Made by a program: the position numbers and the translations under genes. A stretch of DNA of 64,000 nt from assembly GCA_026390575.1 (NCBI GenBank), contig JAPLFR010000001.1, positions 124,001 through 188,000 on the forward strand, read 5' to 3'. Each line of letters opens with the position of its first letter. Position 1 is the stretch's first letter. This stretch comes from Ignavibacteriales bacterium. GTDB taxonomy: Bacteria; Bacteroidota; Ignavibacteria; UBA10030. Below the pieces are notes generated by a model. It ran no database searches. It was not told the origin of the DNA and saw nothing but the letters and a program-made list of their open reading frames with translations. Below are positions 1 through 64,000 of this stretch, piece by piece.

Positions 1-8
1 AGTATGGC

Positions 9-1349
9 ATGGACGACACGGACGGCTTCAAACCGCAAGAGTATCAACAGCGCCGGGCAGCAGTTACTGCAATGATGGATTCTGGCTCTGTTGCTGTTTT
101 TCATGCAAATGATTCCGACAATCGGAATGGAGATGTGGATTACAAATTTCGGCAGAATGATAATTTTTTGTATCTCACAGGCTGCAATGAAACGAACAGC
201 ACACTGATACTTGCACCAAACGGAATACGAATAGACAGTGCTACGATCGCGAAGGAAATCTTCTTTGTCGGAGAACACATGAAAAGCTGGAGCGGCGACA
301 ATCTTGGTTTGGAAGGAGCGAAACACGTACTTGGTTTCGGCGCTCAAGAGAACAAGAGTGTTGTGCTCACAACCGAAAAGTTGAAAGAACTCTTACCGCA
401 AATTCTTCAATCGAAAAATATTCTCTATTACACACCTTCCTTGCCTGATATTCTTTTCGACCCTATTTCAAGTACAAAATTTGTGGCAGTACGTGAAGTG
501 AGAAAAAAGTTGGAAGAAAAATATCCGAATCTTACAATAAAAGGTTCTGGATTGTTAGTGAATGATTTGCGCTCCGTGAAATCTCCAGCAGAATTGGTAT
601 TCATACAGAAGGCAATCGATGCTACCGTGTTTGGATGTATTGAAGCAATAAAAAGTTGTGAACCGGGGATGTACGAATACGAACTTCAAGCAGTCATCGA
701 ATATTGCTGCACGCGGAGCGGCTGTGAATTCTACGGTTTTCCCTCCATCGTCGGTTCTGGACCTAACACGTTGAGCATTCATTACGATGCAAACCGCAGG
801 CGAATGAGCGGCGGAGAGCTCGTCGTGATGGATATTGGCGGGGAATACCATGGCTACTCAGCTGATGTAACGCGCACGATTCCGGTGAATGGAACATATT
901 CTTCAGCACAAAGGGAAATCTACGAGCTTGTTTTACGTGCACAGAATTCAGCGATCAAAGAAGTCAGATCAGATGTACCGATGAATGTGTCGGGAACAAA
1001 GGCAATGGAAGTTCTCGGTGAAGGGTTGGTGAAACTGGGCATTATTCAAGATAAAAGCGAAGCAAAAAAATATTGCCCGCATGGGATCAGCCACTTTATA
1101 GGATTGGATGTCCATGATGTTGGTTCGACAACAAAGTTGATACCAGGAATGGTCTTAACAATGGAGCCCGGATTATATATTCCTGACAGTAGTAACTGTG
1201 ACAAAAAGTACTGGGGTATCGGAATCCGAATTGAAGATGACCTCCTGGTAACCGAGAATGGATGTACAGTACTTTCGAAGACCGCGCCGCGAACGGTAGA
1301 AGAAATTGAAGCATTGATGAAACAGGGTAAAAGATCGAGAGAAAAATGA
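9..1349 (+). CDS. pepP: Xaa-Pro aminopeptidase (M24B, aminopeptidase P)
   Basis: Removes N-terminal residues preceding proline; a two-metal hydrolase. Residues about 8-140 match the aminopeptidase P N-terminal domain (YKFRQNDNFLYLTG) and about 190-430 the pita-bread M24 domain. The usual metal ligands are visible: Asp in MDIGG and ADVTRT, His in HGISHFIGLDVHD, Glu in MEPGLY and RIEDD. Length (446 aa) is close to E. coli PepP. The reading frame stays open to the left edge of the window, so an upstream start, possibly with a signal peptide, cannot be excluded. It lies 123 bp before the GAF-GGDEF gene with no sign of coupling. Confidence 0.93.
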   Translation: MDDTDGFKPQEYQQRRAAVTAMMDSGSVAVFHANDSDNRNGDVDYKFRQNDNFLYLTGCNETNSTLILAPNGIRIDSATIAKEIFFVGEHMKSWSGDNLGLEGAKHVLGFGAQENKSVVLTTEKLKELLPQILQSKNILYYTPSLPDILFDPISSTKFVAVREVRKKLEEKYPNLTIKGSGLLVNDLRSVKSPAELVFIQKAIDATVFGCIEAIKSCEPGMYEYELQAVIEYCCTRSGCEFYGFPSIVGSGPNTLSIHYDANRRRMSGGELVVMDIGGEYHGYSADVTRTIPVNGTYSSAQREIYELVLRAQNSAIKEVRSDVPMNVSGTKAMEVLGEGLVKLGIIQDKSEAKKYCPHGISHFIGLDVHDVGSTTKLIPGMVLTMEPGLYIPDSSNCDKKYWGIGIRIEDDLLVTENGCTVLSKTAPRTVEEIEALMKQGKRSREK

Positions 1350-1472
1350 AAAAGTATGAGGAAAAAGGTAGGACAACAGAAGAGATAAATACATTATCAT
1401 CATAGTATAAATATTTTTCATCGATATTTTTTCTCAAGTGTTTCTCAATCACATCCAGCAAGGAGGTGGCGT

Positions 1473-2474
1473 ATGTCTCACTTGAAACCTGAAGAATGCC
1501 TGCACTTTTTCTCTGAAGTTCTGAGTATTCTCAAATCTACACACGAACCGGAGCGCGTGCTTTCGCTCATTGTCGATCGAATCGTGCGTATCTTCGGCTG
1601 TCAAACCTGTGCAGTGATTATCATCGATCCTGCAACGGAGTACTTGCAAGTATTCACAAATCATAATTTATCTCACCGCTATGTAAAAGAATTCCGGCGC
1701 TCGCTCGGTACCGGTGCGATTGCCAAAATGCTATCCACGGGAAAGCCAATACTCATTGCAGATGGAGAACGAGAATCACAGCTCGCGGCTGAAGTGCAGT
1801 TGGAACACTCATTTCGTTCTGCTGTGTGTTTACAGATCTCAGCAGAACTTCGGACACTTGGTTATCTCTATGCCGATGCGCGTGAACCGGATACCTTTAC
1901 CGAGCACGATTTGCGGACACTCCAGAGCTTTGCCGATCTCACAAGCATTGCCTTGAATAAATCCTATCTCTATGAAAAGAATCTGCGTTTAGATAAAATT
2001 GACCATGAAACGGAATTAGAAAAGTACGCGCCTTTTCTTGAACGGCTCAATGCCAGTATCTCCCGCGCCGAAGAAAGCCATGAGAGTATCTCTCTCTTCA
2101 TTTTGGATATTGATAACTACAAACAAATTGGCGGAACGTACGGCTATGAAGCGTCGAAAAAAGTGCTGAAAGAAATTGCGAGTCTTGTCAAAGCTCGCGT
2201 ACGTCCTATGGATGCTGCCAGTCGTTATGGATTTGACGAAATTATCGTTCTTCGCGAGAATGCTTCACTGGAAGCAGGTATAGCATTCGCTGAAGAATTG
2301 CGCAAGACGATTGAGGAGAAAGAATTTACTCAACAGGGAATTCGCACAACGGTCAGCATTGGTATAGCGGCATTGCCGAAGAACGCTGTCTCGGAAAAGG
2401 AATTGTTGATTGCTGTCAAAGAGGCACTGTATGATGCCCAGCGCAATGGAAGAAATAGAATAGCACATCTTTAA
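1473..2474 (+). CDS. GAF-GGDEF protein with degenerate GGDEF motif
   Basis: Cytoplasmic signalling protein of 333 aa. Residues about 20-165 form a GAF sensor domain; about 200-330 a diguanylate-cyclase fold (SLFILDIDNYKQIGGTYG, then TVSIGIAAL and a C-terminal YDAQRNGRNRI). The active-site signature reads RYGFDEI instead of RYGGDEF, so the second Gly and the Phe are replaced, and enzymatic cyclase activity is doubtful. It may bind nucleotide or act as a scaffold. A strong AAGGAGG sits 6-7 bases before the start. The REC-PAS gene follows 33 bp later on the same strand, so both probably belong to one signalling unit. Confidence 0.88.
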   Translation: MSHLKPEECLHFFSEVLSILKSTHEPERVLSLIVDRIVRIFGCQTCAVIIIDPATEYLQVFTNHNLSHRYVKEFRRSLGTGAIAKMLSTGKPILIADGERESQLAAEVQLEHSFRSAVCLQISAELRTLGYLYADAREPDTFTEHDLRTLQSFADLTSIALNKSYLYEKNLRLDKIDHETELEKYAPFLERLNASISRAEESHESISLFILDIDNYKQIGGTYGYEASKKVLKEIASLVKARVRPMDAASRYGFDEIIVLRENASLEAGIAFAEELRKTIEEKEFTQQGIRTTVSIGIAALPKNAVSEKELLIAVKEALYDAQRNGRNRIAHL

Positions 2475-2507
2475 ACGGCGGAAAAAAGAAAAATGAAAGA
2501 GGATGTT

Positions 2508-3980
2508 ATGGACACGTTGCATGTTCTCATGATCGAAGACTCCGAAAACGATGCTGATCTCGTATTGCGACAGTTAAAAAAAGCGCACTATACAGTATAT
2601 CACGAACGAATCGAGACTATCGATGAGATGAAAGCGGCTTTAAAAATCCTCGCTTGGGACATTATCATTGCCGATTATAAATTGCCGCGGTTTAATGCGT
2701 CTGTTGCCCTCGCACTGTTACAAGAATCTGCCCTGGATATTCCCTTTATTGTCGTTTCTGATAAAATCGGCGAAGAAACTGCAGTGGAACTTTTAAAATC
2801 CGGTGCGAATGACTACATCATGAAAGACAAACTCATCCACTTGGTGCCGGTAGTAGAACGCGAAATTGAAGAGGCACGAGTGCGCAGGGAGCATCATCAA
2901 ACAGAAGAAGCACTGCGTGAGAGCGAAGAACGGTATCGGTGTCTCATCGAGTTTTCCCCGGATACTGTTGCTGTGCATGCCAACGGAAGGATCGTATACG
3001 TTAACCCCGCCGCAGTCAAGTTGTTACGCGCGCACGACAGATCGGAACTGATTGGCAAACCAGTCCTCGATGTTGTTCACCCGGATTTTAAGGAATTTGT
3101 GCATAAGCGGATTATTGGAGCAATGGAATACGGTAAAGCACAACCTATGACAGAGGAAAAATTCTTGTGTGTGGATGGAACAGTCGTCGATGTGGAAGTG
3201 GTGTCCGCTCCAATTACGTTCAATGGAATAAACGCAGTTCAAGTCATAGCACGCGACATCACAAAGCGTAAACGGGCAGAAGAAGCATTGCGCGTGAGTG
3301 AAGAACGGTATCGAACATTGTCCGAAGCAGCACATGATATGATCTTTATTGTCAACCGTGATGATCTCGTGGAATACGTAAATACATCCGCTGCTGAACT
3401 ATTCCACCAACGACCGGAAGAGATTATTGGAAAAACAAGGGTCTCATTGTTCCCGCCAGAAATATCATACAAGCAGCAACGATCTTTGCAAAATGTTTTT
3501 GAAACAGGAAAACCCCACTATGATGAAAGCAAAGCTGCACATAAAGATCAAGTGATCTGGCTCAGCACGTGGTTGGTGCCGCTTCGAGATGATACCGGCC
3601 ATGTTTCTGCTGTGATGGGTGTCTCACGCGACATCACGAATCGAAAGTGGTTGGAAGAAGATAAACAAAAACTTTTTCACAGACTTCAAGAGGCAATCGC
3701 TCAAGTCAAGACATTAAGTGGTTTGCTCCCGATATGTTCGGTATGCAAGAAGATACGAGACGATAAAGGATACTGGCAGCAAGTTGAGGGTTATATTCAG
3801 AAGCACACAGATGCAAAGTTCACACATGGTGTATGCCCCGATTGTTTTCCGAAATTGTATCCTGAGTTTGACACTGCCGAACTAAAAGGGACAGAGAAAC
3901 TGAAAAGAACAAAGAAACCAAAAGGAATAAAGAAACAAAAAGGAACAAAGAAATTTAAAAAAGCAGAGAAAAAACGATGA
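2508..3980 (+). CDS. Response regulator with REC and two PAS domains
   Basis: About 490 aa. An N-terminal receiver domain (VLMIEDSENDA; phospho-acceptor Asp in IIADYKLP; Lys in IMKDK) is followed by two PAS domains, each introduced by ALR(E/V)SEERYR, and by a C-terminal segment with CSVCKKIRDDKGYW and a second CPDC pair, common at the end of PAS regulators in this kind of genome. No HTH, kinase or GGDEF output is seen. I chose the start at 2508 because an AAAGAGG Shine-Dalgarno lies just upstream; an in-frame ATG at 2493 gives 5 more residues. The last ~33 residues are a Lys-rich degenerate repeat (KGTEKLKRTKKPKGIKK) that looks expanded from short A-rich units. Confidence 0.87.
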   Translation: MDTLHVLMIEDSENDADLVLRQLKKAHYTVYHERIETIDEMKAALKILAWDIIIADYKLPRFNASVALALLQESALDIPFIVVSDKIGEETAVELLKSGANDYIMKDKLIHLVPVVEREIEEARVRREHHQTEEALRESEERYRCLIEFSPDTVAVHANGRIVYVNPAAVKLLRAHDRSELIGKPVLDVVHPDFKEFVHKRIIGAMEYGKAQPMTEEKFLCVDGTVVDVEVVSAPITFNGINAVQVIARDITKRKRAEEALRVSEERYRTLSEAAHDMIFIVNRDDLVEYVNTSAAELFHQRPEEIIGKTRVSLFPPEISYKQQRSLQNVFETGKPHYDESKAAHKDQVIWLSTWLVPLRDDTGHVSAVMGVSRDITNRKWLEEDKQKLFHRLQEAIAQVKTLSGLLPICSVCKKIRDDKGYWQQVEGYIQKHTDAKFTHGVCPDCFPKLYPEFDTAELKGTEKLKRTKKPKGIKKQKGTKKFKKAEKKR

Positions 3981-4038
3981 TGTTATGGATATTATTTCTA
4001 TAGCATCAAATTTTCTATGAACATGAGGAGGTAACAAG

Positions 4039-4248
4039 ATTCCTAATACAACCTTAGATCGCCAAATTGACGAAGCGGTGTATGAGTTGTACGGGTTGAC
4101 TGAGGAAGAGATAAAGATTGCGGAGCCCGCCAAAAAGCATAGCGGGGAGCGCCTGATTAGGCGGCATTTTATGTTTTTGATATCGACAAATGTAGCATAT
4201 ACTGCACGTCAAGAGAATCTGAAATCAAGCCCAAGATTTTATTTCTAA
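4039..4248 (+). pseudogene. Remnant of an adenine methylase/type IIG R-M C-terminus
   Basis: The frame from 4027 to 4248 encodes LDRQIDEAVYELYGLTEEEI, the C-terminal signature of N6-adenine methylases of the Eco57I/type IIG group. There is no ATG in frame; an AGGAGG stands 8 bases before an ATT codon at 4039. The typical terminal segment then runs into sequence of the first attC-like site (PAKKHSGERLIRR) and stops at 4248, overlapping the end of the methyltransferase gene on the other strand. It is best read as a gene tail truncated at the edge of the cassette array; rare ATT initiation of a short protein is a weaker alternative. Confidence 0.55.
4126..4162 (-). other. attC-like half-site at array end
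   Basis: On the minus strand GCCGCCTAAT is followed by AGGCGCTCCCCGC and a hairpin (CCCGC/GCGGG, 4126-4146). It lies directly beyond the stop of the methyltransferase gene. The distal GTTRRRY box is missing, so only part of the site remains. It also forms the junction with the truncated R-M fragment. Confidence 0.5.
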
Positions 4249-4990
4249 AACTCAATCGAAGCCCACTTATCTTGAAGGTGTAAAACGTATTTAATATCCT
4301 AATCCTATTATCCCATGAAGTTATGATTGACTTATTCTTTAGACCCCATTTAAAGAATGATTTGGAATCTAATCCAGATTTATGAATTATTTGGTTTGCT
4401 ATATTAACTCCTTTGGGGGATGTTACATCAAAAAACAATTCGGAATTATCAAATTTGTCGGCGAGCTTAACAATGAAATTCTTTATTTCTCCTTCTTCAA
4501 AATAAACGAATACTCCGGTTGCTATAAACAGAACCTTATCAGGGCTAACAATCTTATTAAACCATTTTGTGTCAAGAAAAGAACATGAAATAAAGTCTCT
4601 GTTTCCGTTCTCACTCATGAATTTCTTTCTTAAATCTATCACATCTGGAAGGTCTAAGTCATACCAAAGAATCGACTTATTATTAAGTCTTTCATAAGTA
4701 GTGTCTAATCCACAACCAATATTTACAATTGTTCCGTTGGGATGATTGGTGATAAAGTTTTCTATTACGGAATCAAATCTTTTGCAACGTGCGATCCATG
4801 CAATCTGACTAATTTCAGATATATTTTTCGACATCTGCGATAAATCATAATCAACAAGGTCAATAATTTTTACTGCTGCTTTATCAATCAATATTGGTTT
4901 ATTCTTTTTAGCTTCGACTGCTCTTGCCCATACCGGCATAAAAAGAGTTTTTTGAATGTCTCCTAATTCGACTTTAATTTTATTATTCAT
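4169..4990 (-). CDS. Class I SAM methyltransferase, leucine carboxyl MTase (PPM1/LCM) family
   Basis: 273 aa. Residues about 85-100 contain the SAM-binding VNIGCGLDT loop with the downstream acidic YDLDLPDV, and FIATGVFVYF matches the family's conserved GVxxYL block. Such bacterial enzymes O-methylate small carboxylic substrates; the substrate here is unknown. An AAGGAAT Shine-Dalgarno precedes the ATG at 4990. The gene fills one cassette between attC-like sites and is more AT-rich than the chromosome around it, consistent with acquisition. Confidence 0.82.
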   Translation of the reverse strand: MNNKIKVELGDIQKTLFMPVWARAVEAKKNKPILIDKAAVKIIDLVDYDLSQMSKNISEISQIAWIARCKRFDSVIENFITNHPNGTIVNIGCGLDTTYERLNNKSILWYDLDLPDVIDLRKKFMSENGNRDFISCSFLDTKWFNKIVSPDKVLFIATGVFVYFEEGEIKNFIVKLADKFDNSELFFDVTSPKGVNIANQIIHKSGLDSKSFFKWGLKNKSIITSWDNRIRILNTFYTFKISGLRLSFRNKILGLISDSLDVQYMLHLSISKT

Positions 4991-5028
4991 GTTTTATTCC
5001 TTTGGTTCTCAACGTATTTCTTAATTGC

Positions 5029-5100
5029 CGCTAACCAACCGGCTTTTTTCCGCGTTGTTTGCCTGCCCGCCGTCTTTTGAGCGGGAGCTCCTCGTTAGGC
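5029..5100 (-). other. attC-like site, 72 bp
   Basis: Minus-strand GCCTAAC (5094-5100) lies 10 bp past the stop of the 5111-5782 gene; GTTAGCG (5029-5035) precedes the next gene. Between them is a CCCGCT...GGCGGG stem. Box spacing is within the normal attC range. The segment AAAGACGGCGGG is shared with the site at 6711-6749. Confidence 0.65.
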
Positions 5101-5110
5101 GGCGAATCAT

Positions 5111-5782
5111 TCAACTTATTGGTCTTCTTGGGAACAACATAGGCGTCCTGGATTTGTACTCCATGTAGGATGCCCCAAATCGAATCTCCAATTCTCGCTC
5201 TTCATACACTTTCACGAAGAAAAGCAATGCTGGTGCAAACAGGATGAGAACCCAGAGCACAAACAGCACTGACTGAAACCAGATTCCCAATGATAGGAAC
5301 CAGGCCAGACCTGCAAGCACCATAGGATTACGAGTCCAAGCATACAACCAATCTACCGCCAATTTCCGACTGAGCTGTATGAAAAAGGGGGCACCGAATC
5401 CTTTCAAAGCAAGGTTTACCACTACCAGCAAAGAAGCCACCCCAGTAATAATGACCAGCGCCAAGCCGATTCCAGATGGTACTGGGAGTACCCAACCAGA
5501 CCAATCTTGATGCGTGGTTACTGCTCGAACTATAGGAACACCAAACGTAAAACCCAGACCAACATGTACAAACGTCGTCGTCCAGATGGCGCGGCCCATT
5601 GTTCGGTGTCGGTCTAGTATCTTCCTGCCGAGCCAAACAAGGGGGAATGTAAACAATACCCCTCCCATAATGACGGTAAGATTCATGGCATTTGACAGTG
5701 GTACATCTGGCGTCCACCAGAAGACAAGGCAGATAAACGCTAAAAGGGCAACCCTGACGAGAAATTCAATTATTTGTCTCAT
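5111..5782 (-). CDS. Isoprenylcysteine carboxyl methyltransferase-like integral membrane protein
   Basis: 223 aa with about six hydrophobic helices and a C-terminal ICMT/PEMT signature (KVYEERELEIRFGASYMEYK, then FPRR), the region that binds SAM in this family. Predicted to methylate a membrane-embedded substrate; bacterial members have no agreed substrate. Its stop is followed within 10 bp by an attC-like box, so the gene is a single-gene cassette. Confidence 0.8.
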   Translation of the reverse strand: MRQIIEFLVRVALLAFICLVFWWTPDVPLSNAMNLTVIMGGVLFTFPLVWLGRKILDRHRTMGRAIWTTTFVHVGLGFTFGVPIVRAVTTHQDWSGWVLPVPSGIGLALVIITGVASLLVVVNLALKGFGAPFFIQLSRKLAVDWLYAWTRNPMVLAGLAWFLSLGIWFQSVLFVLWVLILFAPALLFFVKVYEERELEIRFGASYMEYKSRTPMLFPRRPIS

Positions 5783-5813
5783 GGTATCGTCTATTCTTTG
5801 GTTTTGCGAAGCT

Positions 5814-5944
5814 GCCTAACAGCCAGCGGCTTAATAATGTAATCCCGCATAATCCGTCCCGACATTGTCGGGACGAGACCGCGACGAAGTCGGGCGGGAT
5901 TTCCTCTCCTATAGATCATTCGCTCTTCATTCTTAACTCTTAAC
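5814..5944 (-). other. Degenerate attC-like site carrying an inserted hairpin
   Basis: A clear GTTAGGC box (minus, 5814-5820) with an adjacent AGCCGCTGGCT arm stands before the ICMT-like gene. The opposite RYYYAAC box is not recognisable. Between them is a GTCCCGACA/TGTCGGGAC stem (5856-5874) and a CCCGCCCGACTTCGTCGCGG block, probably a later insertion. Confidence 0.5.
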
Positions 5945-6700
5945 TCATTGCACCCCATCCCATCCATCAAGCACAACTTTGCGTTCTAATTCTTTTTCCA
6001 ATTTATTTGGTAGAGCAGGGAAGAAATCAATCCCTGTAATCTTTTCGACGCTATCTGCTGGCACAGCAAACGTTGCAAGTGCGGCATCTGATTTTTTATG
6101 AGGGAAAAGAAAAGCGATCATCTTCTTGTCGGTTTTTGTATTCACAAGAACGACTTTATAAAATTGCATCGGTACACTGATATCCTTCTTCGGGCCAATT
6201 CTCTGCAAACCGTTCTTTAAAACAGCCCCGCTTACGACATAGAGCTCTTTATATTTTTTTGCCCATTCTCGCACTTTCATTTCGAGCTTCTTCCAGATGC
6301 CTCTATTGAAGCTACCCATCTGCGGCGTCATATTGCTCATATAGAAAGTTGAATCGGTCGCTTCCTGCGAAAAACTCATATCTTCTGCCGGACATAAATG
6401 CCCTCGGTCGTAATCCTTCCCAGGATAATCGTCCTTTCCTGCGGTTCCTCCGGGTACAAGCGAATCATAACAAAAATTATCCTTTCGTTCTGCCGGACCA
6501 ACGATCATCGTATTTGTTAACCTGTACGCAACCCATTCAGCATCTTTATACTTATGTACATATGAAAGCGAATAGTATTTGTGTTGTACTAAAAATCCCT
6601 TTTTCGTTTTAGGCTGATAATTAAACTCCTGCGCAGTGCTTTGTTCTGTAAAAGACCCGCACAGGAGGATGAGGAATATCAAATAATATTTATTTTTCAT
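5945..6700 (-). CDS. Secreted DNA/RNA non-specific endonuclease (NUC1 family)
   Basis: 251 aa with an N-terminal signal peptide (KYYLIFLILLCGSFT) and the beta-beta-alpha-Me nuclease active site YDRGHLCPAEDM, in which the His is the general base and a downstream Asn (MSNMTPQ) binds the metal. Such enzymes degrade extracellular nucleic acid. Length and the start of the domain fit the family. It is a single-gene cassette in the array, on the same strand as its neighbours. Confidence 0.9.
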   Translation of the reverse strand: MKNKYYLIFLILLCGSFTEQSTAQEFNYQPKTKKGFLVQHKYYSLSYVHKYKDAEWVAYRLTNTMIVGPAERKDNFCYDSLVPGGTAGKDDYPGKDYDRGHLCPAEDMSFSQEATDSTFYMSNMTPQMGSFNRGIWKKLEMKVREWAKKYKELYVVSGAVLKNGLQRIGPKKDISVPMQFYKVVLVNTKTDKKMIAFLFPHKKSDAALATFAVPADSVEKITGIDFFPALPNKLEKELERKVVLDGWDGVQ

Positions 6701-6710
6701 TGTTTTCCAT

Positions 6711-6749
6711 TTACCCGCCGTCTTGTTGGGTGGTAGTGCCTGGTTAGGC
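6711..6749 (-). other. attC-like site, shortened
   Basis: Minus-strand GCGCCTAAC box (6743-6749) then CAGGCACTACCACCC and AAGACGGCGGG, as in the site at 5029-5100. The GTTRRRY box expected near 6711 has decayed to GGGTAAA. Confidence 0.55.
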
Positions 6750-6763
6750 GCCGTTGTGAAAAA

Positions 6764-7381
6764 TTATTTCTGAAATGCATGTGGATCATATAAGGTTTTA
6801 TGATCTAATGGTAAATTTAGTTTCTTACTGATGATCTCATCCTCAGGCATATTTTCGAGTAAAGAATATCTTTCAACAAGTGGCTTAAACTTTTCAATCC
6901 CATAAGGCCCTAAACAGTTATAGAAAAGCAGAAGCAACTCTTGGCTAGAAAGTTGGGCTCGGACAAGATGCACGAAATATTCCTTTTTCTTCGATTTAGA
7001 ATCATCAATGAACTTAATTATATGATAAAGATTGCGGAAATAATGCCCGATTTCTGGCTGACGAGTTGGAAAGAAGGTTCGGTAAGCCGCGCTAATAATT
7101 GCACCTTGTTCTGCTAAATGATTTTTCGCGTACTCCTTTTGAAATGAAGCAAGAAATTCACTATTGAATACTTCAAAATTTCTTCTTCCATGAACAGGCA
7201 AATTGCCTACATATCTCTCTATAGCGTTTACTATTCCATGATGAAGGTTCAGAAGTTGAAAAAATTGATTTTCAAAGCTTTGCCTATTTTGGGAAGTAAG
7301 TAACTTGTACGTAACAACCGTATAGAAAGCGAGTACAATCAGAGAACCAATTTGAACTAATTCAGAAGTGGTCAAACACAT
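6764..7381 (-). CDS. Putative phage abortive infection protein (AbiC-like, putAbiC)
   Basis: 205 aa. One N-terminal transmembrane helix (LVQIGSLIVLAFYTVVTYKLL) is followed by a cytoplasmic helical domain with the family pattern FENQFFQLLNLHHGIV and HYFRNLYHIIKFID. Related proteins are annotated as membrane-linked abortive-infection factors; activity here is inferred from similarity only. A GGAGGTAAAAT precedes the start. It is alone in its cassette, next to a HEPN cassette and an R-M cassette, giving the array a defence flavour. Confidence 0.72.
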   Translation of the reverse strand: MCLTTSELVQIGSLIVLAFYTVVTYKLLTSQNRQSFENQFFQLLNLHHGIVNAIERYVGNLPVHGRRNFEVFNSEFLASFQKEYAKNHLAEQGAIISAAYRTFFPTRQPEIGHYFRNLYHIIKFIDDSKSKKKEYFVHLVRAQLSSQELLLLFYNCLGPYGIEKFKPLVERYSLLENMPEDEIISKKLNLPLDHKTLYDPHAFQK

Positions 7382-7410
7382 ATTTTACCTCCTCTATTAT
7401 TTTCAATGTT

Positions 7411-7625
7411 GCCTAACGGATGGCGGCTAAGTGGAGCATGGCGTGAAGCGTCACTGCCTCACTGATAACTTTCAAAATGTACTAAACGAACCAAGTTCAA
7501 GCTCGAGTGATTACTATTAAGAACCGAAACCTCTACGCGCCATGTGTGATTTTTGTATCCCGCAGCTTTTTTTCGGGACTTAACGTACTCAGCTGACAAC
7601 CGTCAGCTTGAGTGCCTGGTTAGGT
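7411..7625 (-). other. VCR-like attC site, 215 bp
   Basis: Minus strand: ACCTAAC (7619-7625), CAGGCACTCAAGCTGACGG, a hairpin AGCTGAC/GTCAGCT, a TTTCGGTTCTTAATA block, CTTAGCCGCCATCC, GTTAGGC (7411-7417). It is clearly homologous to the site at 8875-9032 but has two extra segments, one a TCCCG/CGGGA stem. It is longer than most attC sites. Confidence 0.68.
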
Positions 7626-7634
7626 TGCGCACAC

Positions 7635-8372
7635 TTAACTTAGGCCAGCTGTTTTCAACAAACGACTCCAATCACGATAGAAGAGAGCAATTCGAGAAAT
7701 ATCATCTTTTGAGAGAAGAACGCTATGGGCTAGGTTATTGCGTGCCATATAGATTTCATTCATTTTCGCATCAAACCAAGCTTGATCAACAATGATGAAC
7801 TTGAAATGAGGATACTGGTAATCAATTATAGTTTTTAAATCCGCGAAATTACAGTAAAGAATATCTTTCTTTCCACGACGTTCTCGGTATGGATAGTTCG
7901 CTTCCTTCTTCTTTATACGATTTACGCTCTTGACTACATCCGGATCTATGAGATCAGGCCACCAATTTACATTTATCTTCTTCAGTATAGATTCTATTAG
8001 CGTTCTGATAGATGTCTCTAGAACAACAACCTGCGGATAGGTTTCTTGACCTATGGCCATTGCGCGTGAAATAGTGCTAAGTGGTACTAAAGGAAACGCG
8101 TATTTGGCTTTTACCGATCCGGGCTGCCTCTTTGGAGAAACCTGACGAGGTGCAGGCATATCCTTGGGGACAAGCGCCCTTACGCGATCGAGCTGATCGA
8201 GTTTGAGATAGCGTGAAAGGTCCAAGCCCTCTTTATGTGCAATCACATATACGGCTTCCTCTGTAGTCATTGGACCAAATTTGTCTTTGATCTTCTTGGC
8301 ACGAAAACTCAAAGCCTGTTGAGTGACCTTGAGGCGGGAAAGAAGCTCCCTGCGTAAGGATTTGTTTACCAC
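7635..8372 (-). CDS. Swt1-type HEPN domain protein
   Basis: 245 aa. The C-terminal half (about 120-240) resembles the Swt1 HEPN domain and carries ARNNLAHS, an R-x4-H motif typical of HEPN ribonuclease sites. The N-terminal part is basic and helical. It starts with GTG; AAGGAG, overlapping the last codons of the upstream HTH gene, is the ribosome site, so the two are translationally linked. With the two small HTH genes upstream it forms one three-gene cassette. HEPN proteins in such settings are often toxins or defence effectors; that role is inference. Confidence 0.68.
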   Translation of the reverse strand: MVNKSLRRELLSRLKVTQQALSFRAKKIKDKFGPMTTEEAVYVIAHKEGLDLSRYLKLDQLDRVRALVPKDMPAPRQVSPKRQPGSVKAKYAFPLVPLSTISRAMAIGQETYPQVVVLETSIRTLIESILKKINVNWWPDLIDPDVVKSVNRIKKKEANYPYRERRGKKDILYCNFADLKTIIDYQYPHFKFIIVDQAWFDAKMNEIYMARNNLAHSVLLSKDDISRIALFYRDWSRLLKTAGLS

Positions 8373-8375
8373 TGC

Positions 8376-8600
8376 CTACTCCTTGATTTTCGGATGCTTC
8401 TTGGACTCCGCAATTCGGACGGCCACGGTATTTGAAGTGGTCTCATAGATTGCAGCTATTTCAGAATTACTGAATCCAAGTCTACGCAGTAAGGGAGCAC
8501 CCTCAGAAAGAGTCATTTTTGATACTGTTTGATATGCTATTAATCGAGACAAAATGGTAAGTTGATTTTGAACATCTTGGAGTATCTGGTCGCTACTCAT
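8376..8600 (-). CDS. Small HTH (sigma/ROK-like helix-turn-helix) protein
   Basis: 74 aa. The segment LLRRLGFSNSEIAAIYETTSNTVAVRI is a sigma-70 region-4/LuxR-like helix-turn-helix; the N-terminal 30 residues form an amphipathic helix. GGAGGTAAT precedes the ATG. It stands 3 bp before the HEPN gene and 41 bp after another small HTH gene. Probably a DNA-binding regulator or antitoxin-like partner of the HEPN protein. Confidence 0.7.
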   Translation of the reverse strand: MSSDQILQDVQNQLTILSRLIAYQTVSKMTLSEGAPLLRRLGFSNSEIAAIYETTSNTVAVRIAESKKHPKIKE

Positions 8601-8641
8601 ATTACCTCCTATTATTGATGAAATCGCAAATTTCTAAAGAG

Positions 8642-8827
8642 CTAAGAAATCTTGCGTTTCAGATTTATTTTGGTCGATATCTTGTTTATCCGCTTTTTAT
8701 CAACTCTCAAATGTTGTCGGACAGACTCAACATTCATTCCTGCTTGAAGAGCCAATAAAATAAAGATGTCTTGAAGTAGGGCAAACGTTTCCTTTGACAT
8801 CAAATTGCTATCGGTGGAATCTGACAT
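8642..8827 (-). CDS. Small HTH-like protein
   Basis: 61 aa. FALLQDIFILLALQAGMNVESVRQHLRVDKKRINKI has the layout of a helical dimerisation segment plus a helix-turn-helix, paralogous in plan to the next gene. AAAGGT stands 9 bases before the ATG. First gene of the HEPN cassette; function unknown. Confidence 0.6.
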   Translation of the reverse strand: MSDSTDSNLMSKETFALLQDIFILLALQAGMNVESVRQHLRVDKKRINKISTKINLKRKIS

Positions 8828-8874
8828 TGGGATGACCTTTCTTAAATGATTGATTTAGAGACTCTTTGTGCGCA

Positions 8875-9032
8875 ACCTAATGGATGGCGTCTAAGCTGCC
8901 GCACTGATAACTCACAAAATGTACCAAACGAAACAAGTTCATGCTGAAAAGTTTATTATTAAGAACCGAAACCTATGCAAGCCATGCTTAACGTACCACG
9001 TTCATTCGGTCAGCTTGAGCCGCTGGTTAGCT
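8875..9032 (-). other. VCR-like attC site, 158 bp
   Basis: Minus strand: AGCTAAC (9026-9032), CAGCGGCTCAAGCTGACC, TTTCGGTTCTTAATA, GACGCCATCC, ATTAGGT (8875-8881). The core G of the last box is changed to A. Shares several blocks of 15-18 bp with the site at 7411-7625. Confidence 0.7.
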
Positions 9033-9053
9033 GGCGTTTGCTGCTATTTCTTT

Positions 9054-9791
9054 CTACTCATTGTCGTCACCTAATGCACCATGTTTGCGCATAAAGGCTT
9101 GAAGAGGTTTATAGGGTATTCTTTTTAATTTACCAAAGTTGGTATCTTTTTCGTAGTCAGCATTTGTCAACTTTTTGCCGGCACGATATTTTTTCATACG
9201 ATCCTTTTTGACGACTTTGGGAATACCGTTAAACCATTTTCCCCCGGCATCCTTCAGTCTTTTATCGCGTGCTTGGATACATTTCATTACTGGAAATAAG
9301 CCAATATCTATTATTACAGGATGACAAATTCCAGAGAACTCCTGAAGCTGAACGGCAAGAAGCATAAGAACATCTTTTGTCTGATCCACTTCTTTTACGG
9401 TAACATTTTCTTTAAGTCGCGCAGATGGTTCTCTTCTTGTTGGTGGTCTTTTAAATTTTATAGCTTCGTTATCTACAAAGAGACCTTTAAGTTCAACTCT
9501 ATATCCAGATTTGTGAATGTAATCTGGATATTCTTCACGTTCGCCAATTTGATTAGGAGATTTTGTTAAACCGATTTGCAAAAGCTTCGTTTTATTTTCA
9601 GTAGTAGTAGCAAGCAACGAGATTTGTGGTAATGCAGCATCTAAAATTGTATTAACAATGACAGCAATTTGGCTGGGTTCAAAACCAGGAAGAGCATCTT
9701 CGGGGAGAGAAAGCCAGTCGACTTTAAGACCAATTAGAGGATCAAATTCATTTCTAAGAGAGGAAAGGGCATCGGCGGTAATATTTGGCAT
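9054..9791 (-). CDS. Putative restriction endonuclease of a compact R-M cassette
   Basis: 245 aa, no transmembrane segment. A candidate PD-(D/E)xK site is visible: YPDY, then RVELKGL about 8 residues later. A basic stretch KKDRMKKYRAGKK follows. I do not recognise the family with certainty; XcyI/XmaI-like type II enzymes are one possibility. The assignment rests mainly on its place, 4 bp after the specificity gene and in the same cassette as the methylase. Confidence 0.5.
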   Translation of the reverse strand: MPNITADALSSLRNEFDPLIGLKVDWLSLPEDALPGFEPSQIAVIVNTILDAALPQISLLATTTENKTKLLQIGLTKSPNQIGEREEYPDYIHKSGYRVELKGLFVDNEAIKFKRPPTRREPSARLKENVTVKEVDQTKDVLMLLAVQLQEFSGICHPVIIDIGLFPVMKCIQARDKRLKDAGGKWFNGIPKVVKKDRMKKYRAGKKLTNADYEKDTNFGKLKRIPYKPLQAFMRKHGALGDDNE

Positions 9792-9795
9792 TATG

Positions 9796-10443
9796 TCATT
9801 TCTGATTTAGTGAATTGATAGCGAAGAATACTTTGCAGTAATTTTGCCATTCATTCATTGCAAGTTCCTTCAATTGATTATGAATTATTAACCTATCATG
9901 AAGAGGCGGAACAAGAACGGGGGTCTGCCCCAACGAATCGAGATGAAGACGGGGTCTAGTACCACCGCTTCCGAGTGGTAAACTATCTAGAAAGACATGC
10001 GAACGAAGAAAGGCAAGCCAGAAATAAGAAAGTTTATCATGGGGAGAAACAAGTAAGAATTCTGATTTTATCGGAAAATATATCGGAGATTCCTTTTGAA
10101 CCCAGCTTGATAATGGAGTAATAATAATATTCGCTAGATAAGCCCGCATTGTGCCAAACAGTAGTTCATTCTCTCCAACTATCGGGAAAGAAGATTTTGG
10201 CATGTGCTTTTGTTCTCGCAAGGAAAAGCTGAGGTAGTCACCTTCTGGAATATCTCGATATTCAATTGGTTGATAAGGCGTTTCAGTTAAAGAGATTTTT
10301 CTGCTTGTTGGTTTGCTCAGTGTTGCAAAATCAGACAGGATATAACTGTTCCCATTTCGTTTGTAAACATAAGGATCCCACACCGATGAGATAAACTCAT
10401 CTTTATTTACAACTGAGAAAAAGTATTTTCCATTATTTTTCAT
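9796..10443 (-). CDS. Type I-like specificity protein with a single target-recognition domain
   Basis: 215 aa, about half the length of a typical HsdS. It contains one TRD-like half: ENELLFGTMRAYLANIII is the motif found in type I and BcgI-type S subunits, and the end (LVPPLHDRLIIHNQLKELA) is the conserved helix that contacts the methylase. A single-TRD S protein would need to dimerise to recognise a bipartite target. Its ATG directly abuts the stop of the methylase gene. Confidence 0.72.
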   Translation of the reverse strand: MKNNGKYFFSVVNKDEFISSVWDPYVYKRNGNSYILSDFATLSKPTSRKISLTETPYQPIEYRDIPEGDYLSFSLREQKHMPKSSFPIVGENELLFGTMRAYLANIIITPLSSWVQKESPIYFPIKSEFLLVSPHDKLSYFWLAFLRSHVFLDSLPLGSGGTRPRLHLDSLGQTPVLVPPLHDRLIIHNQLKELAMNEWQNYCKVFFAINSLNQK

Positions 10444-11493
10444 TTAGATATTAAGAACCTTTTGAACTTCCTTCTCATCGAGAAGAGTTTCTAAATCGTT
10501 GGTATCTGGTTGTAAGGCATTTCGGTTTAGTTTAATACCGACGGAAGGCGTAGAAGCAAAAAACATTTTATGACCATTCTTTGATGGGGAACCTCTTTTC
10601 TGAAGAACAACAATGTCCGCTCTAGTTGTAGTCCCAGCGGCTAAGTGAAACACTCCTTCAGGGAGGCTTATAATGCCAAGCGGGTTCCACCTTTTTTCTA
10701 CGATATTTCTTAAACTAGAAAAATCTTTGTTGGCTATCACTGAATGAGGTAAAAGAGAAATAAGTCTTCCACCGGGTTTTAAAAGTTTTAAAGCAGTATC
10801 AATAAATAGAGCATCACTATTTCGATAGCCTGCAAGAAAAAGTTCACTGTCAAATTGTTCATTATCGATTTGTAAAGAAAATGGTGGATTTGCAAGAATG
10901 AAGTCTACTTGACCATACCAAGAAGTGATCTCCTTGGATGGATCAAAAATGTTGATAGAACTAAAATATTTACGATGTTTCTTTGGAGTAGATAATCCAA
11001 GAACAAGCATCGACAATTCTATAAGAGAATATTCAATATCATTAGCTACTAGAGTACATTTATCTTGGCGCCAAAGATATGATGCTTCCGCAAGGAACGT
11101 TCCGCCTCCACAGGTCGGATCCATAATAGTAGGGTTTTCAATTGAAGGAAGCATTTTTGCCATTGCAGATGCGACCACTTTGGGAGTAAAAAATTTTCCA
11201 GAACCTTCCCTGAATTTTCTGCCAATGAAAAATTGATATAAATCAGAAAGCTTTTCACCCATTGGGTCTTGTAAAACCAGATCATTAAGAAATGTTTTAA
11301 TATTCAGATCAGTTTCGAGATTTGAATAGGAACGTGACCACTTGTAAACAATGGGCTCTGGGATATTTTGAAGTACTTTTGAGTATTTCCTATAATACTG
11401 GAGTGCTATTGAATGGAAAGCAGCTTCACCTTCTACGCCGTACCGACGAAAAGATTCTGCTAATTTCTCTTTTATATGAATGGTCTTGTTCAT
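10444..11493 (-). CDS. N6-adenine DNA methyltransferase (HsdM-like)
   Basis: 349 aa. SAM motif I is MDPTCGGGTFLAEA and the catalytic motif IV is NPPF; FFTPKVVASAM is the conserved entry of type I M subunits. It lacks the long C-terminal region of E. coli HsdM. First gene of a three-gene cassette (M, S, putative R). The cassette ends carry a perfect 15-bp complementary sequence (9026-9040 and 11554-11568), evidence that M, S and R travel together. Confidence 0.85.
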   Translation of the reverse strand: MNKTIHIKEKLAESFRRYGVEGEAAFHSIALQYYRKYSKVLQNIPEPIVYKWSRSYSNLETDLNIKTFLNDLVLQDPMGEKLSDLYQFFIGRKFREGSGKFFTPKVVASAMAKMLPSIENPTIMDPTCGGGTFLAEASYLWRQDKCTLVANDIEYSLIELSMLVLGLSTPKKHRKYFSSINIFDPSKEITSWYGQVDFILANPPFSLQIDNEQFDSELFLAGYRNSDALFIDTALKLLKPGGRLISLLPHSVIANKDFSSLRNIVEKRWNPLGIISLPEGVFHLAAGTTTRADIVVLQKRGSPSKNGHKMFFASTPSVGIKLNRNALQPDTNDLETLLDEKEVQKVLNI

Positions 11494-11561
11494 GGATTGG
11501 CTTTAATATACAAAAAACGGGGTCAATCTGCCTCTTGAAAACATAACTCAATTCAAACGCC

Positions 11562-11619
11562 AGCTAACTATGATTAGACTGCGCGACGCAGCATAATTGT
11601 TCATTTCTGCTGGTTAAAC
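11562..11619 (-). other. attC-like site, 58 bp, first of the array
   Basis: Minus-strand GTTTAAC (11613-11619) and GTTAGCT (11562-11568) flank an imperfect stem TGCTGCG/CGCAGTC with TCG loop. Length and boxes fit a canonical short attC. A similar GACTGCG/CGCAGTC stem repeats at about 11656-11674. Confidence 0.62.
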
Positions 11620-12231
11620 TGCATCATTCAGCCTAATATGCGTATTTTGTATTATAGACTGCGTCCTCCGCAGTCCCTTGGAAAAGTGCTGTTTGTGGTT
11701 ATCCCTATATCTTTTATCTAATAATTCCTATTAGTCCATTCTCGCTATACAAAATAAGCTCTTTTTATCCTTTAGCGTATTCGATGAATGAGAAATTGCA
11801 TGCTTCAGCCGCAAGAAAATTGCAGGAATTTATTTTAAATCTTTGGTGATCGTGGTATAGTCATGTTGCTGCCTAGTACCTCCACGTAATGGCAACTACT
11901 GTGATATTGTAGCTCTGTTTAAAATCATTGTCAATAAGCCAGCCGGAGGTCTGAGAATGTCAAGCGCAAAGCGAGTGTCTTATCAAAAAAAACAGCGCCT
12001 GACACACTACCAAATGCCAGGCGCTTAGGGAGGCTCATGCGTTGTCGGGGAGACAGCGCATGGGGGTTAGAAAGAAAGTATTCAAAAGATTATCAAATCC
12101 TAATGAATAGTAATTCATAATGCCAATTTTCCATCAATCGTAATCATAAAAATAACTCACTATTGGTTATAAAATTGGGCGGTGGATAAGATTCTCCGCC
12201 GCCCGGAAAAGTAGTTCGTTGTCTTAGTGGT
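11620..12231. other. Non-coding interval
   Basis: No credible ORF. It holds a second small GACTGCG/CGCAGTC stem, an AGCCGGAGG repeat copy (11941) and the terminator of the TPR gene. No integrase-like sequence is present. Confidence 0.6.
11984..12025 (-). terminator. Intrinsic terminator of the TPR lipoprotein gene
   Basis: On the minus strand AGCGCCTG pairs with CAGGCGCT (12018-12025 with 11994-12001), followed by GTTTTTTTT. It lies about 200 bp past the stop of the 12232-13689 gene. A related, disrupted copy lies at about 14024-14053. Confidence 0.75.
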
Positions 12232-13689
12232 TTACATCGTCGATAATAATTTCTCTGCCTTCATGCGGATAAAGGCATATTCCAACCCAGGCATACTATT
12301 GAACTTTGCTGCTTTCTTGCAGAATTCTTTCGCCTTCACTTTATCCCCCATCGCTTGATAGGCAAGTGCAAGCCGGTATAAGTTACGAGGGTTTTGCTGG
12401 TTCGTCTGCAATAATTCTGAAACAGCCTTCTCGTACTCCTTTTCAGCGAATGCAATACTCCCGGTAAGTTGATGTCCCCGCATTAATTGATTTAAATTCT
12501 TGTTTGCTTCCGCAGTTTTACGAACTTCCTCTGTCTCTGCTTTTGCTTTCTTCAAGTCTTTTATTTCCAGCGCTACTGCTGCACGATTGAAATGAAGAGT
12601 AAGTTGGGCATTTTCTTTGAGTTTCTGAGAGAGATCGGATGAAGCAATCAACTGTTCCGATTTTTCGTATGCAGTAAGTGCATCGTTATACTTGCCCATA
12701 TCCAGAAGAATGGCACCCTTAATACCGAAATCATCAGCCAGACCGGTAACATCATTTGCCTTTTCATCCAGCATATTCAGTTTTTTCAATTCCAGCAGTG
12801 CCATATCCATCTTGCCTGCATCAACATACAATACCGTTTGTGAGAAAAGCATTTGTCCCCGTTCACCGTCGTTGTGTGCCATATCAGAAAGCTTCTTCAA
12901 TTCCGCGGATCCGTTCTCATATTCCCCTTTATACATATAATTCGCTGCAATACCGATACGGGCATTAAAAAAGGTTTGGTCCACCTTCAGTGCTTTTTGA
13001 TAATTTGCAATGGATTCATCAAATCGTCCCATCTTCAACAACAGCTCGGCGTACGAGTCGTAAGGATTCGGTTCATTGGGAATGAGTTCAATATATTTCT
13101 TAAAAGCATTCTCGGCCTCCGAATAGTTTTCGATTTGACGGTATGCATACCCGAGATAATTATATGCTGGCGAAGATTTCGGCTCAATCTCGATCGCTTT
13201 TTTAAAATGCTCGATTGCCGGCCTGTACTCTTGCTGGCCCTGGTAGTACAAACCGAGGCGCAAATGTACACGTTCGTCGTTTGGATAGAGTGTGATGAGT
13301 TTATCCAAGTACTCTTTTTGCTTGACTGTGTTTGCACTGCGGCCTGCTTCGGTAGAAAGAATCAGGAGGCGTTCTCCTTCTGTGCATTGCTCTTTCAATG
13401 CAACTGCTTTCATTAAATAGAAATGGAAATCTTTTGGTATTAACGAGGCAATTGCACGATTCAGATATGCCAAAGCAAATCCCGAATCGAGTGCGATAGC
13501 TTTATCGAAGTGCTGGATTGAATTTGCGAGAAGAGCTTTCTCTGCAAGGTCTCGTCCTTCCATGAATTCCTTTTTTGCTTCATTAGATGCTGTTGTTATT
13601 GGAATCTTTCCATCATCAGCTTTCTTCGTACAACCGGTGATTCCAATGGCAAGCATCACAACCAATGTCAATGACATGAGTGCTCTCAT
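12232..13689 (-). CDS. TPR-repeat lipoprotein
   Basis: 485 aa. A lipoprotein signal (MRALMSLTLVVMLAIGITGC, Cys at 20) is followed by about ten TPR units, the clearest around 165-235 (NYLGYAYRQIENYSEAENAFKKYI type). Probably a periplasmic or outer-membrane-anchored scaffold for protein contacts. GGAGGGTACA stands before the ATG. It is monocistronic, with a terminator downstream. Confidence 0.88.
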   Translation of the reverse strand: MRALMSLTLVVMLAIGITGCTKKADDGKIPITTASNEAKKEFMEGRDLAEKALLANSIQHFDKAIALDSGFALAYLNRAIASLIPKDFHFYLMKAVALKEQCTEGERLLILSTEAGRSANTVKQKEYLDKLITLYPNDERVHLRLGLYYQGQQEYRPAIEHFKKAIEIEPKSSPAYNYLGYAYRQIENYSEAENAFKKYIELIPNEPNPYDSYAELLLKMGRFDESIANYQKALKVDQTFFNARIGIAANYMYKGEYENGSAELKKLSDMAHNDGERGQMLFSQTVLYVDAGKMDMALLELKKLNMLDEKANDVTGLADDFGIKGAILLDMGKYNDALTAYEKSEQLIASSDLSQKLKENAQLTLHFNRAAVALEIKDLKKAKAETEEVRKTAEANKNLNQLMRGHQLTGSIAFAEKEYEKAVSELLQTNQQNPRNLYRLALAYQAMGDKVKAKEFCKKAAKFNSMPGLEYAFIRMKAEKLLSTM

Positions 13690-14259
13690 TGTACCCTCCG
13701 AATATTTAGTTAAAAAGTGGAGAAATGCGTGACGCCTGGGTTATTCCAGGGTTAACTCTTAGCCATAAGAATGGTGAAGTATATTTTTACATTCGGTAAG
13801 GTGCTAAGGCTTGCCAGATCTTCGAAATTCCTGGAACGCCATTCGCAGTAATGGGGGGAGTACAAGGCTCAAGCTTTACTCAGCACTTTGCTCGGCTCAA
13901 ATATCTTCCTTTCTTCATACAAAATCAAGTTTGAAATAGTAGTCAACAACGATCCGGTAATGTTGTCAATCCCTTTAGGCTACGTCGCGATCTCGTTTCG
14001 ACTGTATCGAAATAGACAAAGCATGTCTTATCAAAAATAACAGCGCCTGACACAGCCGGAGGCCGCCGGAGGCCTGAGTATGAAGCAAGCGTTAGCTTGC
14101 TACAATTTAGAAGTGAGCCTTATTTATAATAAATCCCCGATGTACTACAAAACGCCGAGGTATAGGGAGGCTAACGCGCTGTCGGAGCGTATAATAAAGA
14201 AACGCGTAACGTTTCTCCTTAGCGACAAAGATTGTCAATTCCTCATGAAGAGTGGTTCT
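13690..14259. other. Non-coding interval with repeat copies
   Basis: No credible gene. It contains a TGTCTTATCAAAAATAACAG copy of the terminator-type repeat (14024-14053), interrupted after GACAC by an AGCCGGAGGC...GTTAGCTTGC element (14054-14100). Confidence 0.55.
14054..14100. repeat. AGCCGGAGG-GTTAGCTTGC short dispersed repeat
   Basis: AGCCGGAGGCC, a second CCGGAGGCCTGAG, then GCAAGCGTTAGCTTGC, which can fold as GCAAGC/GCTTGC. Another copy lies at 18684-18720 and the first half at 11941-11956. Confidence 0.6.
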
Positions 14260-14436
14260 TTATGCAAGTTTTCCAACCAGTGTTAATACCGTGCCTGCAA
14301 GAGAAGAAATATTATCAATCAAATTCTTTTGCTTAATATTACCATCTTCCGCGCCTTTGACAATTTGCATAAGTTTAATCAACTTCTCTTTGTCCGGCTT
14401 TGTGGGGAAAAGGGATTCCCCGAACAAGCCATTCAT
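14260..14436 (-). CDS. Small hypothetical protein, 58 aa
   Basis: ATG at 14436 lies 6 bp after the stop of the 603-aa gene, in the same direction; the product begins MNGLFGESLFPTKPDKEKL and ends in a hydrophobic SSLAGTVLTLVGKLA tail. No family recognised. Its tight spacing to the 603-aa gene and uninterrupted frame suggest a real last gene of that operon. Confidence 0.5.
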   Translation of the reverse strand: MNGLFGESLFPTKPDKEKLIKLMQIVKGAEDGNIKQKNLIDNISSLAGTVLTLVGKLA

Positions 14437-14442
14437 TTATTT

Positions 14443-16254
14443 TCACTTGCTCTCCGGCAAAGACACACTAGGATTTACAATTGTTCCCACTGGAAGTTGT
14501 AAGCCGAAAAACCAATACCACGTCTCTACTCCAAAGTTTCGACCTACACCAATCTGGAAATAATCTATCGCCGTTGAAGCAACTACTCCCAGACCTATTT
14601 CAGGAGTGCTGTCTAAATTAAAATCTGGCGCCGCGATATTTACTCCAAATCCTACGCTCCAGAATGTATTGTATGCATAGGAACTTCGTGATCCCCATTT
14701 AACCATGACATTATAAGACGGCGCTGCCTGAAACTGCTTTGTTAAGCTCACTTGAGATTTATCAAACGGACTAAGAAATACAACTCCGGCGGAAAGTTTC
14801 GCGTGTGCCTCAACTTGAAACATTGTGAGAGTTATTCTTTCAAGTTCGGTCGATTTTGAAGAACCTGTTTTAGATTCTGCTCCATCCTCAAGAGAAGCTT
14901 TAAAATAAACCTCATCTCCCGCAGAGCGCTGTCCGGTATAGCGCAAATCCACTTCTGTAGATTCAGGAATGTCCTCGATCAATAATTGTTTTACCTGTTC
15001 GCCAAATTCTAGGTTCACTTCAGTTTGCTTTGGAACATCCATCTGTATCCACTGCTGAACCGTGGTGATCATGGTATTATCACCGGCAATTGCTGAAAAA
15101 GATGCAATGTATTTTGAGGATATAGCAATCAGGCTGTCGAGCTCAGATTTTTTTACAGCTTGCACTAGTTTCTGCAGCTTTTTTAAAGTTGGATCAAAAA
15201 GATCAACGAGTTCTTTTGCATCTTCACGCATTTTTTGCAGAAGGGATAATATTGGTTCGATTGATGCAATGCTTGCTTGGAGAGCATTCGATGAATGAAT
15301 TATTGCCGTCACTAATTTTTCGAGGTCGTCCGCTTCCTTAACAAGCTTGCTCAATTTATCCAGAAAGGGTTTTACATCTTGCTTTGCGATCTCAATGTCC
15401 GGCGCAAGATCTACCGTATTTTTTAAAGCACCATTCAACGAAAGAAGACTGGTTTGTATAGTATCCCGCAATGTGTTTAAACGGGTGGTAAGTCCGTCCA
15501 GAGCAGTACTTCCGTTTTTATTGTATTCGTTTGCTGCATCAGCGGCATCGGAATACTGTTTGCGTAGTTCTTCCGGAGTGGGTGTTACGAACCGCGGAAC
15601 TTCATAAAAACTTCCATCGGCGTACGTATCGAACTGCGGTATGTGAATAGGTCGAAGATTGCCGCTTTGATCACGGATCCAGCCGCCTAAACGAAAATAG
15701 ACGTGGTCGTTGTCTGCAGAATTTTTAATTTCCATGCCTGCTTTGCTGACTTCATTCCGCACAAGTGCAAATACCATTTTGTATTCCGATCCGGATGGAA
15801 TGTTCCTAAGTCCAAGGACACTGTCAACCTGTGCCGCGAGTGTTTTTTGGCTTTGGATAAACATTAATAATTTAAGCATGCCCTTGGAAAACATTCTAAG
15901 ATCGTTTCGGCATTGCTCATATGTTCCCGTGCAGGGTCCGATGACACCGAGGATTTTGCTTTCTTCTCTCAATATCTGTGCAATTGCATCAAGCTGTTTT
16001 GGATCAACGGGCGGCTTTATCGTTTTGTTTCTCGCCGCCGTCTTTCTTACTGCATCCGTATTGATCGTTATGCTCAGTGTACTGTTGATGTCCACGATAG
16101 GGTATGCTATCTTCGCAAAATCAATTTGTATCCGCTCTCCCTGGCGGTCAATCTCCTGAATGGAGAGAACCTGTCCTAATGCAGTCGCCACGAAACAGAA
16201 GAATGCGAGTAAGGAGTGGACAAATGTTTTTGAGAGAATCATCCGGGTAATCAT
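14443..16254 (-). CDS. Exported protein with helical core and beta-rich C-terminus, unknown
   Basis: 603 aa. Signal peptide (LLAFFCFVATALGQ), then a mixed domain, a long helical region about 235-400 with heptad-like leucines, and a C-terminal third (about 430-600) rich in alternating aromatic strands ending in TWYWFFGLQLPVG, reminiscent of an outer-membrane or surface beta domain. No known family recognised. Its ATG overlaps the upstream stop (ATGA), so it is translated together with the 131-aa gene. Confidence 0.6.
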   Translation of the reverse strand: MITRMILSKTFVHSLLAFFCFVATALGQVLSIQEIDRQGERIQIDFAKIAYPIVDINSTLSITINTDAVRKTAARNKTIKPPVDPKQLDAIAQILREESKILGVIGPCTGTYEQCRNDLRMFSKGMLKLLMFIQSQKTLAAQVDSVLGLRNIPSGSEYKMVFALVRNEVSKAGMEIKNSADNDHVYFRLGGWIRDQSGNLRPIHIPQFDTYADGSFYEVPRFVTPTPEELRKQYSDAADAANEYNKNGSTALDGLTTRLNTLRDTIQTSLLSLNGALKNTVDLAPDIEIAKQDVKPFLDKLSKLVKEADDLEKLVTAIIHSSNALQASIASIEPILSLLQKMREDAKELVDLFDPTLKKLQKLVQAVKKSELDSLIAISSKYIASFSAIAGDNTMITTVQQWIQMDVPKQTEVNLEFGEQVKQLLIEDIPESTEVDLRYTGQRSAGDEVYFKASLEDGAESKTGSSKSTELERITLTMFQVEAHAKLSAGVVFLSPFDKSQVSLTKQFQAAPSYNVMVKWGSRSSYAYNTFWSVGFGVNIAAPDFNLDSTPEIGLGVVASTAIDYFQIGVGRNFGVETWYWFFGLQLPVGTIVNPSVSLPESK

Positions 16255-16646
16255 GCTGTTCCAGCCTCCTCAAAAGCAGATTCCATACGAAGGAAATTAA
16301 TTATGTCGTCAACGCGTACAATATCCATCGTAGTGGCATCCAGTGAAACAGAAAAAGCCGCAATAGTTGCTAAATCTTCCTTTGAAATATCTACTGTTCC
16401 TGCTTTGAGTTTCTTTATTTCATCAGCTAGGGCGGATCGATCTTTAATCCAAACCACCTTGCGTTCGATTCCGGCAATAATAACAGAAGCGCGAGTGTCT
16501 GCACAATCCGCTGCTTTATCAGATATTGCATCATTTCCAAGTACGACTATAATTAAGTCTTTTTTGCCGCACACAATTGTTTTGAATTGCTGCCGTGCAA
16601 GATCGAGGTTGTCGGTTGGAATAATTGTCGTTTTGTTAAGAGCCAT
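16251..16646 (-). CDS. Hypothetical cytoplasmic protein, 131 aa
   Basis: No signal peptide. The centre (DLIIVVLGNDAISDKAAD, then VIIAGIERKVVWI) looks like alternating strands and helices of a small alpha/beta fold; the end is acidic and helical. AAGGAGGATAGTACC precedes the ATG. It overlaps the 603-aa gene by 4 bp and follows the 410-aa membrane gene by about 110 bp. Function unknown. Confidence 0.55.
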   Translation of the reverse strand: MALNKTTIIPTDNLDLARQQFKTIVCGKKDLIIVVLGNDAISDKAADCADTRASVIIAGIERKVVWIKDRSALADEIKKLKAGTVDISKEDLATIAAFSVSLDATTMDIVRVDDIINFLRMESAFEEAGTA

Positions 16647-16757
16647 GGTACTATCCTCCTTTATGTTTGTTGAATTTTATCATTAAAAGTCCACCCACTG
16701 TCATTTCCCAGTGGTGTCGGGAGTTCCCTCCCGACACTTCCCTGAGCATCCATTCTA

Positions 16758-17990
16758 TTATTTTTGTTCGTTAGGTGTTCCTTTTTCAGCCTGAGCCTGT
16801 TGCTGTAGTTTCTTCCCCACTATCGTCTCGAGGGTTCCCAATAACCAGCGCTCCGAGAATCCGGCAAGAAATGCCAATAGCAAGAAGAGACTTGGTTTAG
16901 GATATTGAGGAATGAAGTTATAGATCTGGCTGGTATCTGAAATCAGCGCATACCGCTGCTTGTAAGGAATAGATTTCCGCAAAGTCTGAGTTGAATCGAC
17001 CCGTAATGAATCCATTCGTTTGAACATTACAGAATCAACTTCACTGGTCATCAATTTTGAAATTACATACTGTTTTGTTTCGGCTTTGGAGAGATAGAAT
17101 GTTTCACTATTAAAAAAGACCTGCGGGCCTATGGGCGATATAAGAATAATATACAGGATTAGCGCTCCGAGGCCGCCGAAGAGGGGCTGGATGTAAGTAT
17201 AGAGCGCCACCAGCGAGAAGGCCGAAGGCTTGAACTCCAATTTATCGAGAGATAACATCTTACTAACAAACCCGCCGAGTATGCCAAAAGCGACCGCATA
17301 GATTACCAATGGATCATGAACAAGATAGAAGGCAAACAGGGTGGACACAGCGCCAATCAGGATCGTGATAACAAGAATACGTTTGATGAGCGCTCGTTTC
17401 ATATCGATAGTAAGATAATTCAACCGCCGTGCCTCTTGTAGCTTGGTAGTTAAGGCATACAGGGTGCTGCGAAGATATGCAGTATTGATGCTCGGCGTGA
17501 TGTTGGTCGACGGAGTGCTGTCTTGTTTGAATTGAGCCAGAACATCCTCCCATTGCTTTTTATCACTTGCATCCAGCAAGTAAAGATTATTTTGCGCAAT
17601 GTGTAACCGGGATATGAGGTCGTTTGTATCCAAAAGGTGGGTCATTTGAAGTTTGATGTTATTGATAAACGGCCACAGATCCGTGTAATGCTTCAATGAG
17701 TCGGCTTCCGCAATAAGCGTTTTTATTTCCTCCAGAGCGTCATGATCTTCTGCCGTCTTTTGCGACCTGTCCTGAACAATGGAAGAGAGAACAGTGAACT
17801 CGCTTTTGAGTTTCCGGTATGCCTGCTCTGCTTCTATATTGTACATCCAATCTATAAACAAGAAGCGATGCACACAGGACCAGAGATCGTGGAGACCCTT
17901 TTTGAGCTTACTCCATGCCTTTTTTAATCCCTTCTGATTTTTTTCATCATTCGAATCCTGGACGGATGTAGGTTCTTTAGTTTGTTCCAT
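16758..17990 (-). CDS. Multi-pass membrane protein with cytoplasmic helical N-terminus, unknown
   Basis: 410 aa. A charged, coiled-coil-prone N-terminal half (1-195) precedes two transmembrane helices at about 203-250 (ILVITILIGAVSTLFAFYLV, then VIYAVAFGILGGFV), another around 268-292, a periplasmic loop, and a last helix (LFLLLAFLAGFSERWLLG) near 370-388. GGAGGTGACAG precedes the ATG. No family recognised. First gene of a four-gene group ending at 14260; the group has both inner-membrane and exported members. Confidence 0.6.
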   Translation of the reverse strand: MEQTKEPTSVQDSNDEKNQKGLKKAWSKLKKGLHDLWSCVHRFLFIDWMYNIEAEQAYRKLKSEFTVLSSIVQDRSQKTAEDHDALEEIKTLIAEADSLKHYTDLWPFINNIKLQMTHLLDTNDLISRLHIAQNNLYLLDASDKKQWEDVLAQFKQDSTPSTNITPSINTAYLRSTLYALTTKLQEARRLNYLTIDMKRALIKRILVITILIGAVSTLFAFYLVHDPLVIYAVAFGILGGFVSKMLSLDKLEFKPSAFSLVALYTYIQPLFGGLGALILYIILISPIGPQVFFNSETFYLSKAETKQYVISKLMTSEVDSVMFKRMDSLRVDSTQTLRKSIPYKQRYALISDTSQIYNFIPQYPKPSLFLLLAFLAGFSERWLLGTLETIVGKKLQQQAQAEKGTPNEQK

Positions 17991-18074
17991 CTGTCACCTC
18001 CATTATTTGTTGAGTCATTGAATTCCGATGAAAAGCCAATATTCAAGTTATTCCCACCATTCATCCTTGAAAGC

Positions 18075-18113
18075 AAAAAACCTCTGGTGAGTGTGCGCTA
18101 TACTCGCCAAAGG
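18075..18113 (-). terminator. Probable intrinsic terminator
   Basis: On the minus strand CCTTTGGCGAGT pairs with ACTCACCAGAGG (10 of 12 positions) and is followed by TTTTTT. It would end transcription coming from the 18742-20022 genes before the 410-aa gene. Confidence 0.55.
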
Positions 18114-18450
18114 CTTCTAAGTTCTTACTACAACTGATATTTTCATTACCCGCTTCATGAGCCATCCCTGCCGTGCGAGTTTGGATTTATTTTACGTTAG
18201 AAAATCTATTCAGAACTCCAAAAACAATTCAAACGATCCAAATGATATATTTCTTGGTTTTACTATGTCTATAGTCTATATTTTTTTCTATCTGTTCGTT
18301 CGTTTTTCTAATGTGTTATATCATAAACCCAATTCTATACTTAAGTATAAAAGTATATCTTTTTATATTCTGTCGTATTATTACAAGTTGCCTGTAACCA
18401 TTATTGTTAAATAGAAATTGAGTAAAAAAAGCTTTTTCCTTTTTATAAGC

Positions 18451-18683
18451 GGGAATCTTATTCAAGCCCTCATCAAGATTCCCCATAGAGACATTGGGGA
18501 ATGACAAAAAGGGCTATGTCATTCCCACTGCATGTTAGTGGGAATCTTATTCAAGACCTCAGCAAGATTCCCCATAGAAACATTGGGGAATGACAAACAG
18601 GGCTATGTCATTCCCACTGCATGTTAGTGGGAATCTTATTTAAGCCCTTATCAAGATTCCCGATTGAAACATTCGGGAATGAC
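18451..18683. repeat. 89-bp tandem repeat, about 2.6 copies
   Basis: Units start at 18451, 18540 and 18629 with GGGAATCTTATT(C/T)AAG. Each holds two stems: GATTCCCCAT/ATTGGGGAATG and CATTCCCACT/AGTGGGAATC. The third unit is cut off and passes into an AGCCGGAGG repeat copy. Confidence 0.8.
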
Positions 18684-18720
18684 AGCCGGAGGCCTGAGAA
18701 TAATGCAAGCGTTAGCTTGC
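18684..18720. repeat. AGCCGGAGG-GTTAGCTTGC short dispersed repeat
   Basis: AGCCGGAGGCCTGAG then GCAAGCGTTAGCTTGC, matching the copy at 14054-14100 except for the spacer. It directly follows the 89-bp tandem repeat. Confidence 0.65.
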
Positions 18721-18741
18721 AACAATATTCAAAACATCCTC

Positions 18742-19176
18742 TTACGCAATCGTCTCGTACTTCGTTTTCCCATTGACACGTTTTGCCAATAACTTCTCGT
18801 TACGCATTGGCTCTTTATAACTCACATGGACCCACTGACCAAATTCTTGTATTAACTGGTCGTATGGGAATTGTCCAGCTACGATTTTAAATACTTCTTC
18901 AATTGTCATCCCGATAACAATAAAGTCGGCTGCTTGTCCCTTCATATGCTGGGAAGTGGAAGAACCACCAATTGCCGCGTTGACCTTCTTTGATCTATAT
19001 CCACTCATAATAATAATTGGCTTTTGCACAATCATCCGTAATGGTTCGAGTACCTTCCGGCATAATAAAGTCAGGTTTTGTGTTGCTGCTTCAGAGGGAG
19101 TGTTTTTAATTCCATTTCGTGCTGCGTATTCGGAAACTATCATTTCCTCTAAAGTAAAATGCTTTGTAAGTATCAT
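18742..19176 (-). CDS. M15-family peptidase (zinc D,D/L,D-carboxypeptidase, endolysin-like)
   Basis: 144 aa. MILTKHFTLEEM is the usual start of M15A/peptidase_M15_3 proteins. Zinc ligands: SQHMKGQAAD (His and Asp) and WVHVSY (His). Predicted to cut peptide cross-bridges or stems of peptidoglycan. I chose the ATG at 19176, with GGAG 7 bases upstream; an in-frame ATG at 19209 has none. No signal peptide, as in phage or tailocin endolysins. It lies downstream of the 235-aa unknown gene. Confidence 0.85.
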   Translation of the reverse strand: MILTKHFTLEEMIVSEYAARNGIKNTPSEAATQNLTLLCRKVLEPLRMIVQKPIIIMSGYRSKKVNAAIGGSSTSQHMKGQAADFIVIGMTIEEVFKIVAGQFPYDQLIQEFGQWVHVSYKEPMRNEKLLAKRVNGKTKYETIA

Positions 19177-19210
19177 AGAATTTCTCCATTCGCATATTAA
19201 TTGTTTCAAA

Positions 19211-19243
19211 CCTCTCCGATCGCTTTTAGCGGTCGGAGAGGTA
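19211..19243. repeat. CTCTCCGAYCG hairpin, REP-like, variant copy
   Basis: CCTCTCCGATCGCT and AGCGGTCGGAGAGG form a stem of about 13 bp with TTT loop. It is a diverged copy of the hairpin repeated near 20.84, 21.00 and 23.88 kb. A second stem GTCCCCCTC/GAGGGGGAC follows at about 19276-19299. Confidence 0.65.
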
Positions 19244-19314
19244 GTATCGAATCTGCCTAACCGCGAAAAAATTTGTCCCCCTCATTCACGAGGGGGACGA
19301 TAGGGGGTTGATTT

Positions 19315-20022
19315 TTACTTTGCTGTTGGCTGCGCCGCTGGCGCCGGTGCAGGTACTGGTTCCGGCCTGTGCCGAATTCCGGTATACTTCACTACTCGTA
19401 AAACAAAATATTCATTGTAAAATTGAGTATTCGATGCGCGTATGAGTTCCATCGCAGGATCGATTTCTTCTTCCAATATATCATCCATTTTATAGAAGTG
19501 ATCTTCCATTGTTGTTCGAGCGCCCATACGTTCTGCGACGCTTCGTTCCCGCACACCAAGAGCTGTACGATATGCTCCAACTTTGGCTTTCAGATCGGTA
19601 ATCATCTGCTGTGTTATTACAGCAGAAACGAGATTTTGCACATTAGCTTCAGCAAGCGTCGCGATAGTCTCCGCTTTGCCCGCAAGGTCCGTATCTCGTA
19701 TCTTCCTCAACACATTTTCAGTGATGCGTGCTTTTTCCATTAACTCCACATTACCTTGCTTTTTTGCATACACAAACAAACCTGCAGCGACGGGCAACAA
19801 TAATGTAATCATGTCATCTTCCGCCTGATACTTCATCGCTGCCTTGCCTGTCGTGGCAGTGTTTACCTCCGACGACTTCAGATGTATAGCTGCCAGAGTT
19901 GTACCAAATTCCTCTACCGAACTCTTGAGCATCGGTATGGAGTTCACGATTTCGGCGTTTTTACCGAAAAGCGTCCAGACTCCTTCGTACATGGTGAGTC
20001 TGTTTTCAAGTTTCTTGTTCAT
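19315..20022 (-). CDS. Helical hypothetical protein, 235 aa
   Basis: Mostly alpha-helical, with long amphipathic segments and few aromatic residues, ending in a Pro/Ala tail (PEPVPAPAPAAQP). No signal peptide. The start at 20022 has GGAGGATAT directly upstream; an in-frame ATG at 20100 would add 26 residues and a His-rich stretch without a ribosome site. No family recognised; it may form a helical bundle. The M15 peptidase gene follows 138 bp later on the same strand. Confidence 0.6.
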   Translation of the reverse strand: MNKKLENRLTMYEGVWTLFGKNAEIVNSIPMLKSSVEEFGTTLAAIHLKSSEVNTATTGKAAMKYQAEDDMITLLLPVAAGLFVYAKKQGNVELMEKARITENVLRKIRDTDLAGKAETIATLAEANVQNLVSAVITQQMITDLKAKVGAYRTALGVRERSVAERMGARTTMEDHFYKMDDILEEEIDPAMELIRASNTQFYNEYFVLRVVKYTGIRHRPEPVPAPAPAAQPTAK

Positions 20023-20214
20023 ATATCCTCCACAGAAAAAGTTTGTATAGGGATGATGGTGATAGTGAAATCCGTGTCCCTTCACGAATTTTCTTTTCAT
20101 CTCAAGAGTGTTTTTACCAGTAGAATCTTAATAACTGAAAAGAGAAAAATCTTCAATGATTACACAAATAGCTTTTTTCTTACTTTATTCGGCATTTCTT
20201 TTCCGCCAAACTAC

Positions 20215-20604
20215 TTTTCGCAAGTGTCAAACTACTTTTCGCTAATGTCATACTGCTTTTCGCCAGTGTCAAACTGCTTTTCGTCAATGTCAAACTACTT
20301 TTCGCAACTGTCTAAGTACTTTTCTTGTTCAGCTTTTGAAATTACTACAACGTCAGACAGCTTCCCGGCAGTGTAAACTGTCTTTTCGTCATCGTCACCT
20401 GACATTTCTTTTTCGTCAAAGTACTCCGCACGATTGTCAGACTGCTTTTCGGCACCGTTGCATGACTTCCCGCAGATGTCAGATGTCTTCCCGCCAACGT
20501 CAAACTGCTTTTCGCCGATGTCAATCTACTTTTCACAAGTGTAAAAAACCTTCTCATCGTTATCAGATGGAATTTCCTTTTCATCATTAATCATTTCAGG
20601 AATA
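20215..20604. repeat. 21-bp satellite, about 18 units
   Basis: Uninterrupted 21-bp phase from 20215 to about 20604; unit TCAAACTRCTTTTCGCMARTG, with starts at 20227, 20248, 20269, 20290 and so on, the copies diverging toward the right. On the minus strand most units read as a seven-residue repeat of the kind A-K-S-S-L-T-L; an open frame covers 20345-20587 but has no ribosome site. A related satellite lies at 49679-49930. Confidence 0.85.
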
Positions 20605-20833
20605 GCGCACAGCTATACTTCTGCACAAATGGTTAATTCGCTGTATGAGTCTGTCATTATACATAGTCAAATAGACTTTGCACTTTATCAAACTGTCAAT
20701 TCAGAGACTTGAACCTTGTATGTCTTGGTTTCTAATAAGAATTTCTTGTGTTGGGGGATATATGGTATCTAAACGCGGCTGTACTCTAATAATTCTATAT
20801 TTAATCCGCAATCACGCAAACGCGTGTTTTTTA
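20605..20833. other. Non-coding interval
   Basis: No ORF or clear signal. It ends in ACGCAAACGCGTGTTTTTTAAA, echoed in reverse at about 49519-49545. Confidence 0.4.
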
Positions 20834-20895
20834 AATCATTACCTCTCCGATCGCTGAGAGCGGTCGGAGAGGTGGTCTCAAGTTGTGATGGAGTT
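20834..20895. repeat. REP-like hairpin repeat, copy 1
   Basis: AATCATTACCTCTCCGATCG, a GAGA loop region, CGGTCGGAGAGGTGG, then TCTCAAGTTGTGA. The stem CCTCTCCGAYCGCT/AGCGGTCGGAGAGG is about 14 bp. Confidence 0.75.
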
Positions 20896-20930
20896 GCACT
20901 CCTGAACTGAAAAGGAAACAAATTATCTCG

Positions 20931-21064
20931 TTCCCAAATTCTGTTTGGAAACATAAGTGGAAGAAGCTCTGCTTCAAATCAGGATGAAGTGATTGGACAC
21001 AATCATTACCTTTCCGATCGCTGAGAGCGGTCGGAGAGGTGGTCTCAAGTTGTGAGGGAGTTTC
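20931..21064. repeat. Extended REP-like repeat, copy 2
   Basis: Starts TTCCCAAATTCTGTTTGGAA, continues with GAAGCTCTGCTTC, GATTGGACAC, and ends with the same AATCATTACC hairpin and TCTCAAGTTGTGA. The full-length unit recurs at 23787-23945. It lies about 95 bp upstream of the RAYT gene remnant. Confidence 0.75.
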
Positions 21065-21158
21065 GCTATTAAAATCTGTGGAGTATTCTCCTCGTTCCCA
21101 ACATCTTGTTGGGAACGGGAAGGGGTCGAAGCTCAGCTTCGAATAAAGGAAGCTACTA

Positions 21159-21646
21159 ATGGGGCGTAGTCGACATAAAATATACAACTCAGACTATTCA
21201 CATTTTCTCACGATGACCATAGTGGTTTGGTTACCAATCTTTGCTAATCCGGATGTGGCAGAAATAGTTCTAGATTCATTGCGTTATCTTCAAAAAGAAA
21301 AAATGCAACACTCAATGCATATGTTCTCATGGAGAATCACCTTCATATTATAGTCCGTTGTGATAGCTTGAGTGAAGCGATCCGAGCATTCAAATCGTAC
21401 ACCGCTCGCGCAATTCTTGATTACTTTACTGAGCGTAATAATACTGTTATTCTTCAAAAGTTGAGATATCACAAATTAAGCCATAAAACAAAAAGTGATT
21501 ATCAACTCTGGCAGGAAGGAAGTCACCCGGAAGAGATTGCAAGCGATGAGATGATGCATAAGAAGGTCGAGTATATACATAATAACCCGGTACGGCGTGG
21601 ATATGTCGATGAAGCCAGGGATTGGCGTTATTTCCCGCATCAATAA
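21159..21646 (+). pseudogene. RAYT / Y1 (IS200-like) transposase, frameshifted
   Basis: REP-associated tyrosine transposase. The first frame (21159 onward) gives the N-terminus with FANPDVAEIVLDSLRYLQKE; the rest is in another frame: NAYVLMENHLHIIV with the HUH-type His-x-His, KSYTARAI, and VEYIHNNPVRRGYV with the catalytic Tyr region. Joining requires removal of two bases at about 21309-21310 (CA in CAACACTC), so it is a +2 insertion and the gene is probably dead. Stem-loops flank it: REP-like copies before and GGAAGCAGAGCTTCC and CTCCCAAGC/GCTTGGGAG stems after, as is usual for RAYT loci. Confidence 0.85.
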
Positions 21647-21845
21647 AATATTAAAAGAGCGGGATCCCGTACTGCGGGACCAGTGCACGAAATTATAACG
21701 GTGAACAAGGCTTGGTTAATGTACAGACAGATTGGTAAAGAATGATGGAAGCAGAGCTTCCATCATCAACGCTCCCAAGCAGAGCTTGGGAGCGAGGTCA
21801 ATATTCAATAAAATAAGTGAATTGTAAAACCAATATACAAATCGG
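21647..21845. repeat. Stem-loops downstream of the RAYT gene
   Basis: GATGGAAGC/GCTTCCATC at about 21743-21763 and CGCTCCCAAGC/GCTTGGGAGCG at about 21771-21795, with a GGGATCCCG/GCGGGACC stem at 21661. These are candidate recognition hairpins for the transposase. Confidence 0.6.
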
Positions 21846-21954
21846 TAGTGGGCTATTTTGGATTCCCGTCCGACTTTGCCCGACTGCCGGCGGCAGCCGG
21901 GGTCTCAATTGAAATCGGATCGAGATCTCGCGGCGCTAAAAGCACCACGGACTA
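21846..21954. repeat. Dispersed stem-loop element, copy A
   Basis: Begins TAGTGGGCTATTTTGGATTC, then CCGTCCGACTTTGCCCGACTG and a CTGCCGGCGGCAG stem, then GAGATCTCGCGGCG and CACGGACT. Related copies at 24978-25101 and, inverted, at 57069-57210. No coding capacity. Confidence 0.75.
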
Positions 21955-21977
21955 AAAAGTAGAAGGTCTTTCGAACA

Positions 21978-23612
21978 TCACTTCACCCTGATAGGATCGG
22001 CCCACGTGCCGCGATAAATAAATTTCTGGTTGTAAATAGTTTTCTTGAACTTACCGTACCGTATATCCGCCCCGGCATAAATTGCTAGGATAAGGCTCTC
22101 CCGAGGAATGGTGTATGAATCTGTAACGGTTTGTTCTTTTTTCGCGGGATCAATGGTTATACTCCTTTGTGGTCCCGGCTCCCAACCTTTGTGATGCGAA
22201 AACGCATCTCTCACTTCATTGCCGAGTGTGAAGATCGCGCCGTTTTTTAAGGATAATTCTATTTTTATATTTTCACTTTCATTCAAATCTTTTATGCCGG
22301 TCTTGATATCCAGAGTAGGCCATTGTATTTCATCTTTTCCGGTAAGAACAATAATTGTTTCAACTTTGATAAGGTTATCGTTTTTATCATAGCACTCGAA
22401 AACCAGTTCACGATCTTTCAACGGGTCTCCCGCAAATGATATATTGTCAGAGATATAGCCATCGCTGTTAGGTTTGCCTTCGTAAATTATTTTATCGTGA
22501 TAAACAATTTTTATTTTCGCAATATCATTCTGACAGAACAATTCAATGGGTATTTCATTCTTATAGAAAGTCTGGTTTCTTGGAGAAGCAATAAGCGCTT
22601 TATTGTACGTCGTGAGGGCATACCAGACAGGACGAGGATGGCCAATGGTGTCTTTAAGATCGCTATACCCCCAGTAGCCGAACCATTCTTCAGGTGTATC
22701 GTCGTGAACGGATGGATGACCGCCTTTCCACCATCCGTCGGCATAATAAAAAGGACAAACGCCAGCCACGCCTGCATCGAGCAGGTTTCTGTAATATCGT
22801 ATCAACGCGTCTCTTTGGTCGTCAAGCGAATTACCGCCGTATTTTCCATAGCCCAGTCGCGATACGGAATATCCAAACTCAGTCAGTAACAAAGGCTTAT
22901 TCCGGCCATTCATTTTCTGAAGGAAAATATTTGCATTCGCAAAGCCATGAGTATAAATCGCGCCATCGCCATAGTCATACGCATTGTAACCATAGACATC
23001 GAAGATGTTCATATCAAGATACTCTGTAATAGCCGTATTGCCTGACATGGTAACAGGAACGCCGGGATGTTTTTCATGGATTTTATTGATAATCCTTTTC
23101 CAAAGATCGACAGTGGCCTGTGCGCCTACGTCGTGTATATGTTGAGGCATAGGCTCGTTGATGACAAGGTATGTAATGATGCAATCGAAATTCTTCGAGT
23201 AAGAGAGGATACTCTCAACGAGAGAATCGGTTCTTGCAATAATCTTCTGGTCTGCGAAGTTCCATTCGGGTTTCATCCCTATGCCCATGATGACTTTCAT
23301 GCCGCTTTGCTGGGCCAATTCAAGTTCGTCTTTAAAAAGCGGGTCCCAGGTCCTGACTGCATTAAATCCTCCTTTTTTAATGACTTCAAAATCGCTTTTC
23401 ATCCTGGCAAGCTGGGATTTTCTATTCTCTTTTGGAAATTCTCCCGGTCTGGCACCGATCTCATATCCAATTGCATTAACAAATGTCTTTTTGCCGTCTA
23501 TGTAATAGTATCCGTTTTTTAATTCAACCCTGGTAGCTTCTTTTTCTTTCGCCAGTGAAAAACCGACGATGATGAGGGAAAAAATAAACAAGTATTTCAT
23601 CATGCTTTTCAT
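21978..23612 (-). CDS. Secreted clan-A glycoside hydrolase (GH5/GH2-like TIM barrel)
   Basis: 544 aa. Signal peptide (YLFIFSLIIVGFSLA), a TIM barrel to about residue 345, and one or two beta domains after it. Catalytic residues by analogy with clan GH-A: acid/base Glu in YLVINEP and nucleophile Glu in LLLTEFG; NAVRTWDP is the conserved strand-3 region. Probable periplasmic or secreted beta-glycan hydrolase or transglycosylase; substrate not predictable. It stands alone between repeat-rich spacers. Confidence 0.8.
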   Translation of the reverse strand: MKSMMKYLFIFSLIIVGFSLAKEKEATRVELKNGYYYIDGKKTFVNAIGYEIGARPGEFPKENRKSQLARMKSDFEVIKKGGFNAVRTWDPLFKDELELAQQSGMKVIMGIGMKPEWNFADQKIIARTDSLVESILSYSKNFDCIITYLVINEPMPQHIHDVGAQATVDLWKRIINKIHEKHPGVPVTMSGNTAITEYLDMNIFDVYGYNAYDYGDGAIYTHGFANANIFLQKMNGRNKPLLLTEFGYSVSRLGYGKYGGNSLDDQRDALIRYYRNLLDAGVAGVCPFYYADGWWKGGHPSVHDDTPEEWFGYWGYSDLKDTIGHPRPVWYALTTYNKALIASPRNQTFYKNEIPIELFCQNDIAKIKIVYHDKIIYEGKPNSDGYISDNISFAGDPLKDRELVFECYDKNDNLIKVETIIVLTGKDEIQWPTLDIKTGIKDLNESENIKIELSLKNGAIFTLGNEVRDAFSHHKGWEPGPQRSITIDPAKKEQTVTDSYTIPRESLILAIYAGADIRYGKFKKTIYNQKFIYRGTWADPIRVK

Positions 23613-23786
23613 ACGATAATTCTTTAGAGTGTTGATGATTAGTTAATTAGAATATCAAATCGAATATTTCTATTTGTTGTTCCAGCTTTTTGATTTCTTG
23701 AGTACGTCAGAATTTCCGTATTTGATTAACGAACAAGATACAAAAAAGCATGCAGATTTTCCCGCAGTCCTAAAAATTTTTCTTCA
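23613..23786. other. Non-coding upstream region
   Basis: AT-rich region before the glycosidase gene on the minus strand; no ORF and no confident promoter motif. Confidence 0.4.
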
Positions 23787-23945
23787 TTCCCAAACTCCCC
23801 ACCATTAAGATCGGTGGGCAGGCGTTTGGAAACATAAGTGGAGGAAGCTCTGCTTCAAATCAGGATGAAATTATTGGACACAATCATTACCTCTCCGATC
23901 GCTGAGAGCGGTCGGAGAGGTGGTCTCAAGTTGTAAGGGAGTTTT
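23787..23945. repeat. Extended REP-like repeat, copy 3
   Basis: Same order as 20931-21064: TTCCCAAAC...GTTTGGAA, GAAGCTCTGCTTC, GGACACAATCATTACC hairpin, TCTCAAGTTGTAA. Inside the first stem it has an extra CCCACC/GGTGGG loop. Confidence 0.78.
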
Positions 23946-24006
23946 GCCATTAGGAACGGTGGACGAGTATAATCTCGAATAAGATTAGAATAGGCTAAGA
24001 GAGGGG

Positions 24007-24032
24007 TAGGGACGCACAGATGTGCGTCCCTA
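24007..24032. repeat. Perfect hairpin TAGGGACGCAC
   Basis: TAGGGACGCACA and TGTGCGTCCCTA form a 12-bp perfect stem with a GA loop. The hairpin begins with the GTAG-like tetranucleotide seen in many REP sequences. It lies just after the stop of the DUF4097 gene (minus strand). Confidence 0.65.
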
Positions 24033-24053
24033 TTAGGATCAATTGGTTGCACA

Positions 24054-24863
24054 TTACTTAGAGTGTAAACGAATATCCCCCTTATCGCTGTTAAACTCAA
24101 GCGCCGGACCTCCGCCGTTGATTTTTCCGAAGTAGTCATACTGCTGGTGTTTTCTATCGCGCTCGCGAGTTTCCACATCGAAGTCGGTGCTAAAATGTAC
24201 ACGCTTTTCGAAATCTGTCTGCAATTCAAATCCGGTTTGCTTTGGGATGTTTACGGCAATCTTTCCTTTGTACGTCTCGAAATGACTGTCGTTCTTCAAC
24301 GCTGCAAAAGAAATATGCACATCGCCTTTGTATGTTTCTAAATCGATTCCCCCGCTGAGATTTAATACTTCCACGGTACCTTTATACGTGTTCAGTGTCA
24401 GGTAGGAGGTCAATCCTTCGATGTGTGATTCCGATTTGTAATCTTTGATCCTCAGCTTCGCCGTGCGAGGCATCTTGATTGTGTAATGTACTAACGGAAG
24501 GGAATTCGATATCTCGTGCGGGTCGGTGAGCCAATCCCAGAAATCGTGACTATTGTTTCGCTCCACATTTCGATAGTCGGTATGGATCGTCACTTCGCTG
24601 CTGGTGCCGCGAAATTCAATTTCTGTGTCCTCTACATCCTGGGCAGCATCACGTGAGTCCGCATCATCCGATTCTATCTTCACGTTCACCTCAACCTGCG
24701 GTTTGTCATGAGTGGTGACCGTAATGGTTCCTTTGTACGTATCGATGACGAGTTGTCCGTCCGATTTGAGCGGCATGGTTTTATTGATCTCCCGGGAAGA
24801 TTGGGATATCGCAGTTGAAATTAATACCGACAAGAGAATTGTTATGAGTAAAGGCAGTCGCAT
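24054..24863 (-). CDS. Exported DUF4097-family protein
   Basis: 269 aa. Signal peptide (LLITILLSVLISTAISQ) and repeated beta-strand units with a recurring TYKG motif (DTYKGTITV, NTYKGTVEV, ETYKGDVHI, ETYKGKIAV), typical of DUF4097 right-handed beta structures. Such proteins sit on the cell surface or in the periplasm and are loosely called adhesins; the actual role is unknown. I chose the ATG at 24863 with GGAGGAAATC upstream, not the longer frame from 24944. Confidence 0.8.
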   Translation of the reverse strand: MRLPLLITILLSVLISTAISQSSREINKTMPLKSDGQLVIDTYKGTITVTTHDKPQVEVNVKIESDDADSRDAAQDVEDTEIEFRGTSSEVTIHTDYRNVERNNSHDFWDWLTDPHEISNSLPLVHYTIKMPRTAKLRIKDYKSESHIEGLTSYLTLNTYKGTVEVLNLSGGIDLETYKGDVHISFAALKNDSHFETYKGKIAVNIPKQTGFELQTDFEKRVHFSTDFDVETRERDRKHQQYDYFGKINGGGPALEFNSDKGDIRLHSK

Positions 24864-24977
24864 GATTTCCTCCGTTTTGATTGGAATGTTGTTATTGCAT
24901 ACGGGAAATTCTCGCTGAGGTTGCGGGGAATGAATGGAACACAAACCAGAACTCAGGAGTTCGGGAGAGAATAGGGT
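24864..24977. other. Spacer between DUF4097 and dispersed element
   Basis: No gene; contains only the upstream region of the DUF4097 gene. Confidence 0.35.
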
Positions 24978-25101
24978 AGTGGGCTATTTTGGATTTCCGT
25001 CCGACTTTGCCCGACTGCCATATGGCAGTCGCGGTCGCGATCTCGTGGCGCAAAATGCGCCACGGACTTATCCCGATTGATAAAATCAATCGAGACGGGA
25101 A
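24978..25101. repeat. Dispersed stem-loop element, copy B
   Basis: TAGTGGGCTATTTTGGATTT, CCGTCCGACTTTGCC, then stems GACTGCC/GGCAGTC, GTGGCGCA/TGCGCCAC and CCCGATTGAT/ATCAATCGAG. The inverted copy at 57069-57210 matches it nearly throughout. Confidence 0.8.
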
Positions 25102-25248
25102 TGAATTAATCTTCTTGATGTACTCCGGAACTTGCAGTCCTCGAATAACGTTTGAGGTGTATTGATCTTACTCGATACAATTGACAAGAAATGAAGTCCT
25201 GGTGAACGGTACTTCAAACCACATAACAAATAATATGAGGAGGCGTGA

Positions 25249-26472
25249 ATGAAAAATGTACTGGTTATTATCGCAATAGGCCTTTTATTTGCCGGCTGTA
25301 AAAAAGACGATGCACCGACACAACTGCAAGCGGCAGTACCACCGTGGGATATCGGGCAGACCGCAGATGCAGTGTTCGGACAGACGACGTTTTCCGCAGG
25401 TGGCAACGATGTGGTCAGTCAAACAACTATCCCCGGTCCGTGGGGATTGGCGGTCAGTGGAAGCGGTGCGTTATTCGTCGTCGATCAGCGGGCGCATCGT
25501 GTCTTGCGATTCGACAACGCAGCAACTAAAGCCAGCGGGGCACCTGCCGACGGCGTTTTGGGCCAGCATAATTTTACGAGCCGCGTGTGGAATGACTCTG
25601 CGGGCGGAAACACTCCCTCCGCTAGCGGTTTTCAAACTCCTACGTCTGTTGCGCTCGATCCTTCTGGAAATCTGTTCGTGCTCGACCAGGCGAACCAGCG
25701 GGTACTCCGCTTCAACAACGCCGCTGCCAAACCGAACGGCGCATCCGCCGACGGCGTGCTGGGGCAGCCGGACTTCGTCTCCAATGGGTTTCATACCACA
25801 CAAAGCGGATTCTTTTCGCCAAACGGTGTCGCCGTGGACGCATCGGGAAACCTGTACGTTGCGGACGGGTCAAACCACCGCGTGCTTCGCTTCAACAACG
25901 CCGCCGCTAAAGCAAACGGCGCAAATGCGGACGGTGTGCTAGGTCAGCCCGGTTTCTTCACAAACAGTAAAGACTCCACTGCAACTAAAATGTCCAACCC
26001 CACCTCACTTGCCGTGGATAACGCCGGCAACCTGTACGTGGGAGAGCGCGGTAACAGTCGCGTGCTGATCTTCCTGAATGCAGCGTCAAAAGCGAACGGC
26101 GCTCCAGCAGATATCGTGCTCGGCAAAGCGAATTTTAACAGCGGTTCAACGCCGAGCTCGGTAACCGCCGCTGCAATCTATTTTCCATATGCTCTTGCTG
26201 TGGATGATGCAAAGAATCTGTATGTCGCCGACGGTGCATTAAATCGTCTGCTGATTTTCTACAACGCACCTGCCAAACAGAACGGTGCCTCCGCAGACGC
26301 GGTGATCGGAAAAAAAGATTTTACCAGCTCCAGCGTTACCGGCGCAGCCATAGATAATATCGGGCAGCCGTACGGCGTTGCGGTGCAAAGCTCCACCGGA
26401 AAACTGTTCCTGACATGTTATTCCAATTCCAGGGTGCTGAGATTTCAGGCAAGGAGCAGTTTGGTACCATAA
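25249..26472 (+). CDS. NHL-repeat lipoprotein (beta-propeller)
   Basis: 407 aa. Lipobox LLFAGCKK, Cys at about 17. Then six or so NHL-type units of about 57 residues with the pattern LAVDNAGNLYVGERGNSRVL and a linker KANGA(N/P)ADGVLGQP, folding as a propeller. Likely outer-membrane or surface-anchored binding domain; no catalytic residues seen. GAGGAGGCGTG precedes the ATG. The internal repeats are well conserved at DNA level too, suggesting recent duplication. Confidence 0.88.
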   Translation: MKNVLVIIAIGLLFAGCKKDDAPTQLQAAVPPWDIGQTADAVFGQTTFSAGGNDVVSQTTIPGPWGLAVSGSGALFVVDQRAHRVLRFDNAATKASGAPADGVLGQHNFTSRVWNDSAGGNTPSASGFQTPTSVALDPSGNLFVLDQANQRVLRFNNAAAKPNGASADGVLGQPDFVSNGFHTTQSGFFSPNGVAVDASGNLYVADGSNHRVLRFNNAAAKANGANADGVLGQPGFFTNSKDSTATKMSNPTSLAVDNAGNLYVGERGNSRVLIFLNAASKANGAPADIVLGKANFNSGSTPSSVTAAAIYFPYALAVDDAKNLYVADGALNRLLIFYNAPAKQNGASADAVIGKKDFTSSSVTGAAIDNIGQPYGVAVQSSTGKLFLTCYSNSRVLRFQARSSLVP

Positions 26473-26620
26473 CAGACGTCGCTATTCTGCATTCCACAAA
26501 GCTGTATAGGGAATGGTTTAGTGAAGATAAAATGATAGGCAAACTATCTGCAGAAAACGAAGAGTATGGAGTCACCTCACCCCAAGAACGTGAGGAGAGA
26601 ATAGGGTAATGTATCAGTTT

Positions 26621-26684
26621 AGTGTGGTCAGGACTTACGTCCTGACCGATACGATTGAATGTCAGGAAGAAATTCCTGACATCA
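26621..26684. repeat. Two REP-like hairpins
   Basis: GGTCAGGACT/AGTCCTGACC-type stem (GTCAGGACTTACGTCCTGAC) at about 26626-26645 and TGTCAGGAA/TTCCTGACA at about 26659-26681. They follow the NHL gene and could act as transcript ends or RAYT targets. Confidence 0.55.
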
Positions 26685-26751
26685 CCAACCAATGATGTAA
26701 TTGACGCACTGCAAAAATAGTAATTACTGTCTTTCTTCGGTATCTTGCTCT

Positions 26752-28164
26752 ATGAAGAACCGCAAAAAACCTGTAGCAGAACCGGTCGGTCCTGTCCCCA
26801 AACCAACCAAGTCCACAAAATCTCACGACATATCGGCGCGAAAGAGCAAGAAAAAAATCTTATCAGTTTCAGTGGCGGGTATACCTCCTGATTTTCAATT
26901 AACGCAGGAATTCTCCGACACATTCGATCGCATTGAACACACCGGTCATCACTTCTATATCACGGGCAATGCCGGAACCGGTAAGTCGACACTTCTCCAT
27001 TATTTCAAGGAGAATACAAAAAAGAAAACCGTTGTGCTTGCACCGACGGGCATCGCTGCTATCAATATCGGCGGCTCGACGCTTCATTCCTTCTTTCGTT
27101 TCCCGCTCCATCTCATTACTAAGGCGGATATTAAAAAGATCCGAGACAAAGGAAAACTGTTTGCTGCTCTTGAAACCCTCGTCATCGATGAGGTCTCGAT
27201 GGTTCGGGCAGATATGATGGATGCCGTCGATCAGTCGCTCCGGCTCAATCGCAATCGGCCGCATGAACCGTTCGGAGGTGTTCAAGTGGTCCTCATTGGC
27301 GATTTATTCCAGCTGCCACCGATCGTGGATGAAGACCTTGCCGAATATTATAGCGATTTTTATGAAACGCCTTTCTTCTTTAGTGCACACGTGTTCAACG
27401 AAGTCCGTCTCCAAAAAATTGAACTGCAGAAAGTGTTCCGTCAGAGCGATCCTGATTTTATCGGGCTGCTCAATAAAGTACGCAATAACACCGTTCAACA
27501 ATCTGATCTCAAGAAGATCAATGAACGATACAATCCTTCGCTGGAAGTTGGCCGGCACGATCTCGCTATTACTCTCACCAGCACGAATGCTCTTGCTTCG
27601 GGAATCAACCTTCACAAACTCTCTGCGCTCCCGACACGTGAATATGTTTTTGATTCTATCATCGACGGTGATTTTGATGAGAAGTCCTATCCGACCGACA
27701 AGACGCTTAAATTGAAGAAAGGCGCCCAGGTGATGATGGTGAAGAATGATCCGAACAAACGTTGGGTGAACGGAACACTAGGTGTCATTCATCAACTTAC
27801 GGATGAGACCATTGAAGTTTCTTTTGGCGGAGCTTTACACACTATCGAGCCGTCTACTTGGGAAAAATTGGACTATGAGTACGATCGGGAGAACGGAAGC
27901 ATTGAACCTGTCGTGAATGGTGCTTTCCGGCAATATCCCATAAAACTTGCCTGGGCAATGACAATCCACAAGAGTCAGGGAAAGACCTTCGACAACGTTA
28001 TAATCGATTTAGGACGAGGGGCATTTGCACATGGGCAGGCATACGTCGCCCTCAGCCGATGCAGGTCGTTTGCAGGACTTCATCTCAAGATGCCATTTAA
28101 ATATTCGGATATCATTCTTGATGAGAGAGTGCGAAGTTTTCACTCGGTAGTGGAATTCGACTAA
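26752..28164 (+). CDS. PIF1/RecD-like superfamily 1 DNA helicase
   Basis: About 470 aa. Walker A GNAGTGKST, Walker B VIDEVSM, motif III GDLFQLPP, motif IV-VI region with TIHKSQGKTFDNV and AYVALSRC, all in the order of PIF1-type 5'-3' helicases. Expected in replication-fork or recombination processing. The first ATG in frame is at 26752; a TTG at 26701 would extend it. The N-terminal 45 residues are basic and Lys-rich. Confidence 0.9.
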   Translation: MKNRKKPVAEPVGPVPKPTKSTKSHDISARKSKKKILSVSVAGIPPDFQLTQEFSDTFDRIEHTGHHFYITGNAGTGKSTLLHYFKENTKKKTVVLAPTGIAAINIGGSTLHSFFRFPLHLITKADIKKIRDKGKLFAALETLVIDEVSMVRADMMDAVDQSLRLNRNRPHEPFGGVQVVLIGDLFQLPPIVDEDLAEYYSDFYETPFFFSAHVFNEVRLQKIELQKVFRQSDPDFIGLLNKVRNNTVQQSDLKKINERYNPSLEVGRHDLAITLTSTNALASGINLHKLSALPTREYVFDSIIDGDFDEKSYPTDKTLKLKKGAQVMMVKNDPNKRWVNGTLGVIHQLTDETIEVSFGGALHTIEPSTWEKLDYEYDRENGSIEPVVNGAFRQYPIKLAWAMTIHKSQGKTFDNVIIDLGRGAFAHGQAYVALSRCRSFAGLHLKMPFKYSDIILDERVRSFHSVVEFD

Positions 28165-28368
28165 CAGCGAACGCGTTTGTTATTTCATTCGTGAAATTCC
28201 GAACACACCAAAGATCGGCCCTTCGGCGGACGAAGGGGCATTTTAAAATCCGGCTTTATCCAGTTCAACTCGTCACTTTCTTCGGAGCCTAAAGAAACCA
28301 ATCGGTTTCGAAGAATGAGCATTCCCCTGCCTGCGCTGCGAAATATCCATGCAATTACATTAAACCAA

Positions 28369-29535
28369 TCATGCTGCCGCTGTCGCAGACAGAGGAGCAG
28401 ACATTATTTTATTGAGTTGTCTAAACCGTTTCAATTTGCCACGCAGCGCCGAAACCAGCGTTGGTTCGGAAATCGGTTTCATGAGATAATCATCCACGCC
28501 GAGTTCTTTACCGGTTCGAACAAGAGCTTCATCTGTAAGTCCTGTTAAGAAAATGAACGGAATGCTTTGAACGTTTTTTAATCCCTGTACTTTTTCGTAG
28601 AACGTAAATCCGCCCATCGTAGAAGTTTCTAAATTGATATCACACAAGATTAAATCTGGGATGTATATACGGAGAAGCGCATACGCTTCATCAGATGTAG
28701 GGAGGGCGATAACCTCAAATCCGCTGTCTTCCAACGATGCTGCAAACAACTCTAATACCCGCGTATCGTCGTCGATAACGAGAATCTTGTCCCGTTGTTT
28801 CTGCTGTATGGTATTCATCAATTGTGTCTGAATATAAAGATGTTCCGCGTCGGAGATTTGGAAAGTACATTGCAGCTCGGTACTAAACTCTGTATTCGAC
28901 GACGTCATCGAGTCGTCACCCAGCTGACGAAGGAGCAATGCATTTTTATAGCATTCAAGTTTCACGCTCTTTTCCATGCGCTCATGTTCAGCTTTCGTAA
29001 TGCCATAGACCGTCCGTAATTCGTTCAATTGTTGTTCTTCGTATCCTGTTAATGCCCCGTCGAACCATGCATGGTTCAAAGCCTGCCGATAGGATTCCAA
29101 ATTAGCAGATCGATCAAACATGCAATCTTCCTGTTTTTCCTGCGGTGCATTTGCGGGGACAGCGGATAGTTGTGACGGTGTCATTGGGGGAGCCGCTGAC
29201 TGCGGAACCGGCATTTGCGGAATTTGAGGTTCTGTTTTGGCAATCATTTCGATCACAGGAGGCGGAATTGATTTTTCGTTATGCGGTGGTTCTTCGGGTT
29301 GAACTATTTCTGCCTTGAGGATAGAGATGCGTTCTTCCAATGCCAGTACATACATGTTGCGCGGATCTACTGCTTTTGCTTTCGTAATCTCTAATTGTGC
29401 GTGGTCGAGCTCACCCTTGTGAATCAAGAGATCAGCTCGTTTTAGGATTTCACTTACAATTTTCTTGGCATCATCGCGTGGTGTTGGTTCATGCGGCGTC
29501 TGTGATTTTTTCGTGGGTATTTTTTGGCCGGCCAT
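28369..29535 (-). CDS. Response regulator with N-terminal helical and Pro-rich regions
   Basis: 388 aa. The C-terminal 125 residues are a receiver domain (ILVIDDD, phospho-acceptor Asp in LILCDINLE, Thr in FIFLTG, Lys in YLMKP). The N-terminal 70 residues resemble a single TPR-like hairpin; a Pro-rich linker follows, then a segment with SYRQALNHAWFDGALTGYEEQQLNEL, resembling short calcium- or TerB-like helical modules found in similar regulators. AAGGA stands 9-11 bases before the ATG. No DNA-binding output, so it probably acts by protein contacts. Confidence 0.82.
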   Translation of the reverse strand: MAGQKIPTKKSQTPHEPTPRDDAKKIVSEILKRADLLIHKGELDHAQLEITKAKAVDPRNMYVLALEERISILKAEIVQPEEPPHNEKSIPPPVIEMIAKTEPQIPQMPVPQSAAPPMTPSQLSAVPANAPQEKQEDCMFDRSANLESYRQALNHAWFDGALTGYEEQQLNELRTVYGITKAEHERMEKSVKLECYKNALLLRQLGDDSMTSSNTEFSTELQCTFQISDAEHLYIQTQLMNTIQQKQRDKILVIDDDTRVLELFAASLEDSGFEVIALPTSDEAYALLRIYIPDLILCDINLETSTMGGFTFYEKVQGLKNVQSIPFIFLTGLTDEALVRTGKELGVDDYLMKPISEPTLVSALRGKLKRFRQLNKIMSAPLSATAAA

Positions 29536-30251
29536 TATCTCAATCCTTCAGACCATTCATTTGCAAGCGGCTGTAATTATTCATTTGATTCTTCGAGCTA
29601 CTATCACCATTTCTCTCTATTAATACCACAATATCCGTTCCGAATAATAAACTTTCCTGTCATGCCGGGAGAGTGATAAAATGGGCATAACGGCAAAAAA
29701 ACTAGACCACTCATTATTAAATTTCGGAACGAAAATCGTTTAATTGATAATTGTAGAAATGTTAAGACGCGGTTTATCGCATCCGACTCAACAAGAAAAT
29801 AATTACTGTTGTGAAATTCTACGCTCATAAAAATGGACACGCGCTTTCACATGTGAGAATTTCAGAACTCCTGTCGTCGGTACCCGAAATATTATATCCG
29901 AACAAACAGGATCATCAAACAGAGTTGAAATTTATTCATCACTTTCTTTAGAGCGTAAAGAGACCTCTTTGTCAAGAAGAATCATTATTCTTCATAATCT
30001 AGGGTCACATATTGTGACGCAGCGACTCTTTACCGAATTAATTTAAGTTTTTTCTGTTATTATAGGCCTAGTCGTAGAGTTTATGAAGAAATGAAGTTTT
30101 CTCATGGAATAAAATTAACCATCCTCAGTGATTGTCATTACAGCCGATTTATTTTCCCGGTTTATATTCTCGAGTGTCTGTATCAAAGTTTCAACATCTG
30201 ATGTGGAAGTTCTGAGATGATGTATAGTTGAAGGGGATGTAATCTCTTTCA
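29536..30251. other. Non-coding interval
   Basis: About 0.7 kb, AT-rich. Only short unsupported frames; nothing resembling an RNA gene or repeat family of this window was found. It contains the upstream region of the regulator gene. Confidence 0.45.
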
Positions 30252-30698
30252 CTATTGTGAATTCTGATTTTTATCGGTTCGAGTACGAACATTATCCAGC
30301 GACCATCGGCCTGAACCAACAATCAGCAGAAAGAGCAAGCCAAGTATCATTGACCAATCAGTGCGGGCCTCATGCGCCATTGCCCAGAATCCTTTTTCGA
30401 GCAAGATGGGAATTTTCGTTATCGAAATTGCAACGAGCATATCGATGATGAGGGGAAGAGCAGCAAGCCGTGTGAACAAACCCAGAAGTATGAGTGCGCC
30501 GCATACAATCTCCACAACACCTACAAAGGGTGCCATAATTCCCGGGAATGGTATTCCGATTTTGATGAAGCGTCCTACTCCAAGCGAGTCTGAAAATAAA
30601 AACTTTTGGATTCCTTCGGAAAGGAATACACACGCAACCATGAATCTGATGAGTATGATTGATTTAAAAAATTTTTGAACTATCCTTAATTTATCCAT
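30252..30698 (-). CDS. DoxX-family membrane protein
   Basis: 148 aa, four predicted transmembrane helices, with the family pattern FLSEGIQKFLF in helix 1 and VEIVCGALILLGLFTRLAA in helix 2. DoxX proteins are small inner-membrane proteins linked to redox and sulfur stress; biochemical role unsettled. ATG at 30698 has GGAG 10 bases upstream; an in-frame ATG at 30707 overlaps that site. It follows the outer-membrane protein gene by about 15 bp on the same strand. Confidence 0.85.
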   Translation of the reverse strand: MDKLRIVQKFFKSIILIRFMVACVFLSEGIQKFLFSDSLGVGRFIKIGIPFPGIMAPFVGVVEIVCGALILLGLFTRLAALPLIIDMLVAISITKIPILLEKGFWAMAHEARTDWSMILGLLFLLIVGSGRWSLDNVRTRTDKNQNSQ

Positions 30699-30713
30699 AA
30701 CGCTCATTCTCCA

Positions 30714-31469
30714 TTAGATTGTAAGTTGGTAACCGATATATCCGGTAAATGCAGTTTCGCCTGTGAGGGTACGGCCTAAAGAAAATAAAATATGGTGGTG
30801 TTCATTTACATTGACGTATCCGCCGAGATTGAAACCCGTGCTCGATTCTGTGTCCTGAGTTTCAGCGGTTTGATAATTGATCTCTCCTCCCAGCGTAAGA
30901 ACCTCAGAGATATCATATTGAATTTCCCACCCGGCAAATCCCCAGTTCTTTCGATCAGGTCCGGGATTGTACCAAACTCCGCCTCCGCCATAGGTCGTTA
31001 GTTTTCCCCAGCTCTTTTGCATCCATAGCGGGATGTACGCCTGGACTTTGCCGTTTCCTAATTGTTTGCTTTCATTCCCTGTCGGAATTTCAACCAAAGG
31101 GAAAACACCTATCTGGGGCATCATTTCCGTCTCTTCGACAAATCTGTATTTTATGCCAACCTCCGTATCGGAGTACCCGTAATGAGTTCCTTCAGGTGTA
31201 TGGACATATCCCAGCGGGGCAACGATATGCAGTTGAACATCGGGGATGGCGCCATAGTTAATTTCGATGTGCGGACATGTAGCGTCGCTTTCATGCCTCA
31301 TAAATTGTTGTGCCGATGCTATATAAAACTCCCAATGAAGATAGTCGACAGGTTGCGGATCGTCGGTTTTAAAAGGCGGACCTGCGAACATTGAATTAGA
31401 TGTAAGCGAAAAAAGAATGACGATGCGTAGAGCGTTATACAAATAAAATCTGGGAAACATCTTTTTCAT
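30714..31469 (-). CDS. Outer-membrane beta-barrel protein, MetA-pathway/transporter-like
   Basis: About 251 aa. Signal peptide ending near SMFAGPP, then repeated amphipathic strands and a C-terminal beta signal (FTGYIGYQLTI). The opening FKTDDPQPVDYLHWEFY is a recurring motif of exported 'transporter' proteins of this type. ATG at 31469 starts a normal signal peptide; a GTG at 31493 is possible. Forms a two-gene unit with the DoxX gene. Confidence 0.72.
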   Translation of the reverse strand: MKKMFPRFYLYNALRIVILFSLTSNSMFAGPPFKTDDPQPVDYLHWEFYIASAQQFMRHESDATCPHIEINYGAIPDVQLHIVAPLGYVHTPEGTHYGYSDTEVGIKYRFVEETEMMPQIGVFPLVEIPTGNESKQLGNGKVQAYIPLWMQKSWGKLTTYGGGGVWYNPGPDRKNWGFAGWEIQYDISEVLTLGGEINYQTAETQDTESSTGFNLGGYVNVNEHHHILFSLGRTLTGETAFTGYIGYQLTI

Positions 31470-31840
31470 ATATCTCTGAACAAATAATCGCACCTATAAC
31501 GTTCCTCGATGAAACCAGTAAAATCAACTATTCATTAAGGAAAAGATTGCCATCCGGGATGGCAGCACTATAATTGTGATGTGAACATGAATCATATTTT
31601 CATCTATACTTATGATGGGAACGTTGTATATTTTTAAAATGTTATAAAATTTAAGAGGTAATCAGATTGTGGCAAGAACCGGGCGGCACTCTTTTAAGCA
31701 GATAGATATCGTGTAGACGCTAAAAAGAATTTGTCTCCAATAACAAAATTATCGTACCTGAACGTCTTTCTTTACCACAATCATAATGAGGGAATAATTA
31801 AGCTGTAACTTATAATCAAATCACATAAGGAGAGTATATA
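31470..31840. promoter_or_regulatory. Divergent intergenic region
   Basis: About 370 bp between the barrel gene (minus) and the cupredoxin gene (plus), so promoters for both should lie here. It is AT-rich with no ORF. I see no operator or motif I can name with confidence. Confidence 0.4.
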
Positions 31841-32500
31841 ATGCAAACACAATTAATGACAATATTCCGAAAAACGGCTTCGATTGTATGTGCCATCGTT
31901 TTTCTCGCAGCAGCAACTACTGCGCATGCCACCACACACGTCATCCAATTCGGGGGTTCGTTTGGTGAAACCTATTCACCAAGTTCAATGAATGTTTCCG
32001 TAGGTGACACGATAGAATGGGAAGGTAGTTTTAGTTTCCATCCGTTAAGTTCAACGAGCGTTCCCGCTGGCGCTCTGAGTTTCCATCAGGCATCTGGAAC
32101 TGTATTTTCCTATCCTGTTGCAATTGCGGGCACGTATCTCTATCAATGCGATTTCCATGCAAGTTTGGGAATGACCGGATTATTCAATGCGGCCACAATC
32201 ACCGGTGTTGATAATAATCAGAATTCTTTACGACCTGATGTTTTCAGACTCAACCAGAATTTTCCGAACCCATTTAACCCGACAACAATGATATCGTTTG
32301 ATCTTCCTTTTCAAACCTCGGTTTCTATAAAGGTGTACAACCTGATAGGACAAGAAGTGGCAACGATCCTGAATGAAAATATGGATGCCGGCAGTTACTC
32401 AAAAATTTGGAATGCTGCATCGATACCGAGCGGAGTGTACTTGTATAGGTTACAGGCGGGTACATTTACAGAGACCAAGAAACTTGTTTTGCTTAAATAG
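31841..32500 (+). CDS. Cupredoxin-like secreted protein with T9SS sorting domain
   Basis: 219 aa. Signal peptide (CAIVFLAAATTAHA), a plastocyanin-like domain at about 35-122 with the copper ligands His (FHPL), Cys and His (YQCDFH) and Met (LGM), then a linker and a C-terminal type IX sorting domain (NQNFPNPFNPTT ... GVYLYRLQAG ... KKLVLLK). Predicted to be exported through the type IX system and to carry electrons or bind copper at the surface. AAGGAGAG precedes the ATG. It leads a run with Cu/Zn SOD and DUF1259. Confidence 0.9.
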   Translation: MQTQLMTIFRKTASIVCAIVFLAAATTAHATTHVIQFGGSFGETYSPSSMNVSVGDTIEWEGSFSFHPLSSTSVPAGALSFHQASGTVFSYPVAIAGTYLYQCDFHASLGMTGLFNAATITGVDNNQNSLRPDVFRLNQNFPNPFNPTTMISFDLPFQTSVSIKVYNLIGQEVATILNENMDAGSYSKIWNAASIPSGVYLYRLQAGTFTETKKLVLLK

Positions 32501-32595
32501 TATCAATACAACTAATCGAAAATATAGAACTGAGAGCAAAGAATTTTCTGATTTCGATGGCAGTTAAAAATTTACCATTTCATAAAGGAGGAAGT

Positions 32596-33141
32596 ATGAA
32601 AAACAAAATTATCCCAATCACCCTTGCATTATTCTTTATTAGCACACAATTCCTGATTGCTCAAAAAGATCATATGATGCATGAGAAATCGATGGTCAAG
32701 CGGGCAATTGCTGTGGTGACAGCTACAAAAGGAAATTCTGTACACGGCGTCGTGACATTTGAGGCAGGAGAAAAAGGAGTCCGCGTTGTTGCAAATCTTA
32801 TCGGTTTAAAACCTGGAACGCATGGATTTCACATTCATGAATTCGGTGATATCAGTTCCGAAGATGGGAGTTCAGCAGGCGGGCATTTCAATCCGACAGG
32901 AATGCCTCACAGCATGCCGATGAGTGCAAACCGTCATGCAGGTGATATGGGAAATATTAAAGCAGATGAACAAGGGAACGTACATCTCGATTATATTGAT
33001 CCGGTTATAAAACTTAACGGCCCGAATTCAATCATCGGACATGCCGTTATCATCCATGAAAAAGAGGATGATTTCAAAACGCAGCCAACCGGAAACGCAG
33101 GAGCGAGAATCGCATATGGTGTCGTTGGAATAGCGAAATGA
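32596..33141 (+). CDS. sodC: Cu/Zn superoxide dismutase, exported, lacking the disulfide
   Basis: 181 aa with a signal peptide (ITLALFFISTQFLIAQ). Copper ligands: HGFHIHEFGD, GGHFNP and GHAVIIHEKEDD; zinc ligands: PHSM, NRHAGD (His and Asp). Catalytic Arg is in GNAGAR. It converts superoxide to peroxide in the periplasm. Unusual: the two Cys of the conserved intrasubunit disulfide are missing, with GDISSE where GDCS is expected and ARIAYGVV where ARxACGVI is expected. AAAGGAGGAAGT decides the start at 32596; the longer frame from 32557 has no site. Confidence 0.93.
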   Translation: MKNKIIPITLALFFISTQFLIAQKDHMMHEKSMVKRAIAVVTATKGNSVHGVVTFEAGEKGVRVVANLIGLKPGTHGFHIHEFGDISSEDGSSAGGHFNPTGMPHSMPMSANRHAGDMGNIKADEQGNVHLDYIDPVIKLNGPNSIIGHAVIIHEKEDDFKTQPTGNAGARIAYGVVGIAK

Positions 33142-33182
33142 GTGTACGAGCCGCTGATATCCTGTAAGATATGGAGATATAT

Positions 33183-34130
33183 ATGAAGATTACTCTCATG
33201 CAGAGATATTTTCGATTATGCATATTCGCATCTTGTGTTGCACTTTTATTCTCCGTTGGTCGTTCCCAGCAAATGCCGGATGAGTACCAAAACATCCTCG
33301 TGTTTCTCGGTAGACAAGGAGATTATCAGGATGGTGTGTTTAAAGTAAACATCCCACGAAATGATCTGACCGTAACAGTAAGCGCTGTCGCGGCTCCCAC
33401 ACCATTTGGTTTTGGCGGGTGGTTAGCGATGACCAAAGGAGACAGCGGGAATGATGTGATGATGGGTGATCTGGTTCTTTTACAGGACGAAGTAAACCCT
33501 GTGATGTCTGCGCTTCTGGATAACGATCTCGAAGTCACAGCACTCCACAATCATTTCTTCTGGGAGGAGCCGCGAATATTCTTCATGCACGTTCACGGTC
33601 ACGGAAGGGCAATAGATATTGCAAAGAAAGTCAAACCTGCATTGGCTCTCATCGGACATATAGCAGGTCAAACAGGTACATCGACGATAAAGAAAAACGT
33701 TGGTGAAATCATTGAAGGAAAATTGAACACAGACAAATTGAATCATATCATCGGCCATAAAGGAGTTCGAACAGGAGTGACGTACAAGATTGTCATTGGA
33801 CGCGATGATATTCAAGTAAAAGAAATGGGCGCTGTTATCAATGCACGGATGGGTTTGAACACCTGGGCTGCGTTTATCGGTACAGATGAAAAAGCTGCAA
33901 TCGCAGGAGACATTGCCATGCTTGAAGACGAAGTGACTTCTGTATTAAAAACTCTACGCAAAAACGGTTTAGATGTTGTTGCGATTCATCACCATATGAC
34001 TGGAACCAATCCCATGATTATCTTTCTCCATTATTGGGGAGTTGGGCCTGCCGATAAGTTGGCAATCGGCTTTCGGGCTGCTCTTGATAAACTCGGCAAA
34101 GGAACTGGCGGCATGACAATGCATCATTAA
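33183..34130 (+). CDS. DUF1259 (LppY/LpqO) family exported protein
   Basis: 315 aa. Signal peptide (LCIFASCVALLFSVGRSQ) followed by two homologous halves, each with a His cluster: ALHNHFFWEEPRIFFMHVHGHG and AIHHHMTGTNPMIIFLHYWG. This is the DUF1259 architecture; metal binding is likely but unproven. Start at 33183 chosen for GGAG 8 bases upstream. It is 42 bp after sodC, in the same direction, suggesting a shared oxidative or metal-stress role. Confidence 0.85.
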   Translation: MKITLMQRYFRLCIFASCVALLFSVGRSQQMPDEYQNILVFLGRQGDYQDGVFKVNIPRNDLTVTVSAVAAPTPFGFGGWLAMTKGDSGNDVMMGDLVLLQDEVNPVMSALLDNDLEVTALHNHFFWEEPRIFFMHVHGHGRAIDIAKKVKPALALIGHIAGQTGTSTIKKNVGEIIEGKLNTDKLNHIIGHKGVRTGVTYKIVIGRDDIQVKEMGAVINARMGLNTWAAFIGTDEKAAIAGDIAMLEDEVTSVLKTLRKNGLDVVAIHHHMTGTNPMIIFLHYWGVGPADKLAIGFRAALDKLGKGTGGMTMHH

Positions 34131-34263
34131 TCTCTAAGTCAAGACCTCTGCTCTGATCCATAGCAGCGGAAAGGAGGAGAAAGATGTCCGGACATGGATG
34201 AAGAAAAGAAAATAGTGTTGAGACACTCTTATGTCGTGATGGTCGGGGCAGGCTGAGATTCAA

Positions 34264-34704
34264 GTGGAATTATTAAATATGACCAAGAACAGCATGCAGC
34301 AAAGAACTTCATCACATCCTATTATTTTATTTGACGGCATGTGTAATCTTTGCAATTGGTTTGTTCGATTTATCATTGGACATGATAAGAATGATATATT
34401 TCGTTTCGGAATACTCCAGTCTGAAAAAGGGCGAGAGCTACTGAAAGGAATTCCATCGGAAGGTTGTGATCTCACGACAACTCTTTTATTAAATATTGAT
34501 AGGGTTGATAGTAAGTCTGATGCCGTCCTTAAGATTCTAAGAACTCTCGGCGGAGGTTGGAGTTTATTCTATCTCTTTGTTATTGTGCCAAGGTCAATTC
34601 GAGACTGTGTGTACAACTTTATATCCAGGTACCGATATCACATTTTTGGTAAACGACAATCATGTTTGGCAGCTTCACCGGAAGAGCTGAGAAAGTTTAT
34701 TTAA
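34264..34704 (+). CDS. DCC-family thiol-disulfide oxidoreductase-like protein (DUF393)
   Basis: 146 aa. FDGMCNLCNWFV is the DxxCxxC signature of DUF393/DCC proteins, a thioredoxin-like fold; a further Cys lies at RQSCLA. Predicted cytoplasmic redox protein. Start uncertain: GTG at 34264 or ATG at 34279, neither with a strong ribosome site. It is followed 25 bp later by the pterin dehydratase gene. Confidence 0.85.
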   Translation: MELLNMTKNSMQQRTSSHPIILFDGMCNLCNWFVRFIIGHDKNDIFRFGILQSEKGRELLKGIPSEGCDLTTTLLLNIDRVDSKSDAVLKILRTLGGGWSLFYLFVIVPRSIRDCVYNFISRYRYHIFGKRQSCLAASPEELRKFI

Positions 34705-34729
34705 TTAAAATATAAAAGGAAACAACCTC

Positions 34730-35023
34730 ATGGCACTTTTAACAAAAAAAGAAATCCGTCTCGCTTTATCAGAATTAGGAGGATGGGCGTTGCAGGGAAA
34801 AGAGATACGGAGAAAATTTGAATTCGCCGATTTTGCATGTGCTATAGGATTTGTCATTTCTGTGGCGATAGTTGCCGAACGAGCAAATCACCATCCGGAT
34901 ATAGATATCCGCTGGAACAAAATCACGTTTTCACTTTCTACACACAGTGAAGGCGGAATCACGGGGAAGGACATTTCCTTAGCGAAGAAGATCGATTCAC
35001 TTCTACAGGGTAAGCAGCTTTGA
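34730..35023 (+). CDS. phhB: Pterin-4a-carbinolamine dehydratase
   Basis: 97 aa, full length. Dehydrates 4a-hydroxy-tetrahydropterin in pterin recycling. The conserved active-site block ANHHPDIDIRWNKITFSLSTH is present with the His-His pair, followed by GITGKD. AAAAGGAAACAACC precedes the ATG. It lies between the DCC and RibD-like genes. Confidence 0.92.
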   Translation: MALLTKKEIRLALSELGGWALQGKEIRRKFEFADFACAIGFVISVAIVAERANHHPDIDIRWNKITFSLSTHSEGGITGKDISLAKKIDSLLQGKQL

Positions 35024-35044
35024 GGAAAGCACAGGAGAAGATTC

Positions 35045-35617
35045 ATGAGCAAACTCATCGTTTTCAATTCGGTATCACTGGATGGTTTCTTTGTGGATAT
35101 CAACGGCGACATGCAATGGGCTCACAACACAATTAAGGATGAAGCGTGGGATGCATTTGTCGTATCGAATGCAAGTGGTGGAGGTGTGCTCGTCTTCGGC
35201 AGGGTTACCTATGAACTCATGATAAGATATTGGCCAACACCGTTGGCAATCCAGAATTATCCTGTGGTGGCCAAACAGATGAACAACCTTCCGAAGATCG
35301 TGTTTTCAAGAACGCTGGACAAAGCGTTGTGGAATAATACAAAGCTCGTAAAAGACGGCATGGTGATAGAAATACAAAAGATGAAGAATGAGCCAGGGAC
35401 TGACATGGTGATTATAGGCAGTGGCAGTATTGTTTCGCAACTGACTCAGGCGCGATTGATCGATGAATACCAGATCGTAGTGATTCCTGTTATTCTCGGT
35501 CAAGGAAGAACGTTGTTTGATGGCATCAAAGAGAACCTCGACTTAAAACTGGTAAACTCACGAGCGTTTGCCAATGGGAATGTTTTTCTGCGCTATGTAC
35601 CGATGCCATGGAGATAG
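35045..35617 (+). CDS. RibD C-terminal/dihydrofolate reductase-like protein
   Basis: 190 aa. Typical N-terminus VFNSVSLDGFFVDINGDMQW, NADPH-binding GGGVLVFGRVTYELM and GSGSIVSQL, and the end RTLFDG. Predicted NADPH-dependent reductase of a pterin- or pyrimidine-like substrate, not classical DHFR. GGAGAAGATTC precedes the ATG. Twenty-one bp after phhB, so the pair may share a pterin-related task. Confidence 0.85.
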   Translation: MSKLIVFNSVSLDGFFVDINGDMQWAHNTIKDEAWDAFVVSNASGGGVLVFGRVTYELMIRYWPTPLAIQNYPVVAKQMNNLPKIVFSRTLDKALWNNTKLVKDGMVIEIQKMKNEPGTDMVIIGSGSIVSQLTQARLIDEYQIVVIPVILGQGRTLFDGIKENLDLKLVNSRAFANGNVFLRYVPMPWR

Positions 35618-35735
35618 ATCATAAAAACGTGGCCGGCAAGTTACTATAAGGGTACAATCAGTGTGGCGGGACAGACGACGGAAGAAGGAACTCATTCTAT
35701 ATTCCAGTTGTTAAGCTTAATAGAAGAAAGAAAAA
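35618..35735. promoter_or_regulatory. Presumed promoter region of the cysteine operon
   Basis: Short spacer before the leader ORF. A promoter for the leader and the cysteine operon should lie here, but I cannot name clear -35/-10 or Bacteroidota-type boxes. Confidence 0.35.
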
Positions 35736-35831
35736 ATGAACATGAAACCAGGAATGAAAAAAAATAGTGTGGTGCTCACCTGCGCTTGTCCATGTCAAAA
35801 AGTGTGCTGTCGCGAAGGCGCGAGTCCTTAA
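35736..35831 (+). CDS. Cysteine-rich leader peptide, 31 aa (putative attenuator uORF)
   Basis: MNMKPGMKKNSVVL is followed by TCACPCQKVCCREGASP: five Cys codons within ten codons (35781, 35787, 35793, 35805, 35808), the last two adjacent. AGAAGAAAG upstream could serve as ribosome site. Directly after the Cys-Cys codons lies a TCGCG/CGCGA stem (35810-35823) with AAGG loop. An intrinsic terminator stands 30 bases after the stop, and the cysteine-synthesis operon starts 57 bases after that. The layout is that of a leader peptide for ribosome-mediated attenuation, in which a shortage of charged tRNA-Cys would let transcription continue. The peptide itself may have no function. Confidence 0.68.
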   Translation: MNMKPGMKKNSVVLTCACPCQKVCCREGASP

Positions 35832-35861
35832 ACGTTATATATACGATTATTTGATTCGCAG

Positions 35862-35895
35862 CCCTTCATTCAATTTCTTGGTGAAGGGTTTTTTT
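35862..35895 (+). terminator. Intrinsic terminator in the cysteine operon leader
   Basis: CCCTTCA (35862-35868) pairs with TGAAGGG (35882-35888), with a 13-base loop, followed by TTTTTTT. It sits between the Cys-rich ORF and the sulfurtransferase gene, so it must be passed for operon expression. CCTTC in its 5' arm could pair with GAAGG at 35814-35818 in the leader ORF, a possible but short antiterminator. Confidence 0.75.
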
Positions 35896-35951
35896 ATAGA
35901 ATGCTAGACACATGAATATATCGTCAATTATACATTCAAAGGAGTAATCTC

Positions 35952-36803
35952 ATGTCAAATAATTATGCGCATCCTGAAGTGCTTGTCGATACGGAGTGGG
36001 TGAGTCAGCATCTGACAGACCCTCATATCCGGCTTGTCGAAGTCGATGTCGATACACACTCATACAACGAAGCCCATATTCCCGGCGCAGTTGGTTGGAA
36101 CTGGCAGACTCAACTCTCCGACCAGGTCCGGCGTGATCTTGTTTCCAAATCGGATCTGGAAAAGTTGTTGGGAAATTCGGGAATTACCAATGGTACCACT
36201 ATCATTCTTTATGGAGACAATAACAATTGGTTCGCGGCATGGGCATTCTGGCAGCTGAAAATATACGGCCATCGTGATGTGCGCATTATCAATGGAGGCA
36301 GAAAGAAATGGATCAAAGAGGGAAGGGAAGTGACAAGAGATGTTCCTGTTGTTTCAGGGAAAACATACAAGGCGACAGATCCTGATTATTCGCTGCGTGC
36401 CTATGTGCAGGAAGTATCATCTCTTTCCAATGATTCATGGTCATTGGTTGATGTTCGTTCAGCAGATGAGTATTCCGGTAAGATCCTTTCGCCGCCGGGG
36501 CTTCCGGAGACATGCCAACGAGGAGGGCATGTGCCCGGCGCATTCAACATTCCATGGGGAAAGAATGTCAACGAAGACGGCACTTTCAAATCATTTGACA
36601 ACTTACGGTCGCTTTATGAACCCTTGGGTATCACATCGAATAAAAATGTTGTTGCGTACTGCCGCATAGGGGAACGTTCCAGTCTCACCTGGTTTGTTTT
36701 GAAGTATTTGCTTGGGTACACAAACGTCAAAAATTACGATGGTTCCTGGACAGAATGGGGAAATCTTGTCAATGCTCCGGTTACTCAAGGAGTCCAGCCA
36801 TGA
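35952..36803 (+). CDS. sseA: Thiosulfate/3-mercaptopyruvate sulfurtransferase (two rhodanese domains)
   Basis: 283 aa, full length. Inactive N-terminal rhodanese domain (about 10-130) and active C-terminal domain with the loop YCRIGERSS, Cys as persulfide carrier; the CRxGERS form is typical of thiosulfate sulfurtransferases of the actinobacterial CysA2/SseA type. It would provide sulfane sulfur to the E1-rhodanese partner encoded downstream. AAAGGAGTAATCTC precedes the ATG. Its stop overlaps the next start (ATGA). Confidence 0.92.
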   Translation: MSNNYAHPEVLVDTEWVSQHLTDPHIRLVEVDVDTHSYNEAHIPGAVGWNWQTQLSDQVRRDLVSKSDLEKLLGNSGITNGTTIILYGDNNNWFAAWAFWQLKIYGHRDVRIINGGRKKWIKEGREVTRDVPVVSGKTYKATDPDYSLRAYVQEVSSLSNDSWSLVDVRSADEYSGKILSPPGLPETCQRGGHVPGAFNIPWGKNVNEDGTFKSFDNLRSLYEPLGITSNKNVVAYCRIGERSSLTWFVLKYLLGYTNVKNYDGSWTEWGNLVNAPVTQGVQP

Positions 36804-37039
36804 CCGTAAATCATCCATCAGAGTATCAGGAACGATGGGAGTCGGTTCCACCGTTCCAGATTCACATAACCAGCTATAGAATTGATGATACATATTACTG
36901 TGCTGTGGATAACGTCGATCCCGGTGCGGTCATTGTTCGAACGAAGGGACTGGTACGCGATGAAGCCGAACTGAAAGCGATCATGCGAGTGAAGGAACGA
37001 TTAGAATATTCCCGTCTTCGGTATGAAAAGAAAATTTGA
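36800..37039 (+). CDS. Small protein of cysteine operon, 79 aa, unknown
   Basis: The start at 36800 overlaps the sulfurtransferase stop by ATGA, implying translational coupling. The sequence resembles a small alpha/beta domain: PPFQIHITSYRIDDTYYCAVDNVD, a strand VIVRTKGLV, then a helix rich in Glu/Arg to the end. One Cys. I do not recognise a family. Position between sulfurtransferase and cysteine synthase suggests a role in sulfur delivery. Confidence 0.7.
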   Translation: MTVNHPSEYQERWESVPPFQIHITSYRIDDTYYCAVDNVDPGAVIVRTKGLVRDEAELKAIMRVKERLEYSRLRYEKKI

Positions 37040-37061
37040 ATTCACAAACGGAAAATAAATC

Positions 37062-38036
37062 ATGACATGGAAATCAAAAACGGACTCGTTTCCTGAAATT
37101 CGTGAAACATATTTGGAGCAACGCATCCGCGATCATTCATCGATGCTGGGCAATATCGGCAATACACCTCTTTTACGAATTCGAAAAATAGCCATTCCGA
37201 ATGACTATGTTCAGATTTATGCTAAAGCGGAATGGTTTAATCCCGGCGGTTCGATCAAAGACCGTCCAGCCTTGAACATGCTTCTGGAAGCCGAAAAGTC
37301 AGGAAGGCTTACAAAAGGAAAAATCATCATTGATGCAACAAGCGGTAATACCGGTATCGCGTACGCAATGATTGGAAGTGCGCTAGGTTATAAAGTGATT
37401 CTCGCGCTTCCGGCGAATGCGAGTCCGGAGCGAAAACAAACACTCCGCGCCTATGGCGCTGAAATCCTGGAAACAGATCCGCTCACAGGAACGGACGGAG
37501 CGCAGCGGTACGTCAAAGAAATTGTTGCTGCCTATCCCGATCAGTATTTTTATCCCGATCAATATAATAATCCGGCCAACTGGCTCTCGCATTACAACAC
37601 AACGGCATGGGAAATCTGGAATCAATCCAGGAATCGTATTACACATTTTGTTGCCGGACTCGGGACGACAGGAACATTTATCGGGACAAGCCGAAGACTG
37701 AAAGAATTAGAACCATCTATTGTTTGTTCATCATTCGGACCAGATTCTCCGCTCCATGGACTGGAAGGCCTGAAGCATTTACCTACAGCGTTGGTTCCTG
37801 GTATCTATGATCCGACTCTTGCGAACGAACATCTTACCGTCTCGACCGATGACGCATATTCCATGGTCAGACAACTAGCACGGCAGGAAGGTTTGTTTGT
37901 TGGAATTTCCAGCGGTGCGGCGCTTGCTGTTTCACTCAAGCTTGCCGCACAGATAGAAAGCGGTGTGATCGTCACAATTTTTCCGGACGGCGGCACGCGA
38001 TATAGCAGCGAACATTTTTGGAATGCAACCGAATGA
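37062..38036 (+). CDS. cysM: PLP-dependent cysteine synthase, CysM/CysO-dependent type
   Basis: 324 aa. Fold-type II PLP enzyme: PLP Lys in GGSIKDRPA (Lys 66), phosphate/substrate loop TSGNTG (93-98), glycine-rich GLGTTGTF, and SSGAAL near the end. Makes cysteine from an activated serine. Because it sits with a JAMM peptidase and a sulfur-carrier/E1 fusion, it most likely uses a protein thiocarboxylate as sulfur donor, as mycobacterial CysM does with O-phosphoserine; that preference is inference. It is encoded 22 bp after the 79-aa gene. Confidence 0.9.
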   Translation: MTWKSKTDSFPEIRETYLEQRIRDHSSMLGNIGNTPLLRIRKIAIPNDYVQIYAKAEWFNPGGSIKDRPALNMLLEAEKSGRLTKGKIIIDATSGNTGIAYAMIGSALGYKVILALPANASPERKQTLRAYGAEILETDPLTGTDGAQRYVKEIVAAYPDQYFYPDQYNNPANWLSHYNTTAWEIWNQSRNRITHFVAGLGTTGTFIGTSRRLKELEPSIVCSSFGPDSPLHGLEGLKHLPTALVPGIYDPTLANEHLTVSTDDAYSMVRQLARQEGLFVGISSGAALAVSLKLAAQIESGVIVTIFPDGGTRYSSEHFWNATE

Positions 38037-38049
38037 AAAGGAAAATCAT

Positions 38050-38523
38050 ATGATACGAATATCAAAAAAGATTATCGCTGAGATTGAATACCATGCAGAA
38101 CAAACGTACCCGGAAGAATGCTGCGGAATGATGCTGGGATTCAGCAAGAACAGTATTCATTTTATAGAAGAGGTCATCAAGATTGATAACAGTCAAGATG
38201 AAAACCGCCGCCGCCGATTTTTTATCACGCCGGAGCAATACCGGCAAACAGAACAACTTGCCAGGGCGTTGAAAATGGAACTGCTGGGATTTTATCATTC
38301 TCATCCAGATCATCCTGCCGCTCCCTCGGTATTCGATACAGATCATGCTCTGCCATGGTTTACGTACATCATTATCTCAGTGGGACAGGGTAAAGCTGCG
38401 GCGATGACCGCCTGGCTGTTAAATGAAAAACGCACTCAGTTCAATGAACGGATGATCATTGTAGATTCATCACCGATATCATCTGCTGCGCGGCAGTTTG
38501 CACACGCTTCGCATGAACTATGA
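38050..38523 (+). CDS. mec: JAMM/MPN+ metallopeptidase (Mec+-type)
   Basis: 157 aa. Zinc peptidase site: Glu in PEECCG (about 22-23), HSHPDHP (His 83, 85) and SVFD (Ser 93, Asp 96), the JAMM pattern H-x-H-x7-S-x2-D. In mycobacteria the equivalent enzyme releases cysteine from the CysO-cysteine adduct by cutting after the terminal Gly-Gly. Here it may also free the carrier from the fused E1 protein. Start at 38050 chosen for AAGGAAAATC; the longer frame overlaps cysM. Confidence 0.9.
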   Translation: MIRISKKIIAEIEYHAEQTYPEECCGMMLGFSKNSIHFIEEVIKIDNSQDENRRRRFFITPEQYRQTEQLARALKMELLGFYHSHPDHPAAPSVFDTDHALPWFTYIIISVGQGKAAAMTAWLLNEKRTQFNERMIIVDSSPISSAARQFAHASHEL

Positions 38524-38556
38524 TACAAAACATATTTATTGCATAAAGGAAACATT

Positions 38557-40005
38557 ATGTCAATCAAAATATTTATTCCGACTCCTCTCCGACCTTATAC
38601 CGAGAAACAGGACACGGTTGAAGTGGAAGGGAGCACGGTAGAGGAAGCTCTGAAAAATCTCACATTAAAATACAGATCGCTACAGCAGCATCTCTATTCA
38701 GAACAGGGCACGCTGCGCAGTTATGTGAATATCTATGTCAACGACAACGATATCCGGTACTTATCAAAAGAGAAAACGAATGTGAATGAAACAGATTCCA
38801 TAAGTATCATTCCATCTATTGCAGGAGGAGTCGAAGTCTGTGAAGTAGAAACAGAAGAAGAAGTTCAACTGTCGAAAGAAGAAATCCTGCGCTACAGCCG
38901 GCATCTCATCATACCTGAGGTAGGGATGCAAGGGCAGAAGAAATTAAAAGCTGCCAGTGTCCTTCTCATCGGTGCAGGCGGACTCGGTTCGCCGCTTGCA
39001 CTCTATCTTGCTGCAGCAGGCGTTGGGAAAATCGGTATAGTGGATTATGATGTTGTCGATGAAACGAATTTACAGCGTCAGATCATGCATACTACGAGCG
39101 ATGTCGGAAGACCCAAGCTTGAATCTGCAAAGGAATCGATAACAGAGATAAATCCCAACGTTATCGTCGAAATATATCCAGTGCGTCTATCATCTGACAA
39201 TGCCCTCGAACTATTGAAGAACTATGATGTTATTGTGGACGGCACAGACAATTTTCCAACGCGGTATCTGGTCAATGACGCATGCGTGCTGCTCGGCAAA
39301 CCGAATGTGTATGGATCTATTTTCCGGTTCGATGGACAGGTGACTGTCTTTGATTCGAAGCGAGGTCCATGTTATCGATGCTTGTATCCGACACCGCCAC
39401 CGCCCGGACTCGTTCCGAGCTGTGCAGAAGGAGGAGTGCTGGGAGTTTTACCTGGAATTATCGGCACACTTCAGGCATTGGAGACAATCAAGTTGATACT
39501 TGGAGAAGGCGAACCATTAATCGGACGCCTCGTATTGTTCGACGCTCTCAAATTCAAGTTTCGTGAATTTTCTCTTAAAAAGAATTCGGAATGCCCAGTG
39601 TGCGGTACTGTTCCGACGATCCATCATTTGATAGACTATGAACAATTTTGCGGAATAGAATCGTCCGTTAAGCCGAAATTTAATTTTGGTATGCCGGAAA
39701 TTTCTGTAGAAGAATTAAAAGGCCGGATCGACCGCGGTGATGATCTCTATATTCTGGATGTGCGAGAACCGAATGAGTACGAAATTGCCAACCTTGGCGG
39801 ACATCTGATTCCACTCTCGGAACTACCTGACCGTGTATCCGAACTCGATCCGTATAAAGAGATCGTTGTCCATTGCAAATCCGGTGGACGGAGTGCAAGA
39901 GCCGTGAGGTTTCTTCAAAATGCAGGATTTAAGAAAGTCAAGAACCTTGCCGGCGGAATTGATGCATGGGCTCAACGAATCGATCCCCGGATACATCGTT
40001 ATTAA
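38557..40005 (+). CDS. moeZ: Fusion: ThiS/CysO-like sulfur carrier + MoeB/ThiF E1 + rhodanese
   Basis: 482 aa. Residues 1-91 are a beta-grasp carrier ending in SIAGG (Gly 90-91). Then a short linker, the E1-like adenylyltransferase (105-350) with nucleotide loop GAGGLGSP (139-146), VDYDVVDETNLQRQ, and zinc Cys pairs CYRC (272/275) and CPVC (346/349), and a rhodanese domain (380-480) with catalytic Cys in VHCKSGGRS (Cys 440). The E1 would adenylate the carrier C-terminus and the rhodanese deliver sulfur to make a thiocarboxylate. Unusual: the carrier's Gly-Gly is not free but followed by VEVCEVE, so processing is needed. AAAGGAAACATT supports this start. Confidence 0.92.
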   Translation: MSIKIFIPTPLRPYTEKQDTVEVEGSTVEEALKNLTLKYRSLQQHLYSEQGTLRSYVNIYVNDNDIRYLSKEKTNVNETDSISIIPSIAGGVEVCEVETEEEVQLSKEEILRYSRHLIIPEVGMQGQKKLKAASVLLIGAGGLGSPLALYLAAAGVGKIGIVDYDVVDETNLQRQIMHTTSDVGRPKLESAKESITEINPNVIVEIYPVRLSSDNALELLKNYDVIVDGTDNFPTRYLVNDACVLLGKPNVYGSIFRFDGQVTVFDSKRGPCYRCLYPTPPPPGLVPSCAEGGVLGVLPGIIGTLQALETIKLILGEGEPLIGRLVLFDALKFKFREFSLKKNSECPVCGTVPTIHHLIDYEQFCGIESSVKPKFNFGMPEISVEELKGRIDRGDDLYILDVREPNEYEIANLGGHLIPLSELPDRVSELDPYKEIVVHCKSGGRSARAVRFLQNAGFKKVKNLAGGIDAWAQRIDPRIHRY

Positions 40006-40070
40006 GATAGTTATAGAGTGGCTTAAGAATCTTGTTGATTTAAAAACTGCTGAATCATGACCAACTCATT

Positions 40071-41240
40071 TTACTTCAACCGACCTTTAATATCCGCGGT
40101 CTTAAACGGACCGAGTTCTGCAATCAAAGCACGTGCGGCTTCTACCTGGTTCCATACATTCCAGAGTAAGACACCTCGTACTTGACCATTCTTGAGATAG
40201 TAAACCACGCCTTCTGTATACGGTTTCTTCCAGTCGGAGTATGTTTCTAAGCTTGAATCTAAGTCACCGACTGCCTCGTACCCTAGCTCAAACATATCGG
40301 AGTAAAAGAACGGCAGGTGGTGGTAAGGCTCTGCCATTCCTGCCATATTTCTGCCCGCTAAACGTCCCATAGTATTTGCGTTATCTTCGTGTTCAACTCT
40401 GATATGTTTCTTGAGTGAAGGATTATAAAAAAAGGTAACATCACCGGCTGCAGAGATGTCCTTTTGATTGGTTTGTAGAAATTCATCCACGAGGATTCCA
40501 TCTCTCGTCTCAATTTTAGCAACTTGGGCAAGTTCGATGTTTGGGAGAGAACCGATTCCTGCAACAATACCTTCTACCTTGATATCTTGATGATTAGTTT
40601 TCACTGTTAATTCATTATTATTCTTTTGCAGACCGAGTATTTTCTCACCGGAGAACACCTCAATGCCTTTCTGTTTATAAAATTGATTGAGAAATTGGGA
40701 GAGATCATGGGGGAATATACGCTCTCCGATACCTTCTCCGGGAAAAATCATTGTTACGTGTTTCCCATTCATCGAGAGAGCCGCCGCGATTTCTGAACCG
40801 ATGAATCCGCCTCCGATCACAGCGAATCGTTTTCCAGTTTCAGCGAGTGCTCGAAGATTTCGATAGTCCGTTAATGTACGAAAGTACAGTATCGATTCAT
40901 CATCGAATTCAAGCCGTCTCGGCCGGACGCCTGTTGCAAGCAAGAGTTTCTCATATGAAAATACTTCTCCATTTGCGCAGATAACCCGCTTCTGCCCGGG
41001 ATCGATTTCGTTGACAACCTGGCCGAGATGAAATTCTACAGTTTTCTTTCCGGTATCTCTCCAGATAGTATCAAGTGAGTCGCCTTTCCAGAGCGCCTTC
41101 GAGAGAGGAGGGCGTTTGTATGGAGGATCGGTTTCAGCACTAATCAAACCGATGCTGCCGGACGGGTCTGCCTCGCGTATTCCATCCACTGCAGCAGCTG
41201 CAGTCATACCGCCGCCAATAATCAAGTATTTGTATTTCAT
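40071..41240 (-). CDS. FAD-dependent pyridine nucleotide-disulfide oxidoreductase (AIF/ferredoxin reductase-like)
   Basis: 389 aa. N-terminal FAD loop IIGGGMTAAAAVDGI, second dinucleotide loop AVIGGGFIGSEIAAAL, and ISAAGDVTFFY for the flavin tail; no CxxC redox pair. The C-terminal part fits the reductase_C domain of AIF/rubredoxin-type reductases. Predicted NAD(P)H-dependent electron donor to an unknown acceptor. Its ATG overlaps the rpiB stop (ATGA), so the two are translated together. Confidence 0.88.
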   Translation of the reverse strand: MKYKYLIIGGGMTAAAAVDGIREADPSGSIGLISAETDPPYKRPPLSKALWKGDSLDTIWRDTGKKTVEFHLGQVVNEIDPGQKRVICANGEVFSYEKLLLATGVRPRRLEFDDESILYFRTLTDYRNLRALAETGKRFAVIGGGFIGSEIAAALSMNGKHVTMIFPGEGIGERIFPHDLSQFLNQFYKQKGIEVFSGEKILGLQKNNNELTVKTNHQDIKVEGIVAGIGSLPNIELAQVAKIETRDGILVDEFLQTNQKDISAAGDVTFFYNPSLKKHIRVEHEDNANTMGRLAGRNMAGMAEPYHHLPFFYSDMFELGYEAVGDLDSSLETYSDWKKPYTEGVVYYLKNGQVRGVLLWNVWNQVEAARALIAELGPFKTADIKGRLK

Positions 41241-41713
41241 GATGAGTGCCTCGTGCGGGTCATTTTTGGAATCTGTTCCAGCGCTGCGACCTTGGTCAGC
41301 CGGCGTTGATGGTTTTTATTTTTGATGAACCTGGCACCCAGGAATGCCCGTGTCAAATCCCATGCGAGCGAATAATTAATGACTTGTGCTCCGAAACAGA
41401 TCACATTCATGTCGTCGTCTTCAACGCCCTGGTGCGCAGAAAAGTAATCGGAGATTAATGCCGCCCGTACGCCTTTCACTTTGTTTGCTGCGATACACGC
41501 ACCGACTCCGTTTCCACAAATCGCAATACCGCGCTGAACCCTGCCGCCAGCAACAGCTCGTGCAAGCGGCACAACGAAATCCGGATAGTCATCTTTCGGA
41601 GAGAGAGTAGACGGACCAAAATTCACAATCGTGTGCCTTAGTTTTGCCAGCGATTTCTTCATCTGTTTCTTCAACGCAAATCCAGCGTGGTCCGAAGCAA
41701 TTCCCATGCGCAT
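41237..41713 (-). CDS. rpiB: Ribose-5-phosphate isomerase B
   Basis: 158 aa. Interconverts ribose 5-phosphate and ribulose 5-phosphate. GIASDHAGFALK at the N-terminus and GIAICGNGVGACIAANK with the catalytic Cys are the RpiB/LacAB signatures; the Asn-rich DDDMNVICFGAQVI is also there. Start at 41713 is set by AGGAGGTTACGTC; the longer frame from 41794 lacks a site. First gene of a two-gene operon. Confidence 0.93.
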   Translation of the reverse strand: MRMGIASDHAGFALKKQMKKSLAKLRHTIVNFGPSTLSPKDDYPDFVVPLARAVAGGRVQRGIAICGNGVGACIAANKVKGVRAALISDYFSAHQGVEDDDMNVICFGAQVINYSLAWDLTRAFLGARFIKNKNHQRRLTKVAALEQIPKMTRTRHSS

Positions 41714-41989
41714 GACGTAACCTCCTATAGTGGGTTCAACAAATCGAGAACCCGTTGGTACTTCGTCATATTCGTAATCTACTCCGCGATGCAATATACA
41801 GAAACTCGCCTATATATAACAAATATTGGCGGCTTCGAGTTCGCTAAGAATTGTTTCTTGTTTGAACTGGAGAATATGCCCTGATGTGGGCAAGTAAACT
41901 CATTCGTCCGCCCCGTATTTGGGCATGATGCCCGCCAAAATAACGGCGGGCAAACATTGAACTTCCCTACAAACATCAGTTTTCTTGCA
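41714..41989. other. Spacer between rpiB and the modular protein
   Basis: Contains a GCCCGCC/GGCGGGC stem at about 41929-41951, possibly the end of a transcript. No gene seen. Confidence 0.4.
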
Positions 41990-44485
41990 TCAACGTTTTC
42001 TCTCTTTATCGTCCGAGTTGCGCTTCGGTGCAGGTGATGGAGCAGGCTCTGTCCTAGGACTTGATGAACGTTCGGCTGCACGCTGACGCACCTCGCTATC
42101 GCGGACTATTTCTTGTTTCGCCGGTGTCTCATCGGCTTTCTTCCATGAATTTTGATCACGTTGCTGCCAACCTTGCGGAGTGCTGCGCATAATGTTGCCG
42201 TTTGGAGCTGCGTAGACATTATTCTCTCTTGTTGATGGACGAGTCACGATTCTCGGCGGTTCCGGTACTGCGACCGGCCGCGGCTCAGGTTGTAAAACTG
42301 GAGGAGTCACTGGTATGGCTGTCGGACGTGTTGCAGGTCGACGCGGTATATCAGACCTTGGAACCGGCTGCGGTTCAGGTTGTGAAACAGGAGGAGTAAC
42401 CGGCCTGGCTGTCGGACGAGTTTCAGGTTGACGCGGTATCTCAGACCTTGGAACCGGCTGCGGTTCAGGTTGTGAAACAGGAGGAGTAACCGGCCTGGCT
42501 GTCGGACGAGTTTCAGGTTGACGCGGCGTTTCAGACCTTGGAACCGGCTGCGGCTCGGCTCGTGGAACTGAAGGTGTAACCGGCTTGGATGTTGGGCGAG
42601 ATTCCGGTTGACGTAGCGATGTCGGTGTTGTCCTCGTAGCTTCTCTCGGAGATCTTGGTGGTTCAATCGCAACCGGTCGTTTTACGCCGGCTGATCTGTT
42701 ATCGTACAGAGTTGCAGAGCGAGTCACACCGGAAGTGCGTCTTACATCGTTTGGTGCTCTCACAGCTTGTACACTTGATGCTGCCTGTTGGTGCACGGGA
42801 TGATATCCTTCTCGATAAACCGGTTTGGCAACAGGATGATAGATAGGGCGATATTCCGTTGGCCCCCACCATCCTGTTTGCACATCGTTTGCGCGACGTG
42901 CAAACCATCCGCGTGACTGTCCCCAGCCGCCTCCGAATGACCAGCCTGTCCAAGGATCATAGTGAACGTTGAATCCCCACGTCCATGGCCGTGCATAATA
43001 TCTTTGCTTGTACCATGGATGGTAATTGTATCCTGTCCCGTACACTACCGTTCTGCCATAGACATAACAACCTGTGTAACCTGCGGTGTATCCAACATAA
43101 ACAACATCAGGAGTATAATTGTACACACGAACATAACGGACATTATACACCGGGTAGCGGGATGGAATTGTATAGATAACTTCAGGAACATCGATGCAAA
43201 CTTCCCATGGACCAAATGGAGACGCTCCATCAAACCATATTCCTCTATCGCAGTTGTAGTATCTACCGTTCACGCGAATCACCGCAGTCGATGTATTCAC
43301 TGCATACTCCATCCCGGTGTTCTCGATCGGATCGAATTGCGGATCGCCGTCATATTCGACCTGAGTTGTCGCTTCCGAGCGATCCACCTCTGCCATTTGC
43401 GGGATCTGTGCATCAAAGATAGCTTCTTTTGCCGGTATTGTTCCTGCAACGCTTGCGAGCACATCGTCGCACTCTGAGCCGGGAGGAATTTTTTTAAAAT
43501 CCTCCGGCAGTTTGTCTGATGCAATGAACACCCACGGGCCCGTTATGGACTTTGCAGTGTACCACCTTCCCGAGATGAGGATGAAACGCTTCTGCGTTTT
43601 GATTTCAAGAAACAACCGGCTTGGAGTATTACTTGCGTAAAGAAGTTCGGTTCCCTCGATAGGTACAAGCTGCATGGGTCCGTCCGTAGCTATCAATTCT
43701 GTCGGCTCTGTGCTTACGACAATCTCAGGTACTTTTCCAGTCTTCGATACAATGTCATTTGCCGTCGAATCTTCATACGATTCATCGTCGGATTTCATTT
43801 GGTCGGAAAGATACGCAACGAAATTTGGGGGAGTTGCAATTTGACGCCATGGACCTTTTATTTGCTTAGCGCTGAACCATATGTCGCCTCCGCGAAGAAA
43901 AAAGTTGCCCGTAGAAGGATCTTGAACTAAAAAATAAGGAGTATTGACAACGCGCTTCAACGAAGTTCCTTCAACGCCTGTGAGAATAGGATTACCGTCA
44001 ATTCGAACGAGTACGGCGGGATGATTCATTACAATGATTTTGGGTGGAGTCACCTCGAGTTCGCGGGCGTTTTCCCTTTCCTTCTGTGCTGTCTCAATGC
44101 TTTCGAGAAGCAGATCGAGCGAGAATGTGAGATCAGAACGCGGTATCACTTCTTCCAATGCTTCAGCAATTGCTGCCGTATCTCCCTCAGTTCCCGCCGG
44201 GAATCTAATCCTTCGCACTTCCATTTCTTCGAGCTTCACGGTTCGTGTCGGACGATCGGTCAGGACTCTACACGTCACCCAGATTGCTCCAAACACAGGT
44301 TCATCCTTACCGGTAGGGATAATGGAAACCGCCGCACGGGCTTTCAAGGAATCTCCGGAGTACCATTCAATCTGCGGTTGATACATAGTGATCGTGCCCT
44401 CCGAACTCAGGACTTCACGAGGCCAATCGTCAGCATACAACGAGATTGGACAGCACATCATAAACACAATCAGTAAGTGTTTCAT
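41990..44485 (-). CDS. Large exported modular protein with GPW modules and Pro/Arg repeats
   Basis: 831 aa. Signal peptide (LLIVFMMCCPISLYADD). Three related modules of about 75-100 residues lie between about 170 and 440, each with T-x-L-x-Y-x-x-N-T and ending in GPW (AKQIKGPWRQI, AKSITGPWVFI, GASPFGPWEVC). A Tyr/Trp/Gly-rich stretch follows (YYARPWTWGFNVHYDPWTGW), then four 30-residue Pro/Arg/Glu repeats (PVPRSE-PRQPETRPTARPVTPP) and a charged tail. I recognise no catalytic family. It looks like a surface or periplasmic structural protein. The DNA repeat is listed separately. Confidence 0.7.
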   Translation of the reverse strand: MKHLLIVFMMCCPISLYADDWPREVLSSEGTITMYQPQIEWYSGDSLKARAAVSIIPTGKDEPVFGAIWVTCRVLTDRPTRTVKLEEMEVRRIRFPAGTEGDTAAIAEALEEVIPRSDLTFSLDLLLESIETAQKERENARELEVTPPKIIVMNHPAVLVRIDGNPILTGVEGTSLKRVVNTPYFLVQDPSTGNFFLRGGDIWFSAKQIKGPWRQIATPPNFVAYLSDQMKSDDESYEDSTANDIVSKTGKVPEIVVSTEPTELIATDGPMQLVPIEGTELLYASNTPSRLFLEIKTQKRFILISGRWYTAKSITGPWVFIASDKLPEDFKKIPPGSECDDVLASVAGTIPAKEAIFDAQIPQMAEVDRSEATTQVEYDGDPQFDPIENTGMEYAVNTSTAVIRVNGRYYNCDRGIWFDGASPFGPWEVCIDVPEVIYTIPSRYPVYNVRYVRVYNYTPDVVYVGYTAGYTGCYVYGRTVVYGTGYNYHPWYKQRYYARPWTWGFNVHYDPWTGWSFGGGWGQSRGWFARRANDVQTGWWGPTEYRPIYHPVAKPVYREGYHPVHQQAASSVQAVRAPNDVRRTSGVTRSATLYDNRSAGVKRPVAIEPPRSPREATRTTPTSLRQPESRPTSKPVTPSVPRAEPQPVPRSETPRQPETRPTARPVTPPVSQPEPQPVPRSEIPRQPETRPTARPVTPPVSQPEPQPVPRSDIPRRPATRPTAIPVTPPVLQPEPRPVAVPEPPRIVTRPSTRENNVYAAPNGNIMRSTPQGWQQRDQNSWKKADETPAKQEIVRDSEVRQRAAERSSSPRTEPAPSPAPKRNSDDKERKR
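42271..42630 (-). repeat. 90-bp coding tandem repeat, four copies
   Basis: Units begin at 42271, 42361, 42451 and 42541 (plus-strand GAACCGGCTGCGG). The middle two are almost identical; the outer two have diverged. Each encodes 30 residues, so the count can vary without frameshift. Confidence 0.9.
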
Positions 44486-44919
44486 ATTCTTTCTCCTTTG
44501 GTATTTTCTATAATAGATAACCGCCGCGAAAAATTTTACTACATCATTGTAATCAATCTTCGAGACACTCTCACTTTACACATGAAACGTATTGGAAAGC
44601 AAAAGGGTGCCAAAATTTACAATTTAAATTAATTCCTTTTTTTTATCCTTTTCAATCATTATCGGATATATGACAATAGCCATGCCATAATTATTTCAGC
44701 CAAAACACATTAAATCTTGATATTACTGTTCACAAGAATAATCACAGTGAACTATATAAAGCACAATGTGAATCCTTGTTAGTTGTATTACCTGCGGGTT
44801 TATTTTGTGCTGGCTTGCAGCAGGCCAATAAGTATTTCTGATACAAAGCAATAAAAAATTATAGGTTTTATTAAACCATAATTGGAAAAGTTGAAATATT
44901 TTCTCATAATAAATATACT
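44486..44919. promoter_or_regulatory. Divergent intergenic region
   Basis: About 430 bp, AT-rich, between the modular protein gene (minus) and the SDR gene (plus). It must carry promoters for both. No ORF, no named motif, no repeat. Confidence 0.4.
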
Positions 44920-45651
44920 ATGATAAACGAAAATACAAACAAAGTTGCCGTCGTTACAGGGGGGAGCCGGGGAATCGGATTAGAGATAGCAAAAGGCCTT
45001 GCACGTGACGGTTTTTCAATTGCCATAATTGCACGTTCTCAGGAAACCCTGGATGATGCATTAAAACAAGTCCAAATCCAATCTACATCCTCTAGTACAA
45101 AACATACGACCTACGCATTAGATGTCTCCGATTTTCAGGAAGTGCATAAGACAGTTGACAAGATACAAAAACACTACGGCCGGATAGAGTTGCTCGTCAA
45201 TTGTGCGGGAATGTACATAGCCGGAACAATGAATGTTACAGTTCAAGAATTTGAGCAAGGACTTCGTGTCAACCTCCTTGGACCGTTCGCATTTATGCAG
45301 GCAGTACTACCCATTATGAAATCTCAGAAAACAGGATACATCGTAAACATTGCATCTCGCGGCGGTAAAATCGGCTTTGCCGGCGATGGAGCGTACGGTG
45401 CTGGAAAATTTGGTCTTGTCGGTCTTTCCGAATCGTTATACAGGGAATTGGCAGATGATAATATCAAGCTCACAACATTATGCCCGTCATGGACGAACAC
45501 CGATATGGCTCAAGAAGCGAAAACTCCATTTTCCGATTCTGAAATGATTCAACCTTCCGATATACTAGAGACTATCCGATGGCTCTTACGTCTCGTCCCT
45601 TCAACGTGCATCCGGGAAGTTATTATTGAATGCAAAAAAGCTATTCACTAG
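44920..45651 (+). CDS. Short-chain dehydrogenase/reductase
   Basis: 243 aa, classical SDR size. NAD(P) loop TGGSRGIG, NCAG motif, Ser in IVNIASRGG and the catalytic pair in AYGAGK. Similar to 3-oxoacyl-ACP reductase-type enzymes, substrate unknown. No strong ribosome site before the ATG, so it may start on a short leader. The M23 lipoprotein gene follows 33 bp later. Confidence 0.88.
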   Translation: MINENTNKVAVVTGGSRGIGLEIAKGLARDGFSIAIIARSQETLDDALKQVQIQSTSSSTKHTTYALDVSDFQEVHKTVDKIQKHYGRIELLVNCAGMYIAGTMNVTVQEFEQGLRVNLLGPFAFMQAVLPIMKSQKTGYIVNIASRGGKIGFAGDGAYGAGKFGLVGLSESLYRELADDNIKLTTLCPSWTNTDMAQEAKTPFSDSEMIQPSDILETIRWLLRLVPSTCIREVIIECKKAIH

Positions 45652-45684
45652 AAAAAGCTCGTATCGAGAAAAGGTATACGTTCT

Positions 45685-46710
45685 ATGAAATATTATAAAA
45701 TCGCTCCTATTTTCTTTGGCCTTTTTATACTGCTGTTTTCTTCGTGCAATAAAGAAAGCCCAGCTGGGCCGGTAATACCGGAGTCCAAAGCAACCTTTAT
45801 TGATAAAGGTAGAGAGTATACAAATCTTTTTTACAATAATAATTTAGATGTCTTGAGAAGTCATTTCTCTGAAACGATGAAAAATCAGATAAGTTTGGCT
45901 GCATTAGAAACGTTATATGCCCAGGTGAGCGATCAAATGGGATCGGAGAAGAGCCTGTCTTATGAAACGATAGATTCAGTTATTTCAAAATGGACAATGT
46001 ATAATCGGATCGCGACGTTCAATAAAATTTCAGATTCGATCTATATTCAATGGGCGTTGGACGATTCGTTTGTCATTGGTGGTCTCCATATAGGGCTATT
46101 GCGATACCCGGGTCCAAATGCAAACTATGCTACCAAGGCAACTCTTTCTTTACCATTTGAAGGTGAGTGGACTGTGTTTTGGGGCGGTCGTACTGCTTAC
46201 CAAAACTACCACACGATTTCTGCCAATCAATACTTTGCGTACGATTTTTTAATGATTCAAAACAGAATTTCCTTTTCCGGGAACGGACAATTGAACGAAC
46301 AATATTTCTGTTTTGACAAATCAGTTCTGGCACCTGCCGCAGGCCGTATCATAGCGGTGGAAAACAATATTAATGATAATGTGCCTGGAACGATGAATTC
46401 AAGTCAGCCCTTTGGCAATTATATTATTATCGATCATGGCGGAAATGAATTTTCCGTGTTCGCTCATTTCAAAAAAGGCACTGTCATTGTGAATCCCGGA
46501 GACTCAGTTGTATCAGGTCAGATACTTGGTAAAAGCGGTAATAGTGGTAATTCAAGCGAGCCGCATATTCATTACCAGCTTCAGGATTCACGTACTCTGA
46601 ACCAGGGGTTGGGTCTGCCCGCGCAATTTCAGAATTATCGTGCTAACGGACAAATCATTGCACGAGGCGAACCTGTTCAAGGACAGAAAATCAGTCGTAA
46701 TGTTCCTTAA
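45685..46710 (+). CDS. M23 (LytM-type) lipoprotein peptidase with DUF3887 domain
   Basis: 341 aa. Lipobox LLFSSCNK, Cys near 21. Residues about 40-140 resemble DUF3887. The C-terminal half is an M23 domain: His and Asp in YHTISANQYFAYDF and the His-x-His in EPHIHYQL. A peptidoglycan endopeptidase or its regulator; the ligand spacing suggests activity. It lies between the SDR and GH92 genes on the same strand. Confidence 0.85.
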   Translation: MKYYKIAPIFFGLFILLFSSCNKESPAGPVIPESKATFIDKGREYTNLFYNNNLDVLRSHFSETMKNQISLAALETLYAQVSDQMGSEKSLSYETIDSVISKWTMYNRIATFNKISDSIYIQWALDDSFVIGGLHIGLLRYPGPNANYATKATLSLPFEGEWTVFWGGRTAYQNYHTISANQYFAYDFLMIQNRISFSGNGQLNEQYFCFDKSVLAPAAGRIIAVENNINDNVPGTMNSSQPFGNYIIIDHGGNEFSVFAHFKKGTVIVNPGDSVVSGQILGKSGNSGNSSEPHIHYQLQDSRTLNQGLGLPAQFQNYRANGQIIARGEPVQGQKISRNVP

Positions 46711-46814
46711 GAAAAAAGCACTCTACAATGATGTCTGTTGTGTTTTTTAGTCTCAATCTATTGTAAAAGGAGTTAACCATAATTGTTATTATGCATTGAA
46801 GAAGAGGAAAAAGA

Positions 46815-49106
46815 ATGCGTTACTTTCTTTCAGTTATTCTATCGCTCGGTTTAGTAGTTAGCGGAACATACGCTGACAAGCAAAAATCCCATGAAAAGAA
46901 AAACGCCGTTGAGTATGTAAATACGTTTATCGGAACGGCCGATGCAAACGTAAAGTTAAAGAATCTCGCTTATAATTTTGGCGGCGGTAATACATATCCC
47001 GGAGCAGTAACTCCTTGGGGAATGACAGCCATCAGTCCACGCAATACGATTGAATCACCCAACGAAGGAGATTTTGCAGGGAGTCCCAGTGGATATATCT
47101 CGGGTAAAGAATTTATCTATGGTTTCAGCCAGATCCATTTGAGCGGTGTTGGCTGCAACGAATGGGGAAACATTCTCGTGATGCCGACAGTCGGTCCGAT
47201 GTCTGCCGATATCAATGTGAATAGATCAAAGTACGAGAAAGAAGAGGCGAGTCCCGGATATTACAAAGTTCTTCTCAAAGATTTTAATATACTTACAGAA
47301 GTGACGGCAACAACACACTCCACAATGAGTAAATATACCTGTTTAAAGCCTACCGAGGAATTCAATGTCGTCTTCGATTTGTTTCACGCGATCCGTGCAG
47401 CAAACGACGGATATATAAAGATAGAATCCGATTCGGAAATTGTGGGATGGAACCAAAACGGCGGATTTTGCGGTAATAAAGCTCAAAGGAAAGTCTATTT
47501 TGTTGCGCGCTTTGATAAGCCGGCTGTGGTTTGCAATACGATCAAAGACGGAACAATTATCGACCACGCATCGGAACAGTCGGGAGCTCGAATCGGAGGA
47601 ATTTTGCGATTCTCGATGAAACAAGATGAATCGTTGTGCTTGAAGATCGGAATATCATTTGTCAGCATCGAAAATGCAAAATTGAATTTAATCACCGAGC
47701 AGCCTAATTGGGATTTTAATCAAGTGAAACATAATGCTCGAAAATTGTGGGAAAATGTTTTGTCTCGTATTACCGTGGAAGACAGTAATGAAGATGCAAA
47801 AGTCATGTTCTATACAGCACTCTATCATGCTCTCATTCATCCCAGTATCTGCAGTGATGTCAATGGCGAATATATTGCGATGGGCAGCAGGAGAGTGAAA
47901 AAGATTTCAGGGAAGCAACAACATCAATATAATGTTTACTCATTGTGGGATACTTATCGAAACCTCCATCAATTGTTAACATTGGTTTATCCTGAAGTAC
48001 AAATCGACATGGTGCGCACGATGGTCGATCAGGCTCATGAAAGCGGATTCCTTCCGAAGTGGGAGCTTTCTGCTGATGAAACGTATGTAATGGTCGGTGA
48101 TCCTGCGTGTATGGTTATCGCAGATACATATATAAAAGGACTCAAAGATTTCGATGTCCAAGGTGCATACCGCGCGATGCTGAAGTCTTCATTGCAGTTG
48201 AAAAATAATAAAGTTCGTCCTGGATTAGATCAATATCTAAAACTCGGTTATATACCTCAAGATAAGATGGGTGAAGGGATCTGGGGGACAGTCGCAACAT
48301 CACTTGAATACTATGTTGCAGATTTCGCGATTGCGCAGCTCGCCAAATCGCTTGGCAAAATAAAAGAATTTGAGGTGTATGGGAAACGCGCGTTGGGTTA
48401 TAAAAATTTCTTTGATCCCAAAACAACTTTTCTGCGTGCCAAGAATGAGGATGGAACCTGGTGCGAGCCATTCGATCCGGATACAATAAAAGGCAGTATC
48501 CCGGGGGCAAACTTTCCTTGCGGGGGAATCGGATATACGGAGGGGAATGCATGGCAGTACAATTTCTTCGTTCCGCATGATATCAACGGATTGATTGAAC
48601 TCATGGGCAGAGAACCATTTATTAAAAAACTTCAGGCGTGTTTTGATAAACCTGACCGGTTTGTTCTTTTCAACGAACCTGATATGGCATATCCTTATCT
48701 CTTTTCATACGTCAAAGGAAGTGAGTATTTGACGCAAGCCATGGCGAGAAAATGCATCGATTATTATTTTGCAAATAACAGCGGCGGCCTGCCCGGTAAT
48801 GATGATTGTGGAACAACTTCAGCGTGGTTCATATTTTCGGCATTAGGATTTTATCCTGCATGTCCCGCTTCAACGGACTATCGAATCGGAAGTCCAATAT
48901 TTGACAAAGTGACTATCCAACTTAATCCGGATTATTACACAGGAAAACAATTTGTTATTGAGACGAGAAACAATTCAAAATCAAATATCTATATTCGACA
49001 GATGAAATTGAATGGGAAAGACTTTTCCTGCTATTCTTTAGATCATAATGATATTGTTCAAGGTGGAGAGTGGAATGTTACCCTTGGTGATCTACCAATG
49101 AAGTAA
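46815..49106 (+). CDS. GH92 family alpha-1,2-mannosidase, exported
   Basis: 763 aa, normal for the family. Signal peptide (LSVILSLGLVVSGTYA). GH92 hallmarks: EYVNTFIGT, GGGNTYPGAVTPWGM near the N-terminus, then GYTEGNAWQYNFFVPHDING and GNDDCGTTSAWFIFSALGFYP, which bind calcium and substrate. An inverting exo-mannosidase acting on mannose-rich glycans. AAGAGGAAAAAGA precedes the ATG. No SusC/D pair or regulator nearby, so not a standard polysaccharide-utilisation locus. Confidence 0.93.
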   Translation: MRYFLSVILSLGLVVSGTYADKQKSHEKKNAVEYVNTFIGTADANVKLKNLAYNFGGGNTYPGAVTPWGMTAISPRNTIESPNEGDFAGSPSGYISGKEFIYGFSQIHLSGVGCNEWGNILVMPTVGPMSADINVNRSKYEKEEASPGYYKVLLKDFNILTEVTATTHSTMSKYTCLKPTEEFNVVFDLFHAIRAANDGYIKIESDSEIVGWNQNGGFCGNKAQRKVYFVARFDKPAVVCNTIKDGTIIDHASEQSGARIGGILRFSMKQDESLCLKIGISFVSIENAKLNLITEQPNWDFNQVKHNARKLWENVLSRITVEDSNEDAKVMFYTALYHALIHPSICSDVNGEYIAMGSRRVKKISGKQQHQYNVYSLWDTYRNLHQLLTLVYPEVQIDMVRTMVDQAHESGFLPKWELSADETYVMVGDPACMVIADTYIKGLKDFDVQGAYRAMLKSSLQLKNNKVRPGLDQYLKLGYIPQDKMGEGIWGTVATSLEYYVADFAIAQLAKSLGKIKEFEVYGKRALGYKNFFDPKTTFLRAKNEDGTWCEPFDPDTIKGSIPGANFPCGGIGYTEGNAWQYNFFVPHDINGLIELMGREPFIKKLQACFDKPDRFVLFNEPDMAYPYLFSYVKGSEYLTQAMARKCIDYYFANNSGGLPGNDDCGTTSAWFIFSALGFYPACPASTDYRIGSPIFDKVTIQLNPDYYTGKQFVIETRNNSKSNIYIRQMKLNGKDFSCYSLDHNDIVQGGEWNVTLGDLPMK

Positions 49107-49621
49107 AATAGAAAGAGAATCACTTCGCCAATTGAACGAGTCTAATGAAACCTTGCAAAGGCAAGGTTACTTTGCCACTACGGTATTTGCACTTGCGGAT
49201 AAACGTAAAACTTAGTACCCATATCACCATCATGCAAACGCAGGAGGCACTGACACTGCATGATTGGAAGTCCTCCGTTAACAAAAAAAATCTTTCCAAC
49301 ACAGATTTGGTATGATGAATGCAGATTCGTGGTACGAAAGAAACTCGCACGCAAGGCTGAAATCTGTTTAATTGGGTCGGTAGTACAACTCCCATCCATC
49401 TAAAGTGTAAAGCGTTATATGCAATGTTGCATTTAGGTAGGGATTTGATTAATCAAATCCCTACTACTTCTTCTGTATTCTATTTCCTCAACTTTTCCCT
49501 ATAATCTTTATATGTTTTTTAAAAAACACGCATTTGCGTGATTGCGTTTTTCGTACCGATTTTTCATCTTTCCATCAGTCAAAATCCTTTTCGATATATC
49601 TTCTGACAGAAAGCATCGCCC
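49107..49621. other. Non-coding interval with a palindrome
   Basis: No credible gene in about 0.5 kb. It contains a 28-bp perfect inverted repeat (next entry) and AAAAAACACGCATTTGCGTGATTGCG, a small stem shared in outline with the sequence near 20810-20835. Confidence 0.5.
49437..49464. repeat. Perfect 28-bp palindrome, REP-like
   Basis: GTAGGGATTTGATT and its exact reverse complement. The GTAG start matches the conserved tetranucleotide of RAYT-associated REP sequences. It could also serve as an intrinsic transcript end. Confidence 0.65.
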
Positions 49622-49945
49622 ATGCGCCCTATTTCTACACCAATAATACAACCTCTTGAACAGCCCCAGGAAAAAATGGATCTGGTGGTGAAAAGTAAGG
49701 TACTAGCCGCAGAAAATTTTATCATGGAGCAGAAACGGCGATCTCTTGTGTTGAAAGGAAGGGCTCTGGTTTCGGAAAGTCTAACCCAGGGGAAGACAAG
49801 TAAAGCTTTGGCGGTGAAAAGAACTTTATTTGCCGTGGAAAGTCTGATCCTGGAAGAGAAAAGTAAAGACATTGCAGTGGAACGAATTCTACTAGCGATG
49901 AAACTTAAACCATGGGCAAAGAGATCAAAGGCATTATCGCTTTAA
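49622..49945 (+). CDS. Heptad-repeat ORF built from 21-bp satellite units
   Basis: 107 aa. From about residue 20 the protein is made of seven-residue units of the type V-K-S-K-A-L-A, predicted to be a continuous amphipathic helix. It has an ATG but no good ribosome site, so translation is uncertain. It may be only the open frame of a satellite. No signal peptide. Confidence 0.35.
   Translation: MRPISTPIIQPLEQPQEKMDLVVKSKVLAAENFIMEQKRRSLVLKGRALVSESLTQGKTSKALAVKRTLFAVESLILEEKSKDIAVERILLAMKLKPWAKRSKALSL
49679..49930. repeat. 21-bp satellite, about 12 units
   Basis: Units in strict 21-bp phase with consensus GCGGTGAAAAGTAAAGCTTTG (for example at 49688, 49709 and 49814). It shares GAAAAGTA and the unit length with the array at 20215-20604 read on the minus strand, although the copies here are more diverged. 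Confidence 0.75.
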
Positions 49946-50112
49946 ACTTTCTATAGTAAGGGTTGTTAAACCCGGTTAAAATCACGCTCAATCCGAACTT
50001 ACGAGCGAGAATAAAAAATCCTTCTCTCCAAAATATTCCCGATGTGAAAAATTCGCTCGTAACCGTCACTCTCCAAGTTTGTGCATAGTAAGTGACGGTC
50101 ACGTATTCAACA

Positions 50113-53100
50113 TTACTCCCGGTGCGAGAGTTGCTCCGGGTGCTCCTTCGTTTGGTGTTCCAGTTTCGCCAATTCTTCCTTGCCGTAAGCAATCCGTGTA
50201 ATTGTAATAAACAAGACAGGAACTATGAAAATTGCCAGCATCGTCGCAGCCAGCATTCCTCCAAGTACAGTCCAGCCGATTGTTGATCTCGCCTGAGCAC
50301 CGGCACCTGTTGCAAAGGCGAGCGGTGAAACGCCGAGAATAAATGCCATGGATGTCATCAGAATGGGGCGCAGTCTCAACTTCACTGCTTCAAGTGTTGC
50401 GTCGATAAGATTCATCCCTTTCTCCACCCGCGCCTTGCCGAATTCCACAATAAGAATGGCGTTCTTTGCCGCCAGTCCGATCAATGTGATCAATCCGATC
50501 TGAGCGTAGATGTTGTTGCTCAGATGCGGAAGAAACGTGAGCGTCAGAATAGCGCCAAATGCACCGATAGGAACAGCGAGGAGAACCGCAAAAGGAACGG
50601 ACCAGCTTTCATACAACGCCGTCAGAAACAGGAACACAAAAACGATAGACAAAATAAATATCGTTGTCGTACTGCTGCCCGCATTAATTTCCTCGCGGCT
50701 GAGTCCGGAAAATTCATACCCGTATCCGGCAGGAAGAACGTCCGCCGCTACTTCCCGCAATGCTTCAATCGCCTGTCCGCTGCTGTATCCTTCTCCCGCG
50801 CTGCCGTTGATCTCTGCAGTGCGGAATAAATTGTAGTGTGTAATGAGAGGGGCGTTTTCAACAACTTTATAACTGATCAGCGTGCCGAGCGGAATCATCA
50901 TTCCCGATGCGTTCTTCACGTAATACTTGGACAGGTTTTGAATATTCGTCCGGAAGGAAGTGTCCGCCTGTGCTACCACATGGAAATTCCGTCCATAGAT
51001 TGTAAAATCGTTCACATAACGGCTGCCGAGGTACGTCTGAAGCGTTGAATAGACATCTGCAATAGAGAGTCCCAGCTTCTTGCATTTCTCTCTATCGACA
51101 TCCACCTGGTATCCCGGCGTGTGTGCGCTGAAAAAAGAAAACACGCGGCTGAGCTCGGGGCGTTTGTTCGCCGCCGCTACAAATGTCTGCACGGTTTTTT
51201 CGAATTGCTTGATGTCGTCTGTGCTTTCGTGCTGCTCGAGTTCGAATGTGAAGCCGCCCGTTTGTCCGAGCCCGGGAATTGCAGGAGGTGAGATGACGAT
51301 GACATTCGCGCTTTTGATGGCGGAAAATTTCTGCTGCAATGTTGCGATGAGCGAGCTCAATTGCAGCGATCGCTCCTTCCGGTCGTCCCAGTGTTTCAAT
51401 TGAACGAAAATGGTGCCGCTGTTCGATTTTGTCGCAAACGTTACCACATTCAATCCACCCAGCGCGGCGAAGTGTCCGATGCCCGGCGTCTCTTGAAGGA
51501 TGCCCATCATTGTATTGAGAACCTCAAGACTTCGAGTTGTCGATGAAGCTTCAGGCAATTCAAATGTGACGTACAACCGCCCTTCATCTTCCGTCGGTAT
51601 AAAACCGGTTGCCTTGGTTTTGAACAGTATCGCTGTCCCTGCATAGAGAATGGCAAGCAGGATGAGGGCATACTTACCCAGCCGGATCCATGTTTTAACG
51701 CTGTTGGTATAAGAATTCGTTGTTCTCTCGAACCATTCATTGAAGCGGAGGAAAAATTTATTCAAACCTTTCGCCTTCACATTACCACGCGATGGCTTCA
51801 AAAGAAGTGTGCAAAGAGCCGGCGTTAACGATAAGGCAACGAATGCAGAAATGAGAACAGAAATTGCTATCGTGATTGCGAACTGTTGATAGAGGCGTCC
51901 AACGATACCGGGAATGAATCCCACCGGAATGAAAACCGCAGCGAGGATCAATGCTATGGCAACAACGGGCCCTGAAATATCCTGCATCGCCTTGATGGTT
52001 GCTTCCTTCGGAGAGAGTTTTTCCCGGTCAATGTAATGCTGTGTCGCCTCGACGACAATAATTGCATCGTCTACAACAATGCCGATCGCGAGGACGAAAC
52101 CGAACATGGTCAACGTGTTGATCGTAAAACCTAGTGGAACAAAAAAAGCAAACGTCCCGATGAGCGAAACGGGAATCGCCAGCACCGGAATGAGAGTCGC
52201 ACGCCAGCTCTGAAGAAAGAGGAAGACAACAAGAACAACCAGTCCAAGCGCCTCGATCAATGTCAGAACAACTTCTTCGATAGATACTTTCACCACAGAG
52301 ACTGCTTCAAACGGTACGACATAGTCGACATCTTTGGGAAAGGATTTCTTCAACATTTCCATCGCCCTGTAGATTCCGTCCGCAACATCGAGAGCATTGC
52401 TCCCCGGCGCCTGAAAAACCAGGAGGTATGATGCGCGCTTACCATCGACAAAGGAATTGTTGGCATAACTGAATTTGCCGAGCTGTACACGCGCAACATC
52501 GTGTAGATGAACGGCAGAACCCTCACGGGGATTCGACCGGATGATGATATTGCCGAACTGCTCTTCAGAATTTAACCTGCTATTTGTGAACACCGTGTAC
52601 TCAAATGCCTGAGCATCCTTCTGCGGAGGAGCTCCGACAGAACCGGCAGCAATTTGCAGGTTTTGTTCTGCGAGAGCACTAATAACATCGTTCGTTGTCA
52701 ATCCACGCTGTGCCAGGCGGTCGGGAGAGAGCCAGACGCGCATGCTGAAATCATCGGCACGCGTAAAAATATCGCCGACACCGGGAACCCGCAGCAACGC
52801 ATCGCGGATAAAGATATTGGTATAGTTATCGACAAACGTGACACCGTGCGTACTGTTGGGCGAATAAATGGCGACAAGCATGAGGATACTTGGGCTGCGT
52901 TTCCTTGTCGTCAGGCCGAGTCGCTTGACGTCATCGGGGAGCTGCGGCGTGGCAATTCCAACACGGTTCTGAATATCGAGCGCCGCAATATCCGGATTGG
53001 TACCGACATTCAATGTGACATTGATCGTCGTCCTGCCGTCGCTTGTACTATTTCCCTGCATATATGCCATGCCGGGAGTGCCGTTGACCTGCGATTCGAT

Positions 53101-53295
53101 CGGTGTAGTGACAGTTTGTTCTACGGTTTGTGCATCTGCGCCGTTAAACGAGCCGGAGATCTGAACGGTCGGCGGTGTAATATCCGGATACTGGCTGACG
53201 GGAAGTTTGAAGATCGAAAGAAGCCCGACAAGAACAATGACAATCGATATAACAATTGCAGTGATAGGTCTTCGAATAAATGTATTAGCGATCAT
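50113..53295 (-). CDS. RND efflux transporter, HAE1 (AcrB-like) family
   Basis: 1060 aa, full length, with 12 transmembrane helices and two large periplasmic loops. The proton relay is intact: Asp-Asp in GIVVDDAIIV (TM4) and Lys in GLAAKNAIL (TM10). N-terminus MIANTFIRRPITAIVISI is typical. Inner-membrane pump for drugs or other hydrophobic compounds, working with the adaptor and TolC-like genes just upstream. It is 18 bp after the adaptor gene, in one operon. Confidence 0.96.
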   Translation of the reverse strand: MIANTFIRRPITAIVISIVIVLVGLLSIFKLPVSQYPDITPPTVQISGSFNGADAQTVEQTVTTPIESQVNGTPGMAYMQGNSTSDGRTTINVTLNVGTNPDIAALDIQNRVGIATPQLPDDVKRLGLTTRKRSPSILMLVAIYSPNSTHGVTFVDNYTNIFIRDALLRVPGVGDIFTRADDFSMRVWLSPDRLAQRGLTTNDVISALAEQNLQIAAGSVGAPPQKDAQAFEYTVFTNSRLNSEEQFGNIIIRSNPREGSAVHLHDVARVQLGKFSYANNSFVDGKRASYLLVFQAPGSNALDVADGIYRAMEMLKKSFPKDVDYVVPFEAVSVVKVSIEEVVLTLIEALGLVVLVVFLFLQSWRATLIPVLAIPVSLIGTFAFFVPLGFTINTLTMFGFVLAIGIVVDDAIIVVEATQHYIDREKLSPKEATIKAMQDISGPVVAIALILAAVFIPVGFIPGIVGRLYQQFAITIAISVLISAFVALSLTPALCTLLLKPSRGNVKAKGLNKFFLRFNEWFERTTNSYTNSVKTWIRLGKYALILLAILYAGTAILFKTKATGFIPTEDEGRLYVTFELPEASSTTRSLEVLNTMMGILQETPGIGHFAALGGLNVVTFATKSNSGTIFVQLKHWDDRKERSLQLSSLIATLQQKFSAIKSANVIVISPPAIPGLGQTGGFTFELEQHESTDDIKQFEKTVQTFVAAANKRPELSRVFSFFSAHTPGYQVDVDREKCKKLGLSIADVYSTLQTYLGSRYVNDFTIYGRNFHVVAQADTSFRTNIQNLSKYYVKNASGMMIPLGTLISYKVVENAPLITHYNLFRTAEINGSAGEGYSSGQAIEALREVAADVLPAGYGYEFSGLSREEINAGSSTTTIFILSIVFVFLFLTALYESWSVPFAVLLAVPIGAFGAILTLTFLPHLSNNIYAQIGLITLIGLAAKNAILIVEFGKARVEKGMNLIDATLEAVKLRLRPILMTSMAFILGVSPLAFATGAGAQARSTIGWTVLGGMLAATMLAIFIVPVLFITITRIAYGKEELAKLEHQTKEHPEQLSHRE

Positions 53296-53313
53296 TGGAT
53301 TCTTATCAGAGCG

Positions 53314-54456
53314 TTATTTGCTATATCCGGTTTTGGAAACCTGCGATGTTCCTGCAGGTGCTACTGCGACGAGCGTGTTCTCTCTCAGGCGCTGCATCCC
53401 TTCGGTCACAATCTGATCGCCGGGCTGCAATCCGTCTTTCACAACCACCATATCGTTAATATTCATACCGAGAGTTACCCTGTGTTGTATTGCCCTGTTT
53501 TCTTTGACGGCAAAAACAAAATATTCACCCATTTGCTCGACGACCGCTTTATACGGGATGAGCATTGCAGCGGAACCAGTGGCTGATTGTATACGGAGGT
53601 TGCACGTCAGTCCAGGCTTGAGGATTTTCTTTGAGTTGGGAAAAACAACCCTGACCCGAATTGTTCCTGTTTGGAAATCGACTGATCGATCGAGAAAACT
53701 CAATCGGCCGGGAAATGTGTAGAGTGACTGATCCGGGAGAACGATGGTGAAGGTCGAATCTTTCCCGTTGCCGCTGCTCTGGAGCAATGTATTGAAACGG
53801 TTAATCTGTTTTTCATCCACCGCGCAATCGACGGCAATCGGATCGTCAGAAGATATTGTGTTCAATATCGTCTGGCCTGTTGTCACAGCAGATCCCCGCT
53901 TCACTTGCGATATCCCGATCGTCCCATCGAACGGAGCGTGAATAACAGAATACTGCAAGTTTGTTTCCGCACTCTTCACTGATGCTTCTGCTGCGGCAAC
54001 CTGCATTTTGGATGATTCGAGATCGTCAACTGCATGTTCAAGCGTTTGCCGCGCGACGGCATCATACTTCGCAAGATCCCTGTATCGATCTGCATCCTGC
54101 TGCGCTTTGGCGAGATTCGCTTTGGCAACATTCAGGTTTGCCCGCACCTGATCATACGTCGCCTGGTATTGCTGTTGATCGATTGCGTAAAGTCGAATTC
54201 CTTTCGTGACATGCTGTCCATCCTGAACAAAAATGTCGGTGATATATCCTGATACTTCCGGTCTGAGATCGACCTGATTCAAAGCGACAACCGTAGCCGG
54301 ATATTCGTCATAGTACGTCGCGCTGCCTGTCTTTACTTCGGTGGTCGAGATCTGAATAAGCGGCGGCCCCTTTTGTTCAGCTGCTTTGTTCACACTGCAG
54401 GAAATGAGCAATACCGAGATGATGAGGGTTGCTGCGACAATGATAATGTATTTCAT
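53314..54456 (-). CDS. RND periplasmic adaptor (AcrA/MexA-type) lipoprotein
   Basis: 380 aa. Lipobox LLISCS, Cys near 20. Then a lipoyl/biotinyl-like half (SGYITDIFVQDGQHVTKG), a coiled-coil hairpin about 95-165 rich in Ala/Lys/Gln, the second lipoyl half (VIHAPFDGTIG), and beta-barrel and membrane-proximal domains. Bridges the RND pump and TolC channel. Middle gene of the operon. Confidence 0.94.
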   Translation of the reverse strand: MKYIIIVAATLIISVLLISCSVNKAAEQKGPPLIQISTTEVKTGSATYYDEYPATVVALNQVDLRPEVSGYITDIFVQDGQHVTKGIRLYAIDQQQYQATYDQVRANLNVAKANLAKAQQDADRYRDLAKYDAVARQTLEHAVDDLESSKMQVAAAEASVKSAETNLQYSVIHAPFDGTIGISQVKRGSAVTTGQTILNTISSDDPIAVDCAVDEKQINRFNTLLQSSGNGKDSTFTIVLPDQSLYTFPGRLSFLDRSVDFQTGTIRVRVVFPNSKKILKPGLTCNLRIQSATGSAAMLIPYKAVVEQMGEYFVFAVKENRAIQHRVTLGMNINDMVVVKDGLQPGDQIVTEGMQRLRENTLVAVAPAGTSQVSKTGYSK

Positions 54457-54476
54457 AGTGAATGATCCTAAGATTG

Positions 54477-55814
54477 TTAATAAGATATTGTGCCAAGTGC
54501 TTTTTGCATATCCAGTTTACTGACAAGCAGTTGATACAGAGCGTTGGTCTGATTGACCTGTGCAGAACGGAGATCGGTTTCTGCCGTGATGAATTCGAGA
54601 TACGATTTTGTCCCGGCTTTGTATTGTAGCTGGATAGTTCGGTAGACATCCTGAGCAAGTTGAAGATTATCGGTCAACACTTTATAGTTGTTTAGATTGC
54701 TCTTGTAATTTGCCAACGCCAGTGCATATTGTGTATTGATACTGTTCTCAAGTGAAAGAACGTCATAATCGAAGCGATCAAGCTGAAGTCTCGCCTGTTT
54801 GATTTGTTGAATTCTTTTTCCTCCCTCAAACAGGGGAAACGAAAGCTGGAGGCCAACGAATGAGTAAGGATAGCGCTGATTGAAGAGCGGGTCGATGAAA
54901 CTGTTTTGATAGTTGATCGTGTATCCGCCATACAGGCTGAGAGAAGGGATGAAACCCCATTTATAATAATTCAGATTGTCTTTCTGCAAGTGCATTTGAG
55001 TCTGCAGGAGTTGGTATTCAATCCTGTTGTCATAATTGACCGAAAGGCTCGTGTCAAAAAAAACTTCACGCTCCATTTGTGTGCTGTCATAATCGAGCTC
55101 CAGCTTTGCCGCACCGGGATATCCCATCTGTTCTTTCAGGCTGGCAATACGTGCTTTCAGGAATTCCCCTGCCTGCTGCCTGTCAGCCTTGGCATTATTC
55201 AATGCGATCTGAGCGCGCATATAATCTGTCTTGTCGACGATGCCGCCCTGGTATTTTGTGTACGCATCCCTGGAACTCTGCTCAAGCCGCAGAATGGCCT
55301 CTTCAAGCAATTCGATCTGCTGGTCCGTCACCAACGTCGCGTAATAGGCCTTGCTTATATTTACCACAACGTCGACCTTGGTACTTAGAGTTCTCTGTTT
55401 AGCAAATGTACGTATATCGTTCGCACTGGTACTTGCGAGTAAAACGTCTTTATTAAACAGCGCCTGTGTCGCCGTGAATTGAATGTTGGAGCTGTTTGCA
55501 AGTCCTTGATTAATAGGTACGCCTCCAACAATCGCCACGGGAAGTTGAGGATTGTGCTGCACATTGAAATTCAGGTTCAACTGGGGAAACCAGTCGGCCA
55601 GCTTAGCCTGTATCGTGTGTTCGGCAATTTCTTCGTCCACGAGCGATTCTTGCACCAATGGTTGGTGCACCAGTGCGTAGCGGATACAGTTCTGAAGCGT
55701 ACCTCGTTCTAGCAATGAGTCAGACGCTTGCTGCGATTGAGCCGACAGTGTTGAACAAGTCAACACGAGAATCATAAACACCATTCCTCGTATAACTATA
55801 TTTCTTGTTTTCAT
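54477..55814 (-). CDS. TolC-family outer-membrane efflux channel
   Basis: 445 aa. Signal peptide (VFMILVLTCSTLSAQ), two OEP halves with long helices and the strand-turn YGGYTINYQNSF. No lipobox at the signal cleavage site. Trimeric channel completing the tripartite pump. First gene of the operon; 20 bp to the adaptor gene. Confidence 0.94.
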   Translation of the reverse strand: MKTRNIVIRGMVFMILVLTCSTLSAQSQQASDSLLERGTLQNCIRYALVHQPLVQESLVDEEIAEHTIQAKLADWFPQLNLNFNVQHNPQLPVAIVGGVPINQGLANSSNIQFTATQALFNKDVLLASTSANDIRTFAKQRTLSTKVDVVVNISKAYYATLVTDQQIELLEEAILRLEQSSRDAYTKYQGGIVDKTDYMRAQIALNNAKADRQQAGEFLKARIASLKEQMGYPGAAKLELDYDSTQMEREVFFDTSLSVNYDNRIEYQLLQTQMHLQKDNLNYYKWGFIPSLSLYGGYTINYQNSFIDPLFNQRYPYSFVGLQLSFPLFEGGKRIQQIKQARLQLDRFDYDVLSLENSINTQYALALANYKSNLNNYKVLTDNLQLAQDVYRTIQLQYKAGTKSYLEFITAETDLRSAQVNQTNALYQLLVSKLDMQKALGTISY

Positions 55815-56132
55815 CAGTGGATATTTTTAGCAAAAGAATGATTGGAGTTCTTGCAATGTATATTTCACTGAAAATCCTTACAGATCATCATAAAGTTCAT
55901 TTTCCATACTTAGATAACAATGAATGGGTATCAAAGGTTTCTATAGAGGCGTAATTTATTTAATGACTGTCGCGACGATGGCTCGAATGATATTAGGGGA
56001 GTCCGCGTTGCGAGTCGGAGGTAGACATCAACATCCATTGCGCGGCTGAACGATGTTATACAAATGAAACTAATTGCAGTACGGCAATGTTCTATAATCA
56101 GATAATATAGTCTGAAATAAGGAGATAGGTTC
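55815..56132. promoter_or_regulatory. Divergent region between efflux operon and RIC gene
   Basis: About 320 bp. Promoters for both directions should be here. No TetR/MarR regulator gene flanks the efflux operon and I see no clear operator palindrome. Confidence 0.4.
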
Positions 56133-56864
56133 ATGAAACAAACAACGGTAAGAGAACTCGTATCAGAAGATTTCCGGTCTGCGTCAGTTTTTGAAAAACA
56201 TTCAATTGATTTCTGCTGTCATGGGAATGTCACACTCGAAGAAGCCTGCGCGAAGAGCGGAATTTCTACGAAAGAAATTCAACAGGAGATCGCACTTCTC
56301 TCATCCACAGAAAAAACTGAAGGAGAAGATTATAATACATGGGAACTGGACAGTCTGGCCGATTACATTGTCCGTACGCACCATCGTTTTGTGAAGGAAG
56401 CGATTCCTGTAACGACGGCTCATCTGGAAAAGGTTGTCAAGAAACATGGCGAACATCATCCTGAAGTGATGCGTATTCAAACTTGGTTTCAAGAAGTTGC
56501 AGAAGAGTTGATCAGGCATATGGCCAAAGAAGAAATAGTGCTTTTTCCCTATATAAAAACGATGGTGAAACATGGGCACGAAGGCAAGATGCTTGATAAG
56601 CCTCATTTTGGAACCATCGCAAATCCTATTCGGATGATGGAAGCCGAGCACGAAGCAGCAGGTAATACCTTGGAATCAATTCGTAGAGAAAGCAAAGGAT
56701 TTACACTTCCAGCGGATGCGTGTGCGACATTCCAGGTAACGTATGAGGAATTAAAACAGTTCGAAACCGATCTGCATAAACATGTTCATCTCGAAAACAA
56801 TATTCTCTTTCCAAAGGCTATTGACATGGAACGGCGTTTGTTTGCTCTCCGGCAGACTACTTGA
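56133..56864 (+). CDS. ric: Di-iron iron-sulfur cluster repair protein (RIC/YtfE/ScdA)
   Basis: 243 aa. N-terminal ScdA domain with DFCCHGNVTLEEAC, then a hemerythrin-like di-iron domain whose ligands are visible in HHRF, HLEK, HMAKEE, EHEAAG and HKHVHLEN. Repairs clusters damaged by nitric oxide or peroxide. AAGGAGATAGGTTC precedes the ATG; a terminator follows. Monocistronic. Confidence 0.95.
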   Translation: MKQTTVRELVSEDFRSASVFEKHSIDFCCHGNVTLEEACAKSGISTKEIQQEIALLSSTEKTEGEDYNTWELDSLADYIVRTHHRFVKEAIPVTTAHLEKVVKKHGEHHPEVMRIQTWFQEVAEELIRHMAKEEIVLFPYIKTMVKHGHEGKMLDKPHFGTIANPIRMMEAEHEAAGNTLESIRRESKGFTLPADACATFQVTYEELKQFETDLHKHVHLENNILFPKAIDMERRLFALRQTT

Positions 56865-56891
56865 CTGTTCATTTGAAGAATAGATTGATCC

Positions 56892-56929
56892 AAAAAAGAG
56901 CCGAGTCTTTTTAGATTCGGCTCTTTTTT
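56892..56929 (+). terminator. Intrinsic terminator after ric
   Basis: AAAAAAGAGCCGA and TCGGCTCTTTTTT form a long stem with an A-tract on one side and a T-tract on the other, so it may also act in the other direction. Confidence 0.9.
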
Positions 56930-57068
56930 CTATGTGGGGGAGCGCTGAATGGAAATCATAGAAGCAATTTTTTACTGAAGCAGTTTTAATTGCAATTGAT
57001 AGATATCTTTTAATCCGTATTGGGTTATTTTCATAATGGTGATTATTTAAAAGATAGATTCCCAATAG
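56930..57068. other. Non-coding spacer
   Basis: AT-rich with no ORF or repeat. Confidence 0.35.
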
Positions 57069-57210
57069 TCCCGTCCCGGTTGATTTTATCAATCGGGATA
57101 AGTCCGTGGCGCATTTTGCGCCACGAGATCTCGATCCGACTTTAGTCGCGATCGCGACTGCCATATGGCAGTCGGGCAAAGTCGGACAGGAATCCAAAAT
57201 AGCCCACTAC
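57069..57210. repeat. Dispersed stem-loop element, copy C (inverted)
   Basis: Reverse complement of the element at 24978-25101: starts CCCGTCCCGGTTGATTTTAT, contains the GTGGCGCA/TGCGCCAC and GACTGCC/GGCAGTC stems, and ends ATCCAAAATAGCCCACTA. It has one extra TTTAGTCGCGATCG block. Confidence 0.8.
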
Positions 57211-57436
57211 CTATTGTTCCAGCATCATTTAATTTATCCTTATTTTTATTATTTTAATGATAGCCTGATTTAATAGTGTGATCGTCCATTGAATTGAATG
57301 ATCACTAAGGATATGATTCTACGCCGTTTGTGTCTTGGATTACATTTTTTAATAAAATATCTTTTGCAGCTTGAAATATCAAATGAACTTACTGATATTA
57401 GAGGTGAAACTGCCACCCTGACTGGAGGAACTTGAA

Positions 57437-60085
57437 ATGATGTATCGAAATATTTTATGTTTTTTTGCTCTTTTCTTAACCGGTTGTGCTTCATACGTGG
57501 AATTAATTCCAAACCCGGAAATTGTACCTAAGGAAGGGCAATTTACAAACCTGAAGAACGGCGCTGAGAATTTTATACTCAAAAAAAATGAAAAATATGT
57601 CATTCAATTTCCCAGGCCGGAAAAAAACGATTTCTATCTTGTCTTGATGGGAAAAACCAAACCGCTTCTTTATTGCTACATCAGAAATTATTTTAATGCC
57701 GAGATTGAAACCACCTTGACGCAGTCATTCGGCTTTAGAGAAGGATCGATCCAAAATACATTTGATGAGAATCCCGCAAGCGACAGTATCTGTGTGTATC
57801 CTATCGATTCACTGTCGGAACATTATTCATGGTTGATTGATACTGTGAGACAAGAGACAGAATTGGCCCTGCGTTACCGATATGTCTATCAATGGCGGTA
57901 TAAATTTGAAAATGATTACGATAAATATCGAGAAATACTGGCAGACAACATTGTCGACCGAACGACATACAATATTATCGATGCAAATTTTAATACGGAT
58001 GTTATTGATTTCGACCGCTTGATTGCAACTGCAACTCCGAAGAATAAGAATCTGCAATCGATGTATGAGAACATGCGTAAGCTGGAGCAGGTGTTTCCTC
58101 CGGACATTAAAGAATTCGGCGATACGGCATATTCGACCTATACCGCTTTCCGGGCGAATGTGAATGATGAACTTCTCTTTCAAAATAATTATTTGGATAT
58201 CCTGACAAATCTTAAAAAAGAAAAAGAGACCCGCGATGATATCGTGTCGTTCCTGAAAGCAGCGCCCGAATTCATGGGTTTTCTTTCGAATGCAAGACGG
58301 TATCCGGCGCGCATCAACGAAAAAACGCAGAGAATATTCGCTCCGCGTCTGTATGAAATCCTGCCGTATTATGAAAAAATCGTGAAGAACAGCTCCGATA
58401 TCTATGATATAGGTTCGCATCAGGAGCTGGACTATGCTCCAAAAATTTTCAAAGCATGTAATGTAGATTTCCCGGATGATCTGGCCAATCTTATAACATT
58501 TTTCCACAAGTACAATGCAGAACGGGATGCATTACTTGAAGTCGACAACACGTTGGCAGATCTCAATACCATGGTAGCTACTATGACGGGCCGGCCGGAT
58601 GAATCATTTTACCGTGCAGCGCTCGCCGTGCTTGACAAGACACAGACCATGCTGCCTGAATCGGAGGCAAGCCATGTGGCGAAGTACGGCAAGTATAAAT
58701 GCGCCGTGATGCTGGACCACAAAAATAACAGTGCTGCGATGTTTGTGGAAAGTCTTACCGGACAGCTCAAAGCCTTACAGGTCCTGGATGATAAATTGGA
58801 GGACATTGATGCACTGTTTAAGCAGTCGGCGGTATGGCCATCCGACATGTTTTATACGTCCGTTCGAAAGGATATGGAAGAAATCGAGAGCAGTCTTCCT
58901 AAGTCGCTTCCGGCGCAAATCGATCCTTACAGCAGCAGCAAAATTGCACTGTGGGCGAAAAAACGTTTAACAACGGAAGCAACTCAAATAAAAGAATTAC
59001 TCCAAAAATATCAGAAAGCAGAAGAGATCGTTCCGCAAATCAATACACTCAGAAAACAGGAAAATTACCGCGGTATTATCAGGCTGCTCAATGCGAATCG
59101 AACTCTTGGCTTCCTTCTTTCGCAATACCCTGGTATCGACACTCTTTCATTGGGCCACCAAAGCAGGACGATTTCCAGCTGCTTATCCATGAAGGCATGG
59201 AGAGCTGCTGAAACAAAGATTGACGAATTGTTCCGTGACAGGGACTATTTGAGTCCGGATGTCGTCGCCGAAAAAAGAATTCAATACGTCAAGAAGTATG
59301 AATCTGAATTATTTCAAGGGGTCAATATTGCTTCAAGATCCTCGTCGGAATTATTCATAAAGAATCATGAAACATCACTGAAGAACATCCCATCTCTTTA
59401 TAAAGATTCTGCATTTGTTCCTGTTTATAAGCTTACATTCAGTTCTACGGGTCCGAAAGAACTTCAACAGAAGAAAAAACAGATTGAAGACTATTTAACC
59501 GAGATGAAAATAATTCATTTCCCGGAGACAGCTATAAAAGCGCTCTACAAGGAATTGACAAAGAATATTCGGGAACAGGGAGTAGAAAAGGCACGCGCTA
59601 TTGTGGATCATGGGAAGTTCTATAAAGGCTCGGACAAACAGGTGAAAAGCCTTGTCGGTGAATGCGATTGTACCGTGCCCAAGATTATCACGAAGCCGAG
59701 TGAATATCGAAAGTTCTTTGTTTTACCTTCAACAAACAATAAAAAAGGTAACAACAATTATTTGCTGAGACTGGATATGCAGATTTCTTCAGAAGCGGAA
59801 TTTCCAGTCTTTGATGTCAACATCGCGATTCCGCCGGAGCTTGCTCAGAATGCCGAACAAAAAGCATGGTTTGATGAAATTACAATCAATAAAAAACAAA
59901 TCAAAAACGAGGGAAGATTCCACATTACTGCACCGACATCAGCGAACAATTATGAATCACAAGTTACGCCTGTGCAACTCAGCAAGGGAAGCACGAACAT
60001 CCTCGAGATCAAATTGAAATATAACGGGTTCAGGGCATTTGAAGTCAGTGTGATGGCTCAAAAGCCCATCATCCGGAAATATTAA
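57437..60085 (+). CDS. Large lipoprotein of unknown function
   Basis: 882 aa. Lipobox LFLTGCAS, Cys near 17, then mainly helical segments from about 120 to 780 with several coiled-coil-like stretches, and a C-terminal beta domain (about 760-882, IAIPPELAQNAEQKAWFDEI ... VSVMAQKPI). No domain recognised. GGAGGAACTTGAA precedes the ATG. It leads an operon with an SBP_bac_5-like protein and a DppB-like permease, so it may be an accessory surface or periplasmic subunit of that system. Confidence 0.7.
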   Translation: MMYRNILCFFALFLTGCASYVELIPNPEIVPKEGQFTNLKNGAENFILKKNEKYVIQFPRPEKNDFYLVLMGKTKPLLYCYIRNYFNAEIETTLTQSFGFREGSIQNTFDENPASDSICVYPIDSLSEHYSWLIDTVRQETELALRYRYVYQWRYKFENDYDKYREILADNIVDRTTYNIIDANFNTDVIDFDRLIATATPKNKNLQSMYENMRKLEQVFPPDIKEFGDTAYSTYTAFRANVNDELLFQNNYLDILTNLKKEKETRDDIVSFLKAAPEFMGFLSNARRYPARINEKTQRIFAPRLYEILPYYEKIVKNSSDIYDIGSHQELDYAPKIFKACNVDFPDDLANLITFFHKYNAERDALLEVDNTLADLNTMVATMTGRPDESFYRAALAVLDKTQTMLPESEASHVAKYGKYKCAVMLDHKNNSAAMFVESLTGQLKALQVLDDKLEDIDALFKQSAVWPSDMFYTSVRKDMEEIESSLPKSLPAQIDPYSSSKIALWAKKRLTTEATQIKELLQKYQKAEEIVPQINTLRKQENYRGIIRLLNANRTLGFLLSQYPGIDTLSLGHQSRTISSCLSMKAWRAAETKIDELFRDRDYLSPDVVAEKRIQYVKKYESELFQGVNIASRSSSELFIKNHETSLKNIPSLYKDSAFVPVYKLTFSSTGPKELQQKKKQIEDYLTEMKIIHFPETAIKALYKELTKNIREQGVEKARAIVDHGKFYKGSDKQVKSLVGECDCTVPKIITKPSEYRKFFVLPSTNNKKGNNNYLLRLDMQISSEAEFPVFDVNIAIPPELAQNAEQKAWFDEITINKKQIKNEGRFHITAPTSANNYESQVTPVQLSKGSTNILEIKLKYNGFRAFEVSVMAQKPIIRKY

Positions 60086-60118
60086 TTTTATCATTTCATA
60101 CCAACAAGGAATATATGT

Positions 60119-61849
60119 ATGAAGAAGAAATATTTTATCATCGGTGCAATTGTGCTCGTTGTCGCAGGCGTGCTGGTGTATATTTTATGGCGGCCGAGCC
60201 TCAAAGATCAGATCGTCATTCCCTATATTGCGCATCAGAAACCAGCAATTGATCCCCATTTGCCGAGTTCCAATCAATTATCGGATAAGCTCGATGAAGT
60301 TGAGTTTGACGGTTTATTCGATGTGGTTGCGACCCCAAGCGGTGTCGTGTACGAAGATGGATTGGGCGAACTTGTCGGCATCGATCAAAATGACGTCGTA
60401 ACCATTCGCTTAAAGAATAATAAACTGTGGCATGACAGCTATTCGGTAACAGTGGAAGACAACAAAGTGAGTATCAATAAAGCTCAGGATCATTTCTTCT
60501 CGGCAAGCGATTTGAGCTTCACGCTGAAGCGTATCCAAAGTCTTGGAAGTTTGTCTCCCGATTACATTCTCGTTTCGCAGGCACTCAAGAGTTTTGAATT
60601 TGATGGGCCGAATGAGAAGGGAGAGATTCATTTCAATTTTAAGGAAGATAGAATATGGAAGGATTCGGATATCAAAGAAGTTCTCTCGTTCAAAATCCTT
60701 CCCGGCAATTCGGAATTGAATGCAGCGAATTATCTTATCGGCACAACCCCCTATATGGCTGTTCCGCAGAAAAGCGGCGTTCCAAACTTCCATAAAACAC
60801 CAAATGGAGGAGCGTTTATTACGAACGTTCGATTGGCACCGTTCATCGATAACAGTACATTTACCACTGAATTGAAGAACGGTTCTATCAATACATTGCT
60901 GGAGACTCCCTTCGGCAGTCTTTCTCCCATCCTGACTGACACGGAGAAATATTTTTATAAGTCCAACATCAGTACAACCTTTTTTGCGGTTCTCTTCAAT
61001 ACGGAACGGCTTACGCTTGAACAACGTAAAGAAGTCCGCCGGCTGATCAATAATAAAGCTATGCTGGAGCGACTTTTTAAAGTGAATTCACCGCAGCAGC
61101 GTCAAATCGTGGACTATAAGGGAAATAAAAACAACTACGCAGATTATTTAAATAACAGTGTCTTCCCGTCGTCGTCCTATTACGTCGAGGAAAAGATTGT
61201 AACGCCTGTGCATGACGATACTGCCGCCAACCTCTCTGTGCTTCCTCCGGTCGTCAATATCAAGGTCTGTGTCAATTATGGTTTCAGAGAAGAGTATGAA
61301 GAATTGATCGACATCTTGAATGAACCTTCTTTTGCAAAACAAAAGATCAAGGTGACTGCCGCTACAAACGCAGAGATCAAAGCCAGGGATTACGACGCCC
61401 TCCTGATAGCAATCAGCGGATATAGAAGCAATTTCCTTTTTGATCTGTATAGTATTTTCATGCGTGAGCCGGATCTTGAGACGTACAAGATCAACCTGGT
61501 CACTGTTCCAGATGAAGAGGGTAAGCAAACGATCAGTCCCAGCACGTGGCAGACGAAGAATAATTTTTTCAGTCTCAATGCGAGTGCTCCTCATGCGGAC
61601 AGCGACGATGTGAACACACTTCTTCATGATATGTACGGATTTATGGCAACCCGCGAAATCGGGGACAAGCAGGCGTATTCCGAGCGTATCGATCAACTCG
61701 AAAACAAAATGTGTTTGGGCGTCTGGTTGTTCTCGCTGCCGTCGTTAGCCTATTTTAGCACGCAGTTGGACAGCTCAAGCGTACAACTCTATGGTGTTGC
61801 ATCGCAATTGTCGACAATTAAAAAATGGAAAGAATCAGCCCGTAAGTGA
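60119..61849 (+). CDS. Membrane-anchored SBP_bac_5-like (peptide-binding) protein
   Basis: 576 aa. A single N-terminal transmembrane anchor (YFIIGAIVLVVAGVLVYIL) instead of a lipobox. The rest follows the oligopeptide-binding fold: YIAHQKPAIDPHLPSSNQ at the entry, LVGIDQNDVVTIRLKNNKLWHD, FSASDLSFTLKRI, and a later half with EVRRLINNKAMLERL. Predicted to capture peptides or related ligands for an ABC permease. It overlaps the next gene's GTG start by 4 bp. Confidence 0.78.
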   Translation: MKKKYFIIGAIVLVVAGVLVYILWRPSLKDQIVIPYIAHQKPAIDPHLPSSNQLSDKLDEVEFDGLFDVVATPSGVVYEDGLGELVGIDQNDVVTIRLKNNKLWHDSYSVTVEDNKVSINKAQDHFFSASDLSFTLKRIQSLGSLSPDYILVSQALKSFEFDGPNEKGEIHFNFKEDRIWKDSDIKEVLSFKILPGNSELNAANYLIGTTPYMAVPQKSGVPNFHKTPNGGAFITNVRLAPFIDNSTFTTELKNGSINTLLETPFGSLSPILTDTEKYFYKSNISTTFFAVLFNTERLTLEQRKEVRRLINNKAMLERLFKVNSPQQRQIVDYKGNKNNYADYLNNSVFPSSSYYVEEKIVTPVHDDTAANLSVLPPVVNIKVCVNYGFREEYEELIDILNEPSFAKQKIKVTAATNAEIKARDYDALLIAISGYRSNFLFDLYSIFMREPDLETYKINLVTVPDEEGKQTISPSTWQTKNNFFSLNASAPHADSDDVNTLLHDMYGFMATREIGDKQAYSERIDQLENKMCLGVWLFSLPSLAYFSTQLDSSSVQLYGVASQLSTIKKWKESARK

Positions 61850-62754
61850 TTCATACACAGAATACAATTTTTCCGCGCATTGCCGGAACGCTCGCATCTC
61901 TTCTTACAGCGAGCGTTTTGTTTACTCTGCCGGCCGCTCCTCAGCATTCAAAGGCTGCTGCCGAATATCTGATTGTAGAACATAGCGATCAACTTCTTAT
62001 CTATAACAAATATCAACAACGAATTACTCGGCAGGAAAAAGAAGCGTTTGTTCCGTTCGTTCCCCTGAGGATACTTGACTCCCGAGGTGTTCTGAACGAC
62101 AATTATACGCCATGCATGAAAGTTGAATTAAACGGAAGCATATTCTATCTCATTAAAAATGACAGAACCACGTTGATAGGCGCAGGGAAACTCGGTTTGA
62201 ATCAGATATACGGGAACGTAACCCTTTTGCATGATACCGTTCAGCTGATAACGAAAAGAAGCGCTGTTCTCATCTCTCCGGATAACACACAACGGGTTGA
62301 TTTACGGAATGGAGAAAAACTTATCAGATATTTTCAAAAAGGAGATCAGACATATATTCGGCCCCTTGTCGCATCGCTGCGATTTGGCTGGGCTCGTCTC
62401 GACGGAACTGTCCGAGCGTTACCACCTCAAGGAAAGGAACGGGATAATAATAAGAATACCGGTGTTCCAGATAAAACTCTTGAGCGGATAGAAATGAAAT
62501 TCAGAGAAGTGAACACATTACTCGCAAATATATTTATGTACTTCAATAAACAATCAAATCCGAAGAAATCCATTCCACAATGGCATTCCATTGAATCTGA
62601 AAGGAGTGTCGCATACGTGCTCGAGCCTGCATTGTATGGTTCGTACTTTTCGGAAAGTGATCGGTATCTTATAAGAGATCTGGATAATATACTGGTAGGT
62701 ACTGTCTATTCGATGTCATATACGCCGGGTAAAATTGAAATTCGACAGAAATAA
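61846..62754 (+). CDS. Exported hypothetical protein of the ABC operon
   Basis: 302 aa, GTG start overlapping the previous stop (GTGA). A hydrophobic N-terminus (ASLLTASVLFTLPAAP) acts as signal peptide or anchor. The remainder is rich in short strands, with a basic middle and a helical segment (RIEMKFREVNTLLANIF). No family recognised. Its place between binding protein and permease suggests a periplasmic accessory role. Confidence 0.65.
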   Translation: MIHTQNTIFPRIAGTLASLLTASVLFTLPAAPQHSKAAAEYLIVEHSDQLLIYNKYQQRITRQEKEAFVPFVPLRILDSRGVLNDNYTPCMKVELNGSIFYLIKNDRTTLIGAGKLGLNQIYGNVTLLHDTVQLITKRSAVLISPDNTQRVDLRNGEKLIRYFQKGDQTYIRPLVASLRFGWARLDGTVRALPPQGKERDNNKNTGVPDKTLERIEMKFREVNTLLANIFMYFNKQSNPKKSIPQWHSIESERSVAYVLEPALYGSYFSESDRYLIRDLDNILVGTVYSMSYTPGKIEIRQK

Positions 62755-62800
62755 TATGCGGATAATTTCATCTGTCTCTCACCATTATTAAGTCCTGCGC

Positions 62801-63931
62801 GTGAAAAATAAGTTTATTGATCATACTCTCAGTATTCTCTTTGTAACGTTGGTGTTTGCAGTACTTCTGCTCTTTGGCGTGAAGGGCGAAACAGCCACTC
62901 AGCGCAGCAATGACGTACTTATCGAATCGCTCGTCAAGCAACATACTGTTGACTTTGGTAATCCTCTTCAGAAGTCACTCTTTAAAGAGACCTTGAATCT
63001 GTTTCATCCGGATCACCGCGCGAGGAACGATTCGCTTTTGCAGGCGATCGATTCATACAGGATGGAACAATTCACCAATCAAGTTTACAAAACAGGAATT
63101 ACTCCCAAGGAACTATCGCTGCAATCGCTTCTCGACATGAGCGGTATGTTTGTCAATTTCATCCTCGTCTATCTGGTTGTCATGGCAATCAGCTATTACG
63201 CAGCGCATACGGTTGGAATCTACAGTTTTGTTAAACGAAAACAGCGGGTTTCATCATATCCCGGTATGTTTGCTCTCGCCCTGCATCCTCTTGCTGGTGA
63301 TACAAAGAATCAATATATCCGTTTGAAGATTTTCGGCAAACGTATTGTTCGTATTCTTCAAGCAATGCTCAAGGGACTCGTGTGTCTGATTCTTTTTTCA
63401 CCTGCATATATTATTGCCTATTCCATGAAATCGACGTTTGAAACGGGCGGATATATTTTTATGATTGTCCTTGGAGTTATCTCAAATGGCCTGCTTGTCA
63501 ATTATTCGTATAAATTCTATACATTTCTCCTGAATGAGAGCCGCAAGGGGTATGTGCAAAATGCAATCGTCAAAGGGTTGAACAACTCTTACGAGTGGAA
63601 TACTCCGGACGGAATATCGTTCTTATCGATTTTGAAAATGAAGAAGTCTTTCCCATCCCATGTGTTCCAGTATATTTATGCGAATGCCCGGTATCAATAC
63701 ATTCCAACGATGAAACAACATGCTTCATTTCTCATCACCGGGCTCATTATTATCGAAATGGCGTTGAATATTCAAGGACATTTGTGCTATGAACTTCTTC
63801 AAGATATTCTCTACCGGCATTATGATATTGCCATCGTCATCATCTTCGGTGTTTTTCTCGTAGTGAAGGCCACAGAAATGCTGGTTGATTCTTGGTTCTA
63901 TTATGAATCGCAGAAATATGAAAATAATTAA
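62801..63931 (+). CDS. DppB-like ABC transporter permease, divergent
   Basis: 376 aa with about six transmembrane helices and an extra periplasmic segment of about 75 residues after helix 1. The C-terminal part resembles DppB/OppB: YIYANARYQYIPTMKQHASF, then LIIIEMALNIQGHLCYELLQDILYRHYDIA and a final LVDSWFYY. The usual EAA loop Gly is not seen (FQYIYANARY). GTG start; no strong ribosome site. It shares an operon with the SBP-like gene. Confidence 0.7.
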   Translation: MKNKFIDHTLSILFVTLVFAVLLLFGVKGETATQRSNDVLIESLVKQHTVDFGNPLQKSLFKETLNLFHPDHRARNDSLLQAIDSYRMEQFTNQVYKTGITPKELSLQSLLDMSGMFVNFILVYLVVMAISYYAAHTVGIYSFVKRKQRVSSYPGMFALALHPLAGDTKNQYIRLKIFGKRIVRILQAMLKGLVCLILFSPAYIIAYSMKSTFETGGYIFMIVLGVISNGLLVNYSYKFYTFLLNESRKGYVQNAIVKGLNNSYEWNTPDGISFLSILKMKKSFPSHVFQYIYANARYQYIPTMKQHASFLITGLIIIEMALNIQGHLCYELLQDILYRHYDIAIVIIFGVFLVVKATEMLVDSWFYYESQKYENN

Positions 63932-64000
63932 TACTTGGGTAGAACACGGAACCTTGAAGCAGCTGTTTGCGATACTCCGGCAAAGGAAGGATATTCGGTG
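63918..64000 (+). CDS. Start of next operon gene, partial
   Basis: ATG at 63918 (or 63903 in the same frame) overlaps the permease stop and stays open to the window end: MKIINTWVEHGTLKQLFAIL. By position it should be the second permease or ATPase of the transporter; only 28 codons are visible, so this is a guess. Confidence 0.5.
   Translation, partial: MKIINTWVEHGTLKQLFAILRQRKDIR

Follow-up and report, generated by a model that had tools for sequence, protein, structure and literature searches.

A short cysteine-rich ORF followed by an intrinsic terminator precedes a cysteine-synthesis operon in an Ignavibacteriales genome, and the two very probably constitute a transcription attenuator that senses charged tRNA-Cys, as judged from the sequence of the locus and its relatives. 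The locus lies within a 64,000-nt stretch of DNA (contig JAPLFR010000001.1, positions 124,001 to 188,000), hereafter the window. The first-pass annotation had read the leader as a terminator-based cysteine attenuator, and this reading gained support from the Cys-rich ORFs, terminators and antiterminator co-change seen among relatives. The leader comprises the following elements:

35723–35730, + strand: purine-rich GAAGAAAG, by its sequence a possible Shine–Dalgarno element of the leader ORF
35736–35831, + strand: leader ORF of 31 codons with five Cys codons (sequence, shuffles, orthologous loci)
35781–35795, + strand: Cys codons 16, 18 and 20, by their spacing the probable control codons
35805–35810, + strand: Cys codons 24 and 25, adjoining the antiterminator arm and, by their spacing, probably not the main control codons
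35810–35823, + strand: small hairpin TCGCG/CGCGA with loop AAGG, seen in the sequence, which would mask the antiterminator arm (putative role)
35814–35826, + strand: 5′ arm of the antiterminator, GAAGGCGCGAGTC (duplex energies, fold)
35853–35867, + strand: 3′ arm of the antiterminator, whose end (35861–35867) doubles as the 5′ arm of the terminator (fold)
35861–35895, + strand: intrinsic terminator, stem CCCTTC/GAAGGG followed by seven T (sequence, fold energy)

Re-reading of the locus bore out the parts from which the proposal had been built, namely a 31-codon ORF with five Cys codons, two of them adjacent, a small stem behind these codons and a terminator with seven T some 30 bases past the stop. 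The ORF translates to MNMKPGMKKNSVVLTCACPCQKVCCREGASP and ends in a stop codon, with Cys at codons 16, 18, 20, 24 and 25; the stem TCGCG-AAGG-CGCGA follows, and the terminator, beginning ~30 bases 3′ of the leader stop codon, pairs CCCTTC (35862–35867) with GAAGGG (35883–35888) ahead of the T run (35889–35895). Folded alone (35860–35890), the terminator reached −13.6 kcal/mol. It was absent from the output of a general terminator scanner, likely owing to that program's loop limit of 8. The fold of the whole leader differed little from that of shuffled sequences (z = −1.08), which says little about a two-state switch. A promoter scan and a search for leaderless-type promoters returned no convincing promoter for the window leader, and downstream of the terminator the forward strand held one weak promoter-like match (35935–35963) that overlaps the start codon. 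Known riboswitches of the Rfam collection (SAM, T-box and others) were rejected as candidates, as positions 33000–41500 of the window gave one match, far below the gathering score and not at the leader, and the loci of 12 relatives gave two, neither of them at a leader.

The terminator lies downstream of, and on the same strand as, a RibD_C gene ending at 35617, to which it might belong, with the ORF a mere accident. Against such a coincidence, which is disfavoured and which we hold to be very improbable, not one of 100 dinucleotide shuffles of the 400-base region ahead of the operon produced five Cys within 12 codons, a reversed version of the switch pattern described below matched nothing, and the leader is kept in a genome of the same genus (G005) despite a different upstream short ORF there (CxxC zinc-ribbon-like). 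When both strands of the window were screened, with thresholds of our own, for short single-residue-rich ORFs that have a terminator behind them, this leader was the sole match.

An alternative pairing between the 3′ part of the ORF and the terminator had been predicted as GAAGG/CCTTC and called short. The pairing holds, as the outer part of a longer helix, but its shortness does not: the predicted fold (35812–35870) has a main helix of 13 pairs rather than 5, joining 35814–35826 with 35853–35867, and includes C35819–G35861 and GCGAGTC/GATTCGC beyond the pairs first noted. At −18.5 kcal/mol, this antiterminator is predicted to be more stable than the terminator (−13.6 kcal/mol). The same fold was predicted for G005 (−20.5 kcal/mol), where an inner-helix A-U pair is replaced by G-U.

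Spacing along the leader was compared among terminator-class leaders, excluding G136 and G118 and using core strings that we chose ourselves. With a permissive Cys codon defined as one ending at least 9 nt before the antiterminator core, the core starts 16–30 nt past the last such codon and 11–32 nt before the stop in 17 leaders, window included; in the window itself, 18 nt separate the end of codon 20 from the core. Given a ribosome footprint of ~26 nt (PMC13236596), in most of these 17 leaders the core would lie under a ribosome that has reached the stop codon. A ribosome paused in the Cys run would leave it uncovered; by these distances, the core would thus be free with the ribosome at the control codons and covered with it at the stop. 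Codons 24 and 25 directly precede GAAGG, where a ribosome would probably cover the antiterminator, and are therefore unlikely to be the main control codons; codons 16, 18 and 20 probably serve this role.

We infer that the leader is transcribed and translated, and that ribosomes stall on it in response to cysteine. With sufficient cysteine, the ribosome would run to the leader stop codon (35829) and mask the arm at 35814–35826, so that the terminator at 35861–35895 would form and transcription would stop ahead of the operon. Under a shortage of charged tRNA-Cys, the ribosome would stall at Cys codons 16–20, and the arm, staying free, would pair with 35853–35867 and sequester the 5′ arm of the terminator; RNA polymerase would then continue into the TST-cysM-JAMM-ThiS/E1 genes. 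The small hairpin at 35810–35823 could compete with the antiterminator. Taken together, the window leader displays every sequence-level attenuator feature that was looked for, and that it would work like a classical leader-peptide attenuator is well supported.

Family searches identified the genes behind the leader as those of the cysteine-synthesis operon that had been proposed:

35952–36803, + strand: first operon gene, a sulfurtransferase with two rhodanese stretches (family matches)
37062–38036, + strand: cysteine synthase, CysM-like (family matches, structure-chain matches)
38023–38523, + strand: JAMM/Prok-JAB protein, a probable metalloprotease (family match)
38539–40005, + strand: ThiS–ThiF/MoeB–rhodanese fusion, a sulfur carrier with its activating enzyme (family matches)

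The best NCBIfam model for the CysM-like protein was cysM, with a score below its cut-off (357.6 vs. 394.2), and the best chain matches were cysteine synthase B, i.e. O-acetylserine sulfhydrylase B (2jc3, 2v03), with further matches to the cysteine synthase B/O-phosphoserine sulfhydrylase chains 3dwg and 3dki, which we take to be mycobacterial. In mycobacteria, the CysO-CysM-Mec pathway is a sulfur-carrier route to cysteine. The present cluster resembles it in uniting a cysteine synthase, a JAMM protein and a ThiS-like carrier with its E1, but differs in that carrier, E1 and rhodanese are fused in one protein, and in that the best chain matches are of the O-acetylserine sulfhydrylase B type. 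In the host genome, the nitrite/sulfite reductase family had no match and the PAPS reductase match only equalled its cut-off, so that sulfur is probably taken up in some other form, for example as thiosulfate. Among its named relatives, an Ignavibacteriae MAG (L061) comes closest, with a CysM 84% identical, and NCBI taxonomy places Ignavibacteria within the Bacteroidota/Chlorobiota group; the earlier description of the genome as Bacteroidota-like was thus about right. Among five other members of the genus searched, only G005 had a cysM match.

Of 391 genomes of the class, 46 have cysM homologues at E ≤ 1e-100, at 47 places in all, and 45 loci were kept after leaving out one at a contig end (G128) and one without upstream DNA (G024). 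At 30 of the 45, the gene cluster begins with a short Cys-rich ORF; 27 of these leaders carry at least four Cys per 12 codons, and three weaker ones (G007, G012, G029) were counted by eye. No such leader was found at the remaining 15 loci. Short Cys ORFs separated from the next gene by 409–1027 nt (G221, G161), or situated well ahead of cysM (G110), were left uncounted. While 21 leaders directly precede either cysM (19) or a rhodanese gene (2; window and G005), the other nine directly precede a sulfite reductase-like gene, 3.7–10.1 kb upstream of cysM on the same strand. The genes picked between reductase gene and cysM at these nine loci all share that strand, are never more than 283 bases apart and include, by eye, siroheme synthase-, APS kinase- and sulfurtransferase-like starts; we assume that each of the nine clusters is a single transcript. 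An intrinsic terminator stands just past the ORF in 19 of the 30 leaders, a count that leaves out G014, whose hairpin lies inside its ORF. The Cys runs take forms such as CACCCCC, CCCCCC and CPCCCPC, and those of G189 and G166 differ by exactly one codon, indicating that the reading frame is kept.

In a second set, 80 named loci from several phyla (the set of cysM relatives plus the window, with one locus dropped for its short upstream region) were searched for ORFs with at least four Cys per 12 codons within 400 bases; 11 had one and 69 did not, some of the latter having their leader further upstream than 400 bases. A Cys ORF (at least three per 12 codons) with a terminator occurred in 7 of 81 upstream regions of cysM (at most 700 bases), including one that we do not claim as a leader (L099), vs. 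5 of 749 control ORFs, where two of the five matches were themselves leaders of sulfite reductase genes (L062, L068).

Several other arrangements were observed at these loci. A Calditrichia MAG (L105, ~4500–4990) has two tandem Cys-rich leaders before cysM, each with its own terminator, and a SAM riboswitch match lies at 734–839 of this locus. Two Acidobacteriota loci (L080, L081; ~4690–5000) combine Cys codons with a terminator and an antiterminator (at least 13 pairs), the sequences of both differing from those of the window. A small CxxC zinc-ribbon-like ORF (CRYCG ... CKxCRKL) lies just before cysM in L032 (on the same contig as L064), L062, L065, L067, L068 and L076, and a CxxC zinc-ribbon-like ORF is also found upstream in L031 and L041.

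Antiterminator pairing was assessed in 20 leaders as the duplex energy between the stretch behind the Cys codons and the 5′ arm plus loop of the terminator. At most 25 of 500 shuffles matched the native energy in 15 leaders, among them the window (10 of 500); three further leaders had 27, 29 and 52, so that 17 of the 20 passed at 10% and 15 at 5%, and two failed (G136, 110 of 500; G118, 289 of 500). Own pairs of arm and terminator averaged −16.9 kcal/mol vs. −12.9 kcal/mol for 380 crossed pairs, in a set of which many members are relatives with a shared core.

Comparing upstream regions across relatives, as the first-pass annotation had suggested, yielded the expected Cys ORFs (30/45), terminators (19/30) and co-change between groups, but not covariation within the closest leaders. 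Across 13 aligned leaders, CGCGAAGG is invariant, and pair comparison on this alignment accordingly detected no covariation; support of this kind therefore rests on differences between groups, and terminator types were compared instead. With types assigned by us, pairing tracked the terminator in four of the six, which bound their own terminator best. The CCCGCTG type, for instance, reached −17.1 kcal/mol with its own arm vs. −7.6 kcal/mol with the CCCTTCG arm, and the CACCAGA type −16.8 vs. −8.1 kcal/mol. Of the exceptions, the CCCTTCG type showed stronger binding to the GC-rich G136 arm (−18.1 kcal/mol) than to its own (−15.4 kcal/mol), and G118 preferred the G136 and CCCGCTG arms to its own. 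Cases with other terminators are more independent: in G379 and L073, the CCCGCTG stem is matched by GCAGCGG and GCAGTGG; G063 has 14 continuous antiterminator pairs that extend into the terminator loop; the similar Acidobacteriota loci L080 and L081 had 2 and 0 of 500 shuffles; and G048 belongs here with weak duplex support (52 of 500). For the two Calditrichia leaders of L105, the counts were 10 and 111 of 500, the second being weak. These comparisons support an antiterminator predicted to be exclusive with the terminator and to change together with it between lineages.

We also used the switch itself as a query, in the form CGAAGG-N28-58-CCCTTC-N6-18-GAAGGG-Y-TTTT. Written with the window and some leaders of relatives already known, it matched 24 places in 20 of the 391 genomes, at least four of them known beforehand (window, G005, G045, G086), and its reversed control matched none; in the host genome, the window leader was the only match. 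A looser pattern, TGYTGYTGYTGYTGA, was discarded as too unspecific, as it matched 278 of the 391 genomes. All places but one (L155), i.e. 23 of 24, precede sulfur amino acid genes. Family searches on representatives, with other members assigned by similar protein starts, identified the downstream genes as sulfite/nitrite reductase (L149), serine acetyltransferase (L162; below the cysE cut-off and above that of the EpsC type), cysH (L161, L163), cysteine synthase (L158) and O-acetylhomoserine sulfhydrylase (L141). In L161 and L163, from two genomes of different families, a gene for a DUF2061-type membrane protein (by Pfam match in L163, by eye in L161) sits between leader and cysH, which suggests a link of DUF2061 to sulfate assimilation. 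Sequence comparison thus documents the ORF, the terminator, an alternative pairing with its group-wise co-change, the spacing and the association with sulfur amino acid genes.

Eight of the leaders (L141–L148) are rich in Met instead, most often as MMCMM, and stand ~200–340 bases before metY (assigned by family search in L141 and by protein starts in the rest) with the same CGAAGG/CCCTTC switch; they are candidate methionine attenuators. The L161 leader before cysH has a run of both residues (CMCMM), and that of L163 has, by eye, apparently only two Cys codons (CAC). No other single observation argues as strongly for the codons being the sensor as this change from Cys to Met runs in step with the target pathway. 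It also speaks against the ORF yielding a working metal- or thiol-binding peptide whose expression the terminator merely tunes: clusters such as CACPC and CC could in principle bind metal, but the run turns Met-rich with the RNA switch unchanged, the peptides diverge widely outside the Cys run and the antiterminator-encoding stretch, and neither Pfam nor NCBIfam holds a match for the leader peptide. We accordingly give a working peptide hardly any credence.

In 11 of the 30 leaders at cysM loci, the terminator scan found no terminator, so another readout must exist there (G079, G016, G060, G073, G011, G072, G054, G014, G007, G012 and G029; loci L207, L043, L044, L215, L040, L216, L038, L045, L041, L042 and L058). 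Ten of them have a Cys run that abuts the stop codon, whereas in the 19 leaders of the terminator class the last Cys lies 4–13 codons before the stop. ORF design and the occurrence of a terminator are thus correlated, which fits the idea that the Cys-to-stop distance makes room for an antiterminator arm. Terminator-less ORFs are on average also C-rich and G-poor (C 0.30, G 0.20, vs. 0.20 and 0.26 in the terminator class), and this class is perhaps under Rho-dependent or translational control; Rho was suggested for terminator-less Cys leaders in Actinobacteria (PMC1262725). All of this would fit a Cys ORF acting independently of any terminator, through Rho or coupled translation, with the window hairpin incidental. 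The window leader, however, is of the other class: its last Cys lies six codons before the stop, and it has both terminator and antiterminator. For the window we thus see only a small chance of terminator-independent action and retain attenuation by alternative hairpins.

A promoter of the form TTGACA-17-TAnnTT, with its –10 hexamer 8–9 nt before the start codon, was found in 11 of the 30 leaders, which suggests that nearly leaderless RNAs would be made there. This search of 30 leaders found no such promoter in the window or in G005.

Terminator-based leader peptides are classically known from the trp, his, leu and ilv operons. These attenuators resemble the leader described here in having an ORF with control codons, two mutually exclusive hairpins, an intrinsic terminator and an antiterminator that is covered by the ribosome at the stop codon. 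They differ in that the present leader would sense cysteine, and in that the antiterminator of several relatives also pairs into the terminator loop. PMC13236596 lists ilvB among such systems, and according to PMC2965389, leader peptide systems had as of 2010 been shown only in Proteobacteria and Actinobacteria, to which it adds Firmicutes; the present leaders belong to lineages outside those that it names.

Cys leader peptides themselves have been described in Actinobacteria, ahead of cys operons and of cbs, in a 2005 paper (PMC1262725) that reports no conserved terminator hairpins for them. PMC9031893, PMC13236596 and PMC9094748 cite polycysteine leaderless short ORFs in mycobacteria (Canestrari et al. 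2020) and give their mechanism as translation attenuation; the first of these papers describes such leaderless RNA. The window shares with these leaders a run of Cys codons in a short ORF before cysteine genes, and in both, by analogy, the speed of the ribosome would be tied to cysteine. Our terminator-less class resembles them most, having the Cys run at the stop codon, and the near-leaderless promoter spacing of 11 of our 30 leaders is likewise reminiscent of the mycobacterial ORFs. The Actinobacterial type lacks a conserved terminator hairpin and has its Cys codons clustered near the stop; in the window leader, by contrast, a terminator is present, an antiterminator arm lies inside the ORF, the Cys codons come well before the stop and our search showed no leaderless-type promoter. 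Literature searches of open-licence PMC papers showed no terminator-based Cys attenuator among the papers listed; as far as we have checked, this type of switch has been described only without a terminator, in other bacteria.

Similar leaders were seen in Acidobacteriota and Calditrichia MAGs. More broadly, we put at about even chances the idea that these leaders descend from an old module spanning several phyla, in which a near-leaderless polycysteine (or Met-rich) ORF is combined with an exchangeable readout: a terminator with an antiterminator (loop-invading in some lineages) or, in sister lineages with the same operon, a terminator-less Rho-dependent or translational arrangement with the Cys run at the stop. 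Jointly, such leaders would place sulfur assimilation under an RNA regulon that covers cysM, sulfite reductase, cysE, cysH, cysK and metY. An attenuator of the kind proposed for the window would extend the range of terminator-based leader peptides to cysteine and, via the same RNA switch, methionine, in phyla whose genomes come mostly from uncultured members. Operons that are orthologous but whose leader comes with or without a terminator would permit direct study of how one sensing ORF switches its readout, and the simplicity of the motif may allow sulfur regulons to be predicted in such genomes.
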